DNA of 64,000 bases from Catellatospora sp. IY07-71 (GTDB taxonomy: Bacteria > Actinomycetota > Actinomycetes > Mycobacteriales > Micromonosporaceae). The translations under genes were made by a program, and so were the position numbers. How positions within the stretch are numbered: position 1 is the stretch's first letter; every line of letters starts with the position of its first letter. Positions 1 through 64,000 of the stretch are shown one piece after another. The notes below the pieces were generated by a model, which was not told the DNA's origin, searched no databases, and saw only the letters and a list, made by a program, of their open reading frames with translations. The stretch covers positions 7,995,001 through 8,059,000 of the forward strand of contig NZ_AP023360.1 of the NCBI RefSeq assembly GCF_018326265.1, written 5' to 3'.

Positions 1-906
1 CGCGGTGCCGTCGGCGACGGCCACCGGCGCGATCGCGATACGGGCACCGAGTGATTCTGCCGCATTCGCGACCGGTTCGGGGTCTGGCACGGCATTCCTG
101 TCGACCAGAACAATATCGACCTTGAGGTCCGGGAGGTAACGCCCGAGCGCATCCAGGTGGTCCGGCAGGGACAGCCCCATCGTCTCCCGGTCCGCGGCGA
201 GGTTGAGGGTGACCAGCCGGCGCGCCCCGCTGGACGTGATCGCGTGCGCCAGCTGCGGCACCAGCAGGTGCGGGATGACGCTGGTGTACCAGCTGCCCGG
301 CCCGAACACCAGCCAGTCCGCCTCGGCGATCGCGGTCAGCGCCTGCGGGCAGGCGTCCGGCTCCGGTGGCACCAGCCGCACCTGCACGACCCGGCCCTGC
401 GCCACGGCCACCTGGTGCTGGCCGCGTACGGTCACCAGCCGGCCGCCGACCTCGATGTCCGCCTCGATGCTCAGCGGGCGGCAGGACATGGGCAGCACCC
501 GGCCCACCGCGCGCAGCATCGCCGCGACGTGGTCCAGCGCCGCGACGGGGTCGCCGAGCTGCTCCATCAGCCCGCACAGCACCACGTTGCCGACCGGATG
601 CCCGGCCAGCTCATCGGCGCCGCCGAAGCGGTACTGCAGCAGCCGCGCGCTGCGGTCGCTCACCTCGTCGGGGCCGGCCAGCGCGGCCAGCGCCTGGCGC
701 AGGTCACCCGGAGGGAGTACGTCGCGGCCGGCCCGGATGCGGCCGCTGGAGCCGCCGTCGTCGGCCACGGTGACCACCGCGGTGATGTCCAGCGGCAGCC
801 CCGTGGCGCGCAGCGCGCGCAGGCTCGCGCTGAGCCCGTGCCCCCCGCCGAAAGCCACCACCCGGATCCGGTCGCCGCCCCCTTGCGGCTTGGTGCCCAA
901 GCTCAT
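1..906 (-). CDS. yvcK: YvcK/CofD-like gluconeogenesis factor (3' part, runs off window)
   Basis: The frame is open from an ATG at 906 to base 1, giving 302 codons; the C-terminal end lies outside the window. The N-terminus shows the family's glycine-rich nucleotide-binding start (VVAFGGGHGLS, about residues 16-26) followed by VTVADDGGSSGR. YvcK proteins are needed for growth on gluconeogenic carbon and for normal cell-wall synthesis, and bind UDP-sugars in some species. The start overlaps the rapZ stop by 4 bp (ATGA), so the two are translationally coupled in the conserved rapZ-yvcK-(whiA) order. whiA would be expected just beyond base 1. Confidence 0.93.
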   Translation of the reverse strand, partial: MSLGTKPQGGGDRIRVVAFGGGHGLSASLRALRATGLPLDITAVVTVADDGGSSGRIRAGRDVLPPGDLRQALAALAGPDEVSDRSARLLQYRFGGADELAGHPVGNVVLCGLMEQLGDPVAALDHVAAMLRAVGRVLPMSCRPLSIEADIEVGGRLVTVRGQHQVAVAQGRVVQVRLVPPEPDACPQALTAIAEADWLVFGPGSWYTSVIPHLLVPQLAHAITSSGARRLVTLNLAADRETMGLSLPDHLDALGRYLPDLKVDIVLVDRNAVPDPEPVANAAESLGARIAIAPVAVADGTA

Positions 907-1850
907 TCGCGTCCCAGGTCGCGGTGCTGAGCGTGCGCCACCACCCGCAGCTCACGCAGGCGGCGGGCCAGCTCCTCGGAGATGGCGACGCTGCGGTGCT
1001 TGCCGCCGGTGCAGCCGACGGCGACGGTCAGGTAGCGCTTGCCCTCGCGCTCGAATCCGGGTGCGGTCGCGGTGACCAGCCGGGCGTACGTCTCCACGAA
1101 GGTGTTAGCGCCGCGCTGGCCGAGGACGTAACGGCTGACCGCCTCCTCGCGGCCGGTGTGCTCGCGCAGCTCGGGCACCCAGTACGGGTTGGGCAGGAAC
1201 CGGGCGTCCAGCACGAAGTCCGCGTCCGGGGGCAGGCCGTACTTGAAGCCGAAGCTGAGCACGGTGACCCGCAGCCGCAGCGCCTCCGGGCTGGCGAACA
1301 GCTCCTCCACCCGGGCGCGCAGCTGGTTCACGTTCAGGTGCGAGGTGTCGATCAGGACGTCGGCCTGCTCGCGCGCCTCGGCCAGCAGGGCGCGCTCGGC
1401 GGCGATGCCGTCGGACAGCCGCCCGTCGCCCTGCAGCGGGTGCGAACGCCGCACGCTCTCGAACCGGCGGATCAGCACCTCGTCGTCGGCGTCGACGAAC
1501 ACCACACGCGGCGAGAAGCCCTTCTCGCGCAGGTCGCGGATGGCCCCGGCGAGGTCCGTGGAGAACACCCGGCTGCGTACGTCCAGCACCATCGCGGTGT
1601 GCCGGGCCGCCCCGCCCGCCTTCGCGGCCAGCTCGGCGAGCTGCACCAGCAGCGCCTGCGGCAGGTTGTCCACGACGTAGTAGCCGACGTTCTCCAGCGC
1701 GCGGGCCACCGTGCTGCGGCCTCCGCCGGAGACGCCGGTCACCACGACCAGGTCCGTGGCCGGCCGCTCGCCGGTCTCGTCCGCGGCGGCCCGCTCCTGG
1801 CCGGGCGTGCCCAGCCGGGCCGTCGTATCCACGCTCACGTGTGCCCCCAC
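903..1850 (-). CDS. rapZ: RapZ/YvcJ family nucleotide-binding RNase adapter protein
   Basis: The 315-residue product has a P-loop near residues 39-46 (GVSGGGRS) with Arg in place of the usual Lys, a form common in actinobacterial RapZ, and the family signature YYVVDNLP shortly after. The C-terminal half carries the conserved GCTGGKHRSV region. In Enterobacteria RapZ binds small RNAs and controls glucosamine-6-phosphate synthase; the actinobacterial role is less clear. The start used is GTG at 1850; GTG at 1838 is also possible because about 30 N-terminal residues precede the conserved domain. It is coupled to yvcK and lies 111 bp downstream of uvrC in the standard uvrC-rapZ-yvcK order. Confidence 0.93.
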   Translation of the reverse strand: MGAHVSVDTTARLGTPGQERAAADETGERPATDLVVVTGVSGGGRSTVARALENVGYYVVDNLPQALLVQLAELAAKAGGAARHTAMVLDVRSRVFSTDLAGAIRDLREKGFSPRVVFVDADDEVLIRRFESVRRSHPLQGDGRLSDGIAAERALLAEAREQADVLIDTSHLNVNQLRARVEELFASPEALRLRVTVLSFGFKYGLPPDADFVLDARFLPNPYWVPELREHTGREEAVSRYVLGQRGANTFVETYARLVTATAPGFEREGKRYLTVAVGCTGGKHRSVAISEELARRLRELRVVAHAQHRDLGRE

Positions 1851-1961
1851 TGCCGATGGTCACCGCCCCGTGCGGGCGGCGGCCCGCCGTCCCGACGGCC
1901 CAGCCAAGCCGTGCGAGCGGGCGAGCAGGTTGCCGCGGGATGCAGGCAACGAGAAACCATC

Positions 1962-4025
1962 CTAGCCAGGGGTGCCGGGATCCTCCGCCGCCGCCGGGGC
2001 CGCGTCGTCGCGCAGTCCCGGCTGAGTGGGTACGGCAGCCGGAAGCGCGCCGCCGACAACGGGCTCGGCCAGCCCGGGCTCGGGCTGCGCGGGCTCGGGC
2101 TGCGCGGGCTCGGGGTGCGCGGGCTGCGCGGGCTCTGGCGGCGGCAGCACGCCGAGCGCGACCAGGACCGCCTGGGCGGTGCGCGGGCCGATGCCGGGCA
2201 CCTCGGCGATCTCCTCGACGCTCGCCGCGGACAGCCGCTTGAGCGAGCCGAAGTGGCGCAGCAGCGCCTTGCGGCGGATCTCCCCCAGGCCGGGCACGGT
2301 GTCCAGGTCCGAGGCGGTCATCCGGGCGGAGCGGCGCTCGCGGTGGAAGCGGATGGCGAAGCGGTGCGCCTCGTCGCGCACCCGCTGCAGCAGGTAGAGG
2401 CCCTCGGCGGTGCGGGCGAGGATGACCGGCATCGGGTCGTCCGGCAGCCACACCTCCTCCAGCCGCTTGGCCAGGCCGCACACCGCGACGTCGGTCACGC
2501 CCAGCTCGGTGAGCACCGCCGCGGCCGCGTTGACCTGCGGCGCGCCGCCGTCGACGACGACGAGCTGCGGCGGGTACGCGAAGCGTTTCGCCCGCCCCGT
2601 CGGGGCCGCCTCCGCCTCGGGGTCGATCGGGCCCTCGGCCAGGTAACGCGCGAAGCGCCGCCGCATCACCTCGCTGATCGCCGAGACGTCGTCGGTCGCG
2701 CCCTTGATGATGAAGCGCCGGTAGTCGGCCTTCTTGGGCACGCCGTCCTCGAAGACGACCATGCTGGACACCACGTCGGTGCCTTGGATCTGGGAGATGT
2801 CGAAACACTCGATGCGCAGCGGCGCGCTGCCCAGCCCGAGCGCGTCCTCGATCTCCTCCAGCGCCCTGCTGCGTGCGGACAGGTCACCGGCCCGGCGCAG
2901 CTTGTGCTGCGCCAGCGACTGCCCGGCGTTGCGCGCGACGGTCTCCAGCAGCGCCTTCTTGTCGCCGCGCTGCGGCACCCGGATCGCCACCCGCGAGCCG
3001 CGGTGCTGGGACAGCCAGTCGGCCAGCGCGTCGGCGTCGGCGGGCAGCTCCGGCACGAGCAGCTCGCGGGGCACGTCGGACTCGCCGGACTCGCCGCCGT
3101 AGATCTGGGTGCAGAAGTGGTGCACCAGGTCGCCGACGGTCAGCTCCTCGGTCTTGTCGACCACCCAGCCCCGCTGGCCGCGCACCCGCCCGTCGCGTAC
3201 GTGGAACACCTGCACCGCGGCCTCGAGCTGGTCGTCCGCGAAGGCGACCACGTCGGCGTCGGTGCCGTCGGACAGCACGATGGACTGCTTCTCCATGGCG
3301 CGGCGCAGCGCGATCAGGTCGTCGCGCAGGCGGGCGGCCCGCTCGAACTCCAGCGCCGCCGACGCCTCGTGCATCTGCTTCTCCAGGCGGCGCTGCATGT
3401 GGTCGGTGCGCCCGGCCATGAAGTCGCAGAAGTCGTCGACGATGCCCCGGTGCTCGGCCGCGCTGACCCGGCCCACGCACGGCGCGGAGCACTTGCCGAT
3501 GTCGCCGAGCAGGCAGGGTCGGCCGATCTGCCCGGCCCGCTTGAACACCCCGGCCGAGCAGGTGCGCGCCGGGAAGATGCGCAGCAGCAGGTCGAGCGTC
3601 TCCCGGATGGCCCAGGCGTGCGAGTAGGGCCCGAAGTAGCGCACGCCCTTGCGCTTGGCGCCCCGCATCACCAGCAGCCGCGGATACTCCTCGTCGAGGG
3701 TGACCGCGAGGTACGGGTACGACTTGTCGTCGCGGTACTTCACGTTGAAGCGGGGGTCGTACTCCTTGATCCAGGAGTACTCCAGCTGGAGCGCCTCGAC
3801 CTCGGTGCCGACGACGACCCAGTCGACGCCCGCGGCGGTGGTCACCATCTGCTGGGTGCGCTGGTGCAGCGTCCAGACGTCGGCGAAGTAGGAGTTCAGC
3901 CGGCTGCGCAGGCTCTTGGCCTTGCCGACGTAGATGATCCGCCCCTGCTCGTCACGGAACCGGTACACACCCGGCGCGTCGGGAATCGTGCCCGGCGCGG
4001 GCCGGTACTGGGACGGATCAGCCAC
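1962..4025 (-). CDS. uvrC: UvrABC excinuclease subunit UvrC
   Basis: The 687-residue protein makes the dual incision in nucleotide excision repair together with UvrA and UvrB. It has the N-terminal GIY-YIG nuclease domain ([18 protein letters not shown], about 19-36), a UvrB-interacting UVR motif around residues 200-235, the RNase H-like endonuclease domain ([20 protein letters not shown]) and a C-terminal tandem helix-hairpin-helix ([22 protein letters not shown]). It ends in a low-complexity Pro-Glu-Ala-Gln tail encoded by a 15-bp tandem repeat. The start is GTG at 4025 with a -10-like hexamer 7 bp upstream, so the transcript is probably leaderless. Confidence 0.96.
2075..2136. repeat. 15-bp tandem repeat inside the uvrC 3' end
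   Basis: The unit ggctcgggctgcgcg recurs about four times with small changes. It encodes the repeated Pro-Glu-Pro-Ala-Gln tail of UvrC. Such GC-rich in-frame tandem repeats can vary in copy number without breaking the frame. Confidence 0.8.
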
Positions 4026-4032
4026 GTTGGTC

Positions 4033-4038
4033 AGCCTA
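4033..4038 (-). promoter_or_regulatory. -10 element of uvrC, leaderless type
   Basis: TAGGCT on the minus strand sits 7 bp before the uvrC GTG with no Shine-Dalgarno sequence between, so transcription would begin at or next to the start codon. Confidence 0.5.
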
Positions 4039-4055
4039 TCGGGGCCCTCTGACGA

Positions 4056-4520
4056 TCAGGCCAGGCGGATCTCGCCGTTCTCGACCGTGATCTTCTTCTC
4101 GTCCAGCGGGCGCGGGGCGGGCGGGCTCAGCACCGCGCCGTCGGCGATCGCGAACTCACTGAAGTGGCACTGACACTTGATCTTGCCGTTCTCCACCGAG
4201 CTCACCGGGCACTGCATGTGGGTGCAGATGCTGTTGAACGCCTTGAACTGGCCCGCGGCGGGCTGCGTGACGACGACGCCCGCCTCCTTGAAGATCACGC
4301 CGCCGCCGACCGGGATGTCCGCGGTCTTGGCCAGCACCGCGCCGCCGCCCGCACCGGCCGGCGTCGCACCGGTCGAGGCGCCCGCACCCGGGGCCGCGTT
4401 CGACGGCGTCGCGGACGGGCTCTCGGAGCCGCAGGCCGCGAGCAGGGCACCGGCGCCCACAGCACCGGCGGTGGTCAGCAGGACCCGGCGCGAGGTGGCG
4501 CCGGGGGTCACGTCACTCAT
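4056..4520 (-). CDS. Rieske 2Fe-2S lipoprotein with Tat signal
   Basis: This 154-residue exported protein begins with a twin-arginine signal (SRR at 10-12, then a hydrophobic stretch) ending in a lipobox (LLAAC), so it should be Tat-exported and lipidated. After a Ser/Ala/Pro/Gly-rich linker comes a small Rieske domain with the ligand motifs C-T-H and C-Q-C-H-F, which bind the [2Fe-2S] cluster. It resembles free-standing actinobacterial Rieske proteins rather than the larger QcrA subunit; its electron partner is unknown. A good ribosome site (TAGGAGG) precedes the ATG at 4520. It lies between uvrA and uvrC but has no obvious link to repair. Confidence 0.88.
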   Translation of the reverse strand: MSDVTPGATSRRVLLTTAGAVGAGALLAACGSESPSATPSNAAPGAGASTGATPAGAGGGAVLAKTADIPVGGGVIFKEAGVVVTQPAAGQFKAFNSICTHMQCPVSSVENGKIKCQCHFSEFAIADGAVLSPPAPRPLDEKKITVENGEIRLA

Positions 4521-4610
4521 GGGGAGGGCCTCCTAGGTGAGGGATGTTCCCGATCAACCTAGCGGCCCGCCCTGAAATTTAGCTGCGAGTTCAACTAACT
4601 TCTCGCCCGA

Positions 4611-4706
4611 TCGCCCCTGAAGATCGCCCGTCTTGCCAGGCACCTGGGCGTATCTTGAGCGCTCTTTCGCCCATGTGCCAGGCAAGTCGGACGATCTTCG
4701 GGGCGG
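4611..4706. repeat. Palindromic repeat family A, copy 1
   Basis: This is an imperfect palindrome of about 95 bp, with outer arms cgcccctgaagatcg and cgatcttcggggcg and inner arms around ttgccaggca/tgccaggcaa. It fills the gap between uvrA and the Rieske gene, just after the uvrA stop. A second copy in opposite orientation lies at 33584-33664, so this is a dispersed element and not just a local terminator. Confidence 0.8.
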
Positions 4707-4711
4707 GGAGG

Positions 4712-7618
<2,907 letters not shown>

Positions 7619-7805
7619 AGCGGCTCTCCCCACACGGTTTCAGCGATGTTCCTCAGGCGTCCACGCGGCAGCGCCCCAGAGCCTCAGCCCAGGCTCCGTC
7701 CCAGCTCAGCAGCCGTCGGCAGGGCAGCACAACACCCCTGCTCCACGCGCAGTCGCATGCCTGCGCAACTCTAGCCCCGCCCCCCGACATTCCTGCTTCG
7801 CGCCA

Positions 7806-7819
7806 CGAACATACGTGCT
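7806..7819 (-). promoter_or_regulatory. Possible degenerate SOS (LexA) box upstream of uvrA
   Basis: CGAAC-ATAC-GTGCT matches the Gram-positive/actinobacterial SOS box CGAAC-N4-GTTCG fully in the left half but only partly in the right. It lies about 190 bp before the uvrA start. LexA control of uvrA is known in related bacteria; here the site is only suggestive. Confidence 0.3.
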
Positions 7820-7872
7820 AACACGGCGTTTCGCCCCGGCAACGTGATCCCCACCGCACCGCCCCACCCTGT

Positions 7873-7941
7873 CGATCTTGCGCGAACTGTTGAGGATATG
7901 CCCGTTTCGGGCGTGTCGTACCCACAGTTCGCGCAAGATCG
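7873..7941. repeat. Palindromic repeat family B, copy 1
   Basis: A 69-bp element with perfect 18-bp terminal inverted arms (cgatcttgcgcgaactgt / acagttcgcgcaagatcg) and a small inner hairpin (gcccgtttcgggc). The other copies are at 32856-32924 and 55708-55776; all three are exactly 69 bp and in the same orientation. Confidence 0.9.
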
Positions 7942-7965
7942 CCGCGGCAGAGGGGGTGGGCGGGG

Positions 7966-8991
7966 TCAGCGGGGGCGGCGGGTGGGGCGGGTGGCGCGGG
8001 TGCGGGCGCGGCGGGATTCGTGGGCGAGCTCGCGCTGGAGTTTGCGCCAGCTGTCCCAGCGGCGGGAGGGGAGGTCGCCGGATTCCAGGGCGTCGCGGAC
8101 GGCGCAGCGGGGTTCGGTGTGGTGGGCGCAGTCGGGGAAGCGGCACTGGGCGATGAGGGCGACGATGTCGGCGAAGGTGCGGTCGAGGCCGGTCTCGCCG
8201 TCGAGGAGGCCGACGCCGCGGATGCCGGGGGTGTCCAGGACGGCGCCGCCGCCGGGCACCGGGATCAGCGCGCGGTGGGTGGTGGTGTGCCGGCCCTTGC
8301 CGTCGACCCGGCGTTTGGCCTGCGTCGTCATCACGGTCGTGCCGACCAGGGCGTTGACCAGTGTCGACTTGCCCGCGCCGGAGGCGCCGATCAGGCCCAG
8401 CGTGCGGCCGGGTGCGCAGCGCGCACGCAGCGCGTCCAGGCCGGTGCCGCGCTCGGCGCTCACCGCGAGCACGGGCACGGGCACCAGCTCGGCCAGTTCC
8501 GCGACGAGCGCGTCCGGGTCGGCGACCAGGTCGGCCTTGGTCATCACCAGCAGCGGCTTCGCGCCGGACTCCCAGGCCAGGGAGAGCAGTCGCTCGATGG
8601 TGCCGGGCTCGGGCATGGGGTCGGGTGAGGCGATCACCGCGGCGGTGTCGACGTTGGCGGCCAGCACCTGGCCGGTGGCGTCCTTGTCGGCGGTGCGGCG
8701 CACGATCGCGCTGCGCCGCGGCAGCACCGCCTCGATGGTGGTGCGCTGGTCGGGCCAGTGCCGCAGCGCCACCCAGTCGCCGGCGCAGGGCAGGGCCACC
8801 GGGTCGGCGGCGGCCGCGATCATGGCCGGGCCGCCGAGGCTCGCCCGGTGGGTGCCGGCGGCGGTCAGCACGGTGCAGACGCCCCGGTCGGCGCGCACCA
8901 CCCGGCCCGGTGCGTGGTCGGGCCGGTCGAAGAGGGGGTATGCGGAAGCGAAGTGGTCGTCCCAGCCGAGGGACGACAGGGAGACGGTCAT
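7966..8991 (-). CDS. rsgA: Ribosome small-subunit-dependent GTPase A
   Basis: The 341-residue circularly permuted GTPase assists maturation of the 30S subunit. The G motifs appear in the permuted order G4 (MTKADL), G1 (GASGAGKST) and G3 (DTPGIRGVG), after an N-terminal OB-fold region. The C-terminal zinc site is present (CRFPDCAHHTEPRC). The ATG at 8991 is preceded by AAGGA; the frame stays open for 148 codons upstream, but that part has no homology-like character and overlaps another gene. It is longer at the N-terminus than some RsgA but within the actinobacterial range. Confidence 0.93.
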   Translation of the reverse strand: MTVSLSSLGWDDHFASAYPLFDRPDHAPGRVVRADRGVCTVLTAAGTHRASLGGPAMIAAAADPVALPCAGDWVALRHWPDQRTTIEAVLPRRSAIVRRTADKDATGQVLAANVDTAAVIASPDPMPEPGTIERLLSLAWESGAKPLLVMTKADLVADPDALVAELAELVPVPVLAVSAERGTGLDALRARCAPGRTLGLIGASGAGKSTLVNALVGTTVMTTQAKRRVDGKGRHTTTHRALIPVPGGGAVLDTPGIRGVGLLDGETGLDRTFADIVALIAQCRFPDCAHHTEPRCAVRDALESGDLPSRRWDSWRKLQRELAHESRRARTRATRPTRRPR

Positions 8992-9175
8992 CTCATTCCT
9001 TGTCGTGCGGACGCGAGTGGCGGAAGGGTCACGCCATCCGGGAGGACGGCGTGCTGGATACCTCGACAGACATGGGCGCCACCTCCTCGCAAGATCATCG
9101 CGCGGGACCGCCCCGCTGCTACCGGTCACGGTACGCGCCGCACCCCGGCGCGGGCCACGGCATTTCCGGTCCGGC

Positions 9176-9373
9176 CTACTCGCCGGGCGGGGCGTCCACG
9201 GCGGTGGAGCGGCCGGCCACCGCCAGCGAGTGGAAGGCGTAGCGGTAGTCGGCGCAGCCCGGCAGATGGCACAGCCGGCAGCCGGCCTCCGGCGTGGCGG
9301 GATCAGGCAGGTGGTCGCGCAGCATGCGGCGGTATCCCATCGCCTGCGCGTCGGTGATGCGTCCAGTGTGCAC
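9176..9373 (-). CDS. Small Cys-rich hypothetical protein, divergent from XRE regulator
   Basis: A 65-residue product from GTG at 9373, chosen because GGGAGG precedes it by four bases; an ATG at 9415 in the same frame has no ribosome site. It contains the cluster C-R-L-C-H-L-P-G-C, which could bind a metal ion, followed by a conserved-looking YRYAFHSLAVAGR stretch. It faces away from the XRE/DUF397 genes across a 160-bp gap, and small proteins are common partners in such actinomycete loci. The function is unknown, and the assignment as a real gene rests on the ribosome site, composition and context. Confidence 0.55.
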   Translation of the reverse strand: MHTGRITDAQAMGYRRMLRDHLPDPATPEAGCRLCHLPGCADYRYAFHSLAVAGRSTAVDAPPGE

Positions 9374-9409
9374 GTCGCCTCCCGGCACGGACCCGGCTCT
9401 CCTTCCACC

Positions 9410-9434
9410 TTGCATGTGCGAGATTCAACTTGCA
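9410..9434. promoter_or_regulatory. Two TTGCA direct repeats spaced 20 bp in a divergent promoter region
   Basis: TTGCA occurs at 9410-9414 and 9430-9434, two helical turns apart, between the divergent Cys-rich gene and the XRE regulator. This spacing fits a dimeric regulator binding one face of the DNA, plausibly the XRE protein itself (inference). Confidence 0.35.
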
Positions 9435-9534
9435 AACAGTGACTCGGCGAATTTCGCCCGTTCGGCGCGACCCCTTGCCTGATCAGCTACCCGAACAGCA
9501 GACTTGGCGACGCGTTTGTCGGTAGAGGAGGGTC

Positions 9535-10398
9535 ATGGCCACGTCAGGCACCTCGCTACGCCGCCGCCGTCTCGGCGTGGCCCTGCGGGAGCTGCGAGAA
9601 CACGCCAGCCTGACCCACCAGCAGGTCGGGCTAACGCTCGACTGCTCGCCCTCGAAGATCAGCCGGATCGAGAACGGCGAGGTCGGCGTACGCCGTGGTG
9701 ACCTGCTGGTGCTGCTCGACCTGTACGGCCTCGACGACGCCGGGCAGCGGGAGGAGCTGCTGGAACTGGCCCGGGAGTCGAAACGGCGCGGCGGCTGGTG
9801 GCTGAAGTACGGCGAGCTCTCACACCCGTACCTGAAACTGATCCAACTGGAGGCGGAGGCGGCCTCGATACGCGGCACCGAACTGCTTCTCATACCCGGC
9901 CTGCTGCAAACCGAGCAGTACGCACGCGCGCTGATCTCGACCGCCTCGCCCGACGACCCGGAGGAGGCGGAACGCCGGGTAGGCATTCGAATGATGCGGC
10001 AGGAGATCTTCCGGCGGCCGAACCCGCCCGAATTCTGGGTCGTTCTGGATGAGGCGGCTCTGCACCGCCACGTCGGCGGAAGCGAGACCATGAAGGACCA
10101 GTTACTCGCCCTCGCCGAGGCAAGCACACTTCCGAACGTCACGATTCAGGTGCTGCCGTTCGAACACGGCGAGTACGAGGCCATGACGGGGTCGTTCCGG
10201 GTGATGCGCTTTCCGGACCATCGGGACCCGGACACCGTCTACCTGGAAGGTTTCAGCGGCACCATGTACCTCGACGACGTGCGCGACATCAGGCGATATA
10301 GCCTAGTTTTCGACCATCTCTGCGCGGCGGCCCTCAGCCCACAGCTGTCCCATCAGCGGATACTCGCTGTCGCGCGGAACCTCACCACACATGTTTGA
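9535..10398 (+). CDS. XRE-family regulator with DUF5753 (Scr1/WhiJ-like)
   Basis: The 287-residue protein has an N-terminal XRE helix-turn-helix (about residues 8-70, containing GLTLDCSPSKISRIENGE) followed by the DUF5753 region (LLIPGLLQTEQYARAL; EAALHRHVGG; GSFRVMRFP). This architecture defines a large actinomycete family whose members pair with a small DUF397 protein and act like antitoxin or developmental regulators. AGGAGGG lies just before the ATG. The next gene, a DUF397 protein, begins 11 bp after the stop, completing the usual pair. Confidence 0.92.
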   Translation: MATSGTSLRRRRLGVALRELREHASLTHQQVGLTLDCSPSKISRIENGEVGVRRGDLLVLLDLYGLDDAGQREELLELARESKRRGGWWLKYGELSHPYLKLIQLEAEAASIRGTELLLIPGLLQTEQYARALISTASPDDPEEAERRVGIRMMRQEIFRRPNPPEFWVVLDEAALHRHVGGSETMKDQLLALAEASTLPNVTIQVLPFEHGEYEAMTGSFRVMRFPDHRDPDTVYLEGFSGTMYLDDVRDIRRYSLVFDHLCAAALSPQLSHQRILAVARNLTTHV

Positions 10399-10409
10399 GG
10401 AGACGGCGT

Positions 10410-10616
10410 ATGCGCGAAGTCGACCTGTCGGGTGCCGGCTGGCGTAAGAGCACCCGCAGCGGGGCTGCTCAAGGGGACTGTGTCGAGGTTGCCCTCGTCC
10501 AAGCCTCCGTGGCAGTGCGCGACTCGAAGCACCCGGTCGGCCCGGTCTTGCTCTTCAGCCTCGGCGAATGGCAGTCCTTCGTGGCTGGAGCGAAGGCCGG
10601 CGAGTTCGACCGCTGA
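10410..10616 (+). CDS. DUF397 domain small protein
   Basis: The 68-residue protein shows the typical DUF397 pattern: W-R-K-S-T-R-S near the start, a DCVEVA segment, VRDSKHP, and F-x-x-x-E-W-x-x-F in the C-terminal half. DUF397 proteins are encoded next to XRE/DUF5753 regulators throughout Streptomyces and Micromonospora relatives and are thought to modulate or be modulated by them. The start is ATG at 10410, with GAGGAG across the upstream stop region; an in-frame TTG at 10395 is less likely. Confidence 0.9.
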   Translation: MREVDLSGAGWRKSTRSGAAQGDCVEVALVQASVAVRDSKHPVGPVLLFSLGEWQSFVAGAKAGEFDR

Positions 10617-10706
10617 ACGACGCGGCCGCCGATCGCACCGCCATCCCACTAGACACACGTCGATATCCTCCGAGACAGTGTTCCGCATTCGTCAGGGGGA
10701 GAAGAC

Positions 10707-11369
10707 ATGCGTTCTGGGCTGCGCGGTGCGGTCACCTCGCCGTACGGGCGGATCATGATCGTCTGCCTTACCGTGGTGGCAGCCGTCGCGCTCTTGCTCG
10801 TGTCACCACTCGCGCTTACCCGCCTCGGCGCGATTCCCGGAGCCGACTGGGAGAAGCTCAGCGATGTCGCACAGGCGCTCGGTGCAGCCGCGACCCTGGT
10901 CAGCACGCTCGCGCTCGGTGGCGTCGCCGTGTCGCTGGTGATGCAGTCACGAGACAACAAAATGAACCGCGAGCAAGCACGGCGAGGCTTCCATCTGGAC
11001 CTGTACGCCATGGCGCTCGACGATCCGGCGTTACTCGAATGCTGGGGCGAGGTCGTGCCGCCGGCCTACACACAGGAACAGCACCGGCAGCACGTCTACG
11101 TCAACCAGATCGTCTCGTTCTGGTCGATGTTGTACAAGGTGGACGAGCTGCCGGACGACGAGCTTCGGCAGCTGGCTGCGGCGCTGTTCGCCGGGGCGCC
11201 GGGACGCCGCTACTGGAACATCGCAGGGGCGTACCGCAAGGCCCTCCGCGGCACGCGCCGGACGCGCGAGTTCGTCCGCATCGTTGACGAGGAATACACG
11301 AAAGCCGCCGTCTCGGACGTTCACCCGGCCGAAACCGTCACCCCGCAGGATGCCGCCGCACAGGCATAG
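10707..11369 (+). CDS. DUF6082-like membrane-anchored protein
   Basis: A 220-residue protein with two hydrophobic segments near the N-terminus (about residues 14-38 and 56-73), followed by a soluble domain with the features of DUF6082: SRDNKMNREQARRGFH, a short ELYAMALDDP-type segment, and a WSMLYKVDELPDDEL region. Members of this family are found near XRE/DUF397 pairs in actinomycetes; no activity is known. GGGGGAGA precedes the ATG. It begins 90 bp after the DUF397 gene and may be cotranscribed with it. Confidence 0.75.
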   Translation: MRSGLRGAVTSPYGRIMIVCLTVVAAVALLLVSPLALTRLGAIPGADWEKLSDVAQALGAAATLVSTLALGGVAVSLVMQSRDNKMNREQARRGFHLDLYAMALDDPALLECWGEVVPPAYTQEQHRQHVYVNQIVSFWSMLYKVDELPDDELRQLAAALFAGAPGRRYWNIAGAYRKALRGTRRTREFVRIVDEEYTKAAVSDVHPAETVTPQDAAAQA

Positions 11370-11375
11370 GCCAGG

Positions 11376-11768
11376 TCACCAGCCCTCGGGCCGGTAGGAG
11401 CCGAACGTCCACTGGTTGCCCTCGGAGTCGGCGGCGGTGTAGCTGCTGCCGCCGTACTCCTCCTTCTTCGGCGGGTAGACGATCTCCGCCCCGTTGGCCA
11501 TGGCCCGGTCGTGGTGCGCCTGCACATCGTCCACGATCACGTAGAGCCAGGCCGGGCCGCCCGCGAACGGCATCCGCCCGTCCCCGCCGTCCGTGGTCGA
11601 GCTGACCATGACCATGCCGGTGCCGTTGGTCAGCTCGGCGTGCGCCACCGTACCCTCCGCTCCGGGCACGACCAGCAGCTCCCGGAATCCGAACGCGTCC
11701 CGCAGGAAACGGATCGCCGCGGTGGCGTCCCGGTAGCGCAGGGTGGGGATGACCGTGGCACCAGACAT
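11376..11768 (-). CDS. VOC (glyoxalase/bleomycin-resistance fold) family protein
   Basis: The 130-residue single-domain vicinal-oxygen-chelate protein has the paired beta-alpha-beta pattern: TLRYRDATAAIRFLRDAFGF at the start, and a second half ending in ADSEGNQWTFGSYRP. This is the PhnB/YerE-like subgroup often found as an accessory enzyme or drug-binding protein. Metal ligands are not obvious, so a catalytic role is uncertain. The ATG at 11768 follows a strong GGGAGGT. It is convergent with the DUF6082 gene, with 6 bp between the stops. Confidence 0.85.
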   Translation of the reverse strand: MSGATVIPTLRYRDATAAIRFLRDAFGFRELLVVPGAEGTVAHAELTNGTGMVMVSSTTDGGDGRMPFAGGPAWLYVIVDDVQAHHDRAMANGAEIVYPPKKEEYGGSSYTAADSEGNQWTFGSYRPEGW

Positions 11769-11834
11769 TCCGACCTCCCTCCGCGACGCTACCCCCGATC
11801 CACGCTTCCACCAGGCCGTTCCGGCCAGGACCGG

Positions 11835-12953
11835 TCAGCCCGCGGCGTCGAGGCGGCGCAGGTCGTAGCGGCGGATCAGGTCGACGAGGCGGTCGGCGTA
11901 GTGCGCGCCGCCGGCGTACCCGGCGGCCTGGAGATCGCGGACGAACCGCTCGGGGTCGGCGGCGTGGGTGAGGGCCGTGGCGTTTCGCGGCTCGGCGGCC
12001 AGCATCCGGGCCTGGTCGGCGAAGGAGTCGGCGGGTCCGCGGTAGGCGCGCAGCGCGGTGGCGCCGTACTCGCGGCAGCCCAGCGCGCCGGGCTGGGCGG
12101 CCGGGACGCAGAGGGTGCCGAAGAGGTTGTGGTCGCGCCGGGCGGGCTCGGCCCGGCCCCAGTCCGAGGCGTACACCGCTTGGGCGACCAGCACGGACGC
12201 GGGCACCCCGTGGGCGCGCGCGGCGGCGCGGGCCGGACCCGCGGCCTGCGCCAGGAACTCGCGCGAGCTGGCCGGCGGCGTGCGCGACGGCTCCTGCCCG
12301 CACCACGGCAGCCAGGGCCGCTGCGGCGCCCAGCGCACGTACGCCTCGGCGACGTAGCGGCCGCCCGCCACCCGCAGCCAGGTGCCCGAACCGCCCACCG
12401 CCTGGCCGGCGGCCTGGCAGCGCACGGCCAGCACGCTGCCGTCGTCGACGGTGCCGAGGCGGCCGGTCCCCGTGCCGGGCTCGCGGCGCAGGTTGAGCAC
12501 CGACCCGCCCGCCGCCACCCGGGCGGTGACCGCGTCCACGGGGGCGTTGCCGCACCACGGCACCTCGGGCCGCGCGGCGGGCCAGTCCAGGAAGGCGTCG
12601 GACAGGTAGCGGCCGGCCCCGACCCGCATCCAGTACGCGGTGCGGCGTTTCGTGCCGGTCACCCGCTCGCCCCACACCTTGCAGCGCACGGCCACCCGGC
12701 TGTCGTCGCCGAGCGCGGCCGAGACGCGCCGGTCGGTCGCCGGGCCGGAGCGGACGTGCACCACGCCGCCGTCGGTGTCGACCCGGATCCCCGCGGTGCC
12801 GGTGACCGGGTCCACCCCCGTCGCGCGGGCGAGGTCCGGCGGCACGACGGTGCGGGGCCGCCCGGTCGCGACCGCCACCGCGGGCAGCGCGGCGAGCAGC
12901 AGCAGAGGCATGATCAGGACGGTGCCCAGCACCGTACGCGGGCTAGCCGACAT
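11835..12953 (-). CDS. Secreted SH3-like/glucosaminidase-fold protein lacking the usual catalytic Glu
   Basis: The 372-residue protein starts with a signal peptide or anchor (about 7-30), then has two related SH3-like repeats (about 50-130 and 140-215, each ending in W-L/V-P-W-C-G), then a C-terminal domain of the GH73/FlgJ lysozyme-like type (about 230-372; PASVLVAQ, DHNLFG, YAGGAHYADRL). In GH73 enzymes the general acid is the Glu of A-Q-x-x-L-E-S-x-W-G; here the segment reads AQAVYASDWG (257-266), with Ala where Glu is expected. It could be a peptidoglycan-binding protein without hydrolase activity, or use another acid. ATG at 12953 is preferred over the upstream frame extension. Confidence 0.82.
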   Translation of the reverse strand: MSASPRTVLGTVLIMPLLLLAALPAVAVATGRPRTVVPPDLARATGVDPVTGTAGIRVDTDGGVVHVRSGPATDRRVSAALGDDSRVAVRCKVWGERVTGTKRRTAYWMRVGAGRYLSDAFLDWPAARPEVPWCGNAPVDAVTARVAAGGSVLNLRREPGTGTGRLGTVDDGSVLAVRCQAAGQAVGGSGTWLRVAGGRYVAEAYVRWAPQRPWLPWCGQEPSRTPPASSREFLAQAAGPARAAARAHGVPASVLVAQAVYASDWGRAEPARRDHNLFGTLCVPAAQPGALGCREYGATALRAYRGPADSFADQARMLAAEPRNATALTHAADPERFVRDLQAAGYAGGAHYADRLVDLIRRYDLRRLDAAG

Positions 12954-13052
12954 ACCACTGATAACGGATTCAAGGCGGGAAAGACACCCATACCGTCGGG
13001 TGACACCCGCCACCCGACCGACCCCGACCGCTTTTTTTGATCACGCCTGCCG

Positions 13053-13058
13053 GACAAT
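13053..13058 (+). promoter_or_regulatory. -10 element of typA, leaderless type
   Basis: GACAAT lies 6 bp before the typA ATG with no ribosome-binding site between, suggesting a leaderless transcript. Confidence 0.45.
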
Positions 13059-13064
13059 GGATGA

Positions 13065-14927
<1,863 letters not shown>

Positions 14928-14943
14928 CAACTCCCTGCCGCAC

Positions 14944-14976
14944 CGGCCCCCGCGCTGCCCCGCAGCCCGGGGGCCG
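14944..14976 (+). terminator. Hairpin downstream of typA
   Basis: A 9-bp stem cggcccccg / cgggggccg separated by 15 bases, 17 bp after the typA stop. There is no T-tract, so it is a GC-rich actinobacterial-type terminator at best. Confidence 0.5.
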
Positions 14977-14989
14977 CTGCCTGTACCGC

Positions 14990-15123
14990 GTTGATCATGA
15001 ACTTATGGACGTGTTCACCGGCGTGTCCCTACCCCGCCACCGTGATCAACCGGATTGCCGGAGTCGATCACGGTGGCGGGGTGGGGACACGCCGTCCAGG
15101 ACGTCCATAAGTTCATGATCAAC
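14990..15123. repeat. Palindromic repeat family C, full-length copy
   Basis: A 134-bp near-palindrome: the left arm begins gttgatcatgaacttatgg and the right arm ends ccataagttcatgatcaac. The inner parts (gtgtccctaccccgccaccgtgatca and its complement) also pair. Its centre is about 15 unpaired bases. The rest of the family is at 39432-39498 (internally deleted) and as two separated halves at 42881-42943 and 43390-43452. Confidence 0.9.
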
Positions 15124-15198
15124 TAGGGGTAGGTGGGGTGTTGCGGCGTGGCTACCGGTGGGTATGCTGCGCGGACCCCTCACCCCTGGAGATCGACT

Positions 15199-15855
15199 AT
15201 GCGCGCGGACCGGCTTGTGCTGGGCCTTTTCGGTGTGGCCTCGGCCCTGAACGTCATCGCCGCCGGCGTGGCGAGCAAGCCGCTGGACTGGGTGACCAAG
15301 CCGCTGCTGCTGCCGCTGCTGGCGCTGTGGTTCTACCTGTACCACCGCTCGCGGGGCCTGGTCCCGAACGCCGGCATCCTGGCCGCGCTGCTGTTCTCCT
15401 GGGCCGGTGACGTGGCGCTGCAGTTCGAGGGGACCACCGCGTTCATCACCGGCATGGCGCTGTTCGGCACGGCGCACGTCTGCTACGTGACCACGTTCGT
15501 GCGCCACGGGGCGCTGTCGCGGATGCGGGCGTGGCCGATGCCGCTGGTGCCGGTCGGCTACGCGGTCTTCCTGGTCGGGGCGCTGACCTGGCTGTGGCCC
15601 GCGCTGTCGGAGGCGGGCCTGGCGCTGCCGATGGCCGTCTACGGCACGCTGCTGTCCTCGACCGCGGCGCTGGCCGCGTCGTTCGGCTGGCGCACCGCGC
15701 TCGGCGGCGCGCTGTTCCTGATCTCGGACCTGCTGATCGCGGTGCGGGTCGCCGACGCGTTCACCATCCCCGGCCCCCCGATCTGGGTGATGCTCACCTA
15801 CGTCCTGGCCCAGTTCCTGCTGGCCACCGGCTGGGTCGCCCGCCGCGCTCAGTGA
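15199..15855 (+). CDS. YhhN-family (lysoplasmalogenase-like) membrane protein
   Basis: The 218-residue integral membrane protein has about seven or eight hydrophobic helices. Family landmarks include KPLLLPLL near residue 30, LLFSWAGDVAL near 60-70, and a distal LFLISDLLIAVR with the conserved S-D. YhhN/TMEM86 proteins hydrolyse lysoplasmalogens in animals; the bacterial substrate is generally unproven. The start is ATG at 15199 after GGAG; the longer frame from 15133 reads through non-conserved sequence next to repeat C. It ends at a bidirectional terminator. Confidence 0.85.
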   Translation: MRADRLVLGLFGVASALNVIAAGVASKPLDWVTKPLLLPLLALWFYLYHRSRGLVPNAGILAALLFSWAGDVALQFEGTTAFITGMALFGTAHVCYVTTFVRHGALSRMRAWPMPLVPVGYAVFLVGALTWLWPALSEAGLALPMAVYGTLLSSTAALAASFGWRTALGGALFLISDLLIAVRVADAFTIPGPPIWVMLTYVLAQFLLATGWVARRAQ

Positions 15856-15861
15856 CCCCTG

Positions 15862-15908
15862 CCTGATCGAGGCTCCCGCCGTACCGTTCGGCGGGAGCCT
15901 CGATCAGG
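15862..15908. terminator. Bidirectional terminator between convergent genes
   Basis: A perfect 19-bp stem (cctgatcgaggctcccgcc / ggcgggagcctcgatcagg) with a 9-base loop lies between the YhhN gene and the converging zinc-ribbon gene. Its gatcgaggctcc core is shared with the terminator at 28485-28527. Confidence 0.85.
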
Positions 15909-15914
15909 GGACGG

Positions 15915-16556
15915 TCAGGCGCCGATGCAGTAGACCTCGTTGACGGTACGGCCGCCCGAGCGGTACTCGGTGTACTCCTCGACGTAGCCGACGGCCTCGG
16001 CCGGGCACTCGTCCTTGTCGTCGACGACGCTGAGCACCACGCCCTCGTTGCGCTGCGAGCAGTCGACGAACTCCACGTCGTCCGCGCCCTGCGACACGAC
16101 GCACTGCCCGATCTTGTTCGCCGGGTCGGCCAGGATCGCCACCGTGGTCACGAACGCCACCAGCAGGATCGGGACCAGCATCGTCGCGCGCAGGAACACC
16201 GGGCGGCCCGGGTGCCAGGGCGCGGTCGACGAGCCGTCCAGCGCGGGCACGGGCTCGCCCAGCTTGCGCAGCTTCAGGCGCCCCACCAGGTTGTACAGCA
16301 GCACGAACGGCGTGATCAGGAACGAGCCGTAGCCCCACCAGCCCTGCGCGATCGTACGGCTGGTCATGGTCCGGAACACGGTCAGACCGCAGGTGCGGCA
16401 CCACACGCCGCGCTCCTTGAGGAACTGCATCACCACGATCATGCCGCGGTGCCCACGGAAGGTCATCTGCCGCGCCGGGCTGCATCCGCACTGCTCACAG
16501 CGGTGCGTGGGGTCGGGCGCCGGGGCCGACAGGTGAGAAGGGATCAACTCAGTCAC
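15915..16556 (-). CDS. Zinc-ribbon membrane protein with LppU-like extracellular tail
   Basis: A 213-residue protein of unknown function. The N-terminal part has two CxxC pairs (CEQCGC near 19-24 and CRTCG near 54-58) that look like a zinc ribbon. Hydrophobic segments follow at about 78-95 and 125-148. The C-terminal part, probably outside the membrane, has cysteines in the pattern C-x-n-D-x-V-E-F-V-D-C...C-P, as in actinobacterial LppU/SCO3897-type domains (DVEFVDCSQRNEG, DECPAEA). The family link is from pattern recognition only. It converges on the YhhN gene. Confidence 0.7.
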   Translation of the reverse strand: MTELIPSHLSAPAPDPTHRCEQCGCSPARQMTFRGHRGMIVVMQFLKERGVWCRTCGLTVFRTMTSRTIAQGWWGYGSFLITPFVLLYNLVGRLKLRKLGEPVPALDGSSTAPWHPGRPVFLRATMLVPILLVAFVTTVAILADPANKIGQCVVSQGADDVEFVDCSQRNEGVVLSVVDDKDECPAEAVGYVEEYTEYRSGGRTVNEVYCIGA

Positions 16557-16605
16557 GGCGCGGCACTCTACGGCCTCCCAGCGAGCGCCGCTGCCCCGTT
16601 TTCAG

Positions 16606-16611
16606 TAACCT
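16606..16611 (+). promoter_or_regulatory. -10 element of serine hydrolase gene, leaderless type
   Basis: TAACCT ends 6 bp before the GTG start at 16618, with no ribosome site. Confidence 0.5.
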
Positions 16612-16617
16612 GCAGAC

Positions 16618-17454
16618 GTGATCACGCTGCAGAGCCTGGCTCCCGAACTCGACGCCTTCCCCGGCACCGCATCCGTCTGGTGCGGCCCGCTCGACGGGCC
16701 GGCGCGATACGCCCGGGAGGCCAGCGCGCTGCACTACGCGGCCAGCACGATGAAGGTCGGCGTGATGGCCGCCGCCTGGCGCGCCGCCGAGGCCGGCCGG
16801 CTGGACCTGGACGCCGAGATCTCCGTGCACAACGAGCACGTCTCGGCCGCGCCCGGCGGACCGGCCTACGCCAACGACCCGGCGTACGACAGCGATCCGC
16901 AGGTCTGGGACCGGGTGGGCGGCAAGGCCCCGCTGCGCTGGCTGATCACGCGGATGATCGTGCGTTCCTCCAACCTGGCCACCAATCTGGTGCTCGGCGC
17001 GCTCGGCCCGAACGAGCAGGCGTTCGCGCAGGTCAACGACGTGTGGCGGCTGGCCGGGGCGACCCGCGCGCACACCGACCGCGGCATCGAGGACTACCCG
17101 GCGCGCGACGGCGGCATCAGCAACGAGGTCACCGCCGCGGACCTGGCCGCGCTGTTCGGCGCGCTGCACGGCGGCCGGCTCGCCTCGGCCGAGGGATCGG
17201 CCGCGATGGTGGACATCCTGTCCGCCCAGGAGTGCCGCGACGACCTGCACCGGGGCCTGCCCGAGGGCACCCGGGTGGCGCTGAAGAACGGCTGGGTGAC
17301 CGGCGAGCGGCACAGCAGCGCCCTGATCTACCCGGCGGACGCGCCGCCGTACCTGCTGGCGGTCTGCACCACCGGTGACGTCCCGGACGGCGAGGCCTGC
17401 GCCCTGCTGGGCCGGATCGCCGCGGCGAGTTGGGCGCAGCGCGGAGCGAGCTGA
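16618..17454 (+). CDS. Class A beta-lactamase-like serine hydrolase
   Basis: The 278-residue cytosolic-looking protein (no signal peptide) has the serine beta-lactamase/PBP motifs: S-T-M-K (about residue 43, the S-x-x-K nucleophile box), S-S-N (about 118, in place of S-D-N) and K-N-G near 223 in place of K-T-G. The missing signal and the company of a dipeptide epimerase and an NlpC/P60 enzyme argue for a muropeptide or peptide hydrolase and not a drug-resistance enzyme (inference). GTG at 16618 follows a leaderless-type -10. It leads a same-strand cluster of three genes. Confidence 0.8.
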   Translation: MITLQSLAPELDAFPGTASVWCGPLDGPARYAREASALHYAASTMKVGVMAAAWRAAEAGRLDLDAEISVHNEHVSAAPGGPAYANDPAYDSDPQVWDRVGGKAPLRWLITRMIVRSSNLATNLVLGALGPNEQAFAQVNDVWRLAGATRAHTDRGIEDYPARDGGISNEVTAADLAALFGALHGGRLASAEGSAAMVDILSAQECRDDLHRGLPEGTRVALKNGWVTGERHSSALIYPADAPPYLLAVCTTGDVPDGEACALLGRIAAASWAQRGAS

Positions 17455-17497
17455 CCGGAACCACGGAACGGGGCTTCTGCGGTACCGGTTTCGGACG

Positions 17498-17503
17498 TAG
17501 GGT
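17498..17503 (+). promoter_or_regulatory. -10 element of dipeptide epimerase gene, leaderless type
   Basis: TAGGGT lies 7 bp before the GTG at 17511. It gives the epimerase its own probable promoter although the hydrolase gene is just upstream. Confidence 0.45.
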
Positions 17504-17510
17504 CGGTGGC

Positions 17511-18599
17511 GTGTCGATCACCGCAGTCCGCACCCACCGCGTCTCCGCCCCGCTGCACACCCCGTTCGTGACGGCGCTGCGCCGGGCCACCGCCGTCGAG
17601 ACGCTGCTGGTGGAGATCGTCGACGCGGACGGGCGCTCCGGCTTCGGCGAGGCGCCGCAGGTGTGGGCGGTGACCGGGGCGAGCATCGCGGGCTCGCAGG
17701 CGTGCGTCGCGGAGATGATGGCGCCGCTGCTGGTCGGCCGCGACCCGGACGACCTGGCCGCGAGCTGCCGCGAGGTGGCCCGCGCGGTGGTCGGCAACGA
17801 GGCCGCCAAGATGGCGGTGGACGTGGCGCTGCACGACCTGGCCGCGCGCCGCCTGGACATCCCCCTGGTACGACTGCTCGGCGGCACGAGCCTGACCGTG
17901 CCCACCGACGTGACCCTGTCCGCGGGCGAGGCGGGCGCGCTGGCGGTCACCGCCAAGCAGCGTGTCGCCGAGGGCTTCACGGTGCTGAAGCTGAAGGTCG
18001 GCACGGACGCCGCTGGCGACCTGAACCGCGTCCGCGCCGTCTGCGAGGCCCTCGACCCCGGCGTCACCCTGCGCCTGGACGCCAACCAGGGCTGGACGCC
18101 GCGCGACGCGGTGCGCATCCTCGACCGCATCGCGGCGCTGGAGCTGCCGGTCGAGCTGGTCGAGCAGCCGGTCGCCCGGCACGACCTGGACGGGCTGGCC
18201 TGGGTCAGCGCCCGCAGCGCGCTGCCGATCATGGCCGACGAGTCGGTGTTCGGCCTGCGCGACCTGGTCGAGGTGATCCGCCGCCGGGCGGCCGACCTGG
18301 TCAACGTCAAGCTGGCCAAGTGCGGCGGGCTCAGCACCGCGCGCACCCTGCTGGAGCTGGCCGCCGCGCACGGGCTGGGCACCTGCGTCGGCTCCATGAT
18401 GGAGGGGCCGGTCGGCATCGGCGCCGCGGCGAGCCTGGTCGCGGCACACCCGACCACCATCGTCAGTGACCTCGACGCGGCCTGGTGGCTGGCCGAGCCG
18501 CCGGTGTCTGGCGGATGCCGCTACGAGGGTGCGACCGTGGTACTACCCGACGCCCCCGGACTGGGCGTGTCGATCCCACAACGGAGCGCAGCCGACTGA
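17511..18599 (+). CDS. Dipeptide (L-Ala-D/L-Glu type) epimerase, enolase superfamily
   Basis: The 362-residue member of the muconate-lactonizing-enzyme subgroup carries both catalytic lysines: K-L-K in VLKLKVG (about 160) and K in VNVKLAKCGG (about 266). Metal ligands are D in LRLDANQGW, E in ELVEQP and D in IMADES. This set matches Ala-Glu epimerases such as YkfB/YcjG, which convert L-Ala-D-Glu from murein into L-Ala-L-Glu. Exact dipeptide specificity cannot be read from sequence. The start is GTG at 17511; the frame upstream is not conserved in character. The NlpC/P60 gene follows 15 bp later. Confidence 0.88.
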   Translation: MSITAVRTHRVSAPLHTPFVTALRRATAVETLLVEIVDADGRSGFGEAPQVWAVTGASIAGSQACVAEMMAPLLVGRDPDDLAASCREVARAVVGNEAAKMAVDVALHDLAARRLDIPLVRLLGGTSLTVPTDVTLSAGEAGALAVTAKQRVAEGFTVLKLKVGTDAAGDLNRVRAVCEALDPGVTLRLDANQGWTPRDAVRILDRIAALELPVELVEQPVARHDLDGLAWVSARSALPIMADESVFGLRDLVEVIRRRAADLVNVKLAKCGGLSTARTLLELAAAHGLGTCVGSMMEGPVGIGAAASLVAAHPTTIVSDLDAAWWLAEPPVSGGCRYEGATVVLPDAPGLGVSIPQRSAAD

Positions 18600-18614
18600 A
18601 GCGAGGTACCCGGC

Positions 18615-19331
18615 ATGAAGATCGCGACGGTGACCGCCCCGGTGGCGACCCTGTGGTCACGCCCTGACGCGCCCCGGCCGGGCGTGGACGCGGCGGTGTT
18701 GGGGCCGCACAGCGACCCGCGCTCGTGGGTCGCCGGGCTGGACGACGAGGGCCGGATGTATCACGGCGTGCTGACCCAGCTGCTGCACGGCGAACAGGTG
18801 CTGGTCGAGGAGGTGCGCGGCGGCTGGGCCCGGGTGGTGGCCACCGCGCAGCCCGCCGCGAAGCTCGACCCGCGCGGCTACCCCGGCTGGCTGCCGCTCG
18901 ACCAGCTCAGCGTGCGCGCCGAGAGCGGTGACGGCCCGCTGGGCGAGCGGGACCGGGTGGCAGCGCTGGCGGCGGCCCGCTCCCTGCTCGGGGTGACGTA
19001 CGTCTGGGGTGGCCTGACGCCGTACGGCATCGACTGCTCGGGGCTGGTGCACCTGGCCTTCCGCCAGCTGGGCGTCACCGTGCCGCGGGACGCGAGCGAT
19101 CAGCGCAGCGCCGTGCCGGACCTCGCCCTCGGCAGCGAGCAGCCGGGCGACCTGTACTTCTTCGCCGACGCGAGCGGCCACATCGACCATGTGGGCTTCG
19201 TGGCGGCCGCCCCGCGGGACGGCGCCCGCTTCGTGCTGCACGCGTGCAGCGTCAACGGGCGGGTGGTGCTGGAGGAGATGCCGCCGGCCCGCACCGCCGC
19301 GCTGGCGGGTGCGGGCCGGGTGGGCGGCTGA
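18615..19331 (+). CDS. NlpC/P60 peptidase (YkfC-like)
   Basis: The 238-residue protein has an N-terminal SH3-like region (about 1-105) and a C-terminal NlpC/P60 domain with the catalytic Cys in GIDCSGLVHLAF (about 140) and His in GHIDHVGFV (about 193). No signal peptide is seen, which fits YkfC-like gamma-D-Glu-diamino acid endopeptidases that act on imported muropeptides in the cytoplasm. It is 15 bp downstream of the epimerase; the pair mirrors Bacillus ykfB-ykfC. The stop is only 4 bp from that of the converging terC gene. Confidence 0.88.
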   Translation: MKIATVTAPVATLWSRPDAPRPGVDAAVLGPHSDPRSWVAGLDDEGRMYHGVLTQLLHGEQVLVEEVRGGWARVVATAQPAAKLDPRGYPGWLPLDQLSVRAESGDGPLGERDRVAALAAARSLLGVTYVWGGLTPYGIDCSGLVHLAFRQLGVTVPRDASDQRSAVPDLALGSEQPGDLYFFADASGHIDHVGFVAAAPRDGARFVLHACSVNGRVVLEEMPPARTAALAGAGRVGG

Positions 19332-19335
19332 GCCG

Positions 19336-20343
19336 TCAGCCGACCGGCGTCGGCGTCTTCTCCGCGTCGTTCTTCGCCTCGCGGGAGGACTTGATCAGGC
19401 TGGCCACGGTGGCCACGGCCAGGATGCCGATGATCACGCTGAGCGAGACGCCGATGCTGATGTGCGGCACGGCGGTGATCGGCTGGCCGTCGTTGATGAA
19501 CGGCACGTTGTTGCCCGCCAGCGCCTCCATGATCAGCTTCACGCCGATGAAGCCGAGCACCGCGGCGAGGCCCAGCGACAGGTACACCAGCCGGTCCAGC
19601 AGGCCGCCCAGCAGGAAGTAGAGCTGGCGCAGGCCCATCAGGGCGAACACGTTGGCGGTGAAGACCAGGAACGGCTCCTTGGTAAGGCCGAAGATGGCCG
19701 GGATGGAGTCGAGCGCGAAGATCAGGTCGGTGGTGCCGATCGCGATCATCACGATGAGCATCGGCGTGAAGATCCGCTTGCCGGCCTGCACCGTGGTCAT
19801 CTTCGCACCGTCGTACTCCTTGCTGATCGGCAGCACCCGGCGGCTCCAGCGGATGAGCGCGTTCTCCTTGAAGTCCGACTCGTCGCTCTCACCGTGCTTG
19901 GTCAGCGTCCACGCGGTGTAGATCAGGAACACGCCGAAGATGTAGAACACCCACACGAACCGCGACACCAGCGCGGCGCCCGCCGCGATGAACGCACCAC
20001 GCATGACCAGCGCCAGCACGATGCCGATGAGCAGCACCTTCTGCTGGTAGATGCGGGGCACCGCGAACCTGCTCATGATGATCACGAAGACGAACAGGTT
20101 GTCCACGGAAAGGCTGTACTCGGTCACCCAGCCGGCGAAGAACTCCTGGCCGTACTGCGTACCGTGGCTGTAGAAGATCCAGGCGCCGAACGCGCAGGCC
20201 AGCGCCACGTAGAAGACCACCCAACCGGTGGCCTCCTTCATCGAAGGCTCATGCGGCCGACGCCCGATGATCAGCAAGTCGAAGGTCAGCAGCGCCAGCA
20301 ACCCGATGAGGGTGGCGGCCCATTCCCAAGTGGACACGTTCAT
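19336..20343 (-). CDS. TerC/Alx-family membrane protein (probable Mn exporter)
   Basis: The 335-residue polytopic protein has about nine transmembrane helices and the TerC signatures: an E-W-A-A pattern near the start, a YSLSVDNLFVF segment with acidic residues inside the membrane (about 87-97), and FALDSIPAIFGL (about 215). Alx/TerC proteins export manganese or metallate secreted enzymes. It is preceded by a yybP-ykoY Mn2+ riboswitch, which supports a manganese role. The ATG at 20343 has its GGAGG inside the riboswitch expression hairpin. Confidence 0.93.
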   Translation of the reverse strand: MNVSTWEWAATLIGLLALLTFDLLIIGRRPHEPSMKEATGWVVFYVALACAFGAWIFYSHGTQYGQEFFAGWVTEYSLSVDNLFVFVIIMSRFAVPRIYQQKVLLIGIVLALVMRGAFIAAGAALVSRFVWVFYIFGVFLIYTAWTLTKHGESDESDFKENALIRWSRRVLPISKEYDGAKMTTVQAGKRIFTPMLIVMIAIGTTDLIFALDSIPAIFGLTKEPFLVFTANVFALMGLRQLYFLLGGLLDRLVYLSLGLAAVLGFIGVKLIMEALAGNNVPFINDGQPITAVPHISIGVSLSVIIGILAVATVASLIKSSREAKNDAEKTPTPVG

Positions 20344-20349
20344 ATAAAC

Positions 20350-20504
20350 AGACCTCCGGTCGGCATGATTCTTGCCCCGGAGGTCTCTCCTGCCACCGGT
20401 GCAACACCGATGACCGACGGTGCCGGGATCACACCAGGCCTGTGCTGGCCGGGGGGAGCCGTGCTGACGACACCGTCGTGAGGGATACTCCCCTCCCGCG
20501 TCTC
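20350..20504 (-). promoter_or_regulatory. yybP-ykoY manganese riboswitch
   Basis: Reading the minus strand, the leader has the family's conserved blocks in order: GGGGAGTA (about 20492-20486), GTCGTCAGCACGGCTCCCCC (about 20473-20453) and GAGACCTCCGGGG (about 20387-20375). The expression platform is visible: AGACCTCCGG (20386-20377) can pair with CCGGAGGTCT (20359-20350), which contains the terC Shine-Dalgarno sequence 9 bases before the ATG. Mn2+ binding would be expected to free this site and allow translation. Confidence 0.88.
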
Positions 20505-20590
20505 TCTATTGTTTACCACGCCGCGCGCACTGCCCAGCCAGGGTCGCCCGCATGGCCGAGCGACCGGGTCAGCCGGGGCGTCCACGCAGG

Positions 20591-21664
20591 TCAGCCGAGT
20601 GGTGCGGCGAGGTCCCAGCCCGCGCTCAACAGCCTGTCGCACGCCTCCACCGCCATCCGCAGCCGGGCCCCGTGTGATCCGTTCAACTCCACGACCGGCA
20701 CCCGGGACGCGGCCAGCACCTCGCGGAACCGGCCGGTCATCCACCCTCGCAGGTGCTCGCCGTCGCGAAGGCCGTCGTCGTCGAACGGCACCCCGACAGG
20801 CGAGGTCAGCAGGTACAGGTCGGGACGCCGGGCGGCAGCCCGGACCTCCGGTGACGAACTGCCCAGGTAGCGCTCCTCCCAAACCTGAGTGGCGAGCGCG
20901 TCGGTGTCGCAGACCAGCAGCGGCGAGCCGGCCCGCGCGGCGGCGTCCTCCGCCGCCGACTGCTCCCGGGCCACCTCGGTGAAGTCGGCCCGGTCCCAGG
21001 TGACGTCGAACACGGTGGCGCCCGGATCGGCGGCGCGCAGCGCGGCCAGCTTCCGCTCGGTCAGCTCCCGGCCGTACTCGGGCACCCATCGGGTGTCCGC
21101 CCACACCCCGCCCCGGGCGGCGTAGTGCCCGGCCAGCGCCGCCGCCATGGTGGTGGTCCCGGTCGACTCGGCCCCGAGCACCACCACCCGCCGGGTGAAC
21201 CAGGCCCGCACGGGCGCGGACAGCTGCCCCCAGTGCGCCACCGGGTCGGCGCGTACCGCCGTGCCCGACACCGGGAAGGCCAGCCGCGGCGCGTCCACCT
21301 CCACGTGCACCGCGCCGAACCGCCGGGCCAGCTCGTCGCCGTACTTCTCCGAGCTGAACACCGCGTCCACCGGGTCGGGGCCCACCGCCTCGCGGAACAC
21401 GGCGCAGTGCGCGTCCCACACGGCCGGGTCGGCGTAGTCGATCCGGGTGTCGTCGTGACGCCCCGCGAAGCGCACCCACGGGGTGTCCGCGTGCTCCTCG
21501 CGCAGCCACGCCAGCCGCGTCTCCAGCGGGATCGACTCCCTGCTCGACGGCGCCACCACCACGGTTACCGCGGCGCAGGCCGCGGCGGCGGCCCGGATCA
21601 GGTGATGGTGCCCGGCGTGCGGCGGGTAGAACTTGCCCACCACCATGCCGTGCCGGTACGTCAC
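20591..21664 (-). CDS. nadR: NadR-type NMN adenylyltransferase/ribosylnicotinamide kinase
   Basis: The 357-residue two-domain enzyme has an N-terminal nucleotidyltransferase domain (GKFYPPHAGHHHLI, with the H-x-G-H motif, and the SSEKYG region) and a C-terminal P-loop kinase domain. The P-loop reads GAESTGTTT, with Thr where Walker A has Lys; this is odd for an ATPase but the rest of the domain (WVPEYGRELTE, LLVCDTDALAT, YLLTSPVGVPF) is well kept. The pathway is NR to NMN to NAD. GTG at 21664 overlaps the pnuC stop by 4 bp, so the NR transporter and kinase are translationally coupled. Confidence 0.9.
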   Translation of the reverse strand: MTYRHGMVVGKFYPPHAGHHHLIRAAAAACAAVTVVVAPSSRESIPLETRLAWLREEHADTPWVRFAGRHDDTRIDYADPAVWDAHCAVFREAVGPDPVDAVFSSEKYGDELARRFGAVHVEVDAPRLAFPVSGTAVRADPVAHWGQLSAPVRAWFTRRVVVLGAESTGTTTMAAALAGHYAARGGVWADTRWVPEYGRELTERKLAALRAADPGATVFDVTWDRADFTEVAREQSAAEDAAARAGSPLLVCDTDALATQVWEERYLGSSSPEVRAAARRPDLYLLTSPVGVPFDDDGLRDGEHLRGWMTGRFREVLAASRVPVVELNGSHGARLRMAVEACDRLLSAGWDLAAPLG

Positions 21665-22290
21665 GCCGGCACCGGCTCGGCCACGCGCCCCCGCAGCGCG
21701 CGCTGCCAGGACAGCAGCCCCGCCACGCACAGGCCCAGGAACACCACGTACAGCGCGCCGGTCAGCCACAGGCCCTTGTAGAGGTACAGCGGGATGTAGA
21801 TCAGGTCCGCGACGATCCAGATCCACCAGCTCTCCAGCTTCTTGCGGGTCTGCAGGTACGTCGCGACCAGCGACAGCACCGTGGTCAGCGCGTCGGGCAG
21901 CGGCACCGTGGAGTCGGTGGCCCGGTCCAGCAGCAGCCACAGCGCGGCCGTCGCCAGCAGGCCCACCACGGCGAGCACGGTCCACTCGGCACGCGTGGTG
22001 CGCGACACCTCCAGCCGGGCGCCGTCCGCGCCCCGGCGCAGCCACTGCCACCAGCCCAGCAGGCCCAGCGCCACGTACACCAGCTGCAGGCCGGCGTCGG
22101 CGTACAGGCCGTAGGTCCAGAACACGACCAGCAGCAGAAGCACGTTGAGGATGCCGACCGCCCAGTTCGCCACGTTCTGGCGGACCAGCAGCCAGACGTT
22201 GAGCACGCCGGTCAGGAAGCCGAGCACCTCGGCCCAGGTCATCGGCGTGTCCCGGACGGTGAACGCGGTGCTGAGCAACCAGTCGAGCAT
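21661..22290 (-). CDS. pnuC: Nicotinamide riboside transporter PnuC
   Basis: The 209-residue membrane protein has about seven helices and the PnuC signatures W-x-x-G near residues 44-47 (NWAVGILNV), GWWQW (near 80) and the C-terminal ESWWIWIVADLIYIPLYLYKG. It imports nicotinamide riboside by facilitated diffusion driven by phosphorylation in the cell. It overlaps nadR, whose kinase would trap the substrate. ATG at 22290 lies 7 bp from the -10 TAGGGT on the minus strand, so the operon transcript looks leaderless; the much longer open frame upstream is spurious. Confidence 0.93.
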   Translation of the reverse strand: MLDWLLSTAFTVRDTPMTWAEVLGFLTGVLNVWLLVRQNVANWAVGILNVLLLLVVFWTYGLYADAGLQLVYVALGLLGWWQWLRRGADGARLEVSRTTRAEWTVLAVVGLLATAALWLLLDRATDSTVPLPDALTTVLSLVATYLQTRKKLESWWIWIVADLIYIPLYLYKGLWLTGALYVVFLGLCVAGLLSWQRALRGRVAEPVPA

Positions 22291-22297
22291 GGGCGCC

Positions 22298-22303
22298 ACC
22301 CTA
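22298..22303 (-). promoter_or_regulatory. -10 element of the pnuC-nadR operon, leaderless type
   Basis: TAGGGT on the minus strand ends 7 bp before the pnuC ATG. Confidence 0.5.
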
Positions 22304-22347
22304 GGGCACCCACACCACCCCGCCTCGGGCGTGCGAGGATCATCACC

Positions 22348-22647
22348 ATGGTGCTCGAGGTTGCCCTGATCGACGTCCAGCCCGGCCAGGAGGACGCGTT
22401 CGCCTCGGCGTACGCGCAGGCCCGCCCGTGGCTCGCGGACACCGAAGGCTGCATCACCGTCCGGATGACCCGCGGCGTGGAGTCGCCGTCGCGGTTCGTG
22501 CTGCTGGTCGAGTGGGACTCGATCGAGGCGCACGAGAAGAACTTCCGCGCCACCGACCGCTTCAACCAGTGGCGCGGCATCATCGGCCCGTTCTTCGCCA
22601 AGCCGCCGGTCGTCGAGCACTTCCTTGACGTCCCGGCCGCCGGCTGA
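22348..22647 (+). CDS. Antibiotic biosynthesis monooxygenase (ABM) domain protein
   Basis: The 99-residue single-domain protein of the ABM/dimeric alpha-beta barrel fold starts with VLEVALIDVQPGQEDAF and contains ADTEGCITVRMTRG and FVLLVEWDSIEAHE, which are typical of this superfamily. Members include cofactor-free quinol monooxygenases and heme-degrading enzymes; no substrate can be assigned. It is divergent from pnuC and followed after 12 bp by an alpha/beta hydrolase, so the two are likely one transcript. Confidence 0.88.
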   Translation: MVLEVALIDVQPGQEDAFASAYAQARPWLADTEGCITVRMTRGVESPSRFVLLVEWDSIEAHEKNFRATDRFNQWRGIIGPFFAKPPVVEHFLDVPAAG

Positions 22648-22659
22648 CCCTTTCCGCTC

Positions 22660-23400
22660 ATGACCGACCGCGTGCTCACCACGTCCGACGGCGTGCCCAT
22701 CGACGCCCACCACGACGAGGGCGACCGCGCGCTCGCGATCGTGATCGCGCACGGCTTCACCGGCTCCTGGCGGCGCGAGTCGGTGCGCCGCGCCGCGGGC
22801 GTCCTGGGCCGGCACGGCGGCGTCATCAGCTTCGACTTCCGCGGGCACGGCCGCTCCGGCGGCCTGTCCACGGTCGGCGACCTGGAGATCCACGACGTCG
22901 AGGCGGCCGTGGCCTGGGCCCGCGAGCTGGGCTACCGCCGCATCGTCACGGTCGGTTTCTCCATGGGCGCCTCGGTCGTGGTGCGGCACGCCGCGCTGAT
23001 CCGCGGCGTGGACGCCGCCGTAGCGGTCAGCGGCCCCGCCCGCTGGTACTACCGCGGCACCCCGCCGATGCGCCGGGTGCACTGGGTGCTGGAGCGGCGG
23101 CTGGGCCGCCTGGTCGGCCGGGTCGCGCTGCGCACCCGCATCGCGCGCGGCGGCTGGGACCCGGTCCCGGAGCCGCCGTACGCCGTCGCCGGGCTCATCT
23201 CCCCCATCCCGCTGCTGGTGGTGCACGGGGACGCCGACGCGTACTTCCCGGTCGAGCATGCGCACCAGATCTTCGACAACGCCGCCGAGCCGAAGGAGCT
23301 GTGGCTGGAGCCCGGTTTCGGCCACGCCGAGAACGCCGCCTCGGCCGAGTTGCTGGCCCGGATCGGCGACTGGGCCGCCGAGCACGCCGTCCGGCGGTAG
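22660..23400 (+). CDS. Alpha/beta hydrolase
   Basis: The 246-residue serine hydrolase shows the oxyanion strand HGFTGS (about 31-36), FDFRGHGRSGG, the nucleophile elbow G-F-S-M-G (Ser about 107), an acidic residue in VVHGDADAYFP and a late His in EPGFGHAE. It has no signal peptide and is short, so it is probably a cytoplasmic esterase or lipase-like enzyme of unknown substrate. It follows the ABM gene closely. Confidence 0.87.
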   Translation: MTDRVLTTSDGVPIDAHHDEGDRALAIVIAHGFTGSWRRESVRRAAGVLGRHGGVISFDFRGHGRSGGLSTVGDLEIHDVEAAVAWARELGYRRIVTVGFSMGASVVVRHAALIRGVDAAVAVSGPARWYYRGTPPMRRVHWVLERRLGRLVGRVALRTRIARGGWDPVPEPPYAVAGLISPIPLLVVHGDADAYFPVEHAHQIFDNAAEPKELWLEPGFGHAENAASAELLARIGDWAAEHAVRR

Positions 23401-23433
23401 TCCGACCGGGCTGCGGCGGCTCGCCCGTCCGGT

Positions 23434-23439
23434 TAGGTT
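23434..23439 (+). promoter_or_regulatory. -10 element of TPR gene, leaderless type
   Basis: TAGGTT ends 7 bp before the ATG at 23447. Confidence 0.45.
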
Positions 23440-23446
23440 GGTCGGC

Positions 23447-24088
23447 ATGTACGGCGACGAACGCCTCGCCCGTGCGAGCGAGCGCTACGAGACCGCCGTG
23501 TTCGGCGGCGACACCACGGCGACCACCGCGGCCCACGGCGACCTCGACAGCCTGGAGGCGGATCTGGCGCTGGCCCGCGGCCGCCTGCTGCACGCGGACT
23601 ACCTGCACCAGCGCCAGGAGGACCCGGCGGAACTGGCCTCGTTCGAGCGCGCCGCCGAGCTGTACCAGCGGCTCGGCGACGGGCGCGGCGAGGGCGAGGC
23701 GCTGTTCTGGCTCGGCTGCTTCCACCAGGTCGTGCGCGACGACGCGGCCGTCGCGGTGCCGCTGCTGGAGCGGGCATACCGGCTGGCCCGGGCAACCGGG
23801 GACGAGCTGACCATGTCGTACGCCGTGCGCCACCTCGGCTTCGCCGACCTCGAGGCGGGCGATCGCGAAGCGGGCCGGGCCAAGCTGGAGGAGTCCGCGC
23901 GACTGCGCCGCGAGCTGGACTTCCAGCCCGGTCTCGCGGCGGCGCTGCTCGCCCTGGCGCAACTGGCCTACGAGGACGATCGCGACGACGAGGGCGCCGC
24001 GTTGCTGGCCGAGGCGCGGGACGTGGCCGCCCGCAGCCGGGCCCACGGCGTGCTCGCCTGGATCGACGCGGCCCGCAACCGGGCCTGA
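23447..24088 (+). CDS. TPR-like helical repeat protein
   Basis: A 213-residue protein made mostly of helices, with tetratricopeptide-like units: SFERAAELYQRLGDGRGEGEALFWLGCFH, PLLERAYRLARATGDELTMSYAVRHLG and RAKLEESARLRRELDFQPGLAAALLAL (shown here by their positions, about 63-92, 100-127 and 143-170). Such units mediate protein contacts; no catalytic motif is visible. The ATG at 23447 is supported by the -10 hexamer just upstream; the open frame further 5' overlaps the hydrolase gene and is rejected. Confidence 0.78.
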   Translation: MYGDERLARASERYETAVFGGDTTATTAAHGDLDSLEADLALARGRLLHADYLHQRQEDPAELASFERAAELYQRLGDGRGEGEALFWLGCFHQVVRDDAAVAVPLLERAYRLARATGDELTMSYAVRHLGFADLEAGDREAGRAKLEESARLRRELDFQPGLAAALLALAQLAYEDDRDDEGAALLAEARDVAARSRAHGVLAWIDAARNRA

Positions 24089-24182
24089 CCGCCGCGGGTT
24101 TGTCGGCGCGGGCGCTGGTCCGTGCAGCGCCCGCGCCGGCGGTCCCGGTCGCGTCCCGGCCCTGCGGCCGGCCGCGCACCGG

Positions 24183-24356
24183 TCATCGGGTCGCCGCCAT
24201 CATGTTGATCAGCAGCCGTTCGCGAATGGCCGTGACGACCATGGTGGACGTGCTCCAGCCCGTCTCCACCGTGATCCGCCGTTCCTCGGCCAGCAGCGAG
24301 CGTGCCGCCTGCTCCTCATCCGGCGACGTGGCACTACGGTGCCTGGTTTCGTGCAT
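24183..24356 (-). CDS. Small hypothetical protein
   Basis: The 57-residue product is supported mainly by a strong Shine-Dalgarno sequence (GAGGAGG, four bases before the ATG at 24356). Its sequence is polar and partly helical (DEEQAARSLLAEERRITVETGW, in the middle third). No domain was recognised. It lies between a TPR gene and a GNAT gene, with about 95 to 240 bp of apparently empty sequence on each side. Confidence 0.5.
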   Translation of the reverse strand: MHETRHRSATSPDEEQAARSLLAEERRITVETGWSTSTMVVTAIRERLLINMMAATR

Positions 24357-24592
24357 CGGACCTCCTCGGTGGTGCCGAGAGGCGAGGACACCGGCAGCGA
24401 AGCAGCCCGGAGAGCACTGTCGCGAACCGCCCCACTGTTCGTGGGCGTCGCGCCCGTTCCGCAAGGGGAGGCGGGCGGTCCCCATCGACCGCTCGTCGCG
24501 GAACCAGACGGCCCCTCCACCCTCCTATAACCGCGTCACCGCCGCGATAACCTCGATCCCGTGACAGGATCCGCGCGGCGACGTCACGCCGA

Positions 24593-25462
24593 TCAGCGTG
24601 CCGAGGCCGGGCGGGTGAAGCGGGCCCGTCTGCCCAGGACGGTGAACCCGAGACGCCGGTAGAGGTCCGCGGCGACCGGGTTGTCGACGTTCACGTCGAG
24701 CAGCATCTCGGACGCGCCGTCGGCGGCCGCGGCCCGCAGCGCGGCCGTGGTCAGCGCCGCGCCGACACCCCGGCCGCGCGCGGCGGGCGTCGTGCCGACC
24801 TGCACCAGCCAGCCGTCGCCGCACACCACGAAGCCGAGATCGGCGCCGGACGCGTCGACCGCGAGCAGCGACCACGGCGGGCGGAAGTCGTCGTCGACCA
24901 GCCACCCGGTCCACTGCTCCTGGTCCCAGTCCGGGAAGCCCGGCCGCTCCGCGAAGGCCGCCCGGTACGCCGCGTGGAAGCGGCTCACCGTGTCCGGCGC
25001 CCAGCCGGCCAGGCGCACCCCCGCCGGCAGTGGCACGTCCGGGATCTCCTTGAGGTCGTGGCGCATCACGTCCTCGGCGAACGACATGGTCAGGCCGCGG
25101 TCGGCGAACAGCGCGGCCGCGCCGTCGGTCAGCGACTCGGTCTCCATGACGTCCGCGCCGCCCAGGCACCAGTCCAGCGCGGCGACGCCCAGGCCCCGCC
25201 CACGGGCGGCCGGGTCGACCAGCGCGGTGCCGGTGACGGTGCCGCCGGTGGGCCGGATCGCGGCGGCGGCGACCAGCGTGCCGTCCGGGTCGTACGCGCC
25301 GATGGCGAGCCCGCCCTCGGCGGCGTAGCGCCGGGCGGTGAAGCCCTCCCCGGCGGCCAGCGGGAGCCCGCCGTCGGCGGCGAGGCAGCGGGCGGCCAGG
25401 CGGGAGACCGCCGGGACGGCGTCGGCTGCCAGCGGGGCGAAGAGGGCGTCGGCATCGGTCAC
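24593..25462 (-). CDS. Tandem GNAT-fold acetyltransferase
   Basis: The 289-residue protein has two GNAT-like halves. The N-terminal half has the acetyl-CoA loop variant DPAARGRGLGVAAL (about 90), and the C-terminal half has TPAARGRGVGAALTTAAL (about 226) followed by LDVNVDNPVAADLYRRLGF. Twin-GNAT proteins of this size resemble mycothiol synthase and related enzymes, but MshD-specific residues were not verified, so the substrate is left open. The start is GTG at 25462, with TAGGCT 8 bp upstream on the minus strand. Confidence 0.82.
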   Translation of the reverse strand: MTDADALFAPLAADAVPAVSRLAARCLAADGGLPLAAGEGFTARRYAAEGGLAIGAYDPDGTLVAAAAIRPTGGTVTGTALVDPAARGRGLGVAALDWCLGGADVMETESLTDGAAALFADRGLTMSFAEDVMRHDLKEIPDVPLPAGVRLAGWAPDTVSRFHAAYRAAFAERPGFPDWDQEQWTGWLVDDDFRPPWSLLAVDASGADLGFVVCGDGWLVQVGTTPAARGRGVGAALTTAALRAAAADGASEMLLDVNVDNPVAADLYRRLGFTVLGRRARFTRPASAR

Positions 25463-25516
25463 GGGACGCGAGCCTAGCCGGGCGCCCGGCCGCCGGCACG
25501 GCATTTGCCGGCCGCG

Positions 25517-25562
25517 GGCCACAACTTCTGGGTTGTAGCTACAACCCAGAAGTTGTGGCCCG
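25517..25562. terminator. 46-bp perfect palindrome downstream of the xylanase
   Basis: Two 22-bp arms, gggccacaacttctgggttgta and its exact complement, separated by only two bases. It lies 10 bp beyond the xylanase stop and 55 bp before the GNAT start, so it is best read as the xylanase terminator, although no U-tract follows on either strand. Confidence 0.6.
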
Positions 25563-25571
25563 CCGAGAACA

Positions 25572-27614
25572 TCAGACGGTCGCGCAGACCGTGCCGTTCA
25601 GGGTGAACGTGGCCGGCTTGGCGTTGGTGCCGCTCCAGCTGCTCAGGAAGCCGAAGGACGCGGTGCCGCCGTTGGCGCCGATGGTGCCGTTCCAGGCCGC
25701 GTTGGTGATCGTGACGTTCGCGCCGCTCTGCGCGTACGTGCTGCTCCAGGACTGGTTGATCACCTGACCGTTGGCGAACGTCCAGCGCAGCTGCCAGCCG
25801 TTGACCGCCACCGCGCTCGCGTTCGTGATCACCACGTCAGCCTGGAACCCGGAGTTCCACTGGTTGGTGACCGTGTACTTGACCCGGCATCCCGAGGGGA
25901 TGGTGGACCCGCTCGGCACCGGGCTCGGGCTGGCGCTCGGCGAAGCACTCGGTGACGCACTGGGCGACGCGCTCGGGCTGGCCGACGCGCTGGGGCTGGC
26001 CGACGGGGACGCCGGGCCGGACGCGGTCGGCGAGGCGCTGCCGATGATCGCCCAGTACGCCGGCTTGGCCTGCAGCTGCACGTCGAACAGCAGCGGGAAG
26101 TCCTTGCGGCTCACCGGGTAGCTGTCCAGCCAGGTCTCGTCGTCGGCCAGGCCCCACAGCGTCACCGAGGTGATGTCGGCCTTGTACTTGCGATACACGT
26201 CGAACCAGGCCTTGTAGCGCGCGGCCTGGCCGGCCAGCCGGTCCGCGGGCGGGGTGGTGAAGCTCTCCGAGGAGCTGGTGTAGATGCTGGTGTCCATCTC
26301 GGTGATCTGCTGCTCGACGCCGAGCGGGATGAACTTGGCGATCATCGCGTCGGTCTCGGCCCCGGTCGGCCAGTTGATGTTGCCGTGCTGCTGGTGGCCG
26401 ACGCCGTCGATCGGCACACCCTCGGCCTTGAGCTGGGCGACCAGGTTGTAGAGCTTGTCCCGCTTGTTCGTGACGTTGGTGTTGTAGTCGTTGATGAACA
26501 GCTTCGCGTTCGGCGCCACCTCCCGGGCGACCCGGAACGCGGTGCGGATGTAGTCCAGGCCGGTGATGTTGAACCAGGTGCTGCGGCGCAGGCCGTCGGA
26601 CTGGTTCTCGTCGATGACCTCGTTGACCACGTCCCAGGCCGAGATGTCGCTCGCGTAGCGGGCGCCCAGGGCGCGGATGTGCGCCTCCAGGCGGGCCAGC
26701 AGCAGCGTCTTGTCGGCCGCGGTCGCGGTCATCGGCTGCCCGTTGGCGTCGTTGAACACCCAGGCCGGGGTCTGGTTGTGCCACACGAACGTGTGCCCGC
26801 GCACCTTCATGGCGTTGGCCCGGGCGAACGCCACGATCGCGTCGGCGTCGGTGTAGTTGAACGTGCCCTCGACGGGCTGGATGGTGTCCCATTTCATCGC
26901 GTTGCCCGCGGTGACCGAGTTGAAGTGCTTGGCCAGCAGCTGGCCGCGCTCGCCGAGCAGCTGCGGGCGGCCCACCGCCGCGCCGATCGGGAAGTCGTTC
27001 GCGAACACCGTCTTCAGCGACGGGATGCCGGTCTGGATCGGGTCCGGCGGCTGGTACGACAGCGTGAAGTCGTCGATGTGGAACGACGCCGTCCCGCTGA
27101 CCGTCTCGACGTACACGGCGAAGAAGTCGGCGTCGTTGGCCAGCGTGTAGCCGCCGGTCAGCTGCGTCCAGCCGCTCTCGCTGACGGTGGTGCTGTTGAC
27201 CACCTGCTCGTAGCTGGCGGTGCCCTGCCAGCGCCGCTCGACGCTCATCCGCACCTGCACCGACCCGGCGCCGGCCGCGGCCCGCGCCCAGACCGAGTAG
27301 GTGTAGCGGGTGCCCTTGGTGACCGTGGCCAGCAGGTCCTTGCTGGGGCCGTTCCAGGCCGCGGTGCGGCCGGCGGTGAGCAGGCTGGACGTGCCGCTGT
27401 GCGCGGCGGCGGTGCTCACCGCGACGGTCTCGACGGTGCCGCGCCGGGCCCAGCCCTGCACGGTGCCGTCCTCGAAACCGCTGGTCAGCACGGTCACCGG
27501 GTCGGCGGCGCGGGACGGGGTGGGGATGGAGGCGACCACGACCGCGAGCGCGGACAGGGTCAGCATGAGTGCGCCGAGCGTGAACCGCCCGGCTCTGGAG
27601 GTGAGTGTGGACAC
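25572..27614 (-). CDS. Secreted modular GH10 xylanase (CBM4/9-GH10-linker-CBM2)
   Basis: The 680-residue secreted endo-beta-1,4-xylanase has a signal peptide (to about 36), an N-terminal CBM4/9-like carbohydrate-binding domain (about 40-190), the GH10 catalytic domain (about 200-530) with acid/base Glu in WDVVNEVID and nucleophile Glu in ITEMDTS, and a repetitive Pro-Ser-Ala linker. A C-terminal CBM2 follows with CRVKYTVTNQWNSGFQADV-type start and final Cys (CATV). GTG at 27614 is preferred over ATG at 27665 because it places the signal peptide at the N-terminus. It stands alone, with no sugar transporter or regulator nearby. Confidence 0.93.
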   Translation of the reverse strand: MSTLTSRAGRFTLGALMLTLSALAVVVASIPTPSRAADPVTVLTSGFEDGTVQGWARRGTVETVAVSTAAAHSGTSSLLTAGRTAAWNGPSKDLLATVTKGTRYTYSVWARAAAGAGSVQVRMSVERRWQGTASYEQVVNSTTVSESGWTQLTGGYTLANDADFFAVYVETVSGTASFHIDDFTLSYQPPDPIQTGIPSLKTVFANDFPIGAAVGRPQLLGERGQLLAKHFNSVTAGNAMKWDTIQPVEGTFNYTDADAIVAFARANAMKVRGHTFVWHNQTPAWVFNDANGQPMTATAADKTLLLARLEAHIRALGARYASDISAWDVVNEVIDENQSDGLRRSTWFNITGLDYIRTAFRVAREVAPNAKLFINDYNTNVTNKRDKLYNLVAQLKAEGVPIDGVGHQQHGNINWPTGAETDAMIAKFIPLGVEQQITEMDTSIYTSSSESFTTPPADRLAGQAARYKAWFDVYRKYKADITSVTLWGLADDETWLDSYPVSRKDFPLLFDVQLQAKPAYWAIIGSASPTASGPASPSASPSASASPSASPSASPSASPSASPSPVPSGSTIPSGCRVKYTVTNQWNSGFQADVVITNASAVAVNGWQLRWTFANGQVINQSWSSTYAQSGANVTITNAAWNGTIGANGGTASFGFLSSWSGTNAKPATFTLNGTVCATV

Positions 27615-27806
27615 TGTGGGGATCCTGTTCCGGGAGCAGACACGCGTGGACGCGACACACACCACTGCCCTTGGCGGCCGGATTGACCACGCCGGATGAG
27701 GACCGCCGAAGCCCGGAGGCGATCACCGTCGATGCTATGAGGTGCGCCGAGCGCCCGTCAAACGGCCCCAGGTTTGCCTCCCGGCGCACCCGGGTAGAGC
27801 CGGGCC

Positions 27807-28451
27807 ATGAGCGTTGACCTGCCACCGCTTCCGCCTCTGTCCCCAGAGGCCGAGGCCGCGTACACCCCCGCCGGCCAGAGCATCGTCGACATGCTGGCAG
27901 ACGAGCACCGGCAGATCACCCGACTCTCGGCGGAGCTGGCGACCGAAGCGGCGACGGCCTCGCCGTCCCGGCGGCGCCAGGTCGCCGAGGTGGTGACCGC
28001 CGTCGTCAGCCGGCACCTCGCGGCCGAGGAGCAGTACCTGCTGCCCGCGGTCCGTGAGCTGTTCCCCGACGGCGACGACCTGGCCAACCGGGAGCTCGCC
28101 GAGGACGGCGCGATCCTGCAGGTGCTGCAGACCCTGTCGGTCACGCCGGCCGAGGACGACGGCTTCCAGCGCCTCGCCCTGGAAGTCGACGCCCACCTGC
28201 GCCGCCACACGCACACCGCCAACCGCAAGATCCACGGTCGGCTGAAGGAGCTCGCCAACGACGACGAGCTGATCCGCCTGGGCAACCGGGCCGCGATCGC
28301 CGAGGAGTCGGCCGGCACCCGGCCGCACCCGAAGACCCCGAACACCCCGCCGTGGAACAAGCTGGTGGACCCGATCGTCGGCGTGGCGGACAAGATCCGT
28401 GACGCGGTCACCGGCCGCCCCACCTACCCCGACCAGCTCGACCCGAAGTGA
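27807..28451 (+). CDS. Hemerythrin HHE domain protein
   Basis: The 214-residue protein has a four-helix HHE domain (about 27-160) with iron-ligand candidates in ADEHRQITRL (His about 34), VVSRHLAAEEQYLLP (His about 71, Glu about 75) and a later H-LRRHTHTANRKIHG segment (about 130-150). Such proteins bind di-iron and act in oxygen or redox sensing. A Pro-rich tail follows. It ends at a strong bidirectional terminator facing uvrB. Confidence 0.85.
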   Translation: MSVDLPPLPPLSPEAEAAYTPAGQSIVDMLADEHRQITRLSAELATEAATASPSRRRQVAEVVTAVVSRHLAAEEQYLLPAVRELFPDGDDLANRELAEDGAILQVLQTLSVTPAEDDGFQRLALEVDAHLRRHTHTANRKIHGRLKELANDDELIRLGNRAAIAEESAGTRPHPKTPNTPPWNKLVDPIVGVADKIRDAVTGRPTYPDQLDPK

Positions 28452-28484
28452 CCTGCGGCGGACACCCTCCCCGGCCCGCCGCAA

Positions 28485-28527
28485 GATCGAGGCTCCGTTC
28501 CCGAACTTCGTGAACGGAGCCTCGATC
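28485..28527. terminator. Bidirectional terminator between hemerythrin gene and uvrB
   Basis: A perfect 16-bp stem gatcgaggctccgttc / gaacggagcctcgatc with an 11-base loop, between convergent genes. It shares the gatcgaggctcc start with the terminator at 15862. Confidence 0.85.
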
Positions 28528-28539
28528 TCGTATCAGCCG

Positions 28540-30690
<2,151 letters not shown>

Positions 30691-31078
30691 GTGCCCCAAC
30701 CTACGCTCGGAGTGTGACAACCGCGCGGACGGGCATGCAGGCTGCGGTGCCAGTGTGACGGTAGGTGAGTGACCGGCTCCAATATTGCGATTGTGTGTCA
30801 TCAATCACCGCGTTACCGTCATGTGGTAGGCCGTTCGCGGCGGCCGTACCGGGGAGACCGGACCTCCACACCGGCCGGTTACCACCCCTGGCGCACCGGT
30901 AGCAGCCTCGATCCGCCCCACCGCAGGATCGATGAGCGCACCGCTGCGGTCGCGCACCATGTGTGCGCCGACCGGCCGCCGCGGGCGGTCTTGACGTATC
31001 CGGGCAGCCCCGGGGCCTGTCTGCTTTTGTGACCGGTTCGGCACGTCACCTCACCCCGTTCGCCCCGTTGCACCTCCC
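30691..31078. other. Intergenic region between divergent uvrB and lipoprotein genes
   Basis: A 388-bp region with no supported gene. It contains the uvrB -10 (30698-30703) and an A+T-richer patch around 30780-30830. No clear SOS box was found for uvrB. Short frames here have no family features. Confidence 0.5.
30698..30703 (-). promoter_or_regulatory. -10 element of uvrB, leaderless type
   Basis: TAGGTT on the minus strand ends 7 bp before the uvrB ATG. Confidence 0.5.
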
Positions 31079-32824
31079 GTGGGAACCTCGACCAACGCAC
31101 GCCGCCGGATCCTCCGCCTGCTCGCCGCGGGCGGGCTGCTGCTGGGCCTCACCGCGACGCTGACCGGCGGTCTCGCCTCCTGCTCGGCGGGCAGGAAGGC
31201 CCCGCAGGAGGGCTCCCGGCCGCTGACCAAGGCCGAGCTCGACCGGCTGGCCGGCATGCGCGCCCGCAACTTCGCCGACGGCCGGGTCGGAGTGCACGGC
31301 ACCGTCGGCCCCGAGAACCGGCAGACCACCGTCGACGGCTGGGTCGACTGGCAGCGCCAGCTCGTCTACCTGTCGGTGTCCGACGGCGCCACGAATAAGG
31401 GCCTGGTCCAGTCGTTCCCCGGGGTGATCGCGATCCGGCCCGGCGCGCTGCCCGACGCGGCGCCCGCACCCGAGTCCGCCCGCCGCTCCGCCGCGCCCGG
31501 CGCGTCGGCGGACCCCCAGGCCGTGCCCGCGGGCAAGCCGCCGCTGACCCCGCCCGCCGACGGCTGGCGGGTGCGCCCCATCCGGCTCGACGACGACGAG
31601 CAGCGGCCGCTGGACAATCTGGTCACGTTCCTGTTCCTGCTCGCCCGCAAGGAGGCGGACCCCGCCGGGCCGCTCGGCGAGCTGCGCAACCAGTGGGTAC
31701 GCAAGGACACCTTCGACGGCGCCCCGGTGGACGTGCTGCTCGGCCCGGCGCTGCCCCCGCAGGCCGCACCCAGCCCGGCACCCTCGTCCGCCGCCCCGTC
31801 GGCAGCCGCTCCGGCGTCCGGCAGCGCCGCGCCGGACACGTCGGCCGAGCCGAGCGCCTCGGCGGGCGGGTCGGCGTCGGCGGCCACCGCGCCGCGTACC
31901 GAGGCCACCATCGCCCCCACCGGCGACGCCGCCGCCACCGGGACGGCGGACCCCACCGGGACGGCGGCGCCCGCCGCGGCGAGCACCAGCCCCCAGCCGT
32001 CCCCGGACCCGAAGTCGCTGGAGGCCAACGGCGGCGCCGTCGGCTATTGGCTGAACGGCGGCGGCGCCCTGGTGCGCCTGGAGACCGTGCTCGGCAGCGG
32101 CCTGCCCACCACGATCGACCTGCAGCGCGGGCAGCGGCACGAGTTCGTGCGCACGGCCGCGATCGGCGGCCGCGACAACGCGCCCTCGGAGATCACCAAG
32201 GCCGAGGCGAAGGTGCTGGCCCAGCTGCGCCAGCGCAACCTGAAGGCGCGCGGCGGCGAGATCACCGTCACCATGCCGGTCATGCCCGGCGCGCTGCGCA
32301 CCGCGAAGGGCTGGCTGGACTGGCCGCGCCGGCTGGCCTACCTTGCCGTCCGGGACGTCGACGACGAGAGCTACGACGTGCTCATGCACGCCGACCGCAC
32401 CGGCGTGGCCGTACGCAAGACCGGCAAGCGCGTGCCGGAGAAGCCGCCGCTGCCCGCGCCCACGGGCAAGTGGGAGCAGGCCGGCTGGGTCGAGCTGAGC
32501 GCCTCCGGCGAGATCACCGACCTGGACTACCTCATGTACGAGGCGCTGTCGCTGGCCGCCGGCGTGCCCGACGACGCCGAGCACATCCGCAAGCACGGCC
32601 GCCGCCTGCGGGTGGACCTGCTGGACGGCAAGCCGGTCGGGGTGTTCGAGCTGCCCACCGCCGTCGAGGCGAACGTGCCGGCGGGCCTGGCCCGGATGCG
32701 CTACTGGGTCGACAACTCCGGCGTCCTCAAGCGCCTGGAGCTGCGCACCGCCACCGGCGGCTTCGCCCAGCTCGACCTCACCTTCGACAAGCGCCCCCCA
32801 ACGCTCCCCACGAAGGTCAAGTAA
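31079..32824 (+). CDS. Lipoprotein with duplicated domain
   Basis: The 581-residue secreted lipoprotein has an Arg-rich N-terminus, a hydrophobic stretch and a lipobox (LASC, Cys about 35). It contains two related domains separated by a long Ala/Pro/Ser/Thr-rich linker (about 225-310): the first has GRVGVHGTV then GWVDWQRQLVYLSVSD, and the second has GGEITVTMPV then GWLDWPRRLAYLAVRD. Each copy ends in a stretch mentioning a single lead Trp-Val or Tyr-Trp near a LxRLE segment. No known family was recognised; the fold may be LppX/LprG-like, which is a guess. GTG at 31079 is used. Confidence 0.75.
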   Translation: MGTSTNARRRILRLLAAGGLLLGLTATLTGGLASCSAGRKAPQEGSRPLTKAELDRLAGMRARNFADGRVGVHGTVGPENRQTTVDGWVDWQRQLVYLSVSDGATNKGLVQSFPGVIAIRPGALPDAAPAPESARRSAAPGASADPQAVPAGKPPLTPPADGWRVRPIRLDDDEQRPLDNLVTFLFLLARKEADPAGPLGELRNQWVRKDTFDGAPVDVLLGPALPPQAAPSPAPSSAAPSAAAPASGSAAPDTSAEPSASAGGSASAATAPRTEATIAPTGDAAATGTADPTGTAAPAAASTSPQPSPDPKSLEANGGAVGYWLNGGGALVRLETVLGSGLPTTIDLQRGQRHEFVRTAAIGGRDNAPSEITKAEAKVLAQLRQRNLKARGGEITVTMPVMPGALRTAKGWLDWPRRLAYLAVRDVDDESYDVLMHADRTGVAVRKTGKRVPEKPPLPAPTGKWEQAGWVELSASGEITDLDYLMYEALSLAAGVPDDAEHIRKHGRRLRVDLLDGKPVGVFELPTAVEANVPAGLARMRYWVDNSGVLKRLELRTATGGFAQLDLTFDKRPPTLPTKVK

Positions 32825-32855
32825 CCCCGGGTTGCCGGCACGCCGCTCCCGCCGC

Positions 32856-32924
32856 CGATCTTGCGCGAACTGTTAGTGATTTGCCCGTTCAGGGCGTGTC
32901 GCACCCACAGTTCGCGCAAGATCG
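32856..32924. repeat. Palindromic repeat family B, copy 2
   Basis: A 69-bp copy with the same perfect 18-bp arms as copy 1 and a diverged centre. It lies between the converging lipoprotein and coaE genes. Confidence 0.9.
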
Positions 32925-32947
32925 CCGCGCCGGAGGGTGGGTCCCGG

Positions 32948-33538
32948 TCAGGGGTGCAGGCGGGTGTGCCAGACGTCGTCGACCTGGGCGTGGAGCTGCT
33001 CCAGGGTGCCCTCGTTGACGATGGACACGTCGGCGACGGCGCGGCGCTGCTCGTCGGTGGCCTGGGCGGCGATCCGGGCGCGGGCGTCGGCGTCGGCCAT
33101 GCCGCGGTCGCGCACCAGCCTCGCCACCCGCGTCGCCTCGTCCGCGAACACCACGATGACCAGCTCGTACTGGCCCGCCAGGTCCGCCTCGACCAGCAGC
33201 GGCACATCGTTGACGATGACGGCGTCCGCCGGCGCGGCGGCGGCCAGCTCGGCCGCACGGGCCCGTACCCGCGGGTGGATGATCGCCTCCAGGTCCCGCC
33301 GGGCGGCGTCGTCGCCGAAGACCAGCTTCCCCAGCGCGGGCCGGTCCAGCGCCCCGTCCGGCCCCAGCACCTCGGGCCCGAACCGGGCCACCACCTCGGC
33401 CAGCCCGTCCGTGCCCGGCGCGACGACCTCGCGGGCCAGGCGGTCGGAGTCGATCACCACCGCGCCCAGCTCCGCCAGCCGCGCCGCCACCGCGCTCTTC
33501 CCCGACCCGATCCCGCCGGTCAACCCCACCCATCGCAC
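32948..33538 (-). CDS. coaE: Dephospho-CoA kinase
   Basis: The 196-residue enzyme catalyses the last step of coenzyme A synthesis. Walker A (GGIGSGKS) is at residues 8-15, the DSDRLAREVV substrate segment near 30, and the lid region with VNDVPLLVE and R-D-R-G-M follows. It lacks the C-terminal GrpB/UPF0157 fusion seen in mycobacterial CoaE. It stands next to rpsA and uvrB, as in M. tuberculosis Rv1630-Rv1633. Confidence 0.95.
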   Translation of the reverse strand: MRWVGLTGGIGSGKSAVAARLAELGAVVIDSDRLAREVVAPGTDGLAEVVARFGPEVLGPDGALDRPALGKLVFGDDAARRDLEAIIHPRVRARAAELAAAAPADAVIVNDVPLLVEADLAGQYELVIVVFADEATRVARLVRDRGMADADARARIAAQATDEQRRAVADVSIVNEGTLEQLHAQVDDVWHTRLHP

Positions 33539-33583
33539 GCGCCCATGCTCCCACGTGCGGCCCGTGCCGCCCGAGCCCGCCCT

Positions 33584-33664
33584 AGATCACCCGACTTGCC
33601 TGGCAACTGGGCGAATGCGCGGTCAAGATACGCCCAGGTGCCAGGCAAGTCCGACGATCTTCGG
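33584..33664. repeat. Palindromic repeat family A, copy 2
   Basis: About 81 bp that aligns in inverted orientation with the element at 4611-4706, including gcgctcaagatacgccca-like central sequence as well as the ttgcctggca/tgccaggcaa arms. The similarity of the loop shows common descent and not just two hairpins. Confidence 0.85.
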
Positions 33665-33672
33665 CGTACGCG

Positions 33673-33713
33673 AAAAGGGACGGCCCCCGACTCCGGAGAG
33701 TCGGGGGCCGTCC
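33673..33713 (-). terminator. Rho-independent terminator of rpsA
   Basis: On the minus strand a perfect 15-bp stem (ggacggcccccgact / agtcgggggccgtcc) with a 6-base loop is followed by CCTTTTCG, 24 bp after the rpsA stop. Confidence 0.9.
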
Positions 33714-33737
33714 TTCGGCTCAGTCGAGGTCGATGCC

Positions 33738-35219
33738 TCAGGCCTTGCCGCCGGCCAGCTTCTCGCGAAGCGCGGCCAGGGCCTCGTCGGTGGCGAGGGT
33801 GCCGCTGGGCTCCTCCGCCGCCTTGGCCGGGGCCGGGGTCGAGGTCGACACGTTGCCGGACGGAACCTCCGACGCGGCGGCCGCGTCGGCCGCGCGCGAG
33901 GTCTGCACCTGCTTGGTGTGCGCCTCCCAGCGGGCACGGGCGTCAGCGTACTGCTGCTCCCACTGCTCGCGCTGCTTCTCGTAGCCCTCGAGCCACTCGC
34001 CCGTCTCCGGGTCGAAGCCCTCGGGGTAGATGTAGTTGCCCTCGTTGTCGTACGTCGCGGCCATGCCGTAGAGGGTCGGGTCGAAGTGCTCCTCGCCCTC
34101 GACGAAGCCCTCGTTGGCCTGCTTCAGCGACAGCGAGATGCGGCGGCGCTCCAGGTCGATGTCGATGACCTTGACCATGACGTCCGAGCCGACCTGCACG
34201 ACCTGCTCCGGGATCTCCACGTGGCGCTCGGCCAGCTCGGAGATGTGCACCAGGCCCTCGATGCCGTCCTCGACGCGCACGAACGCACCGAACGGAACCA
34301 GCTTGGTGACCTTACCCGGCACGATCTGCGTGATCGCGTGGGTGCGGGCGAACTGACGCCACGGGTCCTCCTGGGTCGCCTTGAGCGACAGGGAGACGCG
34401 CTCGCGGTCCAGGTCCACGTCGAGAACCTCGACCTCGACCTCGGTGCCGACCTCGACGACCTCGGACGGGTGGTCGATGTGCTTCCAGGACAGCTCCGAC
34501 ACGTGCACCAGGCCGTCCACGCCGCCCAGGTCCACGAAGGCGCCGAAGTTGACGATCGAGGACACGACGCCCTTGCGGACCTGGCCCTTCTGGAGCTTGT
34601 TCAGGAACTCGGTGCGCACCTCGGACTGGGTCTGCTCGAGGTAGGCCCGGCGGGACAGCACCACGTTGTTGCGGTTCTTGTCCAGCTCGATGATCTTCGC
34701 CTCGAGCTCGCGGCCGACGTACGGCTGCAGGTCGCGGACGCGGCGCATCTCGACGAGCGAGGCCGGCAGGAAGCCCCGCAGGCCGATGTCGAGGATGAGG
34801 CCACCCTTGACCACCTCGATGACGGAGCCACGAACGACGCCGTCGTCTTCCTTGATCTTCTCGATGGTGCCCCAGGCACGCTCGTACTGAGCGCGCTTCT
34901 TGGACAGGATCAGACGACCCTCCTTGTCCTCCTTCTGGAGGACAAGGGCCTCGATGTGATCACCGACGGAGACGACCTCAGCAGGGTCCACATCGTGCTT
35001 GATCGACAACTCGCGCGAGGGGATGACGCCCTCGGTCTTGTAGCCGATGTCGAGCAGGACCTCGTCCCGGTCGACCTTGACGACGGTGCCTTCGACAATG
35101 TCGCCGTCGTTGAAGTACTTGATGGTCTCGTCGATCGCGGCGAGGAAAGCCTCCTCAGAGCCGAGATCGTCGATGGTGACCCTGTTGGCGCTCGAGGTGG
35201 CCTCGATGCTGCTCGTCAT
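33738..35219 (-). CDS. rpsA: 30S ribosomal protein S1
   Basis: The 493-residue protein has four S1 RNA-binding domains at about 36-105, 123-190, 208-277 and 293-362 (each with a G-x-V start and a F-G-A-F/V-D-x-G or equivalent strand). An actinobacteria-type C-terminal extension rich in Glu, Gln, Trp and Ala follows. It binds mRNA leaders on the ribosome; its role on leaderless messages, which appear common here, is expected to be smaller. The start is ATG at 35219; the longer frame from 35273 lies in the leader. Confidence 0.96.
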   Translation of the reverse strand: MTSSIEATSSANRVTIDDLGSEEAFLAAIDETIKYFNDGDIVEGTVVKVDRDEVLLDIGYKTEGVIPSRELSIKHDVDPAEVVSVGDHIEALVLQKEDKEGRLILSKKRAQYERAWGTIEKIKEDDGVVRGSVIEVVKGGLILDIGLRGFLPASLVEMRRVRDLQPYVGRELEAKIIELDKNRNNVVLSRRAYLEQTQSEVRTEFLNKLQKGQVRKGVVSSIVNFGAFVDLGGVDGLVHVSELSWKHIDHPSEVVEVGTEVEVEVLDVDLDRERVSLSLKATQEDPWRQFARTHAITQIVPGKVTKLVPFGAFVRVEDGIEGLVHISELAERHVEIPEQVVQVGSDVMVKVIDIDLERRRISLSLKQANEGFVEGEEHFDPTLYGMAATYDNEGNYIYPEGFDPETGEWLEGYEKQREQWEQQYADARARWEAHTKQVQTSRAADAAAASEVPSGNVSTSTPAPAKAAEEPSGTLATDEALAALREKLAGGKA

Positions 35220-35521
35220 GTGGACTGTTGCTCCGTCGGATGGATGTTCAGTGTGACCCAGTGGGTGTTCCACTGCCGCTCCCGCTCGCCTACGCTCCGC
35301 TTGATTTCCGTCGCGCTAGCGGGTCTGCTCCATGCCGAGAACCGCGGACGTGCGAGTGCATCGAACAGCTTACCGTGCCCATTACCACACGACGCAACCC
35401 CACCCCTCCCGTGACGCTCCCCTCTTCCTGATTCGCGGGAATCCATGGGGATTCTGGGCAGAATGTCTGCTGCGTCACACCCGGCCGAGGGTCCCCCGAG
35501 CGGGGCTCGTACGCTGATCCG
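35220..35521. other. Leader and promoter region of rpsA and a methyltransferase
   Basis: 302 bp between divergent genes. On the minus strand TTGCGT (35392-35397) and TAAGCT (35367-35372) could form a weak rpsA promoter with a long 5' leader; no riboswitch or clear autoregulatory structure was recognised. On the plus strand the methyltransferase -10 is at 35510. Confidence 0.4.
35510..35515 (+). promoter_or_regulatory. -10 element of methyltransferase gene, leaderless type
   Basis: TACGCT ends 6 bp before the GTG at 35522. Confidence 0.45.
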
Positions 35522-36394
35522 GTGGAGATCGAGTCTGCCGGTGACGACGAGTTCGACGTCCTCGACGACGTTGAAGGGTACGCCGACACCGGTCCCGGAG
35601 TGACCCGCCGCGTGGTCACCGCCGCCGAGAACCGGCACGCCTCGCGCGGCTGGTGGGACGCCGACGCCGACAACTACCAGGCCGAGCACGGCGACTTCCT
35701 GGGCGAGGCCGACTTCGTCTGGTGCCCGGAGGGCCTGCGCGAGGCCGACGCGAAACTGCTCGGCGACGTGGCCGGCCGCCGCGTGCTGGAGCTGGGCTGC
35801 GGCGCCGCCGCCTCGGCCCGCTGGCTGGCCGGGCAGGGCGCGCACGTGGTGGCGATGGACCTGTCGGCGGGCATGCTGCGCCACGCCCGCGACGCGGCGA
35901 AGGCCACCGGCATCGAGGTGCCGCTGGTGCAGGCCGACGCCGCCGCGCTGCCGTTCGCCGACGGGGCGTTCGACATCGCCTGCACCGCGTTCGGGGCGGT
36001 GCCGTTCGTGGACGATTCGGCGCTGGTCATGCGCGAGGTGCACCGGGTGCTCAAGCCCGGCGGCCGGTGGGTGTTCTCGGTCACCCACCCGATGCGCTGG
36101 ATCTTCCTGGACGACCCGACCGAGGGCGGGCTGCGCGCGGTGCACTCGTACTTCGACCGCCGCCCGTACGTGGAGTACGACGAGACGGGCGCGGCCACGT
36201 ACGTCGAGCACCACCGGACCATGGGCGACCGGCTGCGGGAGCTGGTCGGCGCCGGCTTCACCCTGGTCGACCTGATCGAGCCGGAGTGGCCCGAGGGCCA
36301 CGAGCAGATCTGGGGCCAGTGGTCCCCGCTGCGCGGCCGCCTGTTCCCCGGCACCGCCGTCTTCGTGTCGGAGAAGGCCGCCGCCCCGCGCTGA
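35522..36394 (+). CDS. Class I SAM-dependent methyltransferase
   Basis: The 290-residue enzyme has an N-terminal actinobacterial extension (about 1-70), then the Rossmann-like core: motif I VLELGCGAAASARWLA (about 94-109), the acidic end of strand 2 (VVAMDLSAGML), ADAAALPFADGAFD (motif III region) and a motif near VLKPGGRWVFSVTHP. This is the Methyltransf_11 type; the substrate cannot be inferred. GTG at 35522 fits a leaderless transcript. Repeat family D follows the stop at 36408. Confidence 0.88.
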   Translation: MEIESAGDDEFDVLDDVEGYADTGPGVTRRVVTAAENRHASRGWWDADADNYQAEHGDFLGEADFVWCPEGLREADAKLLGDVAGRRVLELGCGAAASARWLAGQGAHVVAMDLSAGMLRHARDAAKATGIEVPLVQADAAALPFADGAFDIACTAFGAVPFVDDSALVMREVHRVLKPGGRWVFSVTHPMRWIFLDDPTEGGLRAVHSYFDRRPYVEYDETGAATYVEHHRTMGDRLRELVGAGFTLVDLIEPEWPEGHEQIWGQWSPLRGRLFPGTAVFVSEKAAAPR

Positions 36395-36407
36395 CCGCGG
36401 CCCGCGT

Positions 36408-36457
36408 CAAGAAGGGCACCTTCTGCTACGTATAGCGATAAGAAGGTGCCCTTCCTT
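36408..36457. repeat. Palindromic repeat family D, copy 1 (terminator-like)
   Basis: A 14-bp stem gaagggcaccttct / agaaggtgcccttc with a 16-base loop containing ctacgtatagcg, closely matching 62924-62976. The element follows the methyltransferase and may end its transcript. Related elements with the aagaaggg...cccttctt pattern are, from memory, common in Micromonospora-type genomes. Confidence 0.85.
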
Positions 36458-36520
36458 GCGTGCAATTGCAGTTTCGGCGAAAGGGCGCGCGGGGTGGGGC
36501 GGCGGGCGCATGATCAGGGC

Positions 36521-38029
36521 GTGGCGACTGGGATATTCCGGACAAAGCGTGTCGAAGCCGAGATGGCCGAGACCATCGAGCCGGAACACAGACTCAAGAA
36601 GAACCTGACCACACTCGACCTGATCATCTTCGGCGTCGCCGTGATCATCGGCACCGGCATCTTCGTGCTGACCGGCCGCCAGGCCGCGGTCAACGCCGGC
36701 CCGGCGATCGTGATCTCGTTCGTGGTGGCCGGTGTGGTCTGCGCCCTGGCGGCGCTCTGCTACGCGGAGCTCGCCTCGACCGTGCCGGTCGCGGGTTCGG
36801 CCTACACGTACTCATACGCGACCATGGGCGAACTCGTCGCCTGGATCATCGGCTGGGACCTGGTGCTCGAGTTGGGCCTCGGCGCGGCGGTGGTCGCCCG
36901 CGGCTGGTCGGCGTACCTGCAGAACCTGCTCAGCCTGCCCACCTGGATGGCGGGCGAGAAGGCGATCCCCGACTTCGGCGCGATCCTCATCGTCGCGGCC
37001 GTCACCACCCTGGGCGTGATCGGCACCAAGCTGTCCAGCCGGGTGTCCGGCGTGCTGGTCGCCATCAAGGTGGCCGTGGTGCTGCTGGTGATCGTCGTGG
37101 GCGCGTTCTTCATCAAGTTCGCCAACTACAAGCCGTTCATCCCGCCGACCCAGCCGGCCGCGGAGACGGGGGCGAGCGTCTGGCACACCCCGCTCTCGCA
37201 GCTGCTGCTCGGCATCGAACCCGTGCACTTCGGCATCCCCGGCATCCTGGCCGCGGCCGCGATCGTCTTCTTCGCCTACATCGGGTTCGACATCGTGGCG
37301 ACCACCGCCGAGGAGGTGCGCAACCCGCAGCGGGACATGCCGCGGGGCATCATCGGCTCGCTGCTGATCTGCACCCTGCTGTACGTGCTGGTCTCCCTCG
37401 TGATCACCGGCATGGTCAACTACACGCAGCTGGCCGTGGACGCGCCGCTGGCACACGCCTTCGACGTGGTGGGCCAGCCGTGGGTGGCCAAGCTCATCTC
37501 GCTCGGCGCGATCTGCGGCATCACCACCGTGGTGCTGGTGCTGCTGCTCGGCCAGGTCCGCGTGCTGTTCGCGATGTCCCGCGACGGCCTGCTGCCGGTC
37601 GGCATGGCCAAGGTGCACCCGCGCCACGGCACGCCGTACCTGATCACCATCGGCACCGGTGTGGTGGTCGCGCTGCTGGCCGCGTTCATCTCGCTGGAGA
37701 AGCTGTCCGAGCTGGTCAGCATCGGCACCCTGTTCGCCTTCTTCGTGGTGGCGATCGGCGTGATCGTGCTGCGCAAGACCCGGCCCGACCTGCACCGCCC
37801 GTTCCGGGTGCCGTGGGTGCCGGTGATCCCGATCCTCGCCGCCCTGGCCAGCCTGTACCTGATGCTCAACCTGCCGGTGGACACCTGGGTCCGGTTCGTG
37901 ATCTGGATGCTGCTCGGCTTCGTCATCTACTTCGTCTACAGCTACCACCACAGCCGCGAGCGGCCCGGCGTCAAGTACGACGCCGTCCACGCCCGCACGT
38001 ACGAGGAGGGTGAGGGCCCCAAGCCCTGA
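36521..38029 (+). CDS. APC-family amino acid permease
   Basis: The 502-residue transporter of the basic amino acid/polyamine group has about 12 helices. Conserved parts are the short N-terminal IFRTK motif, HRLKKNLTTLDLIIFGVAVIIGTGIFVLTG (start of helix 1, about 29-58) and FFAYIGFDIVATTAEEVRNPQRDMPRGI in the middle (helix 6 region). It resembles the YfnA/CAT subgroup. GTG at 36521 keeps the IFRTK motif; ATG at 36563 is a shorter option. A strong terminator follows. Confidence 0.9.
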   Translation: MATGIFRTKRVEAEMAETIEPEHRLKKNLTTLDLIIFGVAVIIGTGIFVLTGRQAAVNAGPAIVISFVVAGVVCALAALCYAELASTVPVAGSAYTYSYATMGELVAWIIGWDLVLELGLGAAVVARGWSAYLQNLLSLPTWMAGEKAIPDFGAILIVAAVTTLGVIGTKLSSRVSGVLVAIKVAVVLLVIVVGAFFIKFANYKPFIPPTQPAAETGASVWHTPLSQLLLGIEPVHFGIPGILAAAAIVFFAYIGFDIVATTAEEVRNPQRDMPRGIIGSLLICTLLYVLVSLVITGMVNYTQLAVDAPLAHAFDVVGQPWVAKLISLGAICGITTVVLVLLLGQVRVLFAMSRDGLLPVGMAKVHPRHGTPYLITIGTGVVVALLAAFISLEKLSELVSIGTLFAFFVVAIGVIVLRKTRPDLHRPFRVPWVPVIPILAALASLYLMLNLPVDTWVRFVIWMLLGFVIYFVYSYHHSRERPGVKYDAVHARTYEEGEGPKP

Positions 38030-38046
38030 CGCTCGCTCCGCTTCGG

Positions 38047-38081
38047 AGGTGCCGCGCCGGCCGGCGCGGCACCTTTCTTTT
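38047..38081 (+). terminator. Rho-independent terminator of the APC permease gene
   Basis: A perfect 14-bp palindrome aggtgccgcgccgg / ccggcgcggcacct is followed by TTCTTTT. Confidence 0.9.
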
Positions 38082-38174
38082 GCCCACATCCATTGATTCT
38101 TGTAACACTGTCTATGTACTCTCCGAGCCAGTTGCCGCCCAAACAGGGCGGCACCTGGTTATGGGGAGGAAGAC

Positions 38175-39383
38175 GTGTCACCCTCACGGCCCTGGCGTGC
38201 CCGCCTGCTCACCTTCGGCGCGATCGCCGCCACCACCCTGGCCACCGCCGTGGCCCTGCCGTCCCCCGCGCTCGCCGCGGGCGCGCCCTACCGCGCCGTC
38301 CCGGTGCCGATCACGGCGCCCGCCGCCGACGGCACCAGCACCGTGATCCCCGGCGCCTACCTGGTCACCTTCCGCCCCGGCGCGGACCCCCAGGTGGCGC
38401 TGCGCGCGCTCAAGGCCACGTCCCGGCTCGACCTCGGCCGGGCGCTCAACGGGTTCGCCGCGAACCTGACCGCCAAGCAGGTCGGCGAGCTGCAGCACAG
38501 CGCCGACGTGCAGTCCATCGAGCGCGACGCGTGGCACCACGGCGTGCTCGACACCACCCAGAACAACCCGCCGTCCTGGGGCATCGACCGCATCGACCAG
38601 AGCGCGCTGCCGCTGTCGGCGAGCTACACCTACACCGCGACCGGCGCGGGCGTGCACGCGTACATCATCGACTCGGGCGTGGACGCGTCCCACCCGAACT
38701 TCGGCAACCGCGCGCAGTTCAACTACAACTCGATCGACAGCAACAACACCGACTGCAACGGCCACGGCACGCACGTCGCGGGCACCATCGGGTCCACCTC
38801 GTACGGCGTCGCCAAGGGCGCCACGCTGCACGGCGTGAAGTGGCTCAACTGCTCCGGCAGCGGCACCACCTCCAGCGCCGTCGCGGCCGTCAACTGGGTC
38901 ACCAACAACCACGTCAAGCCCGCCGTGGCGAACACGTCGTGGAACATGACCTACAGCTCCACCCTGGCGACCGCGCTGACCAACATGATGAACAGCGGCG
39001 TCTTCCTGGCCACCTCGGCGGGCAACACCGGCGGCAACTCCTGCGACCGGCTGCCGCGCAACCTCACCGCCTCGCTCGTCGTCGCCGCGACGACCCGGAC
39101 CGACGCGCGGGCCAGCTACTCCTCCATCGGCACCTGCGTCGACATCTACGGCCCCGGCTCGGCCATCGTGTCCACCCTGCCCGGCAACACCACCGGCAGC
39201 TACAACGGCACCTCGATGTCCACCCCGCACGCCGCCGGCATCGCGGTCCTCTACAAGGCCACCTACGGCGACACCAGCCAGGCCACCCTGCACGCCTGGA
39301 TCATCAACAACGCCACCACCGGCGTCGTCACCGGCTCCCTCTCCGGCACCCCCAACCGCCTCCTCAACAAACGCGCCCTCTGA
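38175..39383 (+). CDS. Secreted S8 (subtilisin/proteinase K-like) protease
   Basis: The 402-residue protease has a signal peptide (to about 34), an I9-type propeptide (about 60-120, IPGAYLVTF and ending near SIERDAWHHG) and a catalytic domain with the triad Asp in YIIDSGVDASH, His in NGHGTHVAGTI and Ser in NGTSMSTPHAAG. The single-domain C-terminus shows no extra binding module. GGGGAGGA precedes GTG at 38175. It is expected to be secreted, self-processed and used in extracellular protein breakdown. A terminator-like hairpin follows. Confidence 0.94.
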   Translation: MSPSRPWRARLLTFGAIAATTLATAVALPSPALAAGAPYRAVPVPITAPAADGTSTVIPGAYLVTFRPGADPQVALRALKATSRLDLGRALNGFAANLTAKQVGELQHSADVQSIERDAWHHGVLDTTQNNPPSWGIDRIDQSALPLSASYTYTATGAGVHAYIIDSGVDASHPNFGNRAQFNYNSIDSNNTDCNGHGTHVAGTIGSTSYGVAKGATLHGVKWLNCSGSGTTSSAVAAVNWVTNNHVKPAVANTSWNMTYSSTLATALTNMMNSGVFLATSAGNTGGNSCDRLPRNLTASLVVAATTRTDARASYSSIGTCVDIYGPGSAIVSTLPGNTTGSYNGTSMSTPHAAGIAVLYKATYGDTSQATLHAWIINNATTGVVTGSLSGTPNRLLNKRAL

Positions 39384-39393
39384 CCCACCACCC

Positions 39394-39430
39394 CGGGGGC
39401 CGGCCCACCCACCCGGCCCGGCCCCCTCTT
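39394..39430 (+). terminator. Terminator-like hairpin after the S8 protease
   Basis: GGGGGCCGG (39395-39403) pairs with CCGGCCCCC (39418-39426), followed by TCTTT. Confidence 0.65.
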
Positions 39431-39431
39431 T

Positions 39432-39498
39432 CCCGTCGATCATGAACTTATGGCCGTGTTCGACGGCGTGTCACCGCCCTAACTTCATGATCGACGGG
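39432..39498. repeat. Palindromic repeat family C, internally deleted copy
   Basis: It begins gtcgatcatgaacttatgg, keeps the gacggcgtgtc part, then jumps to an end reading aacttcatgatcgac. The middle of the full 134-bp element is missing. Confidence 0.8.
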
Positions 39499-39554
39499 AG
39501 GGTGGGGCGGAGGCGGCGGGTGTGGCGGGAAGAGTGGTGCACGGCGCGGGTGGG

Positions 39555-39560
39555 TAGTGT
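39555..39560 (+). promoter_or_regulatory. -10 element of gntK, leaderless type
   Basis: TAGTGT ends 6 bp before the GTG at 39567. Confidence 0.45.
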
Positions 39561-39566
39561 CACGGC

Positions 39567-40073
39567 GTGAGCACCTCCGTCCTCGTCATGGGAGCCTCCG
39601 GCAGCGGCAAGACCACGGTCGGCACCCAGATCGCCAAAGGCCTCGGCGCGGTTTTCGCCGACGGCGACGACCTGCACCCCCAGGCCAACATCATGAAGAT
39701 GTCGGCCGGCATCCCGCTGACCGACGAGGACCGCGAGCCGTGGCTGCGCCGCTGTGCCGACTGGCTGGGCCGGCAGCAGGACGCGGGCGTGGACGCGGTG
39801 CTGGCCTGCTCGGCGCTGAAGCGGTCCTACCGCGACGTGCTGCGCGAAGCCGCGCCCGGCCTGCGCATCGTCTACCTGGACGGCTCGCGGGAGCTGCTGG
39901 CGTCCCGGCTGTCGCACCGCCCCGGCCACTTCTTCAACCCGCGCCTGCTCGACTCGCAGCTGGCCGACCTGCAGCCGCCCGGCGCCGCCGAGAACGCCAT
40001 CGTCGTGCCGATCACCCTCACCCCGGACGAGATCATCGACCGCGCGGTCGCGGAGCTGTCCCGCCCCTCATGA
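39567..40073 (+). CDS. gntK: Gluconokinase
   Basis: The 168-residue small P-loop kinase has Walker A GASGSGKTT (about residues 9-17), the gluconate-binding DGDDLHPQANIMKMSAGIPLTDEDREPWL region (about 31-59), CSALKRSYRD and DGSRELLASRL. It phosphorylates gluconate for entry into the pentose phosphate pathway. No gluconate permease is adjacent. GTG at 39567 fits a leaderless transcript. It converges on polA at a shared terminator. Confidence 0.93.
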   Translation: MSTSVLVMGASGSGKTTVGTQIAKGLGAVFADGDDLHPQANIMKMSAGIPLTDEDREPWLRRCADWLGRQQDAGVDAVLACSALKRSYRDVLREAAPGLRIVYLDGSRELLASRLSHRPGHFFNPRLLDSQLADLQPPGAAENAIVVPITLTPDEIIDRAVAELSRPS

Positions 40074-40109
40074 CCGAAGCCCCCTTCCCGGCGCGGGAAG
40101 AGGGCTTCG
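40074..40109. terminator. Terminator between convergent gntK and polA
   Basis: The stem gaagcccccttcccg / cgggaagagggcttc has one mismatch and a 3-base loop (gcg). Confidence 0.75.
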
Positions 40110-40150
40110 ATCATCGGTGACGCGTGCGGGGCGCGCTCACGGCCTGCGGC

Positions 40151-42820
40151 TCAGTGGTCGGCCTCGTTCCAGTCGTGGCCGGCGCCGACCGAGACCTCCA
40201 GCGGCACCGACAGCTCGACCGCGCCGCCCATCTCGCGGCGCACCAGCTCCTCCAGCGCCTGCCGCTCGCCGGTGGCCACCTCGAACACCAGCTCGTCGTG
40301 CACCTGCAGCAGCATCCGGGACGCCATGCCCGCCTCGCGCAGCGCCCGGTCCACGTTCAGCATGGCCAGCTTGATGACGTCGGCGGCCGAGCCCTGGATG
40401 GGGGCGTTGAGGGCCATCCGCTCGGCCATCTCCCGGCGCTGCCGGTTGTCGCTGGTCAGGTCGGGCAGGTAGCGGCGGCGGCCGAGGATCGTCGCGGTGT
40501 AGCCGTCCTTGCGGGCCTGGTCGACGATCTCGCGCAGGTAGTCGCGCACCCCGCCGAAGCGGGCGAAGTAGTCCTCCATCAGGCCCGTCGCCTCCGCGGT
40601 GGAGATACCCAGCTGCTGCGACAGCCCGTACGCCGACAGGCCGTACGCCAGCCCGTACGACATCGCCTTGATCCGGCGGCGGTGCTCGGCGCTGACCTCC
40701 TCGGTGGCGAACACCTTCGACGCGACCGTGGTGTGCAGGTCCTCGCCCGACGCGAAGGCCTCGATCAGGCCCTCGTCGCGCGACAGGTGCGCCATGATGC
40801 GCATCTCGATCTGGCTGTAGTCGGCCGTCAGCAGCGACTCGAAGCCCGGCCCGACCACGAACGCGCGGCGGATGCGCCGGCCCTCCTCGGTGCGGATAGG
40901 CACGTTCTGCAGGTTCGGGTCGGTGCTGGACAGCCGGCCCGTCGCGGCGACCGTCTGGAAGAACGTGGTGTGGATGCGCCCGTCGTCGCTGACCGACTTG
41001 AGCAGGCCGTCCACCGTGGTCTTCAGCTTGGCCACGTCGCGGTGGCGCAGCAGGTGCTCCAGCAGCGGGTGCTGGGTCTGCGCGAACAGCCACTGCAGCG
41101 CGTCGGCGTCGGTGGTGTACCCCGTCTTGATCTTCTTGGTCTTGGGCAGGTTCAGCTCGCCGAACAGGATCTCCTGCAGCTGCTTGGGCGAGCCCAGGTT
41201 GAACTCCCGGCCCACCACCGCGTACGCGGCCTGCGCCGCCGCCTTCACCTCACCGGCGAACTGCGCCTCCAGCTCGGTCAGGTAGTCGGTGTCGGCGGCG
41301 ATGCCGGTGCGCTCCATCGCGGCCAGCACCGGCACCAGCGGCTGCTCCACGTCGGCCAGCAGCCGCTGCCCGTCGCCGCGCGACAGCTCCCCGGCCAGCG
41401 CCTCGACCAGGTCCAGCGTGGCGCGAGCGCGCAGCATCAGCGCCTGCTCGGCGGCGTGGTCCGGGGTGCCGTCGCCGAAGTCCAGCGCCAGCTGGCCGGA
41501 GTCCTCCGGCTTCTCCGCGCGCAGCTCGCGGTGCAGGTAGCGCACGGCCAGGTCGGCCAGGTCGTAGGAGCGCTGGTCGGGACGGGCCAGATACGCCGCC
41601 AGCGCGGTGTCGTGGGTGAGCCCGGCCAGCTGCCAGCCGCGCGCCGCGAACGCCAGCAGCACCGGCTTGGCGTCGTGCAGCACCTTGGGCCGCGACGCGT
41701 CGGCCAGCCAGGCGGCCAGCGCGGCGTCGTCGGCCGCGTCCAGCGCCGCCGGGTCGACCCATACCGCGGCGTGGTCGGCGGCCAGCGCCAGGCCGGTCAG
41801 CGTGCCGGTGCCCCGGCCGAACGTGCCCGCCACGGCGACTCCGACCGGGCCGGTGGCCTGCTCGGACAGCCACGCGGCCAGCGCGCCCGGCTCGGTCAGC
41901 ACGGTGCCGTCGATGTCGAAGCCGGCCTCGACCTCCGGCTCGGCCGTGTCGAGGTACTGGTACAGCCGGTCGCGCAGGACGCGGAACTGCAGCGTGTCGA
42001 ACACCTGGTGCACGGCCTCGCGGTCCCAGGTGGTCCAGTGCGAAGCGGGCACCGCCAGCGGCAGCTCCAGGTCGTCGCGCAGCAGGTTGAGCTGGTGGTT
42101 GCGCATCACCCCGGCCAGGTGCTCGCGCAGGCTCTCCCCGGCCTTGCCCTTGATCTCGTCGACCCGGGCGATGACGCCGTCGAGCCCGTCGTACTGCGTG
42201 ATCCACTTGGCCGCGGTCTTCGGGCCCACGCCGGGCACGCCCGGCAGGTTGTCGCTGCTCTCGCCGACCAGCGCGGCCAGGTCGCGGTAGCGCTCCGGGG
42301 GCACGCCGTACTTCTCCAGCACCGCCGCCGGATCCATCCGGGCCAGGTCGGACACGCCCTTGCGCGGATACAGCACCGTCACGTCGTCGGTGACCAGCTG
42401 CAGCGCGTCCCGGTCACCGGTGCAGATCAGCACCTTCATGCCGGCCTCGCGCCCCTGCCGGGCCAGCGTCGCGATCAGGTCGTCGGCCTCGTATCCCGCC
42501 AGCTGCACATGAGAGATGCGCAACGCGTCCAGCACCTCCTGGACCAGGCTCACCTGCCCCTTGAAGTCGCTGGGCGTCTCCGACCGGCCCGCCTTGTACT
42601 CGGCGTACTGCTCGGTCCGGAACGACTGCCGCGACACGTCGAACGCGACCGCGACATGCGTCGGCCGCTCATCCCGCAGCACGTTGATCAGCATCGACGT
42701 GAACCCGTACACCGCATTGGTGGGCTGCCCCGTCGAGGTATTGAAGTTCTCCACCGGCAGCGCGAAGAACGCCCGATAAGCCAGCGAGTGCCCATCAAGC
42801 AGCAGCAGCGTCTCAGTCAC
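40151..42820 (-). CDS. polA: DNA polymerase I
   Basis: The 889-residue repair and replication polymerase has an N-terminal 5' nuclease domain (about 1-300, LLLDGHSLAYRAFFA; GYEADDLIATLA; GVPGVGPKTAAKW), a degenerate 3'-5' exonuclease-like middle, and the C-terminal family A polymerase with motif A (TADYSQIEMRIMAH), motif B (RRIKAMSYGLAYG) and motif C (LLQVHDELVFEV). The proofreading acidic residues are not evident, as is usual in actinobacterial PolA. GTG at 42820 has a -10 TAAGCT 6 bp upstream. Confidence 0.97.
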   Translation of the reverse strand: MTETLLLLDGHSLAYRAFFALPVENFNTSTGQPTNAVYGFTSMLINVLRDERPTHVAVAFDVSRQSFRTEQYAEYKAGRSETPSDFKGQVSLVQEVLDALRISHVQLAGYEADDLIATLARQGREAGMKVLICTGDRDALQLVTDDVTVLYPRKGVSDLARMDPAAVLEKYGVPPERYRDLAALVGESSDNLPGVPGVGPKTAAKWITQYDGLDGVIARVDEIKGKAGESLREHLAGVMRNHQLNLLRDDLELPLAVPASHWTTWDREAVHQVFDTLQFRVLRDRLYQYLDTAEPEVEAGFDIDGTVLTEPGALAAWLSEQATGPVGVAVAGTFGRGTGTLTGLALAADHAAVWVDPAALDAADDAALAAWLADASRPKVLHDAKPVLLAFAARGWQLAGLTHDTALAAYLARPDQRSYDLADLAVRYLHRELRAEKPEDSGQLALDFGDGTPDHAAEQALMLRARATLDLVEALAGELSRGDGQRLLADVEQPLVPVLAAMERTGIAADTDYLTELEAQFAGEVKAAAQAAYAVVGREFNLGSPKQLQEILFGELNLPKTKKIKTGYTTDADALQWLFAQTQHPLLEHLLRHRDVAKLKTTVDGLLKSVSDDGRIHTTFFQTVAATGRLSSTDPNLQNVPIRTEEGRRIRRAFVVGPGFESLLTADYSQIEMRIMAHLSRDEGLIEAFASGEDLHTTVASKVFATEEVSAEHRRRIKAMSYGLAYGLSAYGLSQQLGISTAEATGLMEDYFARFGGVRDYLREIVDQARKDGYTATILGRRRYLPDLTSDNRQRREMAERMALNAPIQGSAADVIKLAMLNVDRALREAGMASRMLLQVHDELVFEVATGERQALEELVRREMGGAVELSVPLEVSVGAGHDWNEADH

Positions 42821-42826
42821 CCGACG

Positions 42827-42832
42827 AGCTTA
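42827..42832 (-). promoter_or_regulatory. -10 element of polA, leaderless type
   Basis: TAAGCT on the minus strand ends 6 bp before the polA GTG. Confidence 0.45.
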
Positions 42833-42880
42833 TGCCCTACCCCCGACGCCCTCCCCCACGCACCGCCCCGCGCCCCTTTC

Positions 42881-42943
42881 GGGGTTGATCATGAACTTAT
42901 GGGCGTGCTCGACGGCGTGTCCCTACCCCGGCGCCGTGATCAC
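42881..42943. repeat. Palindromic repeat family C, left half-element
   Basis: About 63 bp identical in layout to the left arm of the full copy (gttgatcatgaacttatgg through gccgtgatca). Its matching right arm is not adjacent but 447 bp away at 43390-43452, beyond the PPOX gene. Confidence 0.85.
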
Positions 42944-42974
42944 CGGCCTGCGTGGGGCGCGCACGGCGCCGCGG

Positions 42975-43358
42975 TCAGGCGGCCGGGTCGGTGATGCGGA
43001 CGCCGATGGTGCCGTCGAGGCCGCGGCGGATGCGGCTGCCCCAGAGGGTGAGGCGGCCGAGGAGGCCGTACTTCTTGATGAGCAGGTGGCGGACTGCGGC
43101 GGTCTCGTCTGGGCCGAGGAGCCTGGCGCGGGCGGGGATGGTGGGGCCGGTGACCTTGCCGCGCACGTCGCAGTCGCTGATGGTGACCTTGCTGCTGCGG
43201 CGCAGGCGCTTGACCTTGCCGCTGTCGGTCACCGTCCACACGTAGATGTCGGCGCCGTCGCGGACCGCCCACACCGGGGTCGGCACGGCCCGCCCGTCCT
43301 TGCGGAACGTGGTGACCAGCAGATAGTTGCCGAATTCGAGATCCGCGACGGTAGGCAT
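42975..43358 (-). CDS. PPOX-class (F420-dependent type) oxidoreductase
   Basis: The 127-residue split beta-barrel protein of the pyridoxamine 5'-phosphate oxidase-like group contains NYLLVTTFRKDGRAVPTPVWAV, IYVWTVTDSGKVKRLRRSSKVTISDCD and RGKVTGPTIPARARLL (at about 9-30, 35-61 and 61-76). These patterns match actinobacterial F420-binding PPOX enzymes, for which nitroaromatic or biliverdin reduction is known in some cases. ATG at 43358 has TAGGGT 6 bp upstream. The gene lies precisely between two inverted half-copies of repeat family C. Confidence 0.85.
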   Translation of the reverse strand: MPTVADLEFGNYLLVTTFRKDGRAVPTPVWAVRDGADIYVWTVTDSGKVKRLRRSSKVTISDCDVRGKVTGPTIPARARLLGPDETAAVRHLLIKKYGLLGRLTLWGSRIRRGLDGTIGVRITDPAA

Positions 43359-43364
43359 GCGCTC

Positions 43365-43370
43365 ACCCTA
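43365..43370 (-). promoter_or_regulatory. -10 element of PPOX gene, leaderless type
   Basis: TAGGGT on the minus strand ends 6 bp before the ATG, so the gene carries its own promoter inside the bracketed segment. Confidence 0.5.
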
Positions 43371-43389
43371 ACGGCCCGGCCGCCCGCCG

Positions 43390-43452
43390 TCGATCACGGT
43401 GCCGGGGTAGGGACACGCCGCCGAACACGTCCATAAGTTCATGATCAACCCC
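43390..43452. repeat. Palindromic repeat family C, right half-element
   Basis: It begins tcgatcacggtgccggggta and ends ccataagttcatgatcaacccc, complementary to the left half at 42881. Together they form 63-bp inverted repeats around the PPOX gene. Confidence 0.85.
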
Positions 43453-43465
43453 GGCAGGGCGCGGG

Positions 43466-44235
<770 letters not shown>

Positions 44236-44239
<4 letters not shown>

Positions 44240-45213
44240 GGCAGTTCCGGCTTTCCTCCGTGCTCGGCGGCGAGGCCTTCGAGCTTCAGCTTGGCCGCGC
44301 CGCTGCGGCCGTAGCCGCGGGCGAACCGGCGCTCCAGGAAGTACTGCCCCACCAGCAGGATGCTGACCAGGAACAGGTACCAGAGGATCGCGGCGACGTA
44401 CATCGGGAAGATCTGGAAGGTGCGCTTGCCGATCGCGTCGAGCTGGAAGAACAGCTCGGCGGTGACCGGTACGGCGATCAGCAGCGAGGTGTCCTTGAGC
44501 ATCGCGATGGTCTCGTTGCCGGTGGGCGGGATGATCACGCGCATGGCCTGCGGCAGGACGACCCGCCGCAGCGCCTTGCCGCGGCTCATGCCCAGCGCCG
44601 TGGCGGCCTCCTCCTGGCCGGGGTCGACCGACAGCATGCCGGCCCGCACGATCTCGGCCATGTACGCGGCCTCCGACAGCGCCAGGCCGAGCACGCCGAC
44701 CGCGAACCCGCTGAGGATGTCCCGCGTGGTGAAGCCGAGGAAGCGCCAGTTCGCGTCCTCGACCCCGAACAGCCTGCCGATGTACACGTCGAACGGCACG
44801 CCGATCTCCAGGCGCGGCCACAGCAGCCCCAGGTTGCCCATGACGGTCAGCAGGACCAGGCGCGGCACGGCCCGGAAGAACCAGGTGTACACCCACGACG
44901 CGCCGCGCAGGATCGGGTTCTCCGACAGCCGGCACACCGCCACCACGATGCCCAGCAGCACACCGATGATCATGGCCAGCACCGTGATGCTGACGGTGCC
45001 CCACAAGCCCTTGATGACCGGCGGCCGGAACATGTTCTCGAACATGAACGGCCAGTTGAAGGCCTTGTTCGTGAAGAGCATGTGCACGAACATCGCGGCG
45101 AGCACCGCGATCACCGCGATCGCGACCCACCGTCCCGGGTGCCGGACCGGGATGGCCTTGATCGGGTCGGCCTGCCGCGGCTCCGGCGTGGCCGAGGGCG
45201 TCGGCTCGGACAT
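44236..45213 (-). CDS. Polar amino acid ABC transporter permease
   Basis: The 325-residue permease of the HisMQ/GlnP type has an N-terminal helix (about 29-50), then the [13 protein letters not shown] block beginning the BPD domain, and the EAA loop [50 protein letters not shown] (about 185-235). A single permease gene suggests a homodimer. The start is only 3 bp downstream of the binding-protein stop. Confidence 0.92.
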
Positions 45214-45216
45214 GGC

Positions 45217-46107
45217 CTACGGGTTGATCTGCGAGCTGGGCACGGCGCCGGCCTGCACGCCCCACTGTTCGAGGATCTTCGCGTAGGTGCCGTTCTGGAT
45301 CAGCTCGTTGACCGCCGCCTGCAGCGCCTGGGCGAGCTGGGCCTGGTCGTTGTTCACCACGTAGCCGTAGGGCGCGGCGTCGTACACGTCGCCGATGACC
45401 TCCAGCTGGCCGTTGGACTGCTTGACCGCGTACGCGGTGATGGGCGAGTCGGCGAGCATCGCGTCGTCCTTGCCGGTGACCACGGAGTTGGCCACCTGGT
45501 CCTGGCCCGGGTACGGGCTGACGACCACGGCGGGCTTGCCCGCCGCGACGCACGCCTCGGAGCGCTTGGCGATGTCCTCGGCCTGGACGGTGTCGCGCTG
45601 CACGGCGATGCGCTTGCCGCACGGGTTGTTCGGGTCGATCCCGGCCGGGTTGCCGGCCTTGACGGCCCACTGCGTGCCCGCGTTGAAGTAGGTCACCATC
45701 TGGGACTGCTTCTTGCGCTCGGGGTTGACCGTGAACGAGGAGACGCCGACCTCGTACTTGCCCGACTGCACGCCCGGGATGATGTCGCCGAACGTGGCGG
45801 GCTGCACCTCGACCTGCAGCCCGAGCGTCTGCGCCACGGCCTTGAACAGGTCGATGTCGAAGCCGATCACGGTGCTGCCGTCCTCGGCGAGGAACTCGTT
45901 CGGGGCGTAGGTCGCGTCCGTGCCGACCAGGATCTTGCCGTCTGACTTGATCGCGTCCGGGACCATCGCCGCCAGGGTCGGGTTGACCGAGACGGACGGG
46001 GCGGCGCCGGTCGGGGTGCCCGACGGCTCGCCACCGCCGCCGCAGCCGCCGGCGGCCAGCGCGAGAGCGATCGCTCCGACCGGAATCAGTCTCTTGAGCA
46101 CATCCAT
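45217..46107 (-). CDS. Polar amino acid ABC transporter binding lipoprotein
   Basis: The 296-residue lipoprotein has a signal with lipobox A-G-G-C (Cys about 22) and an SBP family 3 domain: [35 protein letters not shown] and [24 protein letters not shown] (from about 60). Substrate specificity (Gln, Glu, Cys or Arg) cannot be fixed. ATG at 46107 abuts AAAGGGG; GTG at 46101 would give better ribosome spacing. A 37-bp palindrome ends 3 bp before the ATG. Confidence 0.92.
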
Positions 46108-46110
46108 CCC

Positions 46111-46147
46111 CTTTGCGTACCGTGTGATGATTCACGGTAACGCAAAG
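46111..46147. promoter_or_regulatory. Palindrome overlapping the binding-protein ribosome site
   Basis: CTTTGCGTACCGTG and CACGGTaACGCAAAG flank an 8-base loop. On the minus strand the right arm ends in the AAAGGGG ribosome site of the ABC binding protein. It could be an operator or an RNA hairpin masking that site. Confidence 0.6.
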
Positions 46148-46191
46148 TGAGTTCAGGGCAGGTCGGTTCGGCCCATGAGCGCCCACAGCGC

Positions 46192-46237
46192 GGCGGCCCG
46201 CCGCCCGGCTCCCAGAGAGCCGTGGCGACGGGCCGCC
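46192..46237 (-). terminator. Hairpin downstream of the liv operon
   Basis: GGCGGCCCG (46192-46200) pairs with CGGGCCGCC (46229-46237) just after the livF stop, with a further inner stem (ggctc/gagcc). Confidence 0.6.
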
Positions 46238-46251
46238 GTCGTCCTCGCGGA

Positions 46252-46962
46252 TCAGGCCACGCCGAGGTAGGCCGCCTTCACGGCCGGGTCGTGCAGCAGG
46301 TCGGCGCCCGAACCCTCCTTGACGATGTTGCCCGTCTCCAGCACGTACGCCCGGTGCGCCCGCGACAGCGCCTGCTGGGCGTTCTGCTCCACCACCAGCA
46401 CCGTGGTGCCCTGCTGGTTGATCTCCGTGATGATGTTGAAGATCTGCTGGATCAGCATCGGCGCCAGGCCCATCGACGGCTCGTCGAGCAGCAGCAGCTT
46501 CGGCCGGCCCATCAGCGCCCGGCCCACGGCCAGCATCTGCTGCTCGCCGCCGGACAGGGTGCCGCCCGCCTGCTTGATGCGCTCCTTCAGCCGCGGGAAC
46601 AGGGTGAACACCCGCTCCATGTCCTCGGCGATCCCGGCGGCGTCGCGGCGCATGTACGCGCCCATCTCCAGGTTCTCCTTCACCGTCATACCGGGGAACA
46701 CGCCCCGGCCCTCCGGTGACTGGCAGATGCCCTTGACCACCCGCAGGTCCGCGCGGACCTTGCTGATGTCCTCGCCCTGGAAGCGGATCGCGCCCGACGA
46801 GATGGCCCGCAGGCCGGAGATGGCCCGCATCGTCGTCGACTTGCCGGCGCCGTTCGCGCCGATCAGCGCGACGACCTCGCCTTCGTTGACGTGGATGCTG
46901 ATGCCGTGCAGCGCCTTGATCCGCCCGTAGTGCAGCGTGACATTGTCGATCTCAAGCAGCAT
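46252..46962 (-). CDS. livF: Branched-chain amino acid ABC transporter ATPase LivF
   Basis: The 236-residue ATPase has Walker [10 protein letters not shown], signature [16 protein letters not shown] and [13 protein letters not shown], all typical of LivF. It ends the livJHMGF cluster and its start overlaps livG by 11 bp. Confidence 0.94.
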
Positions 46963-47731
46963 CGGGGACTCCCAGGTACGCGGCGACCACCTTCGGGTTG
47001 TCCCGGACCTCGGCCGGGGTGCCCTCGGCGATCTTCTTGCCGAACTCGAGCACGACGATCCGGTCCGTCACGCCCATGACCAGCCGCATGTCGTGCTCGA
47101 TGAGCAGCACGGTCACGCCCGAGTCACGGATCTTGCGGATCAGCTCGAGCAGCGCCACCTTCTCCGCCGGGTTGAAGCCGGCGGCCGGCTCGTCCAGGCA
47201 GAGCAGGGTCGGGTCGGTGGCCAGCGCCCGCGCGATCTCCAGGCGGCGCTGGTCGCCGTAGGGCAGGTTGCGGGCCAGCTCGTGCGTGCGGCCCTTGATG
47301 CCCACGAACTCCAGCAGCTCCTCGGCACGCTTGATGCCGCGGCGCTCCTCCTGCCAGAAGCGCGGCAGGCGCAGCATCGCGCTGGGCACGCTGCCGCGGT
47401 TGTGCGCGTCAGCGCCCACCTGCACGTTCTCCAGCGCCGTCATCTCCGGGAAGAGACGGATGTTCTGGAAGGTGCGGGCGATGCCCATCTTCGTGATCTT
47501 GTGGCGCTTCTTGCCGCTGATCCGCTGCCCCCGGAACCGGATGGCGCCGTCGGTCGGCAGGTAGACGCCGGTCATGGCGTTGAAGCAGGTGGTCTTGCCG
47601 GCCCCGTTCGGGCCGATCAGGCCGAGGATCTCGCCCTCGTAGAGGGTGAAGTCCACCTTGTCCAGCGCCACCACGCCGCCGAAGCGGAGCGTGACGTTGT
47701 CGACCTCCAGGAGAGGCTTGCGCTCACTCAC
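46952..47731 (-). CDS. livG: Branched-chain amino acid ABC transporter ATPase LivG
   Basis: The 259-residue ATPase has Walker A GPNGAGKTT, a LivG-type GIARTFQNIRLFPEMTALENV segment (about 90-111), LPYGDQRRLEIARALA and LLCLDEPAAGFNP. Its start overlaps the livM stop by 8 bp, and it forms the second ATPase of the importer with LivF. Confidence 0.94.
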   Translation of the reverse strand: MSERKPLLEVDNVTLRFGGVVALDKVDFTLYEGEILGLIGPNGAGKTTCFNAMTGVYLPTDGAIRFRGQRISGKKRHKITKMGIARTFQNIRLFPEMTALENVQVGADAHNRGSVPSAMLRLPRFWQEERRGIKRAEELLEFVGIKGRTHELARNLPYGDQRRLEIARALATDPTLLCLDEPAAGFNPAEKVALLELIRKIRDSGVTVLLIEHDMRLVMGVTDRIVVLEFGKKIAEGTPAEVRDNPKVVAAYLGVPDAA

Positions 47732-48875
47732 CGACGGCCACCTCCTTCTGACGGTCCTTGATCTCGGCTTCCCGGCGGCGGTTGGGCCAGATGCCCTGCG
47801 GCCGGAAGATCATCATGACGATGAGCACGAGACCGAAGATCAGGTACCGGTACTCCGTGGTGTTGATGTCCAGGCCGAGGAAGCCGCCGAGCCCGCGCAG
47901 CCACTCCGGCACGTACGCGACGAGGAAGCCGCCCAGGATCGCGCCCGGGATGCTGCCCGCGCCACCAAGGATGACCGCGGCCAGCACCAGGATGGAGTTC
48001 TCCAGGCTGAACGTCGTCGAGTTCATGAAGTTGACCTTGCTGGCCCACAGCGCGCCCGACAGGCCGCCGATGGTGGCGCCGATCGCGAACGCCCACAGCT
48101 TGAACTTGAACGTCGGCACGCCCATCAGCTCGGCCGCGTCCTCATCCTCACGGATCGAGACCCAGGCCCGGCCCACCCGGCTGCGCGCCAGGTTCCGCAC
48201 CCCGAACACCACCAGGACGATGACCGTGAGCACCAGCCAGTAGTACGGCTTCGGGTCGACGAAGCCGAAGATCGGCTCGCCGCCGATCTCGCCCGGCGGG
48301 TGCGGAATGGCCGAGATGCCCCGGTCGCCGCCGAGCACCCACTCCGACTGCACCGCGATGACGCGGATCATCTCGGCGAAGCCCAGCGTCACGATGGCCA
48401 GGTAGTCCCCGCGCAGCCGCAGCGTCGGCCAGCCCAGCAGCACACCGGTCAGCGCCGTCACCACGATGGCCATCGGCAGCGCCGCCAGCCACGGCCACGG
48501 GCTCTCCAGCCAGTGGTAGTCCGTGATCAGCTTGCTGGCCGGCGAGGTCAGCAGCGCCATGGTGTACGCGCCGACCGCGAAGAAGCCGAAGTAGCCCAGG
48601 TCCAGCAGGCCCGCGAAACCGACGACCACGTTGAGGCCGATCGCCAGCAACACGAAGATCGCGGCGTCGAAGAGCACGGTGCCGAAGTCGGAGCTGAACG
48701 TCACCAGCGGGTTGTAGAAGCCCGGCGGGTCGGCGAACCAGCCCAGCGGCATCAGGTAGAACAGCGCCACGAGCGCGGTGATCGCGGCCCAGCGCCCAGG
48801 CTTGGACATCGCGTTCAGCTTGCCGGTGAAGCCCTTGGGCTCCGGCGCGCCGTTCTTGATCTGCACGTCGGTCAT
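47724..48875 (-). CDS. livM: Branched-chain amino acid ABC transporter permease LivM
   Basis: The 383-residue permease has about ten helices. Conserved segments include AIGLNVVVGFAGLLDLGYFGFFAVGAYT (about 95-122), the RLRGDYLAIVTLGFAEMIR loop (about 175-193) and RAWVSIREDEDAAELMGVP, which is the cytoplasmic coupling region. ATG at 48875 overlaps the livH stop by 4 bp. Confidence 0.94.
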   Translation of the reverse strand: MTDVQIKNGAPEPKGFTGKLNAMSKPGRWAAITALVALFYLMPLGWFADPPGFYNPLVTFSSDFGTVLFDAAIFVLLAIGLNVVVGFAGLLDLGYFGFFAVGAYTMALLTSPASKLITDYHWLESPWPWLAALPMAIVVTALTGVLLGWPTLRLRGDYLAIVTLGFAEMIRVIAVQSEWVLGGDRGISAIPHPPGEIGGEPIFGFVDPKPYYWLVLTVIVLVVFGVRNLARSRVGRAWVSIREDEDAAELMGVPTFKFKLWAFAIGATIGGLSGALWASKVNFMNSTTFSLENSILVLAAVILGGAGSIPGAILGGFLVAYVPEWLRGLGGFLGLDINTTEYRYLIFGLVLIVMMIFRPQGIWPNRRREAEIKDRQKEVAVGE

Positions 48876-49825
48876 GCGCGGGCCCTCCCCAGCGACTCAC
48901 CCAGGATGCCGGTGGGACGGAACATCAGCACCGCGATCAGCACCACGAAGGCGACCAGGTCGCGGAACTGGGTGCCGACGAGCGCCGACGCGTAGTTCTC
49001 CACCAGGCCCAGCAGCAGGCCGCCGAGCACGGCGCCGCGCAGGTTGCCGATACCGCCGAGCACCGCGGCGGTGAAGGCCTTCAGGCCGAACAGGAAGCCC
49101 AGGTTGAACTTCGTGAAGCCGTACTTGAGGTTGGCGAACACCGCGGCCACACCGGCCATCACACCACCGATGAGGAACACCAGGCCGATGACGCGGCCCT
49201 TGTTCACACCCATCAGGGCGGCGCTGTCCGGGTCCTGCGCGACGGCACGCACACCCCGGCCGAGCCGGGTGTTGTTGATGAACCAGTCCAGCCCGACCAG
49301 CATCACCAGGGCACCCACGACGATCACGATCTGCACCGGGGTGATCTCCGCGCCCAGGATCGTGAACAGCGGCTTGTTCGACACCAGTTCCGGCATGTTG
49401 CCGTACGGCGCGCGGTCGGTCGCGATGCCGATGATCTCCATGATCACGAACGAGGCGCCGATGGCGCTGATCAGGAAGGCCAGCGGCGGCGCGTTGCGTT
49501 TACGCAGCGGCCGGTAGGCGGTCAGCTCGACCGCGACCGCCGTCGCCGACGACACCGCGACCGCGGCCAGCAGGCCCGCGATCAGCACGCCCGCGCTGAT
49601 CAGAACGCCGGAGGGGGACAGGTTCTGGTTGAACCCGAGCGCGTTCCAGGTCCACATGGCGGCGAAGGTGCCGACCATGAAGACCTCGGAGTGTGCGAAG
49701 TTGATGAGGCGCAGTACGCCGTAGACGAGGGTGTAGCCGAGAGCGACGAGTGCGTAGATGGCGCCCTGGGTCAGCCCCGTTGTGGTGAGCTCCGGAAAAT
49801 TCCGGAACAGCTCGGAGAAATCCAC
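48872..49825 (-). CDS. livH: Branched-chain amino acid ABC transporter permease LivH
   Basis: The 317-residue permease starts with TGLTQGAIYALVALGYTLVYGVLRLINFAHSE (about 14-45), the hallmark of LivH, and contains the coupling segment RLGRGVRAVAQDPDSAALMGVN (about 200-221). The start is GTG at 49825 with AGGAG upstream; the 19 extra codons of the longer frame are leader. It lies 117 bp downstream of livJ. Confidence 0.94.
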   Translation of the reverse strand: MDFSELFRNFPELTTTGLTQGAIYALVALGYTLVYGVLRLINFAHSEVFMVGTFAAMWTWNALGFNQNLSPSGVLISAGVLIAGLLAAVAVSSATAVAVELTAYRPLRKRNAPPLAFLISAIGASFVIMEIIGIATDRAPYGNMPELVSNKPLFTILGAEITPVQIVIVVGALVMLVGLDWFINNTRLGRGVRAVAQDPDSAALMGVNKGRVIGLVFLIGGVMAGVAAVFANLKYGFTKFNLGFLFGLKAFTAAVLGGIGNLRGAVLGGLLLGLVENYASALVGTQFRDLVAFVVLIAVLMFRPTGILGESLGRARA

Positions 49826-49941
49826 GTGGTGCTCCTGATATGAGGGCCGAAGGGGTCGTGGCCGGGACTGTGAAACCAGCACCCGGCCACGACGATCAGA
49901 CTTCCGTAGGCATTACCAACCGGTCAGCCGACCGGAGCGGG

Positions 49942-51102
49942 TCAGCCCTTCGGGATCTCCACCTTCGGCACGACAGCGCCGCCCTTGACCTCGAACGCCC
50001 ACACCAGAACCTGGGTCGGGTCGAGCTCGCCGTTCTTCTCGAACTTGTACGTCACACCGGTGGCGGCACCGGTGCCGTTGTAGCCGTCGATGAAGGCCAG
50101 CATGTCGGCACGGTTGGTCTTGCCCGCCTTGATGCCCTCGAGGAAGATCTTGGCGATGTCGTACGACACGTCGGCGTAGGTGCCCGGCTCGGCGTTGATC
50201 AGAGCCTTGTAGTCCGCCACGAACGAGCCCTTGGCCGAGGTGGCCGGGGCGCACGGGCAGGTCAGCACGGTGCCCTCGGCGGCCTTGTCGCCCGCGACCT
50301 TGATGAAGTTCGCGTCGTTCACGCCGTCACCGGCGACCATGGTGCCGGTCCAGCCGGCGGCCTTCGCCTGCTTGAGCAGCAGACCGGCCTCGGTGTAGTA
50401 ACCACCGAAGAACAGGACGGTCGCGCCCGAGGCCTTGATCTTGGCCACGGTGGCCGCGAAGTCGACCTGCTTGACCTGGACCTTGTCCTGGCCGGCCACG
50501 GTGCCCAGCACCTTGACGACCTCGGTGGCCAGACCCGTGCCGTACGCGGACTGGTCGTCGACGACGTAGACCTTCTCGGCCTTCAGGACGTCCTTGATGT
50601 AGCGGCCGGCCGCCGGGCCCTGGGCCAGGTCGTTGCCCACGCCACGGTGGAAGACGCCCCAGTCCTTGTCGCTCAGCGACGGACGGGTCGCCGACGGGGT
50701 GATGATCGGCAGGTTGGCGCCCTTGAAGGTGTCCAGGCTCGCCTCGGTCTCACCCGAGAACGCCGGGCCGACCAGGCCGATGACCTTGGTGTCGCCGGCG
50801 GCCTTGGTGGCCAGCGCCGGGGCCTTGGCCGGGTCACCCTGGGAGTCGTACTCCTCCAGCGCGACCTTGCAGTCGGCGTTCTCCTTGTTGTACTGCTCAA
50901 GCGCGAGCTTGACACCATTGCGCATGTGAATGCCGAGACCGGCCGCGTCGCCCGTCAGGGCGCCGAAGAAGCCGAGCTTCAGGTCGCACACCTTCGAACC
51001 GGCGCCCGGCGTGGCGTCGTCCGACTTGCATGCCGCGGCACCACCGGCGACGAGCGCCAGAACGGCGACGCCTCCGAGCACCCGTGCGAGTTGCTGCCTC
51101 AA
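49942..51102 (-). CDS. livJ: Branched-chain amino acid binding lipoprotein LivJ
   Basis: The 386-residue lipoprotein has the lipobox AAAC (Cys about 25) and an SBP family 6 domain: KLGFFGALTGDAAGLGIHMRNGVKLALEQYN, VIGLVGPAFSGET, YVVDDQSAYGTGLATEV and FFGGYYTEAGLLLKQAK. A TTG start at 51102 is chosen because GGAGGAGGG lies 8 bases upstream, giving a compact signal peptide; the ATG further 5' is in the untranslated region. It is the first gene of livJHMGF. Confidence 0.9.
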   Translation of the reverse strand: MRQQLARVLGGVAVLALVAGGAAACKSDDATPGAGSKVCDLKLGFFGALTGDAAGLGIHMRNGVKLALEQYNKENADCKVALEEYDSQGDPAKAPALATKAAGDTKVIGLVGPAFSGETEASLDTFKGANLPIITPSATRPSLSDKDWGVFHRGVGNDLAQGPAAGRYIKDVLKAEKVYVVDDQSAYGTGLATEVVKVLGTVAGQDKVQVKQVDFAATVAKIKASGATVLFFGGYYTEAGLLLKQAKAAGWTGTMVAGDGVNDANFIKVAGDKAAEGTVLTCPCAPATSAKGSFVADYKALINAEPGTYADVSYDIAKIFLEGIKAGKTNRADMLAFIDGYNGTGAATGVTYKFEKNGELDPTQVLVWAFEVKGGAVVPKVEIPKG

Positions 51103-51192
51103 GGCTGGAACCCTCCTCCATCGAAGATCCGGCCACCTCTCAGCCGACGTGGCTGCGGGGACACCGGACCAGACCGTGTACCACGATCTGGG

Positions 51193-51253
51193 CTGGGACG
51201 TTATCCCAGTCACAGCCCAATCGGTAAGACCCCGCTGGCAGGTTGACCCAACC
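51193..51253 (-). promoter_or_regulatory. Two short palindromes in the livJ promoter region
   Basis: CTGGGA-cgtta-TCCCAG (51193-51209) and GGTTG-acc-CAACC (51241-51253) lie 90-150 bp before livJ. These are candidate operator sites for nutrient control of the transporter; no regulator is identified. Confidence 0.35.
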
Positions 51254-51276
51254 GTTACTTGTGTCGCGGACGGCGG

Positions 51277-52455
51277 TCACCTGCTGGAAGCTGTCACATC
51301 CGGCGCCAGGTCCATGATCCACACCCGGCTGTTCACCCCGTCGTCGGCCAGCAGCACCACCCGCCGCCCCGCCGCGGCCACCGCCGCCGCCGCGTCCCCG
51401 CGCGCGGGCAGCTCCCCCGGCAGCTCCACCCCGGTCCACCGGCCGCTCGCCGACCCCAGCCACAGCCCGAATCGCAGCTCATCGGCCACCAGCGCCAACA
51501 CGCCCGCGTCCGCCGGAGCCAGCCCTGCCACCCGGGCCACCGGCCCGCCCGTCGCACCGAACCCGCCCGCGTCCTGCCAGCCGCCGTCCACCAGCCGCCA
51601 CGCCCCGAACACGTCCCCGCGCAGACCCGCCGCGTACGGCACCCCATCGACCCGGGTCACCCGCTGGAACTCCTCGTACCCGTCCGTCGCCGGACCCGGC
51701 ACCCGCGACCAGGTCAGCCCATCGGGTGACGTCCAGCCCAGCGCGTCCCGGTCCACCCGGCCCGGCCGGGTCAGCGAACCCACCAGCAGCCAGCCGCCGT
51801 CCCCCGCCAGCACGTCCGCGGCCGCCGTCCGGCCCCGCTCGTCCGCGGCCAGCTCCGGCACCCCCTCGTGCAGGGCGAAGTCCGTCGCGTCCGGCGAGGA
51901 CCAGAACGCCGCACCCGCCTTGCGGTTGCCCGCGATCCCCCAGCCCCGCGGACCGCCCGCGATCCGGGCGACGTTCACCGCGTCGTTGCCGCCGTACAGC
52001 ACGTACGCCGCGGTCATCTCCGTGAGCGCGCCGTTCGGCGCCGTGTACCAGCTGCTCACCCGGGGATTGCCGTGCGCGCCGCCGCTCTTCGCGCCGATCG
52101 CGGCCAGTCGGCCGTCCGCGCAGCCCGCCGCGTAGAGGACGGACAGCTCGCCGTACCCACCGGGGCGCAGCGGAGCCAGCGTGACCGTCGCCCACTGCCG
52201 CCCGTCGCCGCTGGTCCAGGCCGCGGGCCGGGTCGCGCCCGCGGCGTCCAGCACCCCGCCCACCACGAACCAGCGGCCACCGCAGGTCACCGCGTCACGC
52301 AGCAGCGCCCGTCCCGGAGCGCCCGGGGCGGGCGGCAGCGACACCGGCTCCCACGAGGGGCGCAGCGGTTTCGGCGGGGCGGGCGGCGCCTGCGTGCACG
52401 CGGCGAGCGCGGCCAGCAGAACGGCACCGGCGACGATCCCCCGATTCAAGCGCAT
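51277..52455 (-). CDS. Lipoprotein with beta-propeller-like repeats
   Basis: The 392-residue lipoprotein (lipobox LAAC, Cys about 20) consists of repeated W-T-S-x-D-G / W-x-x-V-x-L blades (AAWTSGDGRQWATV, AFWSSPDATDF, LGWTSPDGLTWSRV), as in sialidase/BNR-type propellers. No catalytic set is evident, so it may bind or scaffold cell-envelope material. ATG at 52455 has TACGAT 6 bp upstream on the minus strand. It separates livJ and pdtaR and is probably unrelated to either. Confidence 0.78.
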   Translation of the reverse strand: MRLNRGIVAGAVLLAALAACTQAPPAPPKPLRPSWEPVSLPPAPGAPGRALLRDAVTCGGRWFVVGGVLDAAGATRPAAWTSGDGRQWATVTLAPLRPGGYGELSVLYAAGCADGRLAAIGAKSGGAHGNPRVSSWYTAPNGALTEMTAAYVLYGGNDAVNVARIAGGPRGWGIAGNRKAGAAFWSSPDATDFALHEGVPELAADERGRTAAADVLAGDGGWLLVGSLTRPGRVDRDALGWTSPDGLTWSRVPGPATDGYEEFQRVTRVDGVPYAAGLRGDVFGAWRLVDGGWQDAGGFGATGGPVARVAGLAPADAGVLALVADELRFGLWLGSASGRWTGVELPGELPARGDAAAAVAAAGRRVVLLADDGVNSRVWIMDLAPDVTASSR

Positions 52456-52461
52456 CGCTCG

Positions 52462-52467
52462 ATCGTA
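52462..52467 (-). promoter_or_regulatory. -10 element of the propeller lipoprotein gene, leaderless type
   Basis: TACGAT on the minus strand ends 6 bp before the ATG. Confidence 0.45.
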
Positions 52468-52489
52468 GGAGCGCCGGGCGCCCGAGTCA

Positions 52490-53110
52490 CTACTCGGCGG
52501 ACTCCGCGGCGGCGGCCTCGACGATGATCCGCTCGGCGACCTCGCGCATCGTCAGGCGGTGATCCATCGCGGTGCGCTGGATCCACTTGAACGCCTGCGG
52601 CTCGTTCATGCCGTACTGCGTCATCAGCGCGCCCTTGGCCCGCTCCACCGCCTTGCGGGTCTCCAGCCGGTCGTTGAGGCCGGCGACCTCCGCCTCCAGC
52701 GCCGCCACCTCGGCGAAGCGGGAAAGCGCGATCTCGATGGCCGGCACGAGGTCGCTCTGCTGGAACGGCTTCACCAGGTACGCCATCGCGCCCGCGGCAC
52801 GCGCCCGCTCCACCAGGTCCCGCTGGCTGAACGCGGTCAGGATGATCACGGGGGCGATGCGCGCGCCGGCGATGCGCTCGGCGGCGGCCAGACCATCCAT
52901 GATCGGCATCTTGATGTCCAGGATGCACAGGTCGGGGTGCAGCTCCTCGGCCAGCTTCACCGCGGTCTCGCCGTCACCGGCCTCGCCGACCACGTCGTAG
53001 CCCTCCTCGCCGAGCATCTCGGCCAGGTCCAGCCTGATCAGCGCCTCGTCCTCCGCGATCAGCACGCGCTTGCGCGCGACACCAGCCTGCTTCTCGGTCA
53101 CCGGAACCAC
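52490..53110 (-). CDS. pdtaR: ANTAR-domain response regulator PdtaR
   Basis: The 206-residue regulator has a receiver domain (VLIAEDEALIR; phosphoacceptor Asp in CILDIKMPIMDG, about 68) and a C-terminal ANTAR RNA-binding domain (about 140-200; AKGALMTQYGMNEPQAFKWIQRTAM). ANTAR proteins bind paired hexaloop RNA hairpins and act as antiterminators. It corresponds to M. tuberculosis Rv1626 in its syntenic place. The start is uncertain: GTG at 53110 is used and GTG at 53101 or 53119 are equal candidates. The cognate sensor kinase PdtaS is not in this window. Confidence 0.92.
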   Translation of the reverse strand: MVPVTEKQAGVARKRVLIAEDEALIRLDLAEMLGEEGYDVVGEAGDGETAVKLAEELHPDLCILDIKMPIMDGLAAAERIAGARIAPVIILTAFSQRDLVERARAAGAMAYLVKPFQQSDLVPAIEIALSRFAEVAALEAEVAGLNDRLETRKAVERAKGALMTQYGMNEPQAFKWIQRTAMDHRLTMREVAERIIVEAAAAESAE

Positions 53111-53134
53111 TACCCCCACACCACGAGCCAACCT

Positions 53135-53157
53135 TGACACGCCTAATCCGGGTGTCA
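53135..53157. promoter_or_regulatory. Inverted repeat between pdtaR and the tRNA gene
   Basis: TGACAC-N11-GTGTCA is a perfect 6-bp inverted repeat in the divergent promoter region. It may be an operator, or part of the tRNA promoter (TTGACA at 53134). Confidence 0.4.
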
Positions 53158-53202
53158 CTGGCATCAGCCTAGTAGGTACGCTAATGCCTGCCGCACTCCA
53201 CG

Positions 53203-53276
53203 GTCCCCGTATCCCAATCGGTAGAGGAACGGAGCTCAAACCTCCGACAGTGTGGGTTCGAATCCCACCGGGGGCA
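53203..53276 (+). tRNA. tRNA-like gene with CAA anticodon and short variable loop
   Basis: A 74-base cloverleaf folds by eye: acceptor gtccccg/cgggggc with one G-T pair, D-arm tcc/gga with loop containing CGGTAGA, anticodon stem cggag/ctccg with loop CTCAAAC (anticodon CAA at 53237-53239, U33 and A37 present), a 5-base variable loop, T-arm gtggg/cccac with TTCGAAT and discriminator A. CAA would read Leu UUG codons, but bacterial tRNA-Leu has a long class II variable arm, which is absent here. CCA is not encoded. It is either a non-canonical tRNA-Leu or a tRNA-derived element. Confidence 0.85.
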
Positions 53277-53295
53277 CTTTGCACACTTCAGCGCC

Positions 53296-54081
53296 GTGTC
53301 GTACCGACCGTCCAGACTGACGTACGTGCATCCGCTGTCCGTGCGAGCCACCGCCCGCGACCTCCATCGCAGCGGCCTGACCATCGCCGAGGTCTCCCGA
53401 CGGCTCGGACTGTGCTATCACACGGTCTCGGTCTGGTGCCGCCGGTCGATGCCCACCGACGCGGTGCCCGACCGCAGCCGCGACCGGTGCCCTCGGTGCC
53501 AGGAGCCACCTGGACCGCCCGGCGACCCGGCCGCCTACGCCTACCTGCTCGGGTTGTATCTCGGCGACGGATATCTGGCGCTCGGCGCACGGGTGCCGGT
53601 GCTGCGGATCGCCTGCGCCGACGCATACCCGCAGATCATGGACGAATGCGAGCGGGCGATGCGAGCCGTGCTCGCCCGCAGCGTGTCGCGGGTGCACGCG
53701 ATCGGCTGCACCGCCGTGCAGAGCGTCGCCAAGCACTGGCCATGCCTGCTGCCGCAGGCGGGCCGGGGCCGCAAGCACGAGCGGCCGATCACACTGGCGC
53801 TGTGGCAGCGCGATGTAGTCATCGGGCACCCCGGCTACTTCGTACGCGGGCTGTTCCACTCCGACGGCTGCCGTTCGATCAACCGCGTCACCGTGCGCGG
53901 CAAGACCTACGAGTACCCGCGCTACCTGCTCGCCAACGAGTCCGCCGACATCCTCGGGCTGGCCGGCTGGGCGCTGGACCTGCTCGGCGTCGCCTGGCGG
54001 CTCAACCGCCGCAACTCGCTGTCCGTCGCGCGCCGCGACGCCGTCGCCCTGCTGGACCAGCACGTCGGCCCCAAGTCCTGA
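53296..54081 (+). CDS. HTH plus two-motif LAGLIDADG homing-endonuclease-like protein
   Basis: The 261-residue protein has an N-terminal helix-turn-helix (about 16-50, LTIAEVSRRLGLCYHTVSVW), a CxxC pair (65-68), and two LAGLIDADG-like motifs: YLLGLYLGDGYL (83-94, Asp 91) and YFVRGLFHSDGC (181-192, Asp 190), spaced about 100 residues as in monomeric LAGLIDADG endonucleases. The C-terminal NESADILGLAGWALDLLGV helix is typical of LAGLIDADG_3-type folds. It is not inside an intron or intein but stands 19 bp downstream of the odd tRNA. The GTG start at 53296 could be replaced by GTG at 53326. Whether it cleaves DNA or is a regulator is open. Confidence 0.8.
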   Translation: MSYRPSRLTYVHPLSVRATARDLHRSGLTIAEVSRRLGLCYHTVSVWCRRSMPTDAVPDRSRDRCPRCQEPPGPPGDPAAYAYLLGLYLGDGYLALGARVPVLRIACADAYPQIMDECERAMRAVLARSVSRVHAIGCTAVQSVAKHWPCLLPQAGRGRKHERPITLALWQRDVVIGHPGYFVRGLFHSDGCRSINRVTVRGKTYEYPRYLLANESADILGLAGWALDLLGVAWRLNRRNSLSVARRDAVALLDQHVGPKS

Positions 54082-54196
54082 TCCGGCCCGGCCACGCCGA
54101 AGCGGGGTGTGCACGGCATGGCGCCGCACACACCCCGTACACCTTCCTAGGAATCCAGTCTGAAAGCTGTGCCCGGACGAAGGGCTCCCGCGCCGG

Positions 54197-55099
54197 TCAG
54201 GCGGCGGGCACCAGCTCCGGCTCGGGCGCGATCTCCGGCGCGACGGCGCGGGTACGCCGCCAGGCCCGCACCGCGAAGGACAGCGCGACCGCCCACGCCG
54301 CGAGCACCAGCGGGTACGCGTACACCCCCAGCTCGCCCTCCACCCCGGCGACCCGCAGCAGGCTGCGCGTGTTCACCAGGATGATCAGCCCGCCCACGAA
54401 CGCGCCGAGCAGCTGCGCGGGCACGTGCCGGACCAGCCACGCGGCGAGCGGCGCCGCGATCACCCCGCCGACGAGCAGCGCCGCGACGGTCGGCAGCACG
54501 AAGCCCTCGGACCCGAGCCCGATGAGGAAGCCCACGGACGCGGCACCCGCGACGAGGAACTCGGACGCGCCGACGGACCCGATGACCTTGCGGGGTTCCA
54601 TGCTGCCCGAGGCGAGCAGCGTGGGCGTGGCGACGGGGCCCCACCCTCCCCCGCCGGTGGCGTCGATGAAGCCGGCGAACAGGCCGAGCGGGCTGAGGAA
54701 GCGGGTGGGCAGCGGCCGGGGCCGGGTGGGCCGCAGTGGCCGGGCGAACCGGATGAGCAGGTACATGCCGAGCGCGAGCAGGATGCCGGCGGTCCACGGG
54801 ATGGCGGCTTCGGTGGAGATGCTGCTGAGCACGGTGGCGCCGGCGAACGCGCCGACGGCGCCCGGCAGGGCGATGTTGCGGACGACGCGCCAGTCGACGT
54901 TGCCGAAGCGCCAGTGGGCGATGCCGGAGGCGAGCGTGGTGCCGACCTCGGCGAGGTGTACGGAGGCGGAGGCGGTGGCCGGTGAGATGCCGGCGACGAG
55001 GAGCAGGGTGCTGGAGGTGACGCCGTACGCCATGCCGAGGGCGCCGTCGACGAGCTGGGCGGCCAGGCCCACCAGCGCCATGATCAGCAGTTTCCGCAC
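54197..55099 (-). CDS. TauE/SafE-family anion exporter
   Basis: The 300-residue membrane protein has about eight helices and the family's paired motifs: GLAAQLVDGALGMAYGVTSSTLLL near the start and GLFAGFIDATGGGGWGPVATPTLL in the middle, both with the G-G-G/W-G pattern. These proteins move sulfite, sulfonates or related organic anions out of or into the cell. GTG at 55099 has AGGAGG upstream. It lies next to an Rrf2-type regulator and an A+T-richer promoter (55100-55214), which suggests control by sulfur status. Confidence 0.88.
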   Translation of the reverse strand: MRKLLIMALVGLAAQLVDGALGMAYGVTSSTLLLVAGISPATASASVHLAEVGTTLASGIAHWRFGNVDWRVVRNIALPGAVGAFAGATVLSSISTEAAIPWTAGILLALGMYLLIRFARPLRPTRPRPLPTRFLSPLGLFAGFIDATGGGGWGPVATPTLLASGSMEPRKVIGSVGASEFLVAGAASVGFLIGLGSEGFVLPTVAALLVGGVIAAPLAAWLVRHVPAQLLGAFVGGLIILVNTRSLLRVAGVEGELGVYAYPLVLAAWAVALSFAVRAWRRTRAVAPEIAPEPELVPAA

Positions 55100-55214
55100 C
55101 CTATGCCTCCTACTGATCCCCTGAACCCGGTATTTCCGACCAGTTTAATAGGAATGGTAGGCGAAGCAAGATGCGGTTGTTAATTTCTGGCGAAACGGCG
55201 TTGTCGGGTAGCTG

Positions 55215-55649
55215 TCAGCCGGCCGCGAGCGGCAGCTGCGCGGCCACCTCGTCCGGCAGCATCCCGGTGACCACGTGCGCGATGGTGACCCGGGTCAGGA
55301 TGCGGCGCTCGGACTCGTCCACCGCCGTCCACACCCGCTGCAGCGCCTGCACCGCGCCGGGCGCGTCGGGCAGCGCGGCGCGCGGCGAGCCGAGCGGCCC
55401 GTCGATCACCTCGATGACCTCGACCAGCGTGATCTGCTCGGCGGGCCGGGCGAGCCAGTAACCGCCCTCCGGCCCGCGCTGGGCGAAGACGATGCCGCCG
55501 CGGCGCAGCTGCAGCAGGATGCTCTCGCAGAACTTCGGCGGGATCTCCTGCGCGCGGGCGATGCGCTCGGAGGTGACGGGGCCGTCGCCGGCGGAGGCGA
55601 GTTCGATCACGGCGCGCAGCGCATAATCGACGCGGGCGGACAGTCGCAT
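55215..55649 (-). CDS. Rrf2-family transcriptional regulator without Fe-S cysteines
   Basis: The 144-residue regulator begins MRLSARVDYALRAVIELA, typical of Rrf2/IscR/CymR, with a winged HTH (ERIARAQEIPPKFCESILLQLRRGGIV) and RGPEGGYWLARP. The three Cys that bind the cluster in IscR/NsrR are absent from the loop near residue 90-105, so it is CymR-like and may respond to sulfur metabolites through a partner. ATG at 55649 is used. It is immediately upstream of the TauE/SafE gene and probably controls it. Confidence 0.88.
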   Translation of the reverse strand: MRLSARVDYALRAVIELASAGDGPVTSERIARAQEIPPKFCESILLQLRRGGIVFAQRGPEGGYWLARPAEQITLVEVIEVIDGPLGSPRAALPDAPGAVQALQRVWTAVDESERRILTRVTIAHVVTGMLPDEVAAQLPLAAG

Positions 55650-55707
55650 GACCCGATTATCGCCCGCCCGGATCACTCCCCTGCCCCACTCGTCGCCATG
55701 ATCACAT

Positions 55708-55776
55708 CGATCTTGCGCGAACTGTTAGCCATTTGCCCGATTTAGGCGAGTCGCACCCACAGTTGATGCAAGATCG
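55708..55776. repeat. Palindromic repeat family B, copy 3
   Basis: A 69-bp copy with the intact left arm cgatcttgcgcgaactgt and a diverged right arm acagttgatgcaagatcg. Confidence 0.88.
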
Positions 55777-55808
55777 ACGCGCCACGGCGGTCGACGCGCC
55801 ACGGCGCC

Positions 55809-56687
55809 TCACGCGCCGACGGGGCGGAGCAGGCCCTCCTGGGCGGCGGTGGCGATGTGGCGGCCGTCGCGGGTGAACATGCGGCCGGTGGCCAGGCCGC
55901 GGCTGCCCGACGCGCTCGGGCTGGCGCAGTCGTAGAGGAACCACTCGTCGGCGCGGAAGGGGCGGTGGAACCAGAGGGCGTGGTCGAGGCTGGCGCCGAT
56001 GACGCCGCCGGGGCCCCATACCTCGCCGTGCACCGACAGGACCGCGTCGAGCAGGGTCAGGTCGGACATGTACGTCAGCGTGCAGGCGTGCAGCAGCGGG
56101 TCGTCGGGCAGCTTGCCGTCCAGGCGCATCCAGACGCGCTGCTGGTCGTTGGCCACGCGCTTGCCGGGGCGGACCCAGCCGGGCTCGTCGACGTAGCGCA
56201 CGTCCATGGGGCGGGGCAGGATCTTCCAGATCCCGAGGCGCTCCGGGTACGGCGCGAGCCGGTCGGACATGGTGGGCAGCTCGTCGGGGCCGGGCACGTC
56301 GGCCGGGGCGGGGTCGTGGTGGTCCAGCCCCTCCTCGCGCACCTGGAACGAGGCGGACATCAGGAAGATCGGCTTGCCGCGCTGCATGGCCACGGAGCGG
56401 CGGACGGAGAACGAGCGGCCGTCGCGGATCTTCTCGACGTGGTAGTCGATGGGTTCGGTCATGTCCCCGGCCCGCACGAAGTATCCGTGCAGCGAGTGCA
56501 CGTGGCGGGACGGGTCGACGGTGCGCCCGCCGGCGACGAGGGCCTGCGCCGCGACCTGGCCGCCGTACACCCGGGGCGGGCCGATCGGCGGGTTCTGGCC
56601 CCGGAAGACGAGTTCGTCGACCGGGGCCAGGTCCAGCAGCTCGACCAGGTTGTCCACGGCGGCCTGGCCGGTGATGGGCTCCGTCAT
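55809..56687 (-). CDS. tesB: Acyl-CoA thioesterase II
   Basis: The 292-residue double-hotdog thioesterase has VYGGQVAAQALVAG (about 39), HSLHGYFVRAGD (about 63), a middle FLMSASFQVREEG segment and the C-terminal ASLDHALWFHRPFRADEWFLYD with the catalytic Asp-containing region. It hydrolyses medium- and long-chain acyl-CoAs. It sits next to pyk, as Rv1618 next to Rv1617. Confidence 0.94.
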   Translation of the reverse strand: MTEPITGQAAVDNLVELLDLAPVDELVFRGQNPPIGPPRVYGGQVAAQALVAGGRTVDPSRHVHSLHGYFVRAGDMTEPIDYHVEKIRDGRSFSVRRSVAMQRGKPIFLMSASFQVREEGLDHHDPAPADVPGPDELPTMSDRLAPYPERLGIWKILPRPMDVRYVDEPGWVRPGKRVANDQQRVWMRLDGKLPDDPLLHACTLTYMSDLTLLDAVLSVHGEVWGPGGVIGASLDHALWFHRPFRADEWFLYDCASPSASGSRGLATGRMFTRDGRHIATAAQEGLLRPVGA

Positions 56688-56740
56688 GTCACTTCCGTTC
56701 GCGCGGGCGGGGCGCGGCGGGCGCCCCGGTCGCGCTCACC

Positions 56741-58198
56741 CTAGCCCTGGGCAGGCTGCGCGGGCTGCGCCAGGGTCTGCGGCATGGCCAGCGAGCCGAG
56801 CTGGTGTACGCGCAGGGTGTTGGTGGAGCCGGGGGTGCCGGGCGGGCTGCCCGCGACGACCACCACGTAGTCGCCGACGCCGGCCCGGCCGAGGCTGAGC
56901 AGCCGCTCGTCGACCTGCCGGAACATGTCGTCGGTGTGGTGCACGAACGGCATGAGGAAGGTCTCCACGCCCCAGGAGAGCGCGAGCTGGTCGCGCACCG
57001 CCGGCTCGGGGGTGAAGGCGAGCAGCGGCAGCTCGCAGTGCAGGCGGGCGAGCCGGTGCACGGTGTCGCCGGTGACGGTGAAGGCCACCAGGGCCTTCGC
57101 GCCGACGGCGCGCGCGATCTGCGAGGCGGCCACGGTGAGCGCGCCGCCGCGGGTGCGGGGGTCGTGCTGCAGCCGGGGCACGGAGATCTGCCCGGCCTCG
57201 GTGGTCGCGATGATCTTCGCCATGGTGCTGACGGTGAGCACCGGGTACTTGCCGACGCTGGTCTCGCCGGAGAGCATCACGGCGTCGGCGCCGTCGAGCA
57301 CGGCGTTGGCGACGTCGGAGGCCTCGGCGCGGGTCGGGCGCGAGTTCTCGATCATCGAGTCGAGCATCTGGGTGGCCACGATGACCGGCTTGGCGTACTC
57401 GCGGCCGAGCTGGACGGCGCGCTTCTGCACCAGCGGGACCTGGTCGAGGGGGAGCTCGACGCCGAGGTCGCCGCGGGCGACCATGAGGCCGTCGAAGGCG
57501 TCCACGATGGCCTCGAGGTTGTCCACCGCCTCGGGCTTCTCGATCTTCGCGATGACGGGCCGGACGACGCCGACCTCGTGCATGATCGCGTGCACCAGCT
57601 TGATGTCCTCGGGCGAGCGCACGAAGGACAGGGCGATCAGGTCGACGCCGAGCTGCAGCGCGAAGCGCAGGTCCTCGGCGTCCTTGTCGGACATGGCGGG
57701 CACGGAGACGGCCACGTTCGGCAGGGAGACGCCCTTGTTGTTGGAGACCGGCCCGCCCTCGATGACGAGGCAGCGGATGTCCGGCCCGGTAACCCCCGTC
57801 ACCTCGACGGCGACCTTGCCGTCGTCGATGAGCAGGCGGTCGCCGACCTTGACCTCGGCCGGCAGCTTCCGATACGTACAGGAGACCCGGTCGGCCGTGC
57901 CAAGGATGTCGTCGCTGGTGATGACAACACTGTCACCGGTACGCCACTCGTGGGGGCCGTCCGCGAACTTGCCAAGTCTGATCTTGGGGCCCTGCAGGTC
58001 GGCCAGCGTCGCGACAGCCTTGCCGGTGGCGGCCGACACCTCACGGACCCGCAGGTAGGCCTGCTCGTGGTCGGCGTGGGAGCCGTGGCTGAAGTTCATG
58101 CGGGCGACATCCATCCCGGCCTCGACGAGCCCGCGGAGGCGCTCGGGGGACCAGGTGGCGGGGCCGAGAGTACAGACGATCTTTGCGCGGCGTGTCAC
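56741..58198 (-). CDS. pyk: Pyruvate kinase
   Basis: The 485-residue glycolytic enzyme converts phosphoenolpyruvate and ADP to pyruvate and ATP. Motifs include TRRAKIVCTLGPAT at the N-terminus, MNFSHGSHADH, LADLQGPKIRLG and the active-site IAKIEKPEAVDN and MVARGDLGVELP. The C-terminal regulatory domain ends in a Gln/Pro/Ala-rich tail (LAQPAQPAQG). GTG at 58198 is chosen as it matches usual TRRAKI starts and lies 8 bp from TAGGCT on the minus strand. Confidence 0.97.
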   Translation of the reverse strand: MTRRAKIVCTLGPATWSPERLRGLVEAGMDVARMNFSHGSHADHEQAYLRVREVSAATGKAVATLADLQGPKIRLGKFADGPHEWRTGDSVVITSDDILGTADRVSCTYRKLPAEVKVGDRLLIDDGKVAVEVTGVTGPDIRCLVIEGGPVSNNKGVSLPNVAVSVPAMSDKDAEDLRFALQLGVDLIALSFVRSPEDIKLVHAIMHEVGVVRPVIAKIEKPEAVDNLEAIVDAFDGLMVARGDLGVELPLDQVPLVQKRAVQLGREYAKPVIVATQMLDSMIENSRPTRAEASDVANAVLDGADAVMLSGETSVGKYPVLTVSTMAKIIATTEAGQISVPRLQHDPRTRGGALTVAASQIARAVGAKALVAFTVTGDTVHRLARLHCELPLLAFTPEPAVRDQLALSWGVETFLMPFVHHTDDMFRQVDERLLSLGRAGVGDYVVVVAGSPPGTPGSTNTLRVHQLGSLAMPQTLAQPAQPAQG

Positions 58199-58206
58199 GA
58201 CGGGCA

Positions 58207-58212
58207 AGCCTA
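58207..58212 (-). promoter_or_regulatory. -10 element of pyk, leaderless type
   Basis: TAGGCT on the minus strand ends 8 bp before the GTG start. Confidence 0.4.
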
Positions 58213-58293
58213 GTCCTCTGATGTGACCTACGTTGCAACGGGGCGACACTGTCTCGACAAATGCGCGATACACGCGGGAGACTGATCGATCGT

Positions 58294-59220
58294 TCAGTGC
58301 CCGGTTTCGGCCCCGCTGCGCTGTCCCGGTCCCCCACCGAACGCGGCCGCCACGGCGGCCGGCAGCTTCTCGTATACGCCCTGGCCGGGGTCGAAACAGG
58401 TGCCGGGCACGGGCCGGTGCACGACGATCTCGTCGATGCCGAGCGCGGCGTAGCGGCCCGCGAAGTCGATGAAGGCGTCCACCGAGCGCAGCGGGTGCTC
58501 CTGCGTGAAACCCGTCAGCAGGATGTGCGACAGCTCCGCGGGGTTGCGCCCGGCCGCGGCACATGCCTTGGCCAGGCCCGCGAGCTGGCCCGCGATGATG
58601 CCGGGGATCTCGGCGGGGTCGGTCTCGTCGCCCTTGCGGGCCGGGCCGGTGGTGATCCAGGCCTGCCCGTGCCGGGCGGCCAGGGCCAGGCCGCGCGGGC
58701 CGGTCGCGGCGATCGCGAGCGGCACCCGGGGCCGCTGCACGCAGCCGGGGAGCATGCGGGCCTCGTACGCCGAGTAGTGCTTGCCGTGGTGGGTGGTGTC
58801 CCCGTCGGTGAGCAGCCGGTCCAGCAGCGGGACGAACTCCTCGAAGCGCTCGGTGCGCTCGGCGGTGCTCCACGGGGTCTGCCCGAGCACGGACGCGTCG
58901 AAGCCGACCCCGCCCGCGCCGATCCCGATCGTGATCCGGCCGTCCGACACGTCGTCGAGCGTCATCACGTCCTTGGCCAGGGTGACCGGGTGCCGGAAGT
59001 TGGGCGAGGTCACCATCGTGCCCAGGCGCAGCCGCCCGGTGGCCGCCGCGGCGGCGGTCAGCGTGGGCACCGCGCCGAACCACGGCCCGTCCCGGAAGGT
59101 GCGCCAGGACAGGTGGTCGTAGGTGTACGCCGCGTGGAAGCCCAGCTCCTCCGCCTCGCGCCAGATGTGGCGGCCCTCGCGCCAGGGGTACACGGGCAGG
59201 ATCAACGCGGAGACTCGCAT
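58294..59220 (-). CDS. LLM-class F420-dependent oxidoreductase
   Basis: The 308-residue luciferase-like monooxygenase-fold enzyme has AYTYDHLSWRT, RLGTMVTSPNFRHPVTLAKDVMTLDDVSDGRITIGIGAGG (about 65-105) and a C-terminal AIAATGPRGLALAARHGQAW region. Such enzymes usually bind F420 in actinobacteria. The substrate is unknown. ATG at 59220 has TAGGGT 7 bp upstream; the longer open frame overlaps the next gene's promoter and is rejected. Confidence 0.9.
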   Translation of the reverse strand: MRVSALILPVYPWREGRHIWREAEELGFHAAYTYDHLSWRTFRDGPWFGAVPTLTAAAAATGRLRLGTMVTSPNFRHPVTLAKDVMTLDDVSDGRITIGIGAGGVGFDASVLGQTPWSTAERTERFEEFVPLLDRLLTDGDTTHHGKHYSAYEARMLPGCVQRPRVPLAIAATGPRGLALAARHGQAWITTGPARKGDETDPAEIPGIIAGQLAGLAKACAAAGRNPAELSHILLTGFTQEHPLRSVDAFIDFAGRYAALGIDEIVVHRPVPGTCFDPGQGVYEKLPAAVAAAFGGGPGQRSGAETGH

Positions 59221-59227
59221 TGCACCG

Positions 59228-59233
59228 ACCCTA
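59228..59233 (-). promoter_or_regulatory. -10 element of LLM oxidoreductase gene, leaderless type
   Basis: TAGGGT on the minus strand ends 7 bp before the ATG. Confidence 0.5.
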
Positions 59234-59240
59234 CCTGCCG

Positions 59241-59657
59241 CTACGCGGCGCGTCGGGGGCGGTTGAGCATGGCGCTGATCTCGGTCCGGCGGGCGTGGCG
59301 CTGGGCCTCGCGCAGGCCGCGTAGGTACTCGACCAGCTCGGCCTTGGCCTGCGGATCGAGGTCGGACTGCAGGATCGGGGACAGCTCCTCGTCGGCCTCG
59401 CGGTCGGGCACCCCGGCCGCCGCGGCCAGCGCGTTCACGATGTCGTCGCCGAGCGCGTCGGCGACCCGGCGCACCGAGCCGATGGTCACCGAGTCGCCGC
59501 CGTCGGGGGCCTTCATCCAGTCGAAGATCGTCTGCCGGGCGATGCCGGACTCGCGGGCCAGCTTGGCCACCGACCACTCCGGCCGGTCGCACATGCGCCG
59601 GAGGTATCTGCCCCATTCGCTGACCGGTTGCGGTCTCAGCCGTGCTACGTCGCCCAT
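59241..59657 (-). CDS. Helix-turn-helix regulator
   Basis: The 138-residue protein has an N-terminal HTH (about 24-75: WSVAKLARESGIARQTIFDWMKA, then SVTIGSVRRVADALG) resembling XRE-type folds, a connecting acidic region and a basic C-terminus (RHARRTEISAMLNRPRRAA). No effector domain is seen. ATG at 59657 has TAATCT 7 bp upstream on the minus strand. It is 20 bp from the LLM start and divergent from the sigma-factor operon. Confidence 0.82.
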   Translation of the reverse strand: MGDVARLRPQPVSEWGRYLRRMCDRPEWSVAKLARESGIARQTIFDWMKAPDGGDSVTIGSVRRVADALGDDIVNALAAAAGVPDREADEELSPILQSDLDPQAKAELVEYLRGLREAQRHARRTEISAMLNRPRRAA

Positions 59658-60122
59658 ACCTAACAGATTAACGGCGGGTTCCGGTGCGGTTCTATAGGCA
59701 TGGCGTCGCATTCAGATGACGTCTCACTTCCTGGAAAGCCAGTGGTTAAGCGCGTGGCAGGGTCCTCCACCGTCACCCGTTAGGGGGTAATAGACAGTTT
59801 GAGACGTCGCCGCTTGCGTCGTCTATGGACGACGGTTATCGTGACGACCAGCACAGGACCGACAGATCTAGATGACGGTGCGTCGCCCGCAAACAACGTG
59901 GTCCGCGCCCGGACCGCGTCACCGTCACTGATCCGCCGGCCGTGCCGCAGCGGTTCGCCGCTGCGCCCCCCTCGCGGTGGGCCGCCCAAGGCACTGGGCG
60001 GCCCACCCGGGCCCGCCGGATCGTGAACCCCGGTCCGGCGGGCCCCCACCGAGGGATCCCCCCCGTTTGAGAAGAGGAGCAAGTTACGTGCTCATGACAC
60101 ACAAAGGCCGGGTGTCGCGCGG
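59658..60122. other. Long leader region of the sigma-factor operon
   Basis: 465 bp between divergent regulators. It contains the HTH gene -10 (59665-59670, minus), an ATG-started 16-codon frame at 59825, two strong tandem hairpins (59977-60006 and 60009-60045) and a mini-ORF at 60088-60126 that overlaps the sigma start. No larger gene is supported. Confidence 0.6.
59977..60045 (+). promoter_or_regulatory. Tandem hairpins in the sigma-factor leader
   Basis: Hairpin 1 is gtgggccgccca / tgggcggcccac (12 bp, perfect). Hairpin 2 is gggcccgccgga / tccggcgggccc (12 bp, perfect). They lie two bases apart and end 78 bp before the sigma start, and could work as an attenuator or an RNA-protein binding site. 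Confidence 0.7.
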
Positions 60123-60126
60123 ATGA
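60088..60126 (+). CDS. Leader mini-ORF coupled to the sigma factor
   Basis: A 12-residue frame from GTG at 60088 (or ATG at 60094) has GAGGAG 9 bases upstream, and its TGA overlaps the sigma ATG as ATGA. The sigma gene has no ribosome site of its own, so this mini-ORF probably delivers ribosomes to it (translational coupling). The product is MLMTHKGRVSRG. Confidence 0.5.
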   Translation: MLMTHKGRVSRG

Positions 60127-60755
60127 GCCCGACCGCGGTCACGCCGGACAGCCGCACCACCCCGTCCGCCGGGGCGGTGCCCGAGGAGCAGTCGTACGTC
60201 TGGGATCTGGTCGAGCGAGCTCAGCAGGGCGACACCGAGGCGTTCGGGAAGATCTACACGCAGTACGCCCCCGCGGTCTTCCGCTTCATCTACTTCCGGG
60301 TCCGGCACAGCCCCACCGCCGAGGACCTGACGTCCGACACCTTCCTGCGCGCGCTCAAGCGGATCGGCAGCGTGCGCTGGCAGGGACGGGACTTCGCCGC
60401 CTGGCTCATCACCATCGCGCGGCACATCGTGGCCGACTACTACAAGTCCGGCCGGTACCGCTTCGAGATCACCGGTGAGGTCCTCGACTTCGACCAGGAG
60501 GAGTACAGCCTCGACGGCGCTCCGGACCGGGTCGCCATGGACCACGTCAACAACCTCGCCCTGCTCGAAGCGGTCAAGAAGCTCAACCCCTCGCAGCAGC
60601 GCTGCATCGCGCTGCGTTTCCTGGTCGGCCTGTCCACCGCGGAGACCGCGCGTTCCATGGGCAAGAGCGAGGGCGCGGTCAAGGCGCTGCAGTGCCGCGC
60701 GGTGCGGATGCTGGGCCGGCTGCTGCCCGACGGTTTCGAGGAGAGCAGGTCATGA
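60123..60755 (+). CDS. ECF sigma factor of the SigBldN type
   Basis: The 210-residue ECF sigma factor has region 2 (LVERAQQGDTEAFGKIYTQYAPAVFRFIYFRV, about 30-61, then TSDTFLRALKRI and WQGRDFAAWLITIARHIVADYYKSGR) and region 4 (KLNPSQQRCIALRFLVGLSTAETARSMGKSEGAVKALQCRAVRML). These segments match, from memory, sigma-BldN of Streptomyces, which drives aerial development genes. Start is ATG at 60123; the 25-residue N-terminal extension is short, unlike the BldN pro-sequence. The next gene overlaps by 4 bp. Confidence 0.88.
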   Translation: MSPTAVTPDSRTTPSAGAVPEEQSYVWDLVERAQQGDTEAFGKIYTQYAPAVFRFIYFRVRHSPTAEDLTSDTFLRALKRIGSVRWQGRDFAAWLITIARHIVADYYKSGRYRFEITGEVLDFDQEEYSLDGAPDRVAMDHVNNLALLEAVKKLNPSQQRCIALRFLVGLSTAETARSMGKSEGAVKALQCRAVRMLGRLLPDGFEESRS

Positions 60756-61231
60756 CGCTCACACCGACCTTCCTCACCCTCTACACCGGTGCGGTGATCG
60801 CGGTGAGCTTCGCTGCCACGCTGTTCCTGCTGCGTGAGCGGTTGACGATGGTCGAGGAGGCGAAGCTGATCCTCGACCGGGTGGACGGCGGCAGCGACGG
60901 GGACGGGCAGTGGTGGACTGCCGACGACCCCGACCAGGCACAGGCGGCGCGGCGCCGCGCGGTGATCGCGTTCTGGCGCCGCGCCCTGCACCGGCGCCGG
61001 CCGGGTGGATCCCGGTGGCGTTCCACCGGCCCGGCCGGCGATCCGGTCCCCGCACCCGCCCCCGCGCAGGGTACGGCCGCGGTGCCGGCACTGCGCCGGC
61101 CGGAGGCCGACCCGGAGGTGACCGCGTATCTGGACGCGGTGCCGCCGTACCCGGCGGTCGACTACCGCGGGCGGCACACCGCCACCGGGGCGTACCCGCA
61201 GGTCCCGTCCTCGCGGCAGGCGTACCTGTGA
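60752..61231 (+). CDS. Single-pass membrane protein in the sigma operon
   Basis: A 159-residue protein of unknown family. One membrane helix (about 8-27) is followed by a basic, Trp/Arg-rich stretch (FWRRALHRRRPGG) and a Pro/Ala-rich tail. Its start overlaps the sigma stop (ATGA), the position where anti-sigma factors such as RsbN are found. No zinc or anti-sigma motif is visible, so this role is only suggested by position. Confidence 0.65.
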   Translation: MTLTPTFLTLYTGAVIAVSFAATLFLLRERLTMVEEAKLILDRVDGGSDGDGQWWTADDPDQAQAARRRAVIAFWRRALHRRRPGGSRWRSTGPAGDPVPAPAPAQGTAAVPALRRPEADPEVTAYLDAVPPYPAVDYRGRHTATGAYPQVPSSRQAYL

Positions 61232-61485
61232 TGACCTGGACATGGGGGATCCGCTGGCTGGTCCGGTTGTGCGACCGGGAGGCCATGCGGTCGGGGGTGG
61301 AGGTCAGCGCGCTGCGTACGGCGCTGGTCGCGGAGAGCCTGCTGGCCCGGCAGGCCGAGGAACTGGCCCGGCGCGCGTGCCGCGAGCGGGACCGCTACCG
61401 CGGCGAGGCGGTGGCGCTGCACGCCGAACTCGCCGCGGCACGCGGGCCGGGCCGCCCCAGGACGAAGGAGCACGCCGGTGTCTGA
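61231..61485 (+). CDS. Small coiled-coil-like protein in the sigma operon
   Basis: The 84-residue protein, ATG at 61231 sharing one base with the previous stop, is helical and rich in Ala/Arg/Glu (ALVAESLLARQAEELARRACRERDRY), suggesting a short coiled coil. No family is recognised. It overlaps the next gene by 8 bp. Confidence 0.65.
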   Translation: MTWTWGIRWLVRLCDREAMRSGVEVSALRTALVAESLLARQAEELARRACRERDRYRGEAVALHAELAAARGPGRPRTKEHAGV

Positions 61486-61816
61486 GCAGGCGGCGCCGGT
61501 CCCCCGGCTGCCCGCGCACGTGCGGGAGCTGGCGTTGCGGGCGTACGACGGCGACGAGCTGTCCCCTAAGCTGCAGGCGGTGCTGGCCGCCACCTACGCG
61601 GCGGGGCTGCGCGACGGGGCGGGCGTGCGGGTGGGCCGCCGCGAGATGATGACGCCGGCCGAGGTGCTCGCACTGCTGCCGGTGGACCGCAAGACGGTCA
61701 AGCGCTGGGCCGATCGCGGCCTGCTGCGCGTCACCCGCACCGCCGGCGGGCACCGCCGCTACCTGCGCGAGGACGTGGCGGCGCTGCTGGTCAAGCACGG
61801 CTGGGTGCCACGCTGA
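61478..61816 (+). CDS. BldC-like MerR-superfamily DNA-binding protein
   Basis: The 112-residue protein ends in a winged HTH of the BldC/excisionase type: MMTPAEVLALLPVDRKTVKRWADRGLLRVTRTAGGHRRYLREDV (about 57-100), matching BldC from memory in the order T-P-A-E-V, K-T-V-x-R-W-A and T-x-G-G-H-R-R-Y. The first 50 residues are extra relative to the 68-residue BldC. BldC controls development in Streptomyces. Here it lies in the same operon as a BldN-like sigma factor. Confidence 0.87.
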   Translation: MSEQAAPVPRLPAHVRELALRAYDGDELSPKLQAVLAATYAAGLRDGAGVRVGRREMMTPAEVLALLPVDRKTVKRWADRGLLRVTRTAGGHRRYLREDVAALLVKHGWVPR

Positions 61817-61827
61817 GAGGGTGGGCC

Positions 61828-61971
61828 ATGGCAACGGAGCTCTACCGCCGCCGGCACGGCGGCCGCAGGATGGTCGCGCTGCTGCTCCTGTTCACCGAGG
61901 GCGTCGTGTTCGGTCTGGGGGTGTTCGTCTCCTTCGGAGTATTCACCACCATGCTCGCGCTGATGAACTGA
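61828..61971 (+). CDS. 47-residue membrane protein
   Basis: A short frame begins with ATG at 61828, 11 bp after the BldC-like gene and preceded by AGAGGGTGGG. It encodes a basic N-terminus (ELYRRRHGGRRM) followed by one hydrophobic helix (about 15-40) with ALLLLFTEGVVFGLGVFVS. The composition (Arg-rich head then a clean transmembrane stretch) supports a real membrane peptide at the end of the sigma operon. Confidence 0.62.
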   Translation: MATELYRRRHGGRRMVALLLLFTEGVVFGLGVFVSFGVFTTMLALMN

Positions 61972-62367
61972 TCAGCCTAGAGTGATCGACTATCACGCAG
62001 TGTGATTGAAAACAGCAGTGGTCTGTCCGTTTAGATGTAACAACTCGTTAATGTGCATCGATGTCCTTTGGGTTGCTCGCGATGAGCGACGGGCGAATCG
62101 TTGGTATACAGTCGTTTTTATACGGACTTTTAGTTGTAGCGTGCACGTGCGAATTGCAACATGCGTCTTCTTTGAATCGGTGATGTCCTCAGCGCCCAGA
62201 GTCGAGACGTCCGGACGATGGCGCGTTGTCCTGCAGTCCAGAATTTGGCGCTGCGATTGAATTCGCTCTCTGTTACTAGCGCACGCGGCACTTCTCAGCG
62301 CACGCTGAGTGCTCGTAGATATTCGGCGCGTACGCCCGACGCCCGGCTGTCCCGGAAGGGAAGACAG
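61972..62367. promoter_or_regulatory. A+T-richer intergenic region with GTGAT repeats
   Basis: About 396 bp, visibly poorer in G+C than the rest of the window (clearest in 62001-62260), with no supported gene. An inverted repeat GTGAT-cgact-ATCAC (61982-61996) is followed by a further GTGAT at 62002-62006, exactly 20 bp after the first. It is probably a regulated promoter for 62368, or a recently acquired stretch. Confidence 0.5.
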
Positions 62368-62913
62368 GTGATTGTCAAAGTCAAGAGTGGGGCGTTCTGG
62401 CTGTGCATGGGCGGACTCACTCTCATTCTGGTGCTCGTGGCCTACCTGATCGTCTGGCCCGCCACGCCGAACATCGATCAAGACATGGCCATGATGGCCC
62501 GGGTCATCGCGGCCACCACCCTGGGGGTGGTGCTGATGCTGGCCGGCGCCGTGGCGCTGTCCAACCAGCACATCGTCGACCGGCTGCGTGAGCACGAGAT
62601 CGCCCAGCTGGCCCGCGACCACCAGCGGGGCGAGCACATGCGCATCGTGATCACCGCGCTGAGCGACATCGTCCAGCAGCTCTCGCAGTACAGCAAGATC
62701 CTGGAGGAGGCGACGGGCCCCGCCACCGTCGGCGGTGAGGTGCCCCACCTGCACGTACGCGAAGACCTGGGCAAGCTCAGCGCGATGGTGGAACTGCTGC
62801 GCGAGGACCAGGAGGAGCTGTTCGAGGTGGTGACCCGGATGCAGGCCGACAACGTCACCGTGCTGCCGGTGCGCCGCAACAACGGCAACGGCCGCGACCC
62901 GGCGCACCGCTGA
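62368..62913 (+). CDS. Membrane protein with cytoplasmic helical domain
   Basis: The 181-residue protein has two hydrophobic helices (about 8-29 and 45-64) and then a long polar helical part (ALSDIVQQLSQYSKILEEAT, LREDQEELFEVVTRMQ). No family is recognised; the arrangement resembles small actinobacterial envelope or cell-division proteins. GTG at 62368 follows GGAAGG. It is separated from the sigma operon by an A+T-rich region and ends at repeat family D. Confidence 0.65.
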   Translation: MIVKVKSGAFWLCMGGLTLILVLVAYLIVWPATPNIDQDMAMMARVIAATTLGVVLMLAGAVALSNQHIVDRLREHEIAQLARDHQRGEHMRIVITALSDIVQQLSQYSKILEEATGPATVGGEVPHLHVREDLGKLSAMVELLREDQEELFEVVTRMQADNVTVLPVRRNNGNGRDPAHR

Positions 62914-62923
62914 ACCTGAAGAG

Positions 62924-62976
62924 TTAAGAAGGGCACCTTCTTCTACGCATAGCGTTAAGAAGGTGCCCTTCCTTTT
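62924..62976. repeat. Palindromic repeat family D, copy 2 (terminator-like)
   Basis: A 15-bp stem gaagggcaccttctt / aagaaggtgcccttc with a 14-base loop, followed by CCTTTTG. It lies between convergent genes (62368 and gltD) and matches the copy at 36408 over about 50 bp. Confidence 0.88.
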
Positions 62977-62978
62977 GT

Positions 62979-64000
62979 CTAGGCGGGGATGAGGGGGCGG
63001 GAGGAGGGGGCCACCGGGGCGGGGAGGCTGCCCTCGCCGCCGAGGTAGCGGTGGATCGCGGCGGCGGCGCTGCGGCCCTCGGCGATCGCCCACACGATCA
63101 GCGAGGCGCCCTTGTGCGCGTCGCCGGCCACGAAGACGCCCTCGGCCGGGGTCTGCCAGTCCGGCCCGCATTCGACCGTGCCGCGCGGGCTGCGCGCCAG
63201 GCCCAGCTGCGCGAGCGCCTCGGTCGCGTCGGTGCCCTCGAAGCCGATGGCGAGCAGCACCAGGTCCGCCGGGACCTCGCGCTCGGTGCCGGCCACCTCG
63301 GTCACCACGCCGCGCCCGTTCACCCGCTCGACGACGACGTCCACCAACACGATCGCGCGGACGCGGCCCTGGTCGTCGCCGACGAAGCGCTGCACCGCGA
63401 CCGAGAACGCCCGCTCGCCGCCCTCCTCGTGCGCCGCGTAGTTGCGCAGGATCCACGGCCAGGTCGGCCATGGGTCGCGCGCCTCGTCGCGGGCGTCCGG
63501 AGGCTGCGGGTAGCGGTCGAGCTGAAGCACCGAGGCGGCGCCCTGCCGGTGGGCGACGCCCAGGCAGTCCGCCCCCGTGTCGCCGCCGCCGATGATGACC
63601 ACGTGCTTGCCCGCCGCGGTGATCTCCGGCTGCGGTCCCCCGGCGACGGCCACGTTGGCCTGCGCCAGGTGCGTCATCGCCATGTGGATGCCGGACAGCT
63701 CGCGGCCCGGGGTGTCCGTGTCGCGGCCGGCCAGCGCGCCGGTGGCCAGCAGCACCGCGTCGTGCTCGGCGCGCAGCTGCGCCGCGGGCACGTCCACGCC
63801 GACGTTCACGCCGGTGCGGAAGGTGACGCCCTCGGCCAGCAGCTGCTCGACGCGCGCGTCGATGTGGTGCTTCTCCAGCTTGAAGTCCGGGATGCCGTAG
63901 CGCAGCAGGCCGCCGATCGCGTCGTCGCGCTCGTACACGGTGACGGTGTGCCCGGCCCGCGCGAGCTGCTGCGCGGCGGCGAGCCCGGCCGGCCCGGAGC
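62979..64000 (-). CDS. gltD: Glutamate synthase small (beta) subunit, 5' end outside window
   Basis: At least 340 codons are visible from the window edge to the stop at 62979; the N-terminal Fe-S cysteines are outside. FAD-binding GSGPAGLAAAQQ is at the edge, with VYERDDAIGGLLRYGIPDFKLEK next (the hallmark of GltD), then the NADPH-binding VVIIGGGDTGADCLG and the C-terminal GVFVAGDAHKGASLIVWAIAEGR. It provides electrons from NADPH to GltB for glutamate formation from glutamine and 2-oxoglutarate. gltB is expected beyond the right edge. Confidence 0.95.
   Translation of the reverse strand, partial: SGPAGLAAAQQLARAGHTVTVYERDDAIGGLLRYGIPDFKLEKHHIDARVEQLLAEGVTFRTGVNVGVDVPAAQLRAEHDAVLLATGALAGRDTDTPGRELSGIHMAMTHLAQANVAVAGGPQPEITAAGKHVVIIGGGDTGADCLGVAHRQGAASVLQLDRYPQPPDARDEARDPWPTWPWILRNYAAHEEGGERAFSVAVQRFVGDDQGRVRAIVLVDVVVERVNGRGVVTEVAGTEREVPADLVLLAIGFEGTDATEALAQLGLARSPRGTVECGPDWQTPAEGVFVAGDAHKGASLIVWAIAEGRSAAAAIHRYLGGEGSLPAPVAPSSRPLIPA

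Follow-up and report, generated by a model that had tools for sequence, protein, structure and literature searches.

In Actinomycetota, a freestanding gene for an HTH-LAGLIDADG protein resembling homing endonucleases almost always lies beside a tRNA-Leu gene, and in aligned sequences of close relatives a bounded block comprising the tRNA and the N-terminal half of the nuclease was found to be replaced while the flanking regulator gene stays 90-100% identical. The comparison of relatives suggests that tRNA and nuclease have been swapped into genomes together, and a selfish gene may be reshaping core translation machinery. Intronless homing is the probable cause of this pattern: a freestanding LAGLIDADG nuclease that resides at tRNA-Leu genes would exchange the adjacent tRNA through co-conversion.

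A nuclease-like gene beside the only tRNA-Leu(CAA)

The DNA analysed in this study was a stretch of 64,000 nt from Catellatospora sp. IY07-71 (GCF_018326265.1, NZ_AP023360.1, positions 7,995,001-8,059,000 of the forward strand), hereafter called the window. The features of the locus are as follows.

52490..53101, minus strand: response regulator, presumably of the ANTAR type, a class-wide conserved neighbour of tRNA-Leu(CAA)
53110..53900, no strand: approximate block divergent from Catellatospora sichuanensis (L004), with 5' flank, tRNA and nuclease to about codon 180-200, the regulator gene being similar (L001 against L004, L003 against L004)
53203..53276, plus strand: tRNA-Leu(CAA), 74 nt, with a 5-nt variable loop (class-I-sized), the genome's only CAA tRNA
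53296..54081, plus strand: HTH-LAGLIDADG freestanding homing-endonuclease-like gene, 261 aa, alternative start GTG at 53326
53344..53445, plus strand: N-terminal helix-turn-helix, residues 17-50 (HTH_23 match; model helices 14-25, 30-37 and 41-49)
53488..53499, plus strand: CPRC (CxxC), residues 65-68, from the sequence, C65 being present in 78/85
53542..53571, plus strand: LAGLIDADG motif 1, YLLGLYLGDG, with catalytic-type Asp91 (85/85)
53836..53868, plus strand: LAGLIDADG motif 2, YFVRGLFHSDG, with catalytic-type Asp190 (85/85)

The first-pass annotation had described a 74-nt tRNA with anticodon CAA and no long variable arm, followed 19 bp further on by a gene with an HTH, a CxxC and two LAGLIDADG motifs carrying Asp91 and Asp190, outside any intron or intein, and this description was confirmed. 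The ORF is freestanding and the tRNA uninterrupted, and both Asp residues, one in each of the two motifs of a LAGLIDADG homing endonuclease, are invariant among the 85 intact nuclease sequences, from which truncated genes were excluded (for L058 and L074 the start was chosen after an in-frame TGA near the N-terminus). The model of the window protein has the LAGLIDADG fold, its matches including I-DmoI, I-Tsp061I, PI-SceI and WhiA, and the nuclease family is under purifying selection. By motifs and modelled fold, the gene is predicted to encode a freestanding LAGLIDADG homing endonuclease, which would cleave DNA. A promoter/terminator scan found none, PADLOC gave no match, PHROGs gave weak matches only, and the Rfam matches at gathering score within the window belong to the tRNA family only.

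The window genome is 8.6 Mb in one contig with 60 Rfam tRNA matches. ARAGORN read 58 tRNAs in the stretches around the other 59 matches, none of them with anticodon CAA, and L127, an Rfam-scored tRNA unread by ARAGORN, has an anticodon other than CAA when aligned to its sister sequences and judged by eye. A search of the same genome with a CAA pattern gave two matches, the window tRNA and a stretch within tRNA-Glu(TTC); the window tRNA is therefore the only CAA tRNA of the genome, and an extra or suppressor tRNA is thereby ruled out. The other leucine tRNAs read by ARAGORN are long (CAG, GAG and UAA), except for UAG, which has a 74-nt short form. This tRNA-Leu(UAG), the only UAG read (G000:C1:404990-405062; L242:2991-3064), is class-I-sized, and there is no nuclease within the 6.5 kb fetched around it.

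Other tRNA-like sequences were recorded in this genome. L122, L123, L126 and L127 (G000:C1 3894078, 4836484, 5871204 and 6254616) are similar to one another, share a D-arm region, GCGCAG..GTCGTCGCGCC, and vary at the anticodon position (one GCG, one GCU in a short-arm form and two odd); three of them score low against Rfam, and together they look like an unusual tRNA family. L110 (G000:C1:1415365-1422976) holds a group of divergent tRNAs, among them Ala, Arg, Cys, Glu, Gly, Pro and Tyr, which is reminiscent of a tRNA array of the phage type.

With its 5-nt variable loop, the window tRNA lacks the long variable arm of class II. Among the 64 distinct class I CAA tRNAs from the fetched loci, A73, U8-A14 and the 15-48 pair (A-U in 56, G-C in 8) are kept in 64/64, 98.7% of the 1344 cells of the cloverleaf alignment are paired, and double changes occur in 225 cells against 57 in shuffles. 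Pairing, covariation and kept identity bases are thus the mark of a functional tRNA, and a decayed pseudogene is ruled out by the covariation of the full cloverleaf. Leucine charging of the class I tRNA is expected by analogy, because identity in E. coli, according to the available part of a 2023 review, rests on A73, A15-U48, G18G19 and A20a and does not need the variable arm (PMC9976931). The suggestion that the tRNA acts as a decoy or altered decoder found no support, the identity and tertiary positions named above being kept throughout.

Distribution of the nuclease and alternation of tRNA classes

A class-wide search matched the nuclease in 89/394 genomes. The loci fetched comprised 88 of the survey loci and those of 7 named relatives; G013, a 135-bp edge fragment, was left out, and two genomes were represented twice (L013/L061 and L031/L065), each entering the trees once. 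A tRNA-Leu was found within 343 bp of the nuclease in 96/97 locus records, that is, in 94/95 genomes of Actinomycetota, the sole exception being L026, in which the contig ends 77 bp upstream. The pairing is therefore not due to chance, and the supposition that it is conserved and widespread in actinomycetes proved correct; of the two objections anticipated, neither chance adjacency nor a pseudogene stands, given these loci and the intact, covarying cloverleaf. Among the 96 records, the tRNA is CAA on the same strand as the nuclease in 83, CAA on the opposite strand in 6 and UAG on the opposite strand in 7; by class, there are 57 class I CAA, 32 class II CAA and 7 class II UAG. The regulator gene adjoins 86/97 records and is absent at the UAG loci and at L007, L008, L026 and L092.

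A phylum search matched 26/296 genomes, 9 of them strong ones already found in the class search, and added 15 strong loci in 14 genomes with a tRNA beside every one (CAA 10, UAG 1, CAG 2, UAA 1, overlapping, and Trp 1), together with three weak matches that have no adjacent tRNA. Upstream, downstream, divergent and convergent positions of the nuclease relative to tRNA-Leu all occur. As in freestanding homing genes, occupied and empty alleles are present in relatives, beside the candidate target gene. The nuclease tree mostly tracks host family, with 9 changes over 85 rows (an overcount, as named and coded families are mixed), so that transfer would run chiefly within families. In IMG/VR, nine viral contigs carry distant relatives of the nuclease with 27-36% identity (several are near-identical to one another, giving about five kinds in all), and in 8/9 a tRNA (Leu UAA, Leu CAA, Met or Ala) overlaps the relative or lies within 75 bp of it. 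The named phages and named plasmids searched gave no nuclease match at the limits used.

Further arrangements were also observed. In one viral contig (L269:2716-3516), a short tRNA-Leu(CAA) lies inside the ORF of the nuclease relative, between the HTH and the first LAGLIDADG motif. In L061 and L065, one tRNA-Leu(CAA) is followed by a tandem pair of nuclease genes that fall in separate parts of the nuclease tree. At L027, L042, L045 and L053 (f22 g73), nuclease and tRNA-Leu(CAA) are divergent and the nuclease lies on the regulator side of the tRNA, unlike at most loci.

The short arm is not confined to nuclease carriers. The class I CAA pattern was found in 226/394 genomes, although it misses some true cases (e.g. 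L073 and L078), and class I tRNAs also occur in families with no nuclease; creation of the short arm by the nuclease, present in 89/394, is ruled out by these counts. The pattern detected a CAA tRNA in each of 38 chosen genomes that lack a nuclease match, in two identical copies in G164, and it gave a second match in G092 and in G354. When 30 loci were fetched from nuclease-free genomes, 28 were read as tRNA-Leu(CAA) (class I 23, class II 5), all adjoining the regulator gene. Another 20 stretches were selected in other families; in 18 of them tRNA-Leu(CAA), of both classes, lies beside the regulator, the remaining two being the UAG tRNA of the window genome and a stretch in which no tRNA was read. 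Since both classes are found beside the same regulator, a single chromosomal position is occupied by class I in some genomes and by class II in others. Nuclease carriers in three groups show an excess of class II, with 23 observed against 17.6 expected (CMH p 0.0098, phylogeny ignored).

These data revise the idea of an odd tRNA special to the nuclease: it is the sole tRNA-Leu(CAA) of its genome, its short arm is common where the nuclease is absent, and the same nuclease family also lies beside long-arm CAA, UAG, CAG and UAA genes and once beside tRNA-Trp. The first-pass annotation thus stands as regards the pairing, a functional tRNA and its probable spread by the protein, and falls as regards an odd extra tRNA and decoy or altered decoding. 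The short-arm tRNA-Leu(CAA), found in so many genomes and the sole CAA isoacceptor here, contradicts the statement, in the part available of the 2023 review, that tRNA-Leu is long-armed everywhere except in animal mitochondria (PMC9976931), and makes its recognition by leucyl-tRNA synthetase directly testable.

Linkage, replacement blocks and tRNA variability

In sequence comparisons, tRNA class was found to be linked to nuclease lineage and not to the flanking gene. In g28, a Streptomyces-like genus, nuclease clade A has class I tRNA in 14/14 and clade B has class II in 11/15 (Fisher p 5e-5). tRNA class requires 4 changes on the nuclease tree (200 shuffles: mean 9.0, minimum 6) and 9 on the regulator tree of the same 29 g28 rows (shuffle mean 9.0); independent pairs on the regulator tree are too few, with about 3 that agree, 0 that oppose and 2 that do not differ. 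Distance between g28 tRNAs correlates with distance in nuclease residues 1-146 (N-part; r 0.49, p 0.0005) and not with residues 150-261 (C-part; r -0.01) or the regulator (r -0.03), and the regulator correlates with the C-part (r 0.26, p 0.0035) and not with the N-part (r -0.03). In f19, a weak association of the tRNA is seen with the N-part (r 0.18, p 0.018) but none with the C-part, and the N-part also tracks the regulator (r 0.29, p 0.005). Within g28 class I (n=18) and class II (n=11) there is no correlation between tRNA and N-part (r 0.02 and -0.04), so that linkage was established for tRNA class only, and a fine matching of tRNA sequence to the N-part is unsupported within classes. L052 and L018 are 97% identical in tRNA and 59% in N-part, and L059 and L048 98% and 55%.

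Close relatives delimit the block. L033 (class II) and L068 (class I, nuclease truncated) are 92-100% identical in the regulator, drop to 34-74% starting about 50-60 bp upstream of the tRNA, return to 86-94% from about nuclease codon 147 and are 86-100% identical beyond. The same divergent block occurs in L036/L056, with regulators 90-98% identical, and in L030/L063, with a patchier right edge. In the genus of the window, L003 (class I) and L004 (class II) share regulators 92-100% identical, and their divergence sets in about 50 bp upstream of the tRNA; identity is 90-97% once more over the final fifth of the nuclease, beyond which lies a diverged intergenic stretch. Averages were taken over pairs whose regulators are at least 92% identical and whose tRNAs are less than 85% identical. 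For g28 (6/7 pairs), mean identity is 0.94 for the regulator, 0.63 for the tRNA, 0.55 for the N-part and 0.79 for the C-part, and for Catellatospora (4/10 pairs, all with L004) 0.96, 0.51, 0.57 and 0.80, respectively. Both close pairs of f19 have the same tRNA. The tract maps thus record block replacement, for which a nuclease cut is the putative cause.

The CAA tRNAs of g28 are strikingly variable, with 26 distinct among 30 and a mean difference of 0.35, and the variation is concentrated in the D and anticodon stems; tRNA-Leu(CAG) of g28 has 6 real alleles among 30, its mean difference of 0.106 being inflated by one false ARAGORN 'cag' row (L203). In f20, which has no nuclease match, the CAA 30-mer is identical in 33/33 class I genomes, and four fetched genomes have tRNA identity of 0.97-1.00 at regulator identity of 0.85-0.94; regulator identity in g28 is similar (mean 0.87, 60 random pairs). 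The tRNA-Leu(UAG) of f2 g3 is distinct in 7/7 nuclease carriers and in 18/18 non-carriers, and the six nuclease-free g28 genomes have several CAA alleles, for which a homing reading would need past loss of the nuclease.

A scan for tRNA pieces over 141 loci with and without nuclease found relics in 2: L007 has tRNA positions 27-73 at the far end of the nuclease, and L236 has a 3' half that starts at about position 21-28 and lies about 100 bp beyond the intact tRNA. Where the two pieces begin is consistent with a break within the anticodon arm or close to it. tRNA 3'-half repeats of the kind expected of an integrase-type island are thus present in 2/141 loci and absent near the window's own unit, where no relic was found at a threshold of 16/20. 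Homing genes pass through a life cycle of gain, decay and loss. The truncated, split or partly matching nuclease genes at 12/88 survey loci (L068, L081, L082, L085 and L090-L097) fit this cycle, as does L149, which retains a 21-residue C-terminal nuclease remnant; the other 29 nuclease-free loci of the remnant scan have none.

Candidate mechanisms and known systems

Under intronless homing, DNA with the nuclease would enter a relative and the nuclease would cut the allele already present there, at the tRNA-Leu gene or close to it. Repair would copy in the donor block, with 5' flank, tRNA and at least the N-terminal half of the nuclease, and the donor's functional tRNA would replace that of the host, including switches between long-arm and short-arm tRNA-Leu. 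Adjacency, intact Asp residues, modelled fold, purifying selection, an intact single-copy tRNA and a shared chromosomal locus all support homing, as do the bounded blocks, the class-lineage linkage and the fact that the nuclease is decayed or missing in relatives; cleavage of DNA, the position of the cut and its role as the driver of replacement are putative. Counting against homing are the missing correlation of tRNA and N-part within classes, the N-part that tracks the regulator in f19, the mismatches of L052/L018 and L059/L048, the variability of f2 g3 UAG and nuclease-free g28 tRNAs, class I tRNAs in nuclease-free families, a nuclease tree that mostly tracks host family and the low number of relics (2/141). 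It is possible, though doubtful, that the unit is a natural cleave-and-rescue cassette, whose nuclease would cut the single-copy tRNA-Leu within the anticodon arm and travel with a functional tRNA that it cannot cut; because a cell that repaired the cut without the cassette would lose a tRNA, the cassette would spread, repeatedly swapping arm classes and making a core tRNA hypervariable. We consider it rather unlikely that the nuclease targets intergenic DNA near tRNA-Leu, with the tRNA a passive part of the conversion tract, neither target nor rescue. Since the tRNA is near the end of the gene that encodes the N-terminus, linkage alone would yield a class-level association, and both the missing correlation within classes and the different N-parts under one tRNA (L052/L018) agree with this; however, a nuclease beside CAA, UAG, CAG and UAA genes in all orientations, at UAG genes away from the regulator, points to the tRNA gene itself, and relics that start in or beside the anticodon arm and variation concentrated in the D and anticodon stems also speak against it.

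The variable D and anticodon stems are those read by anticodon nucleases, and the tRNA might be hypervariable for another cause, such as escape from tRNA-cutting toxins or defence nucleases, the locus being a recombination hotspot and the nuclease a bystander. This is improbable: it accords with the variable tRNA-Leu(UAG) of f2 g3 genomes without nuclease, but it leaves the near-constant adjacency to tRNA genes unexplained and is at odds with the uniform tRNAs of nuclease-free f20. A domesticated regulator in the manner of WhiA, or an RNA partner, which would control expression or processing through binding to the tRNA or to its promoter, is very improbable. The HTH, purifying selection, the position immediately downstream of the tRNA in the window and WhiA among the fold matches would suit such a role, but the catalytic-type Asp residues are kept in 85/85, unlike in WhiA as described in the available part of PMC4255298, and a tRNA that has the nuclease beside it in only 89/394 genomes, with truncated, split or partial genes at 12/88 loci, needs no nuclease. 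If homing is correct, a selfish nuclease drives the turnover of a core tRNA on bacterial chromosomes, in which the variable arm is gained as well as lost; this would give a cause for change in tRNA genes usually considered slow.

Among the matches listed in searches of open-access literature, no description of a tRNA-Leu/HTH-LAGLIDADG pairing was found. The closest precedent is SegB of phage T4, described in the available part of PMC2988022 as a freestanding GIY-YIG homing endonuclease that mediates intronless homing of the tRNA region; the likeness lies in a freestanding homing nuclease among tRNA genes and in preferred inheritance of the tRNA region. SegB differs in nuclease family and in residing in a tRNA cluster of a phage genome, whereas the present unit combines LAGLIDADG with an HTH, resides on a bacterial chromosome at the cell's only tRNA-Leu(CAA) and involves switches of tRNA class. 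I-DmoI, I-Tsp061I and PI-SceI share the two LAGLIDADG motifs with invariant Asp and, by the model, the same fold, but reside in introns or inteins, whereas the present gene is freestanding and its product carries an additional HTH and CxxC at the N-terminus. WhiA, a LAGLIDADG protein domesticated as a regulator, has its HTH at the C-terminus. A Pfam search of the window protein matched no WhiA model, and WhiA (DUF199), reported in the accessible text of PMC4255298 to be without catalytic residues, has degenerated where Asp91 and Asp190 are invariant here. Horizontally acquired tRNA clusters of mycobacteria with HNH homing genes include, in the portion available of PMC6582537, a short-variable-loop tRNA-Leu(TAG), and so share a short tRNA-Leu in a cluster with a homing gene; their tRNAs are, on the same partial source, extra ones beside normal ones, whereas the short tRNA described here occupies a conserved locus as the only isoacceptor. 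Engineered cleave-and-rescue and home-and-rescue gene drives, as presented in the available part of PMC7968924, offer an analogy of working, in that a nuclease is coupled to a working substitute for the gene that it may cut. They are synthetic and were built in insects, whereas the present unit is natural and its cleavage of the tRNA gene putative; if homing is correct, it would be a natural counterpart of home-and-rescue drives.
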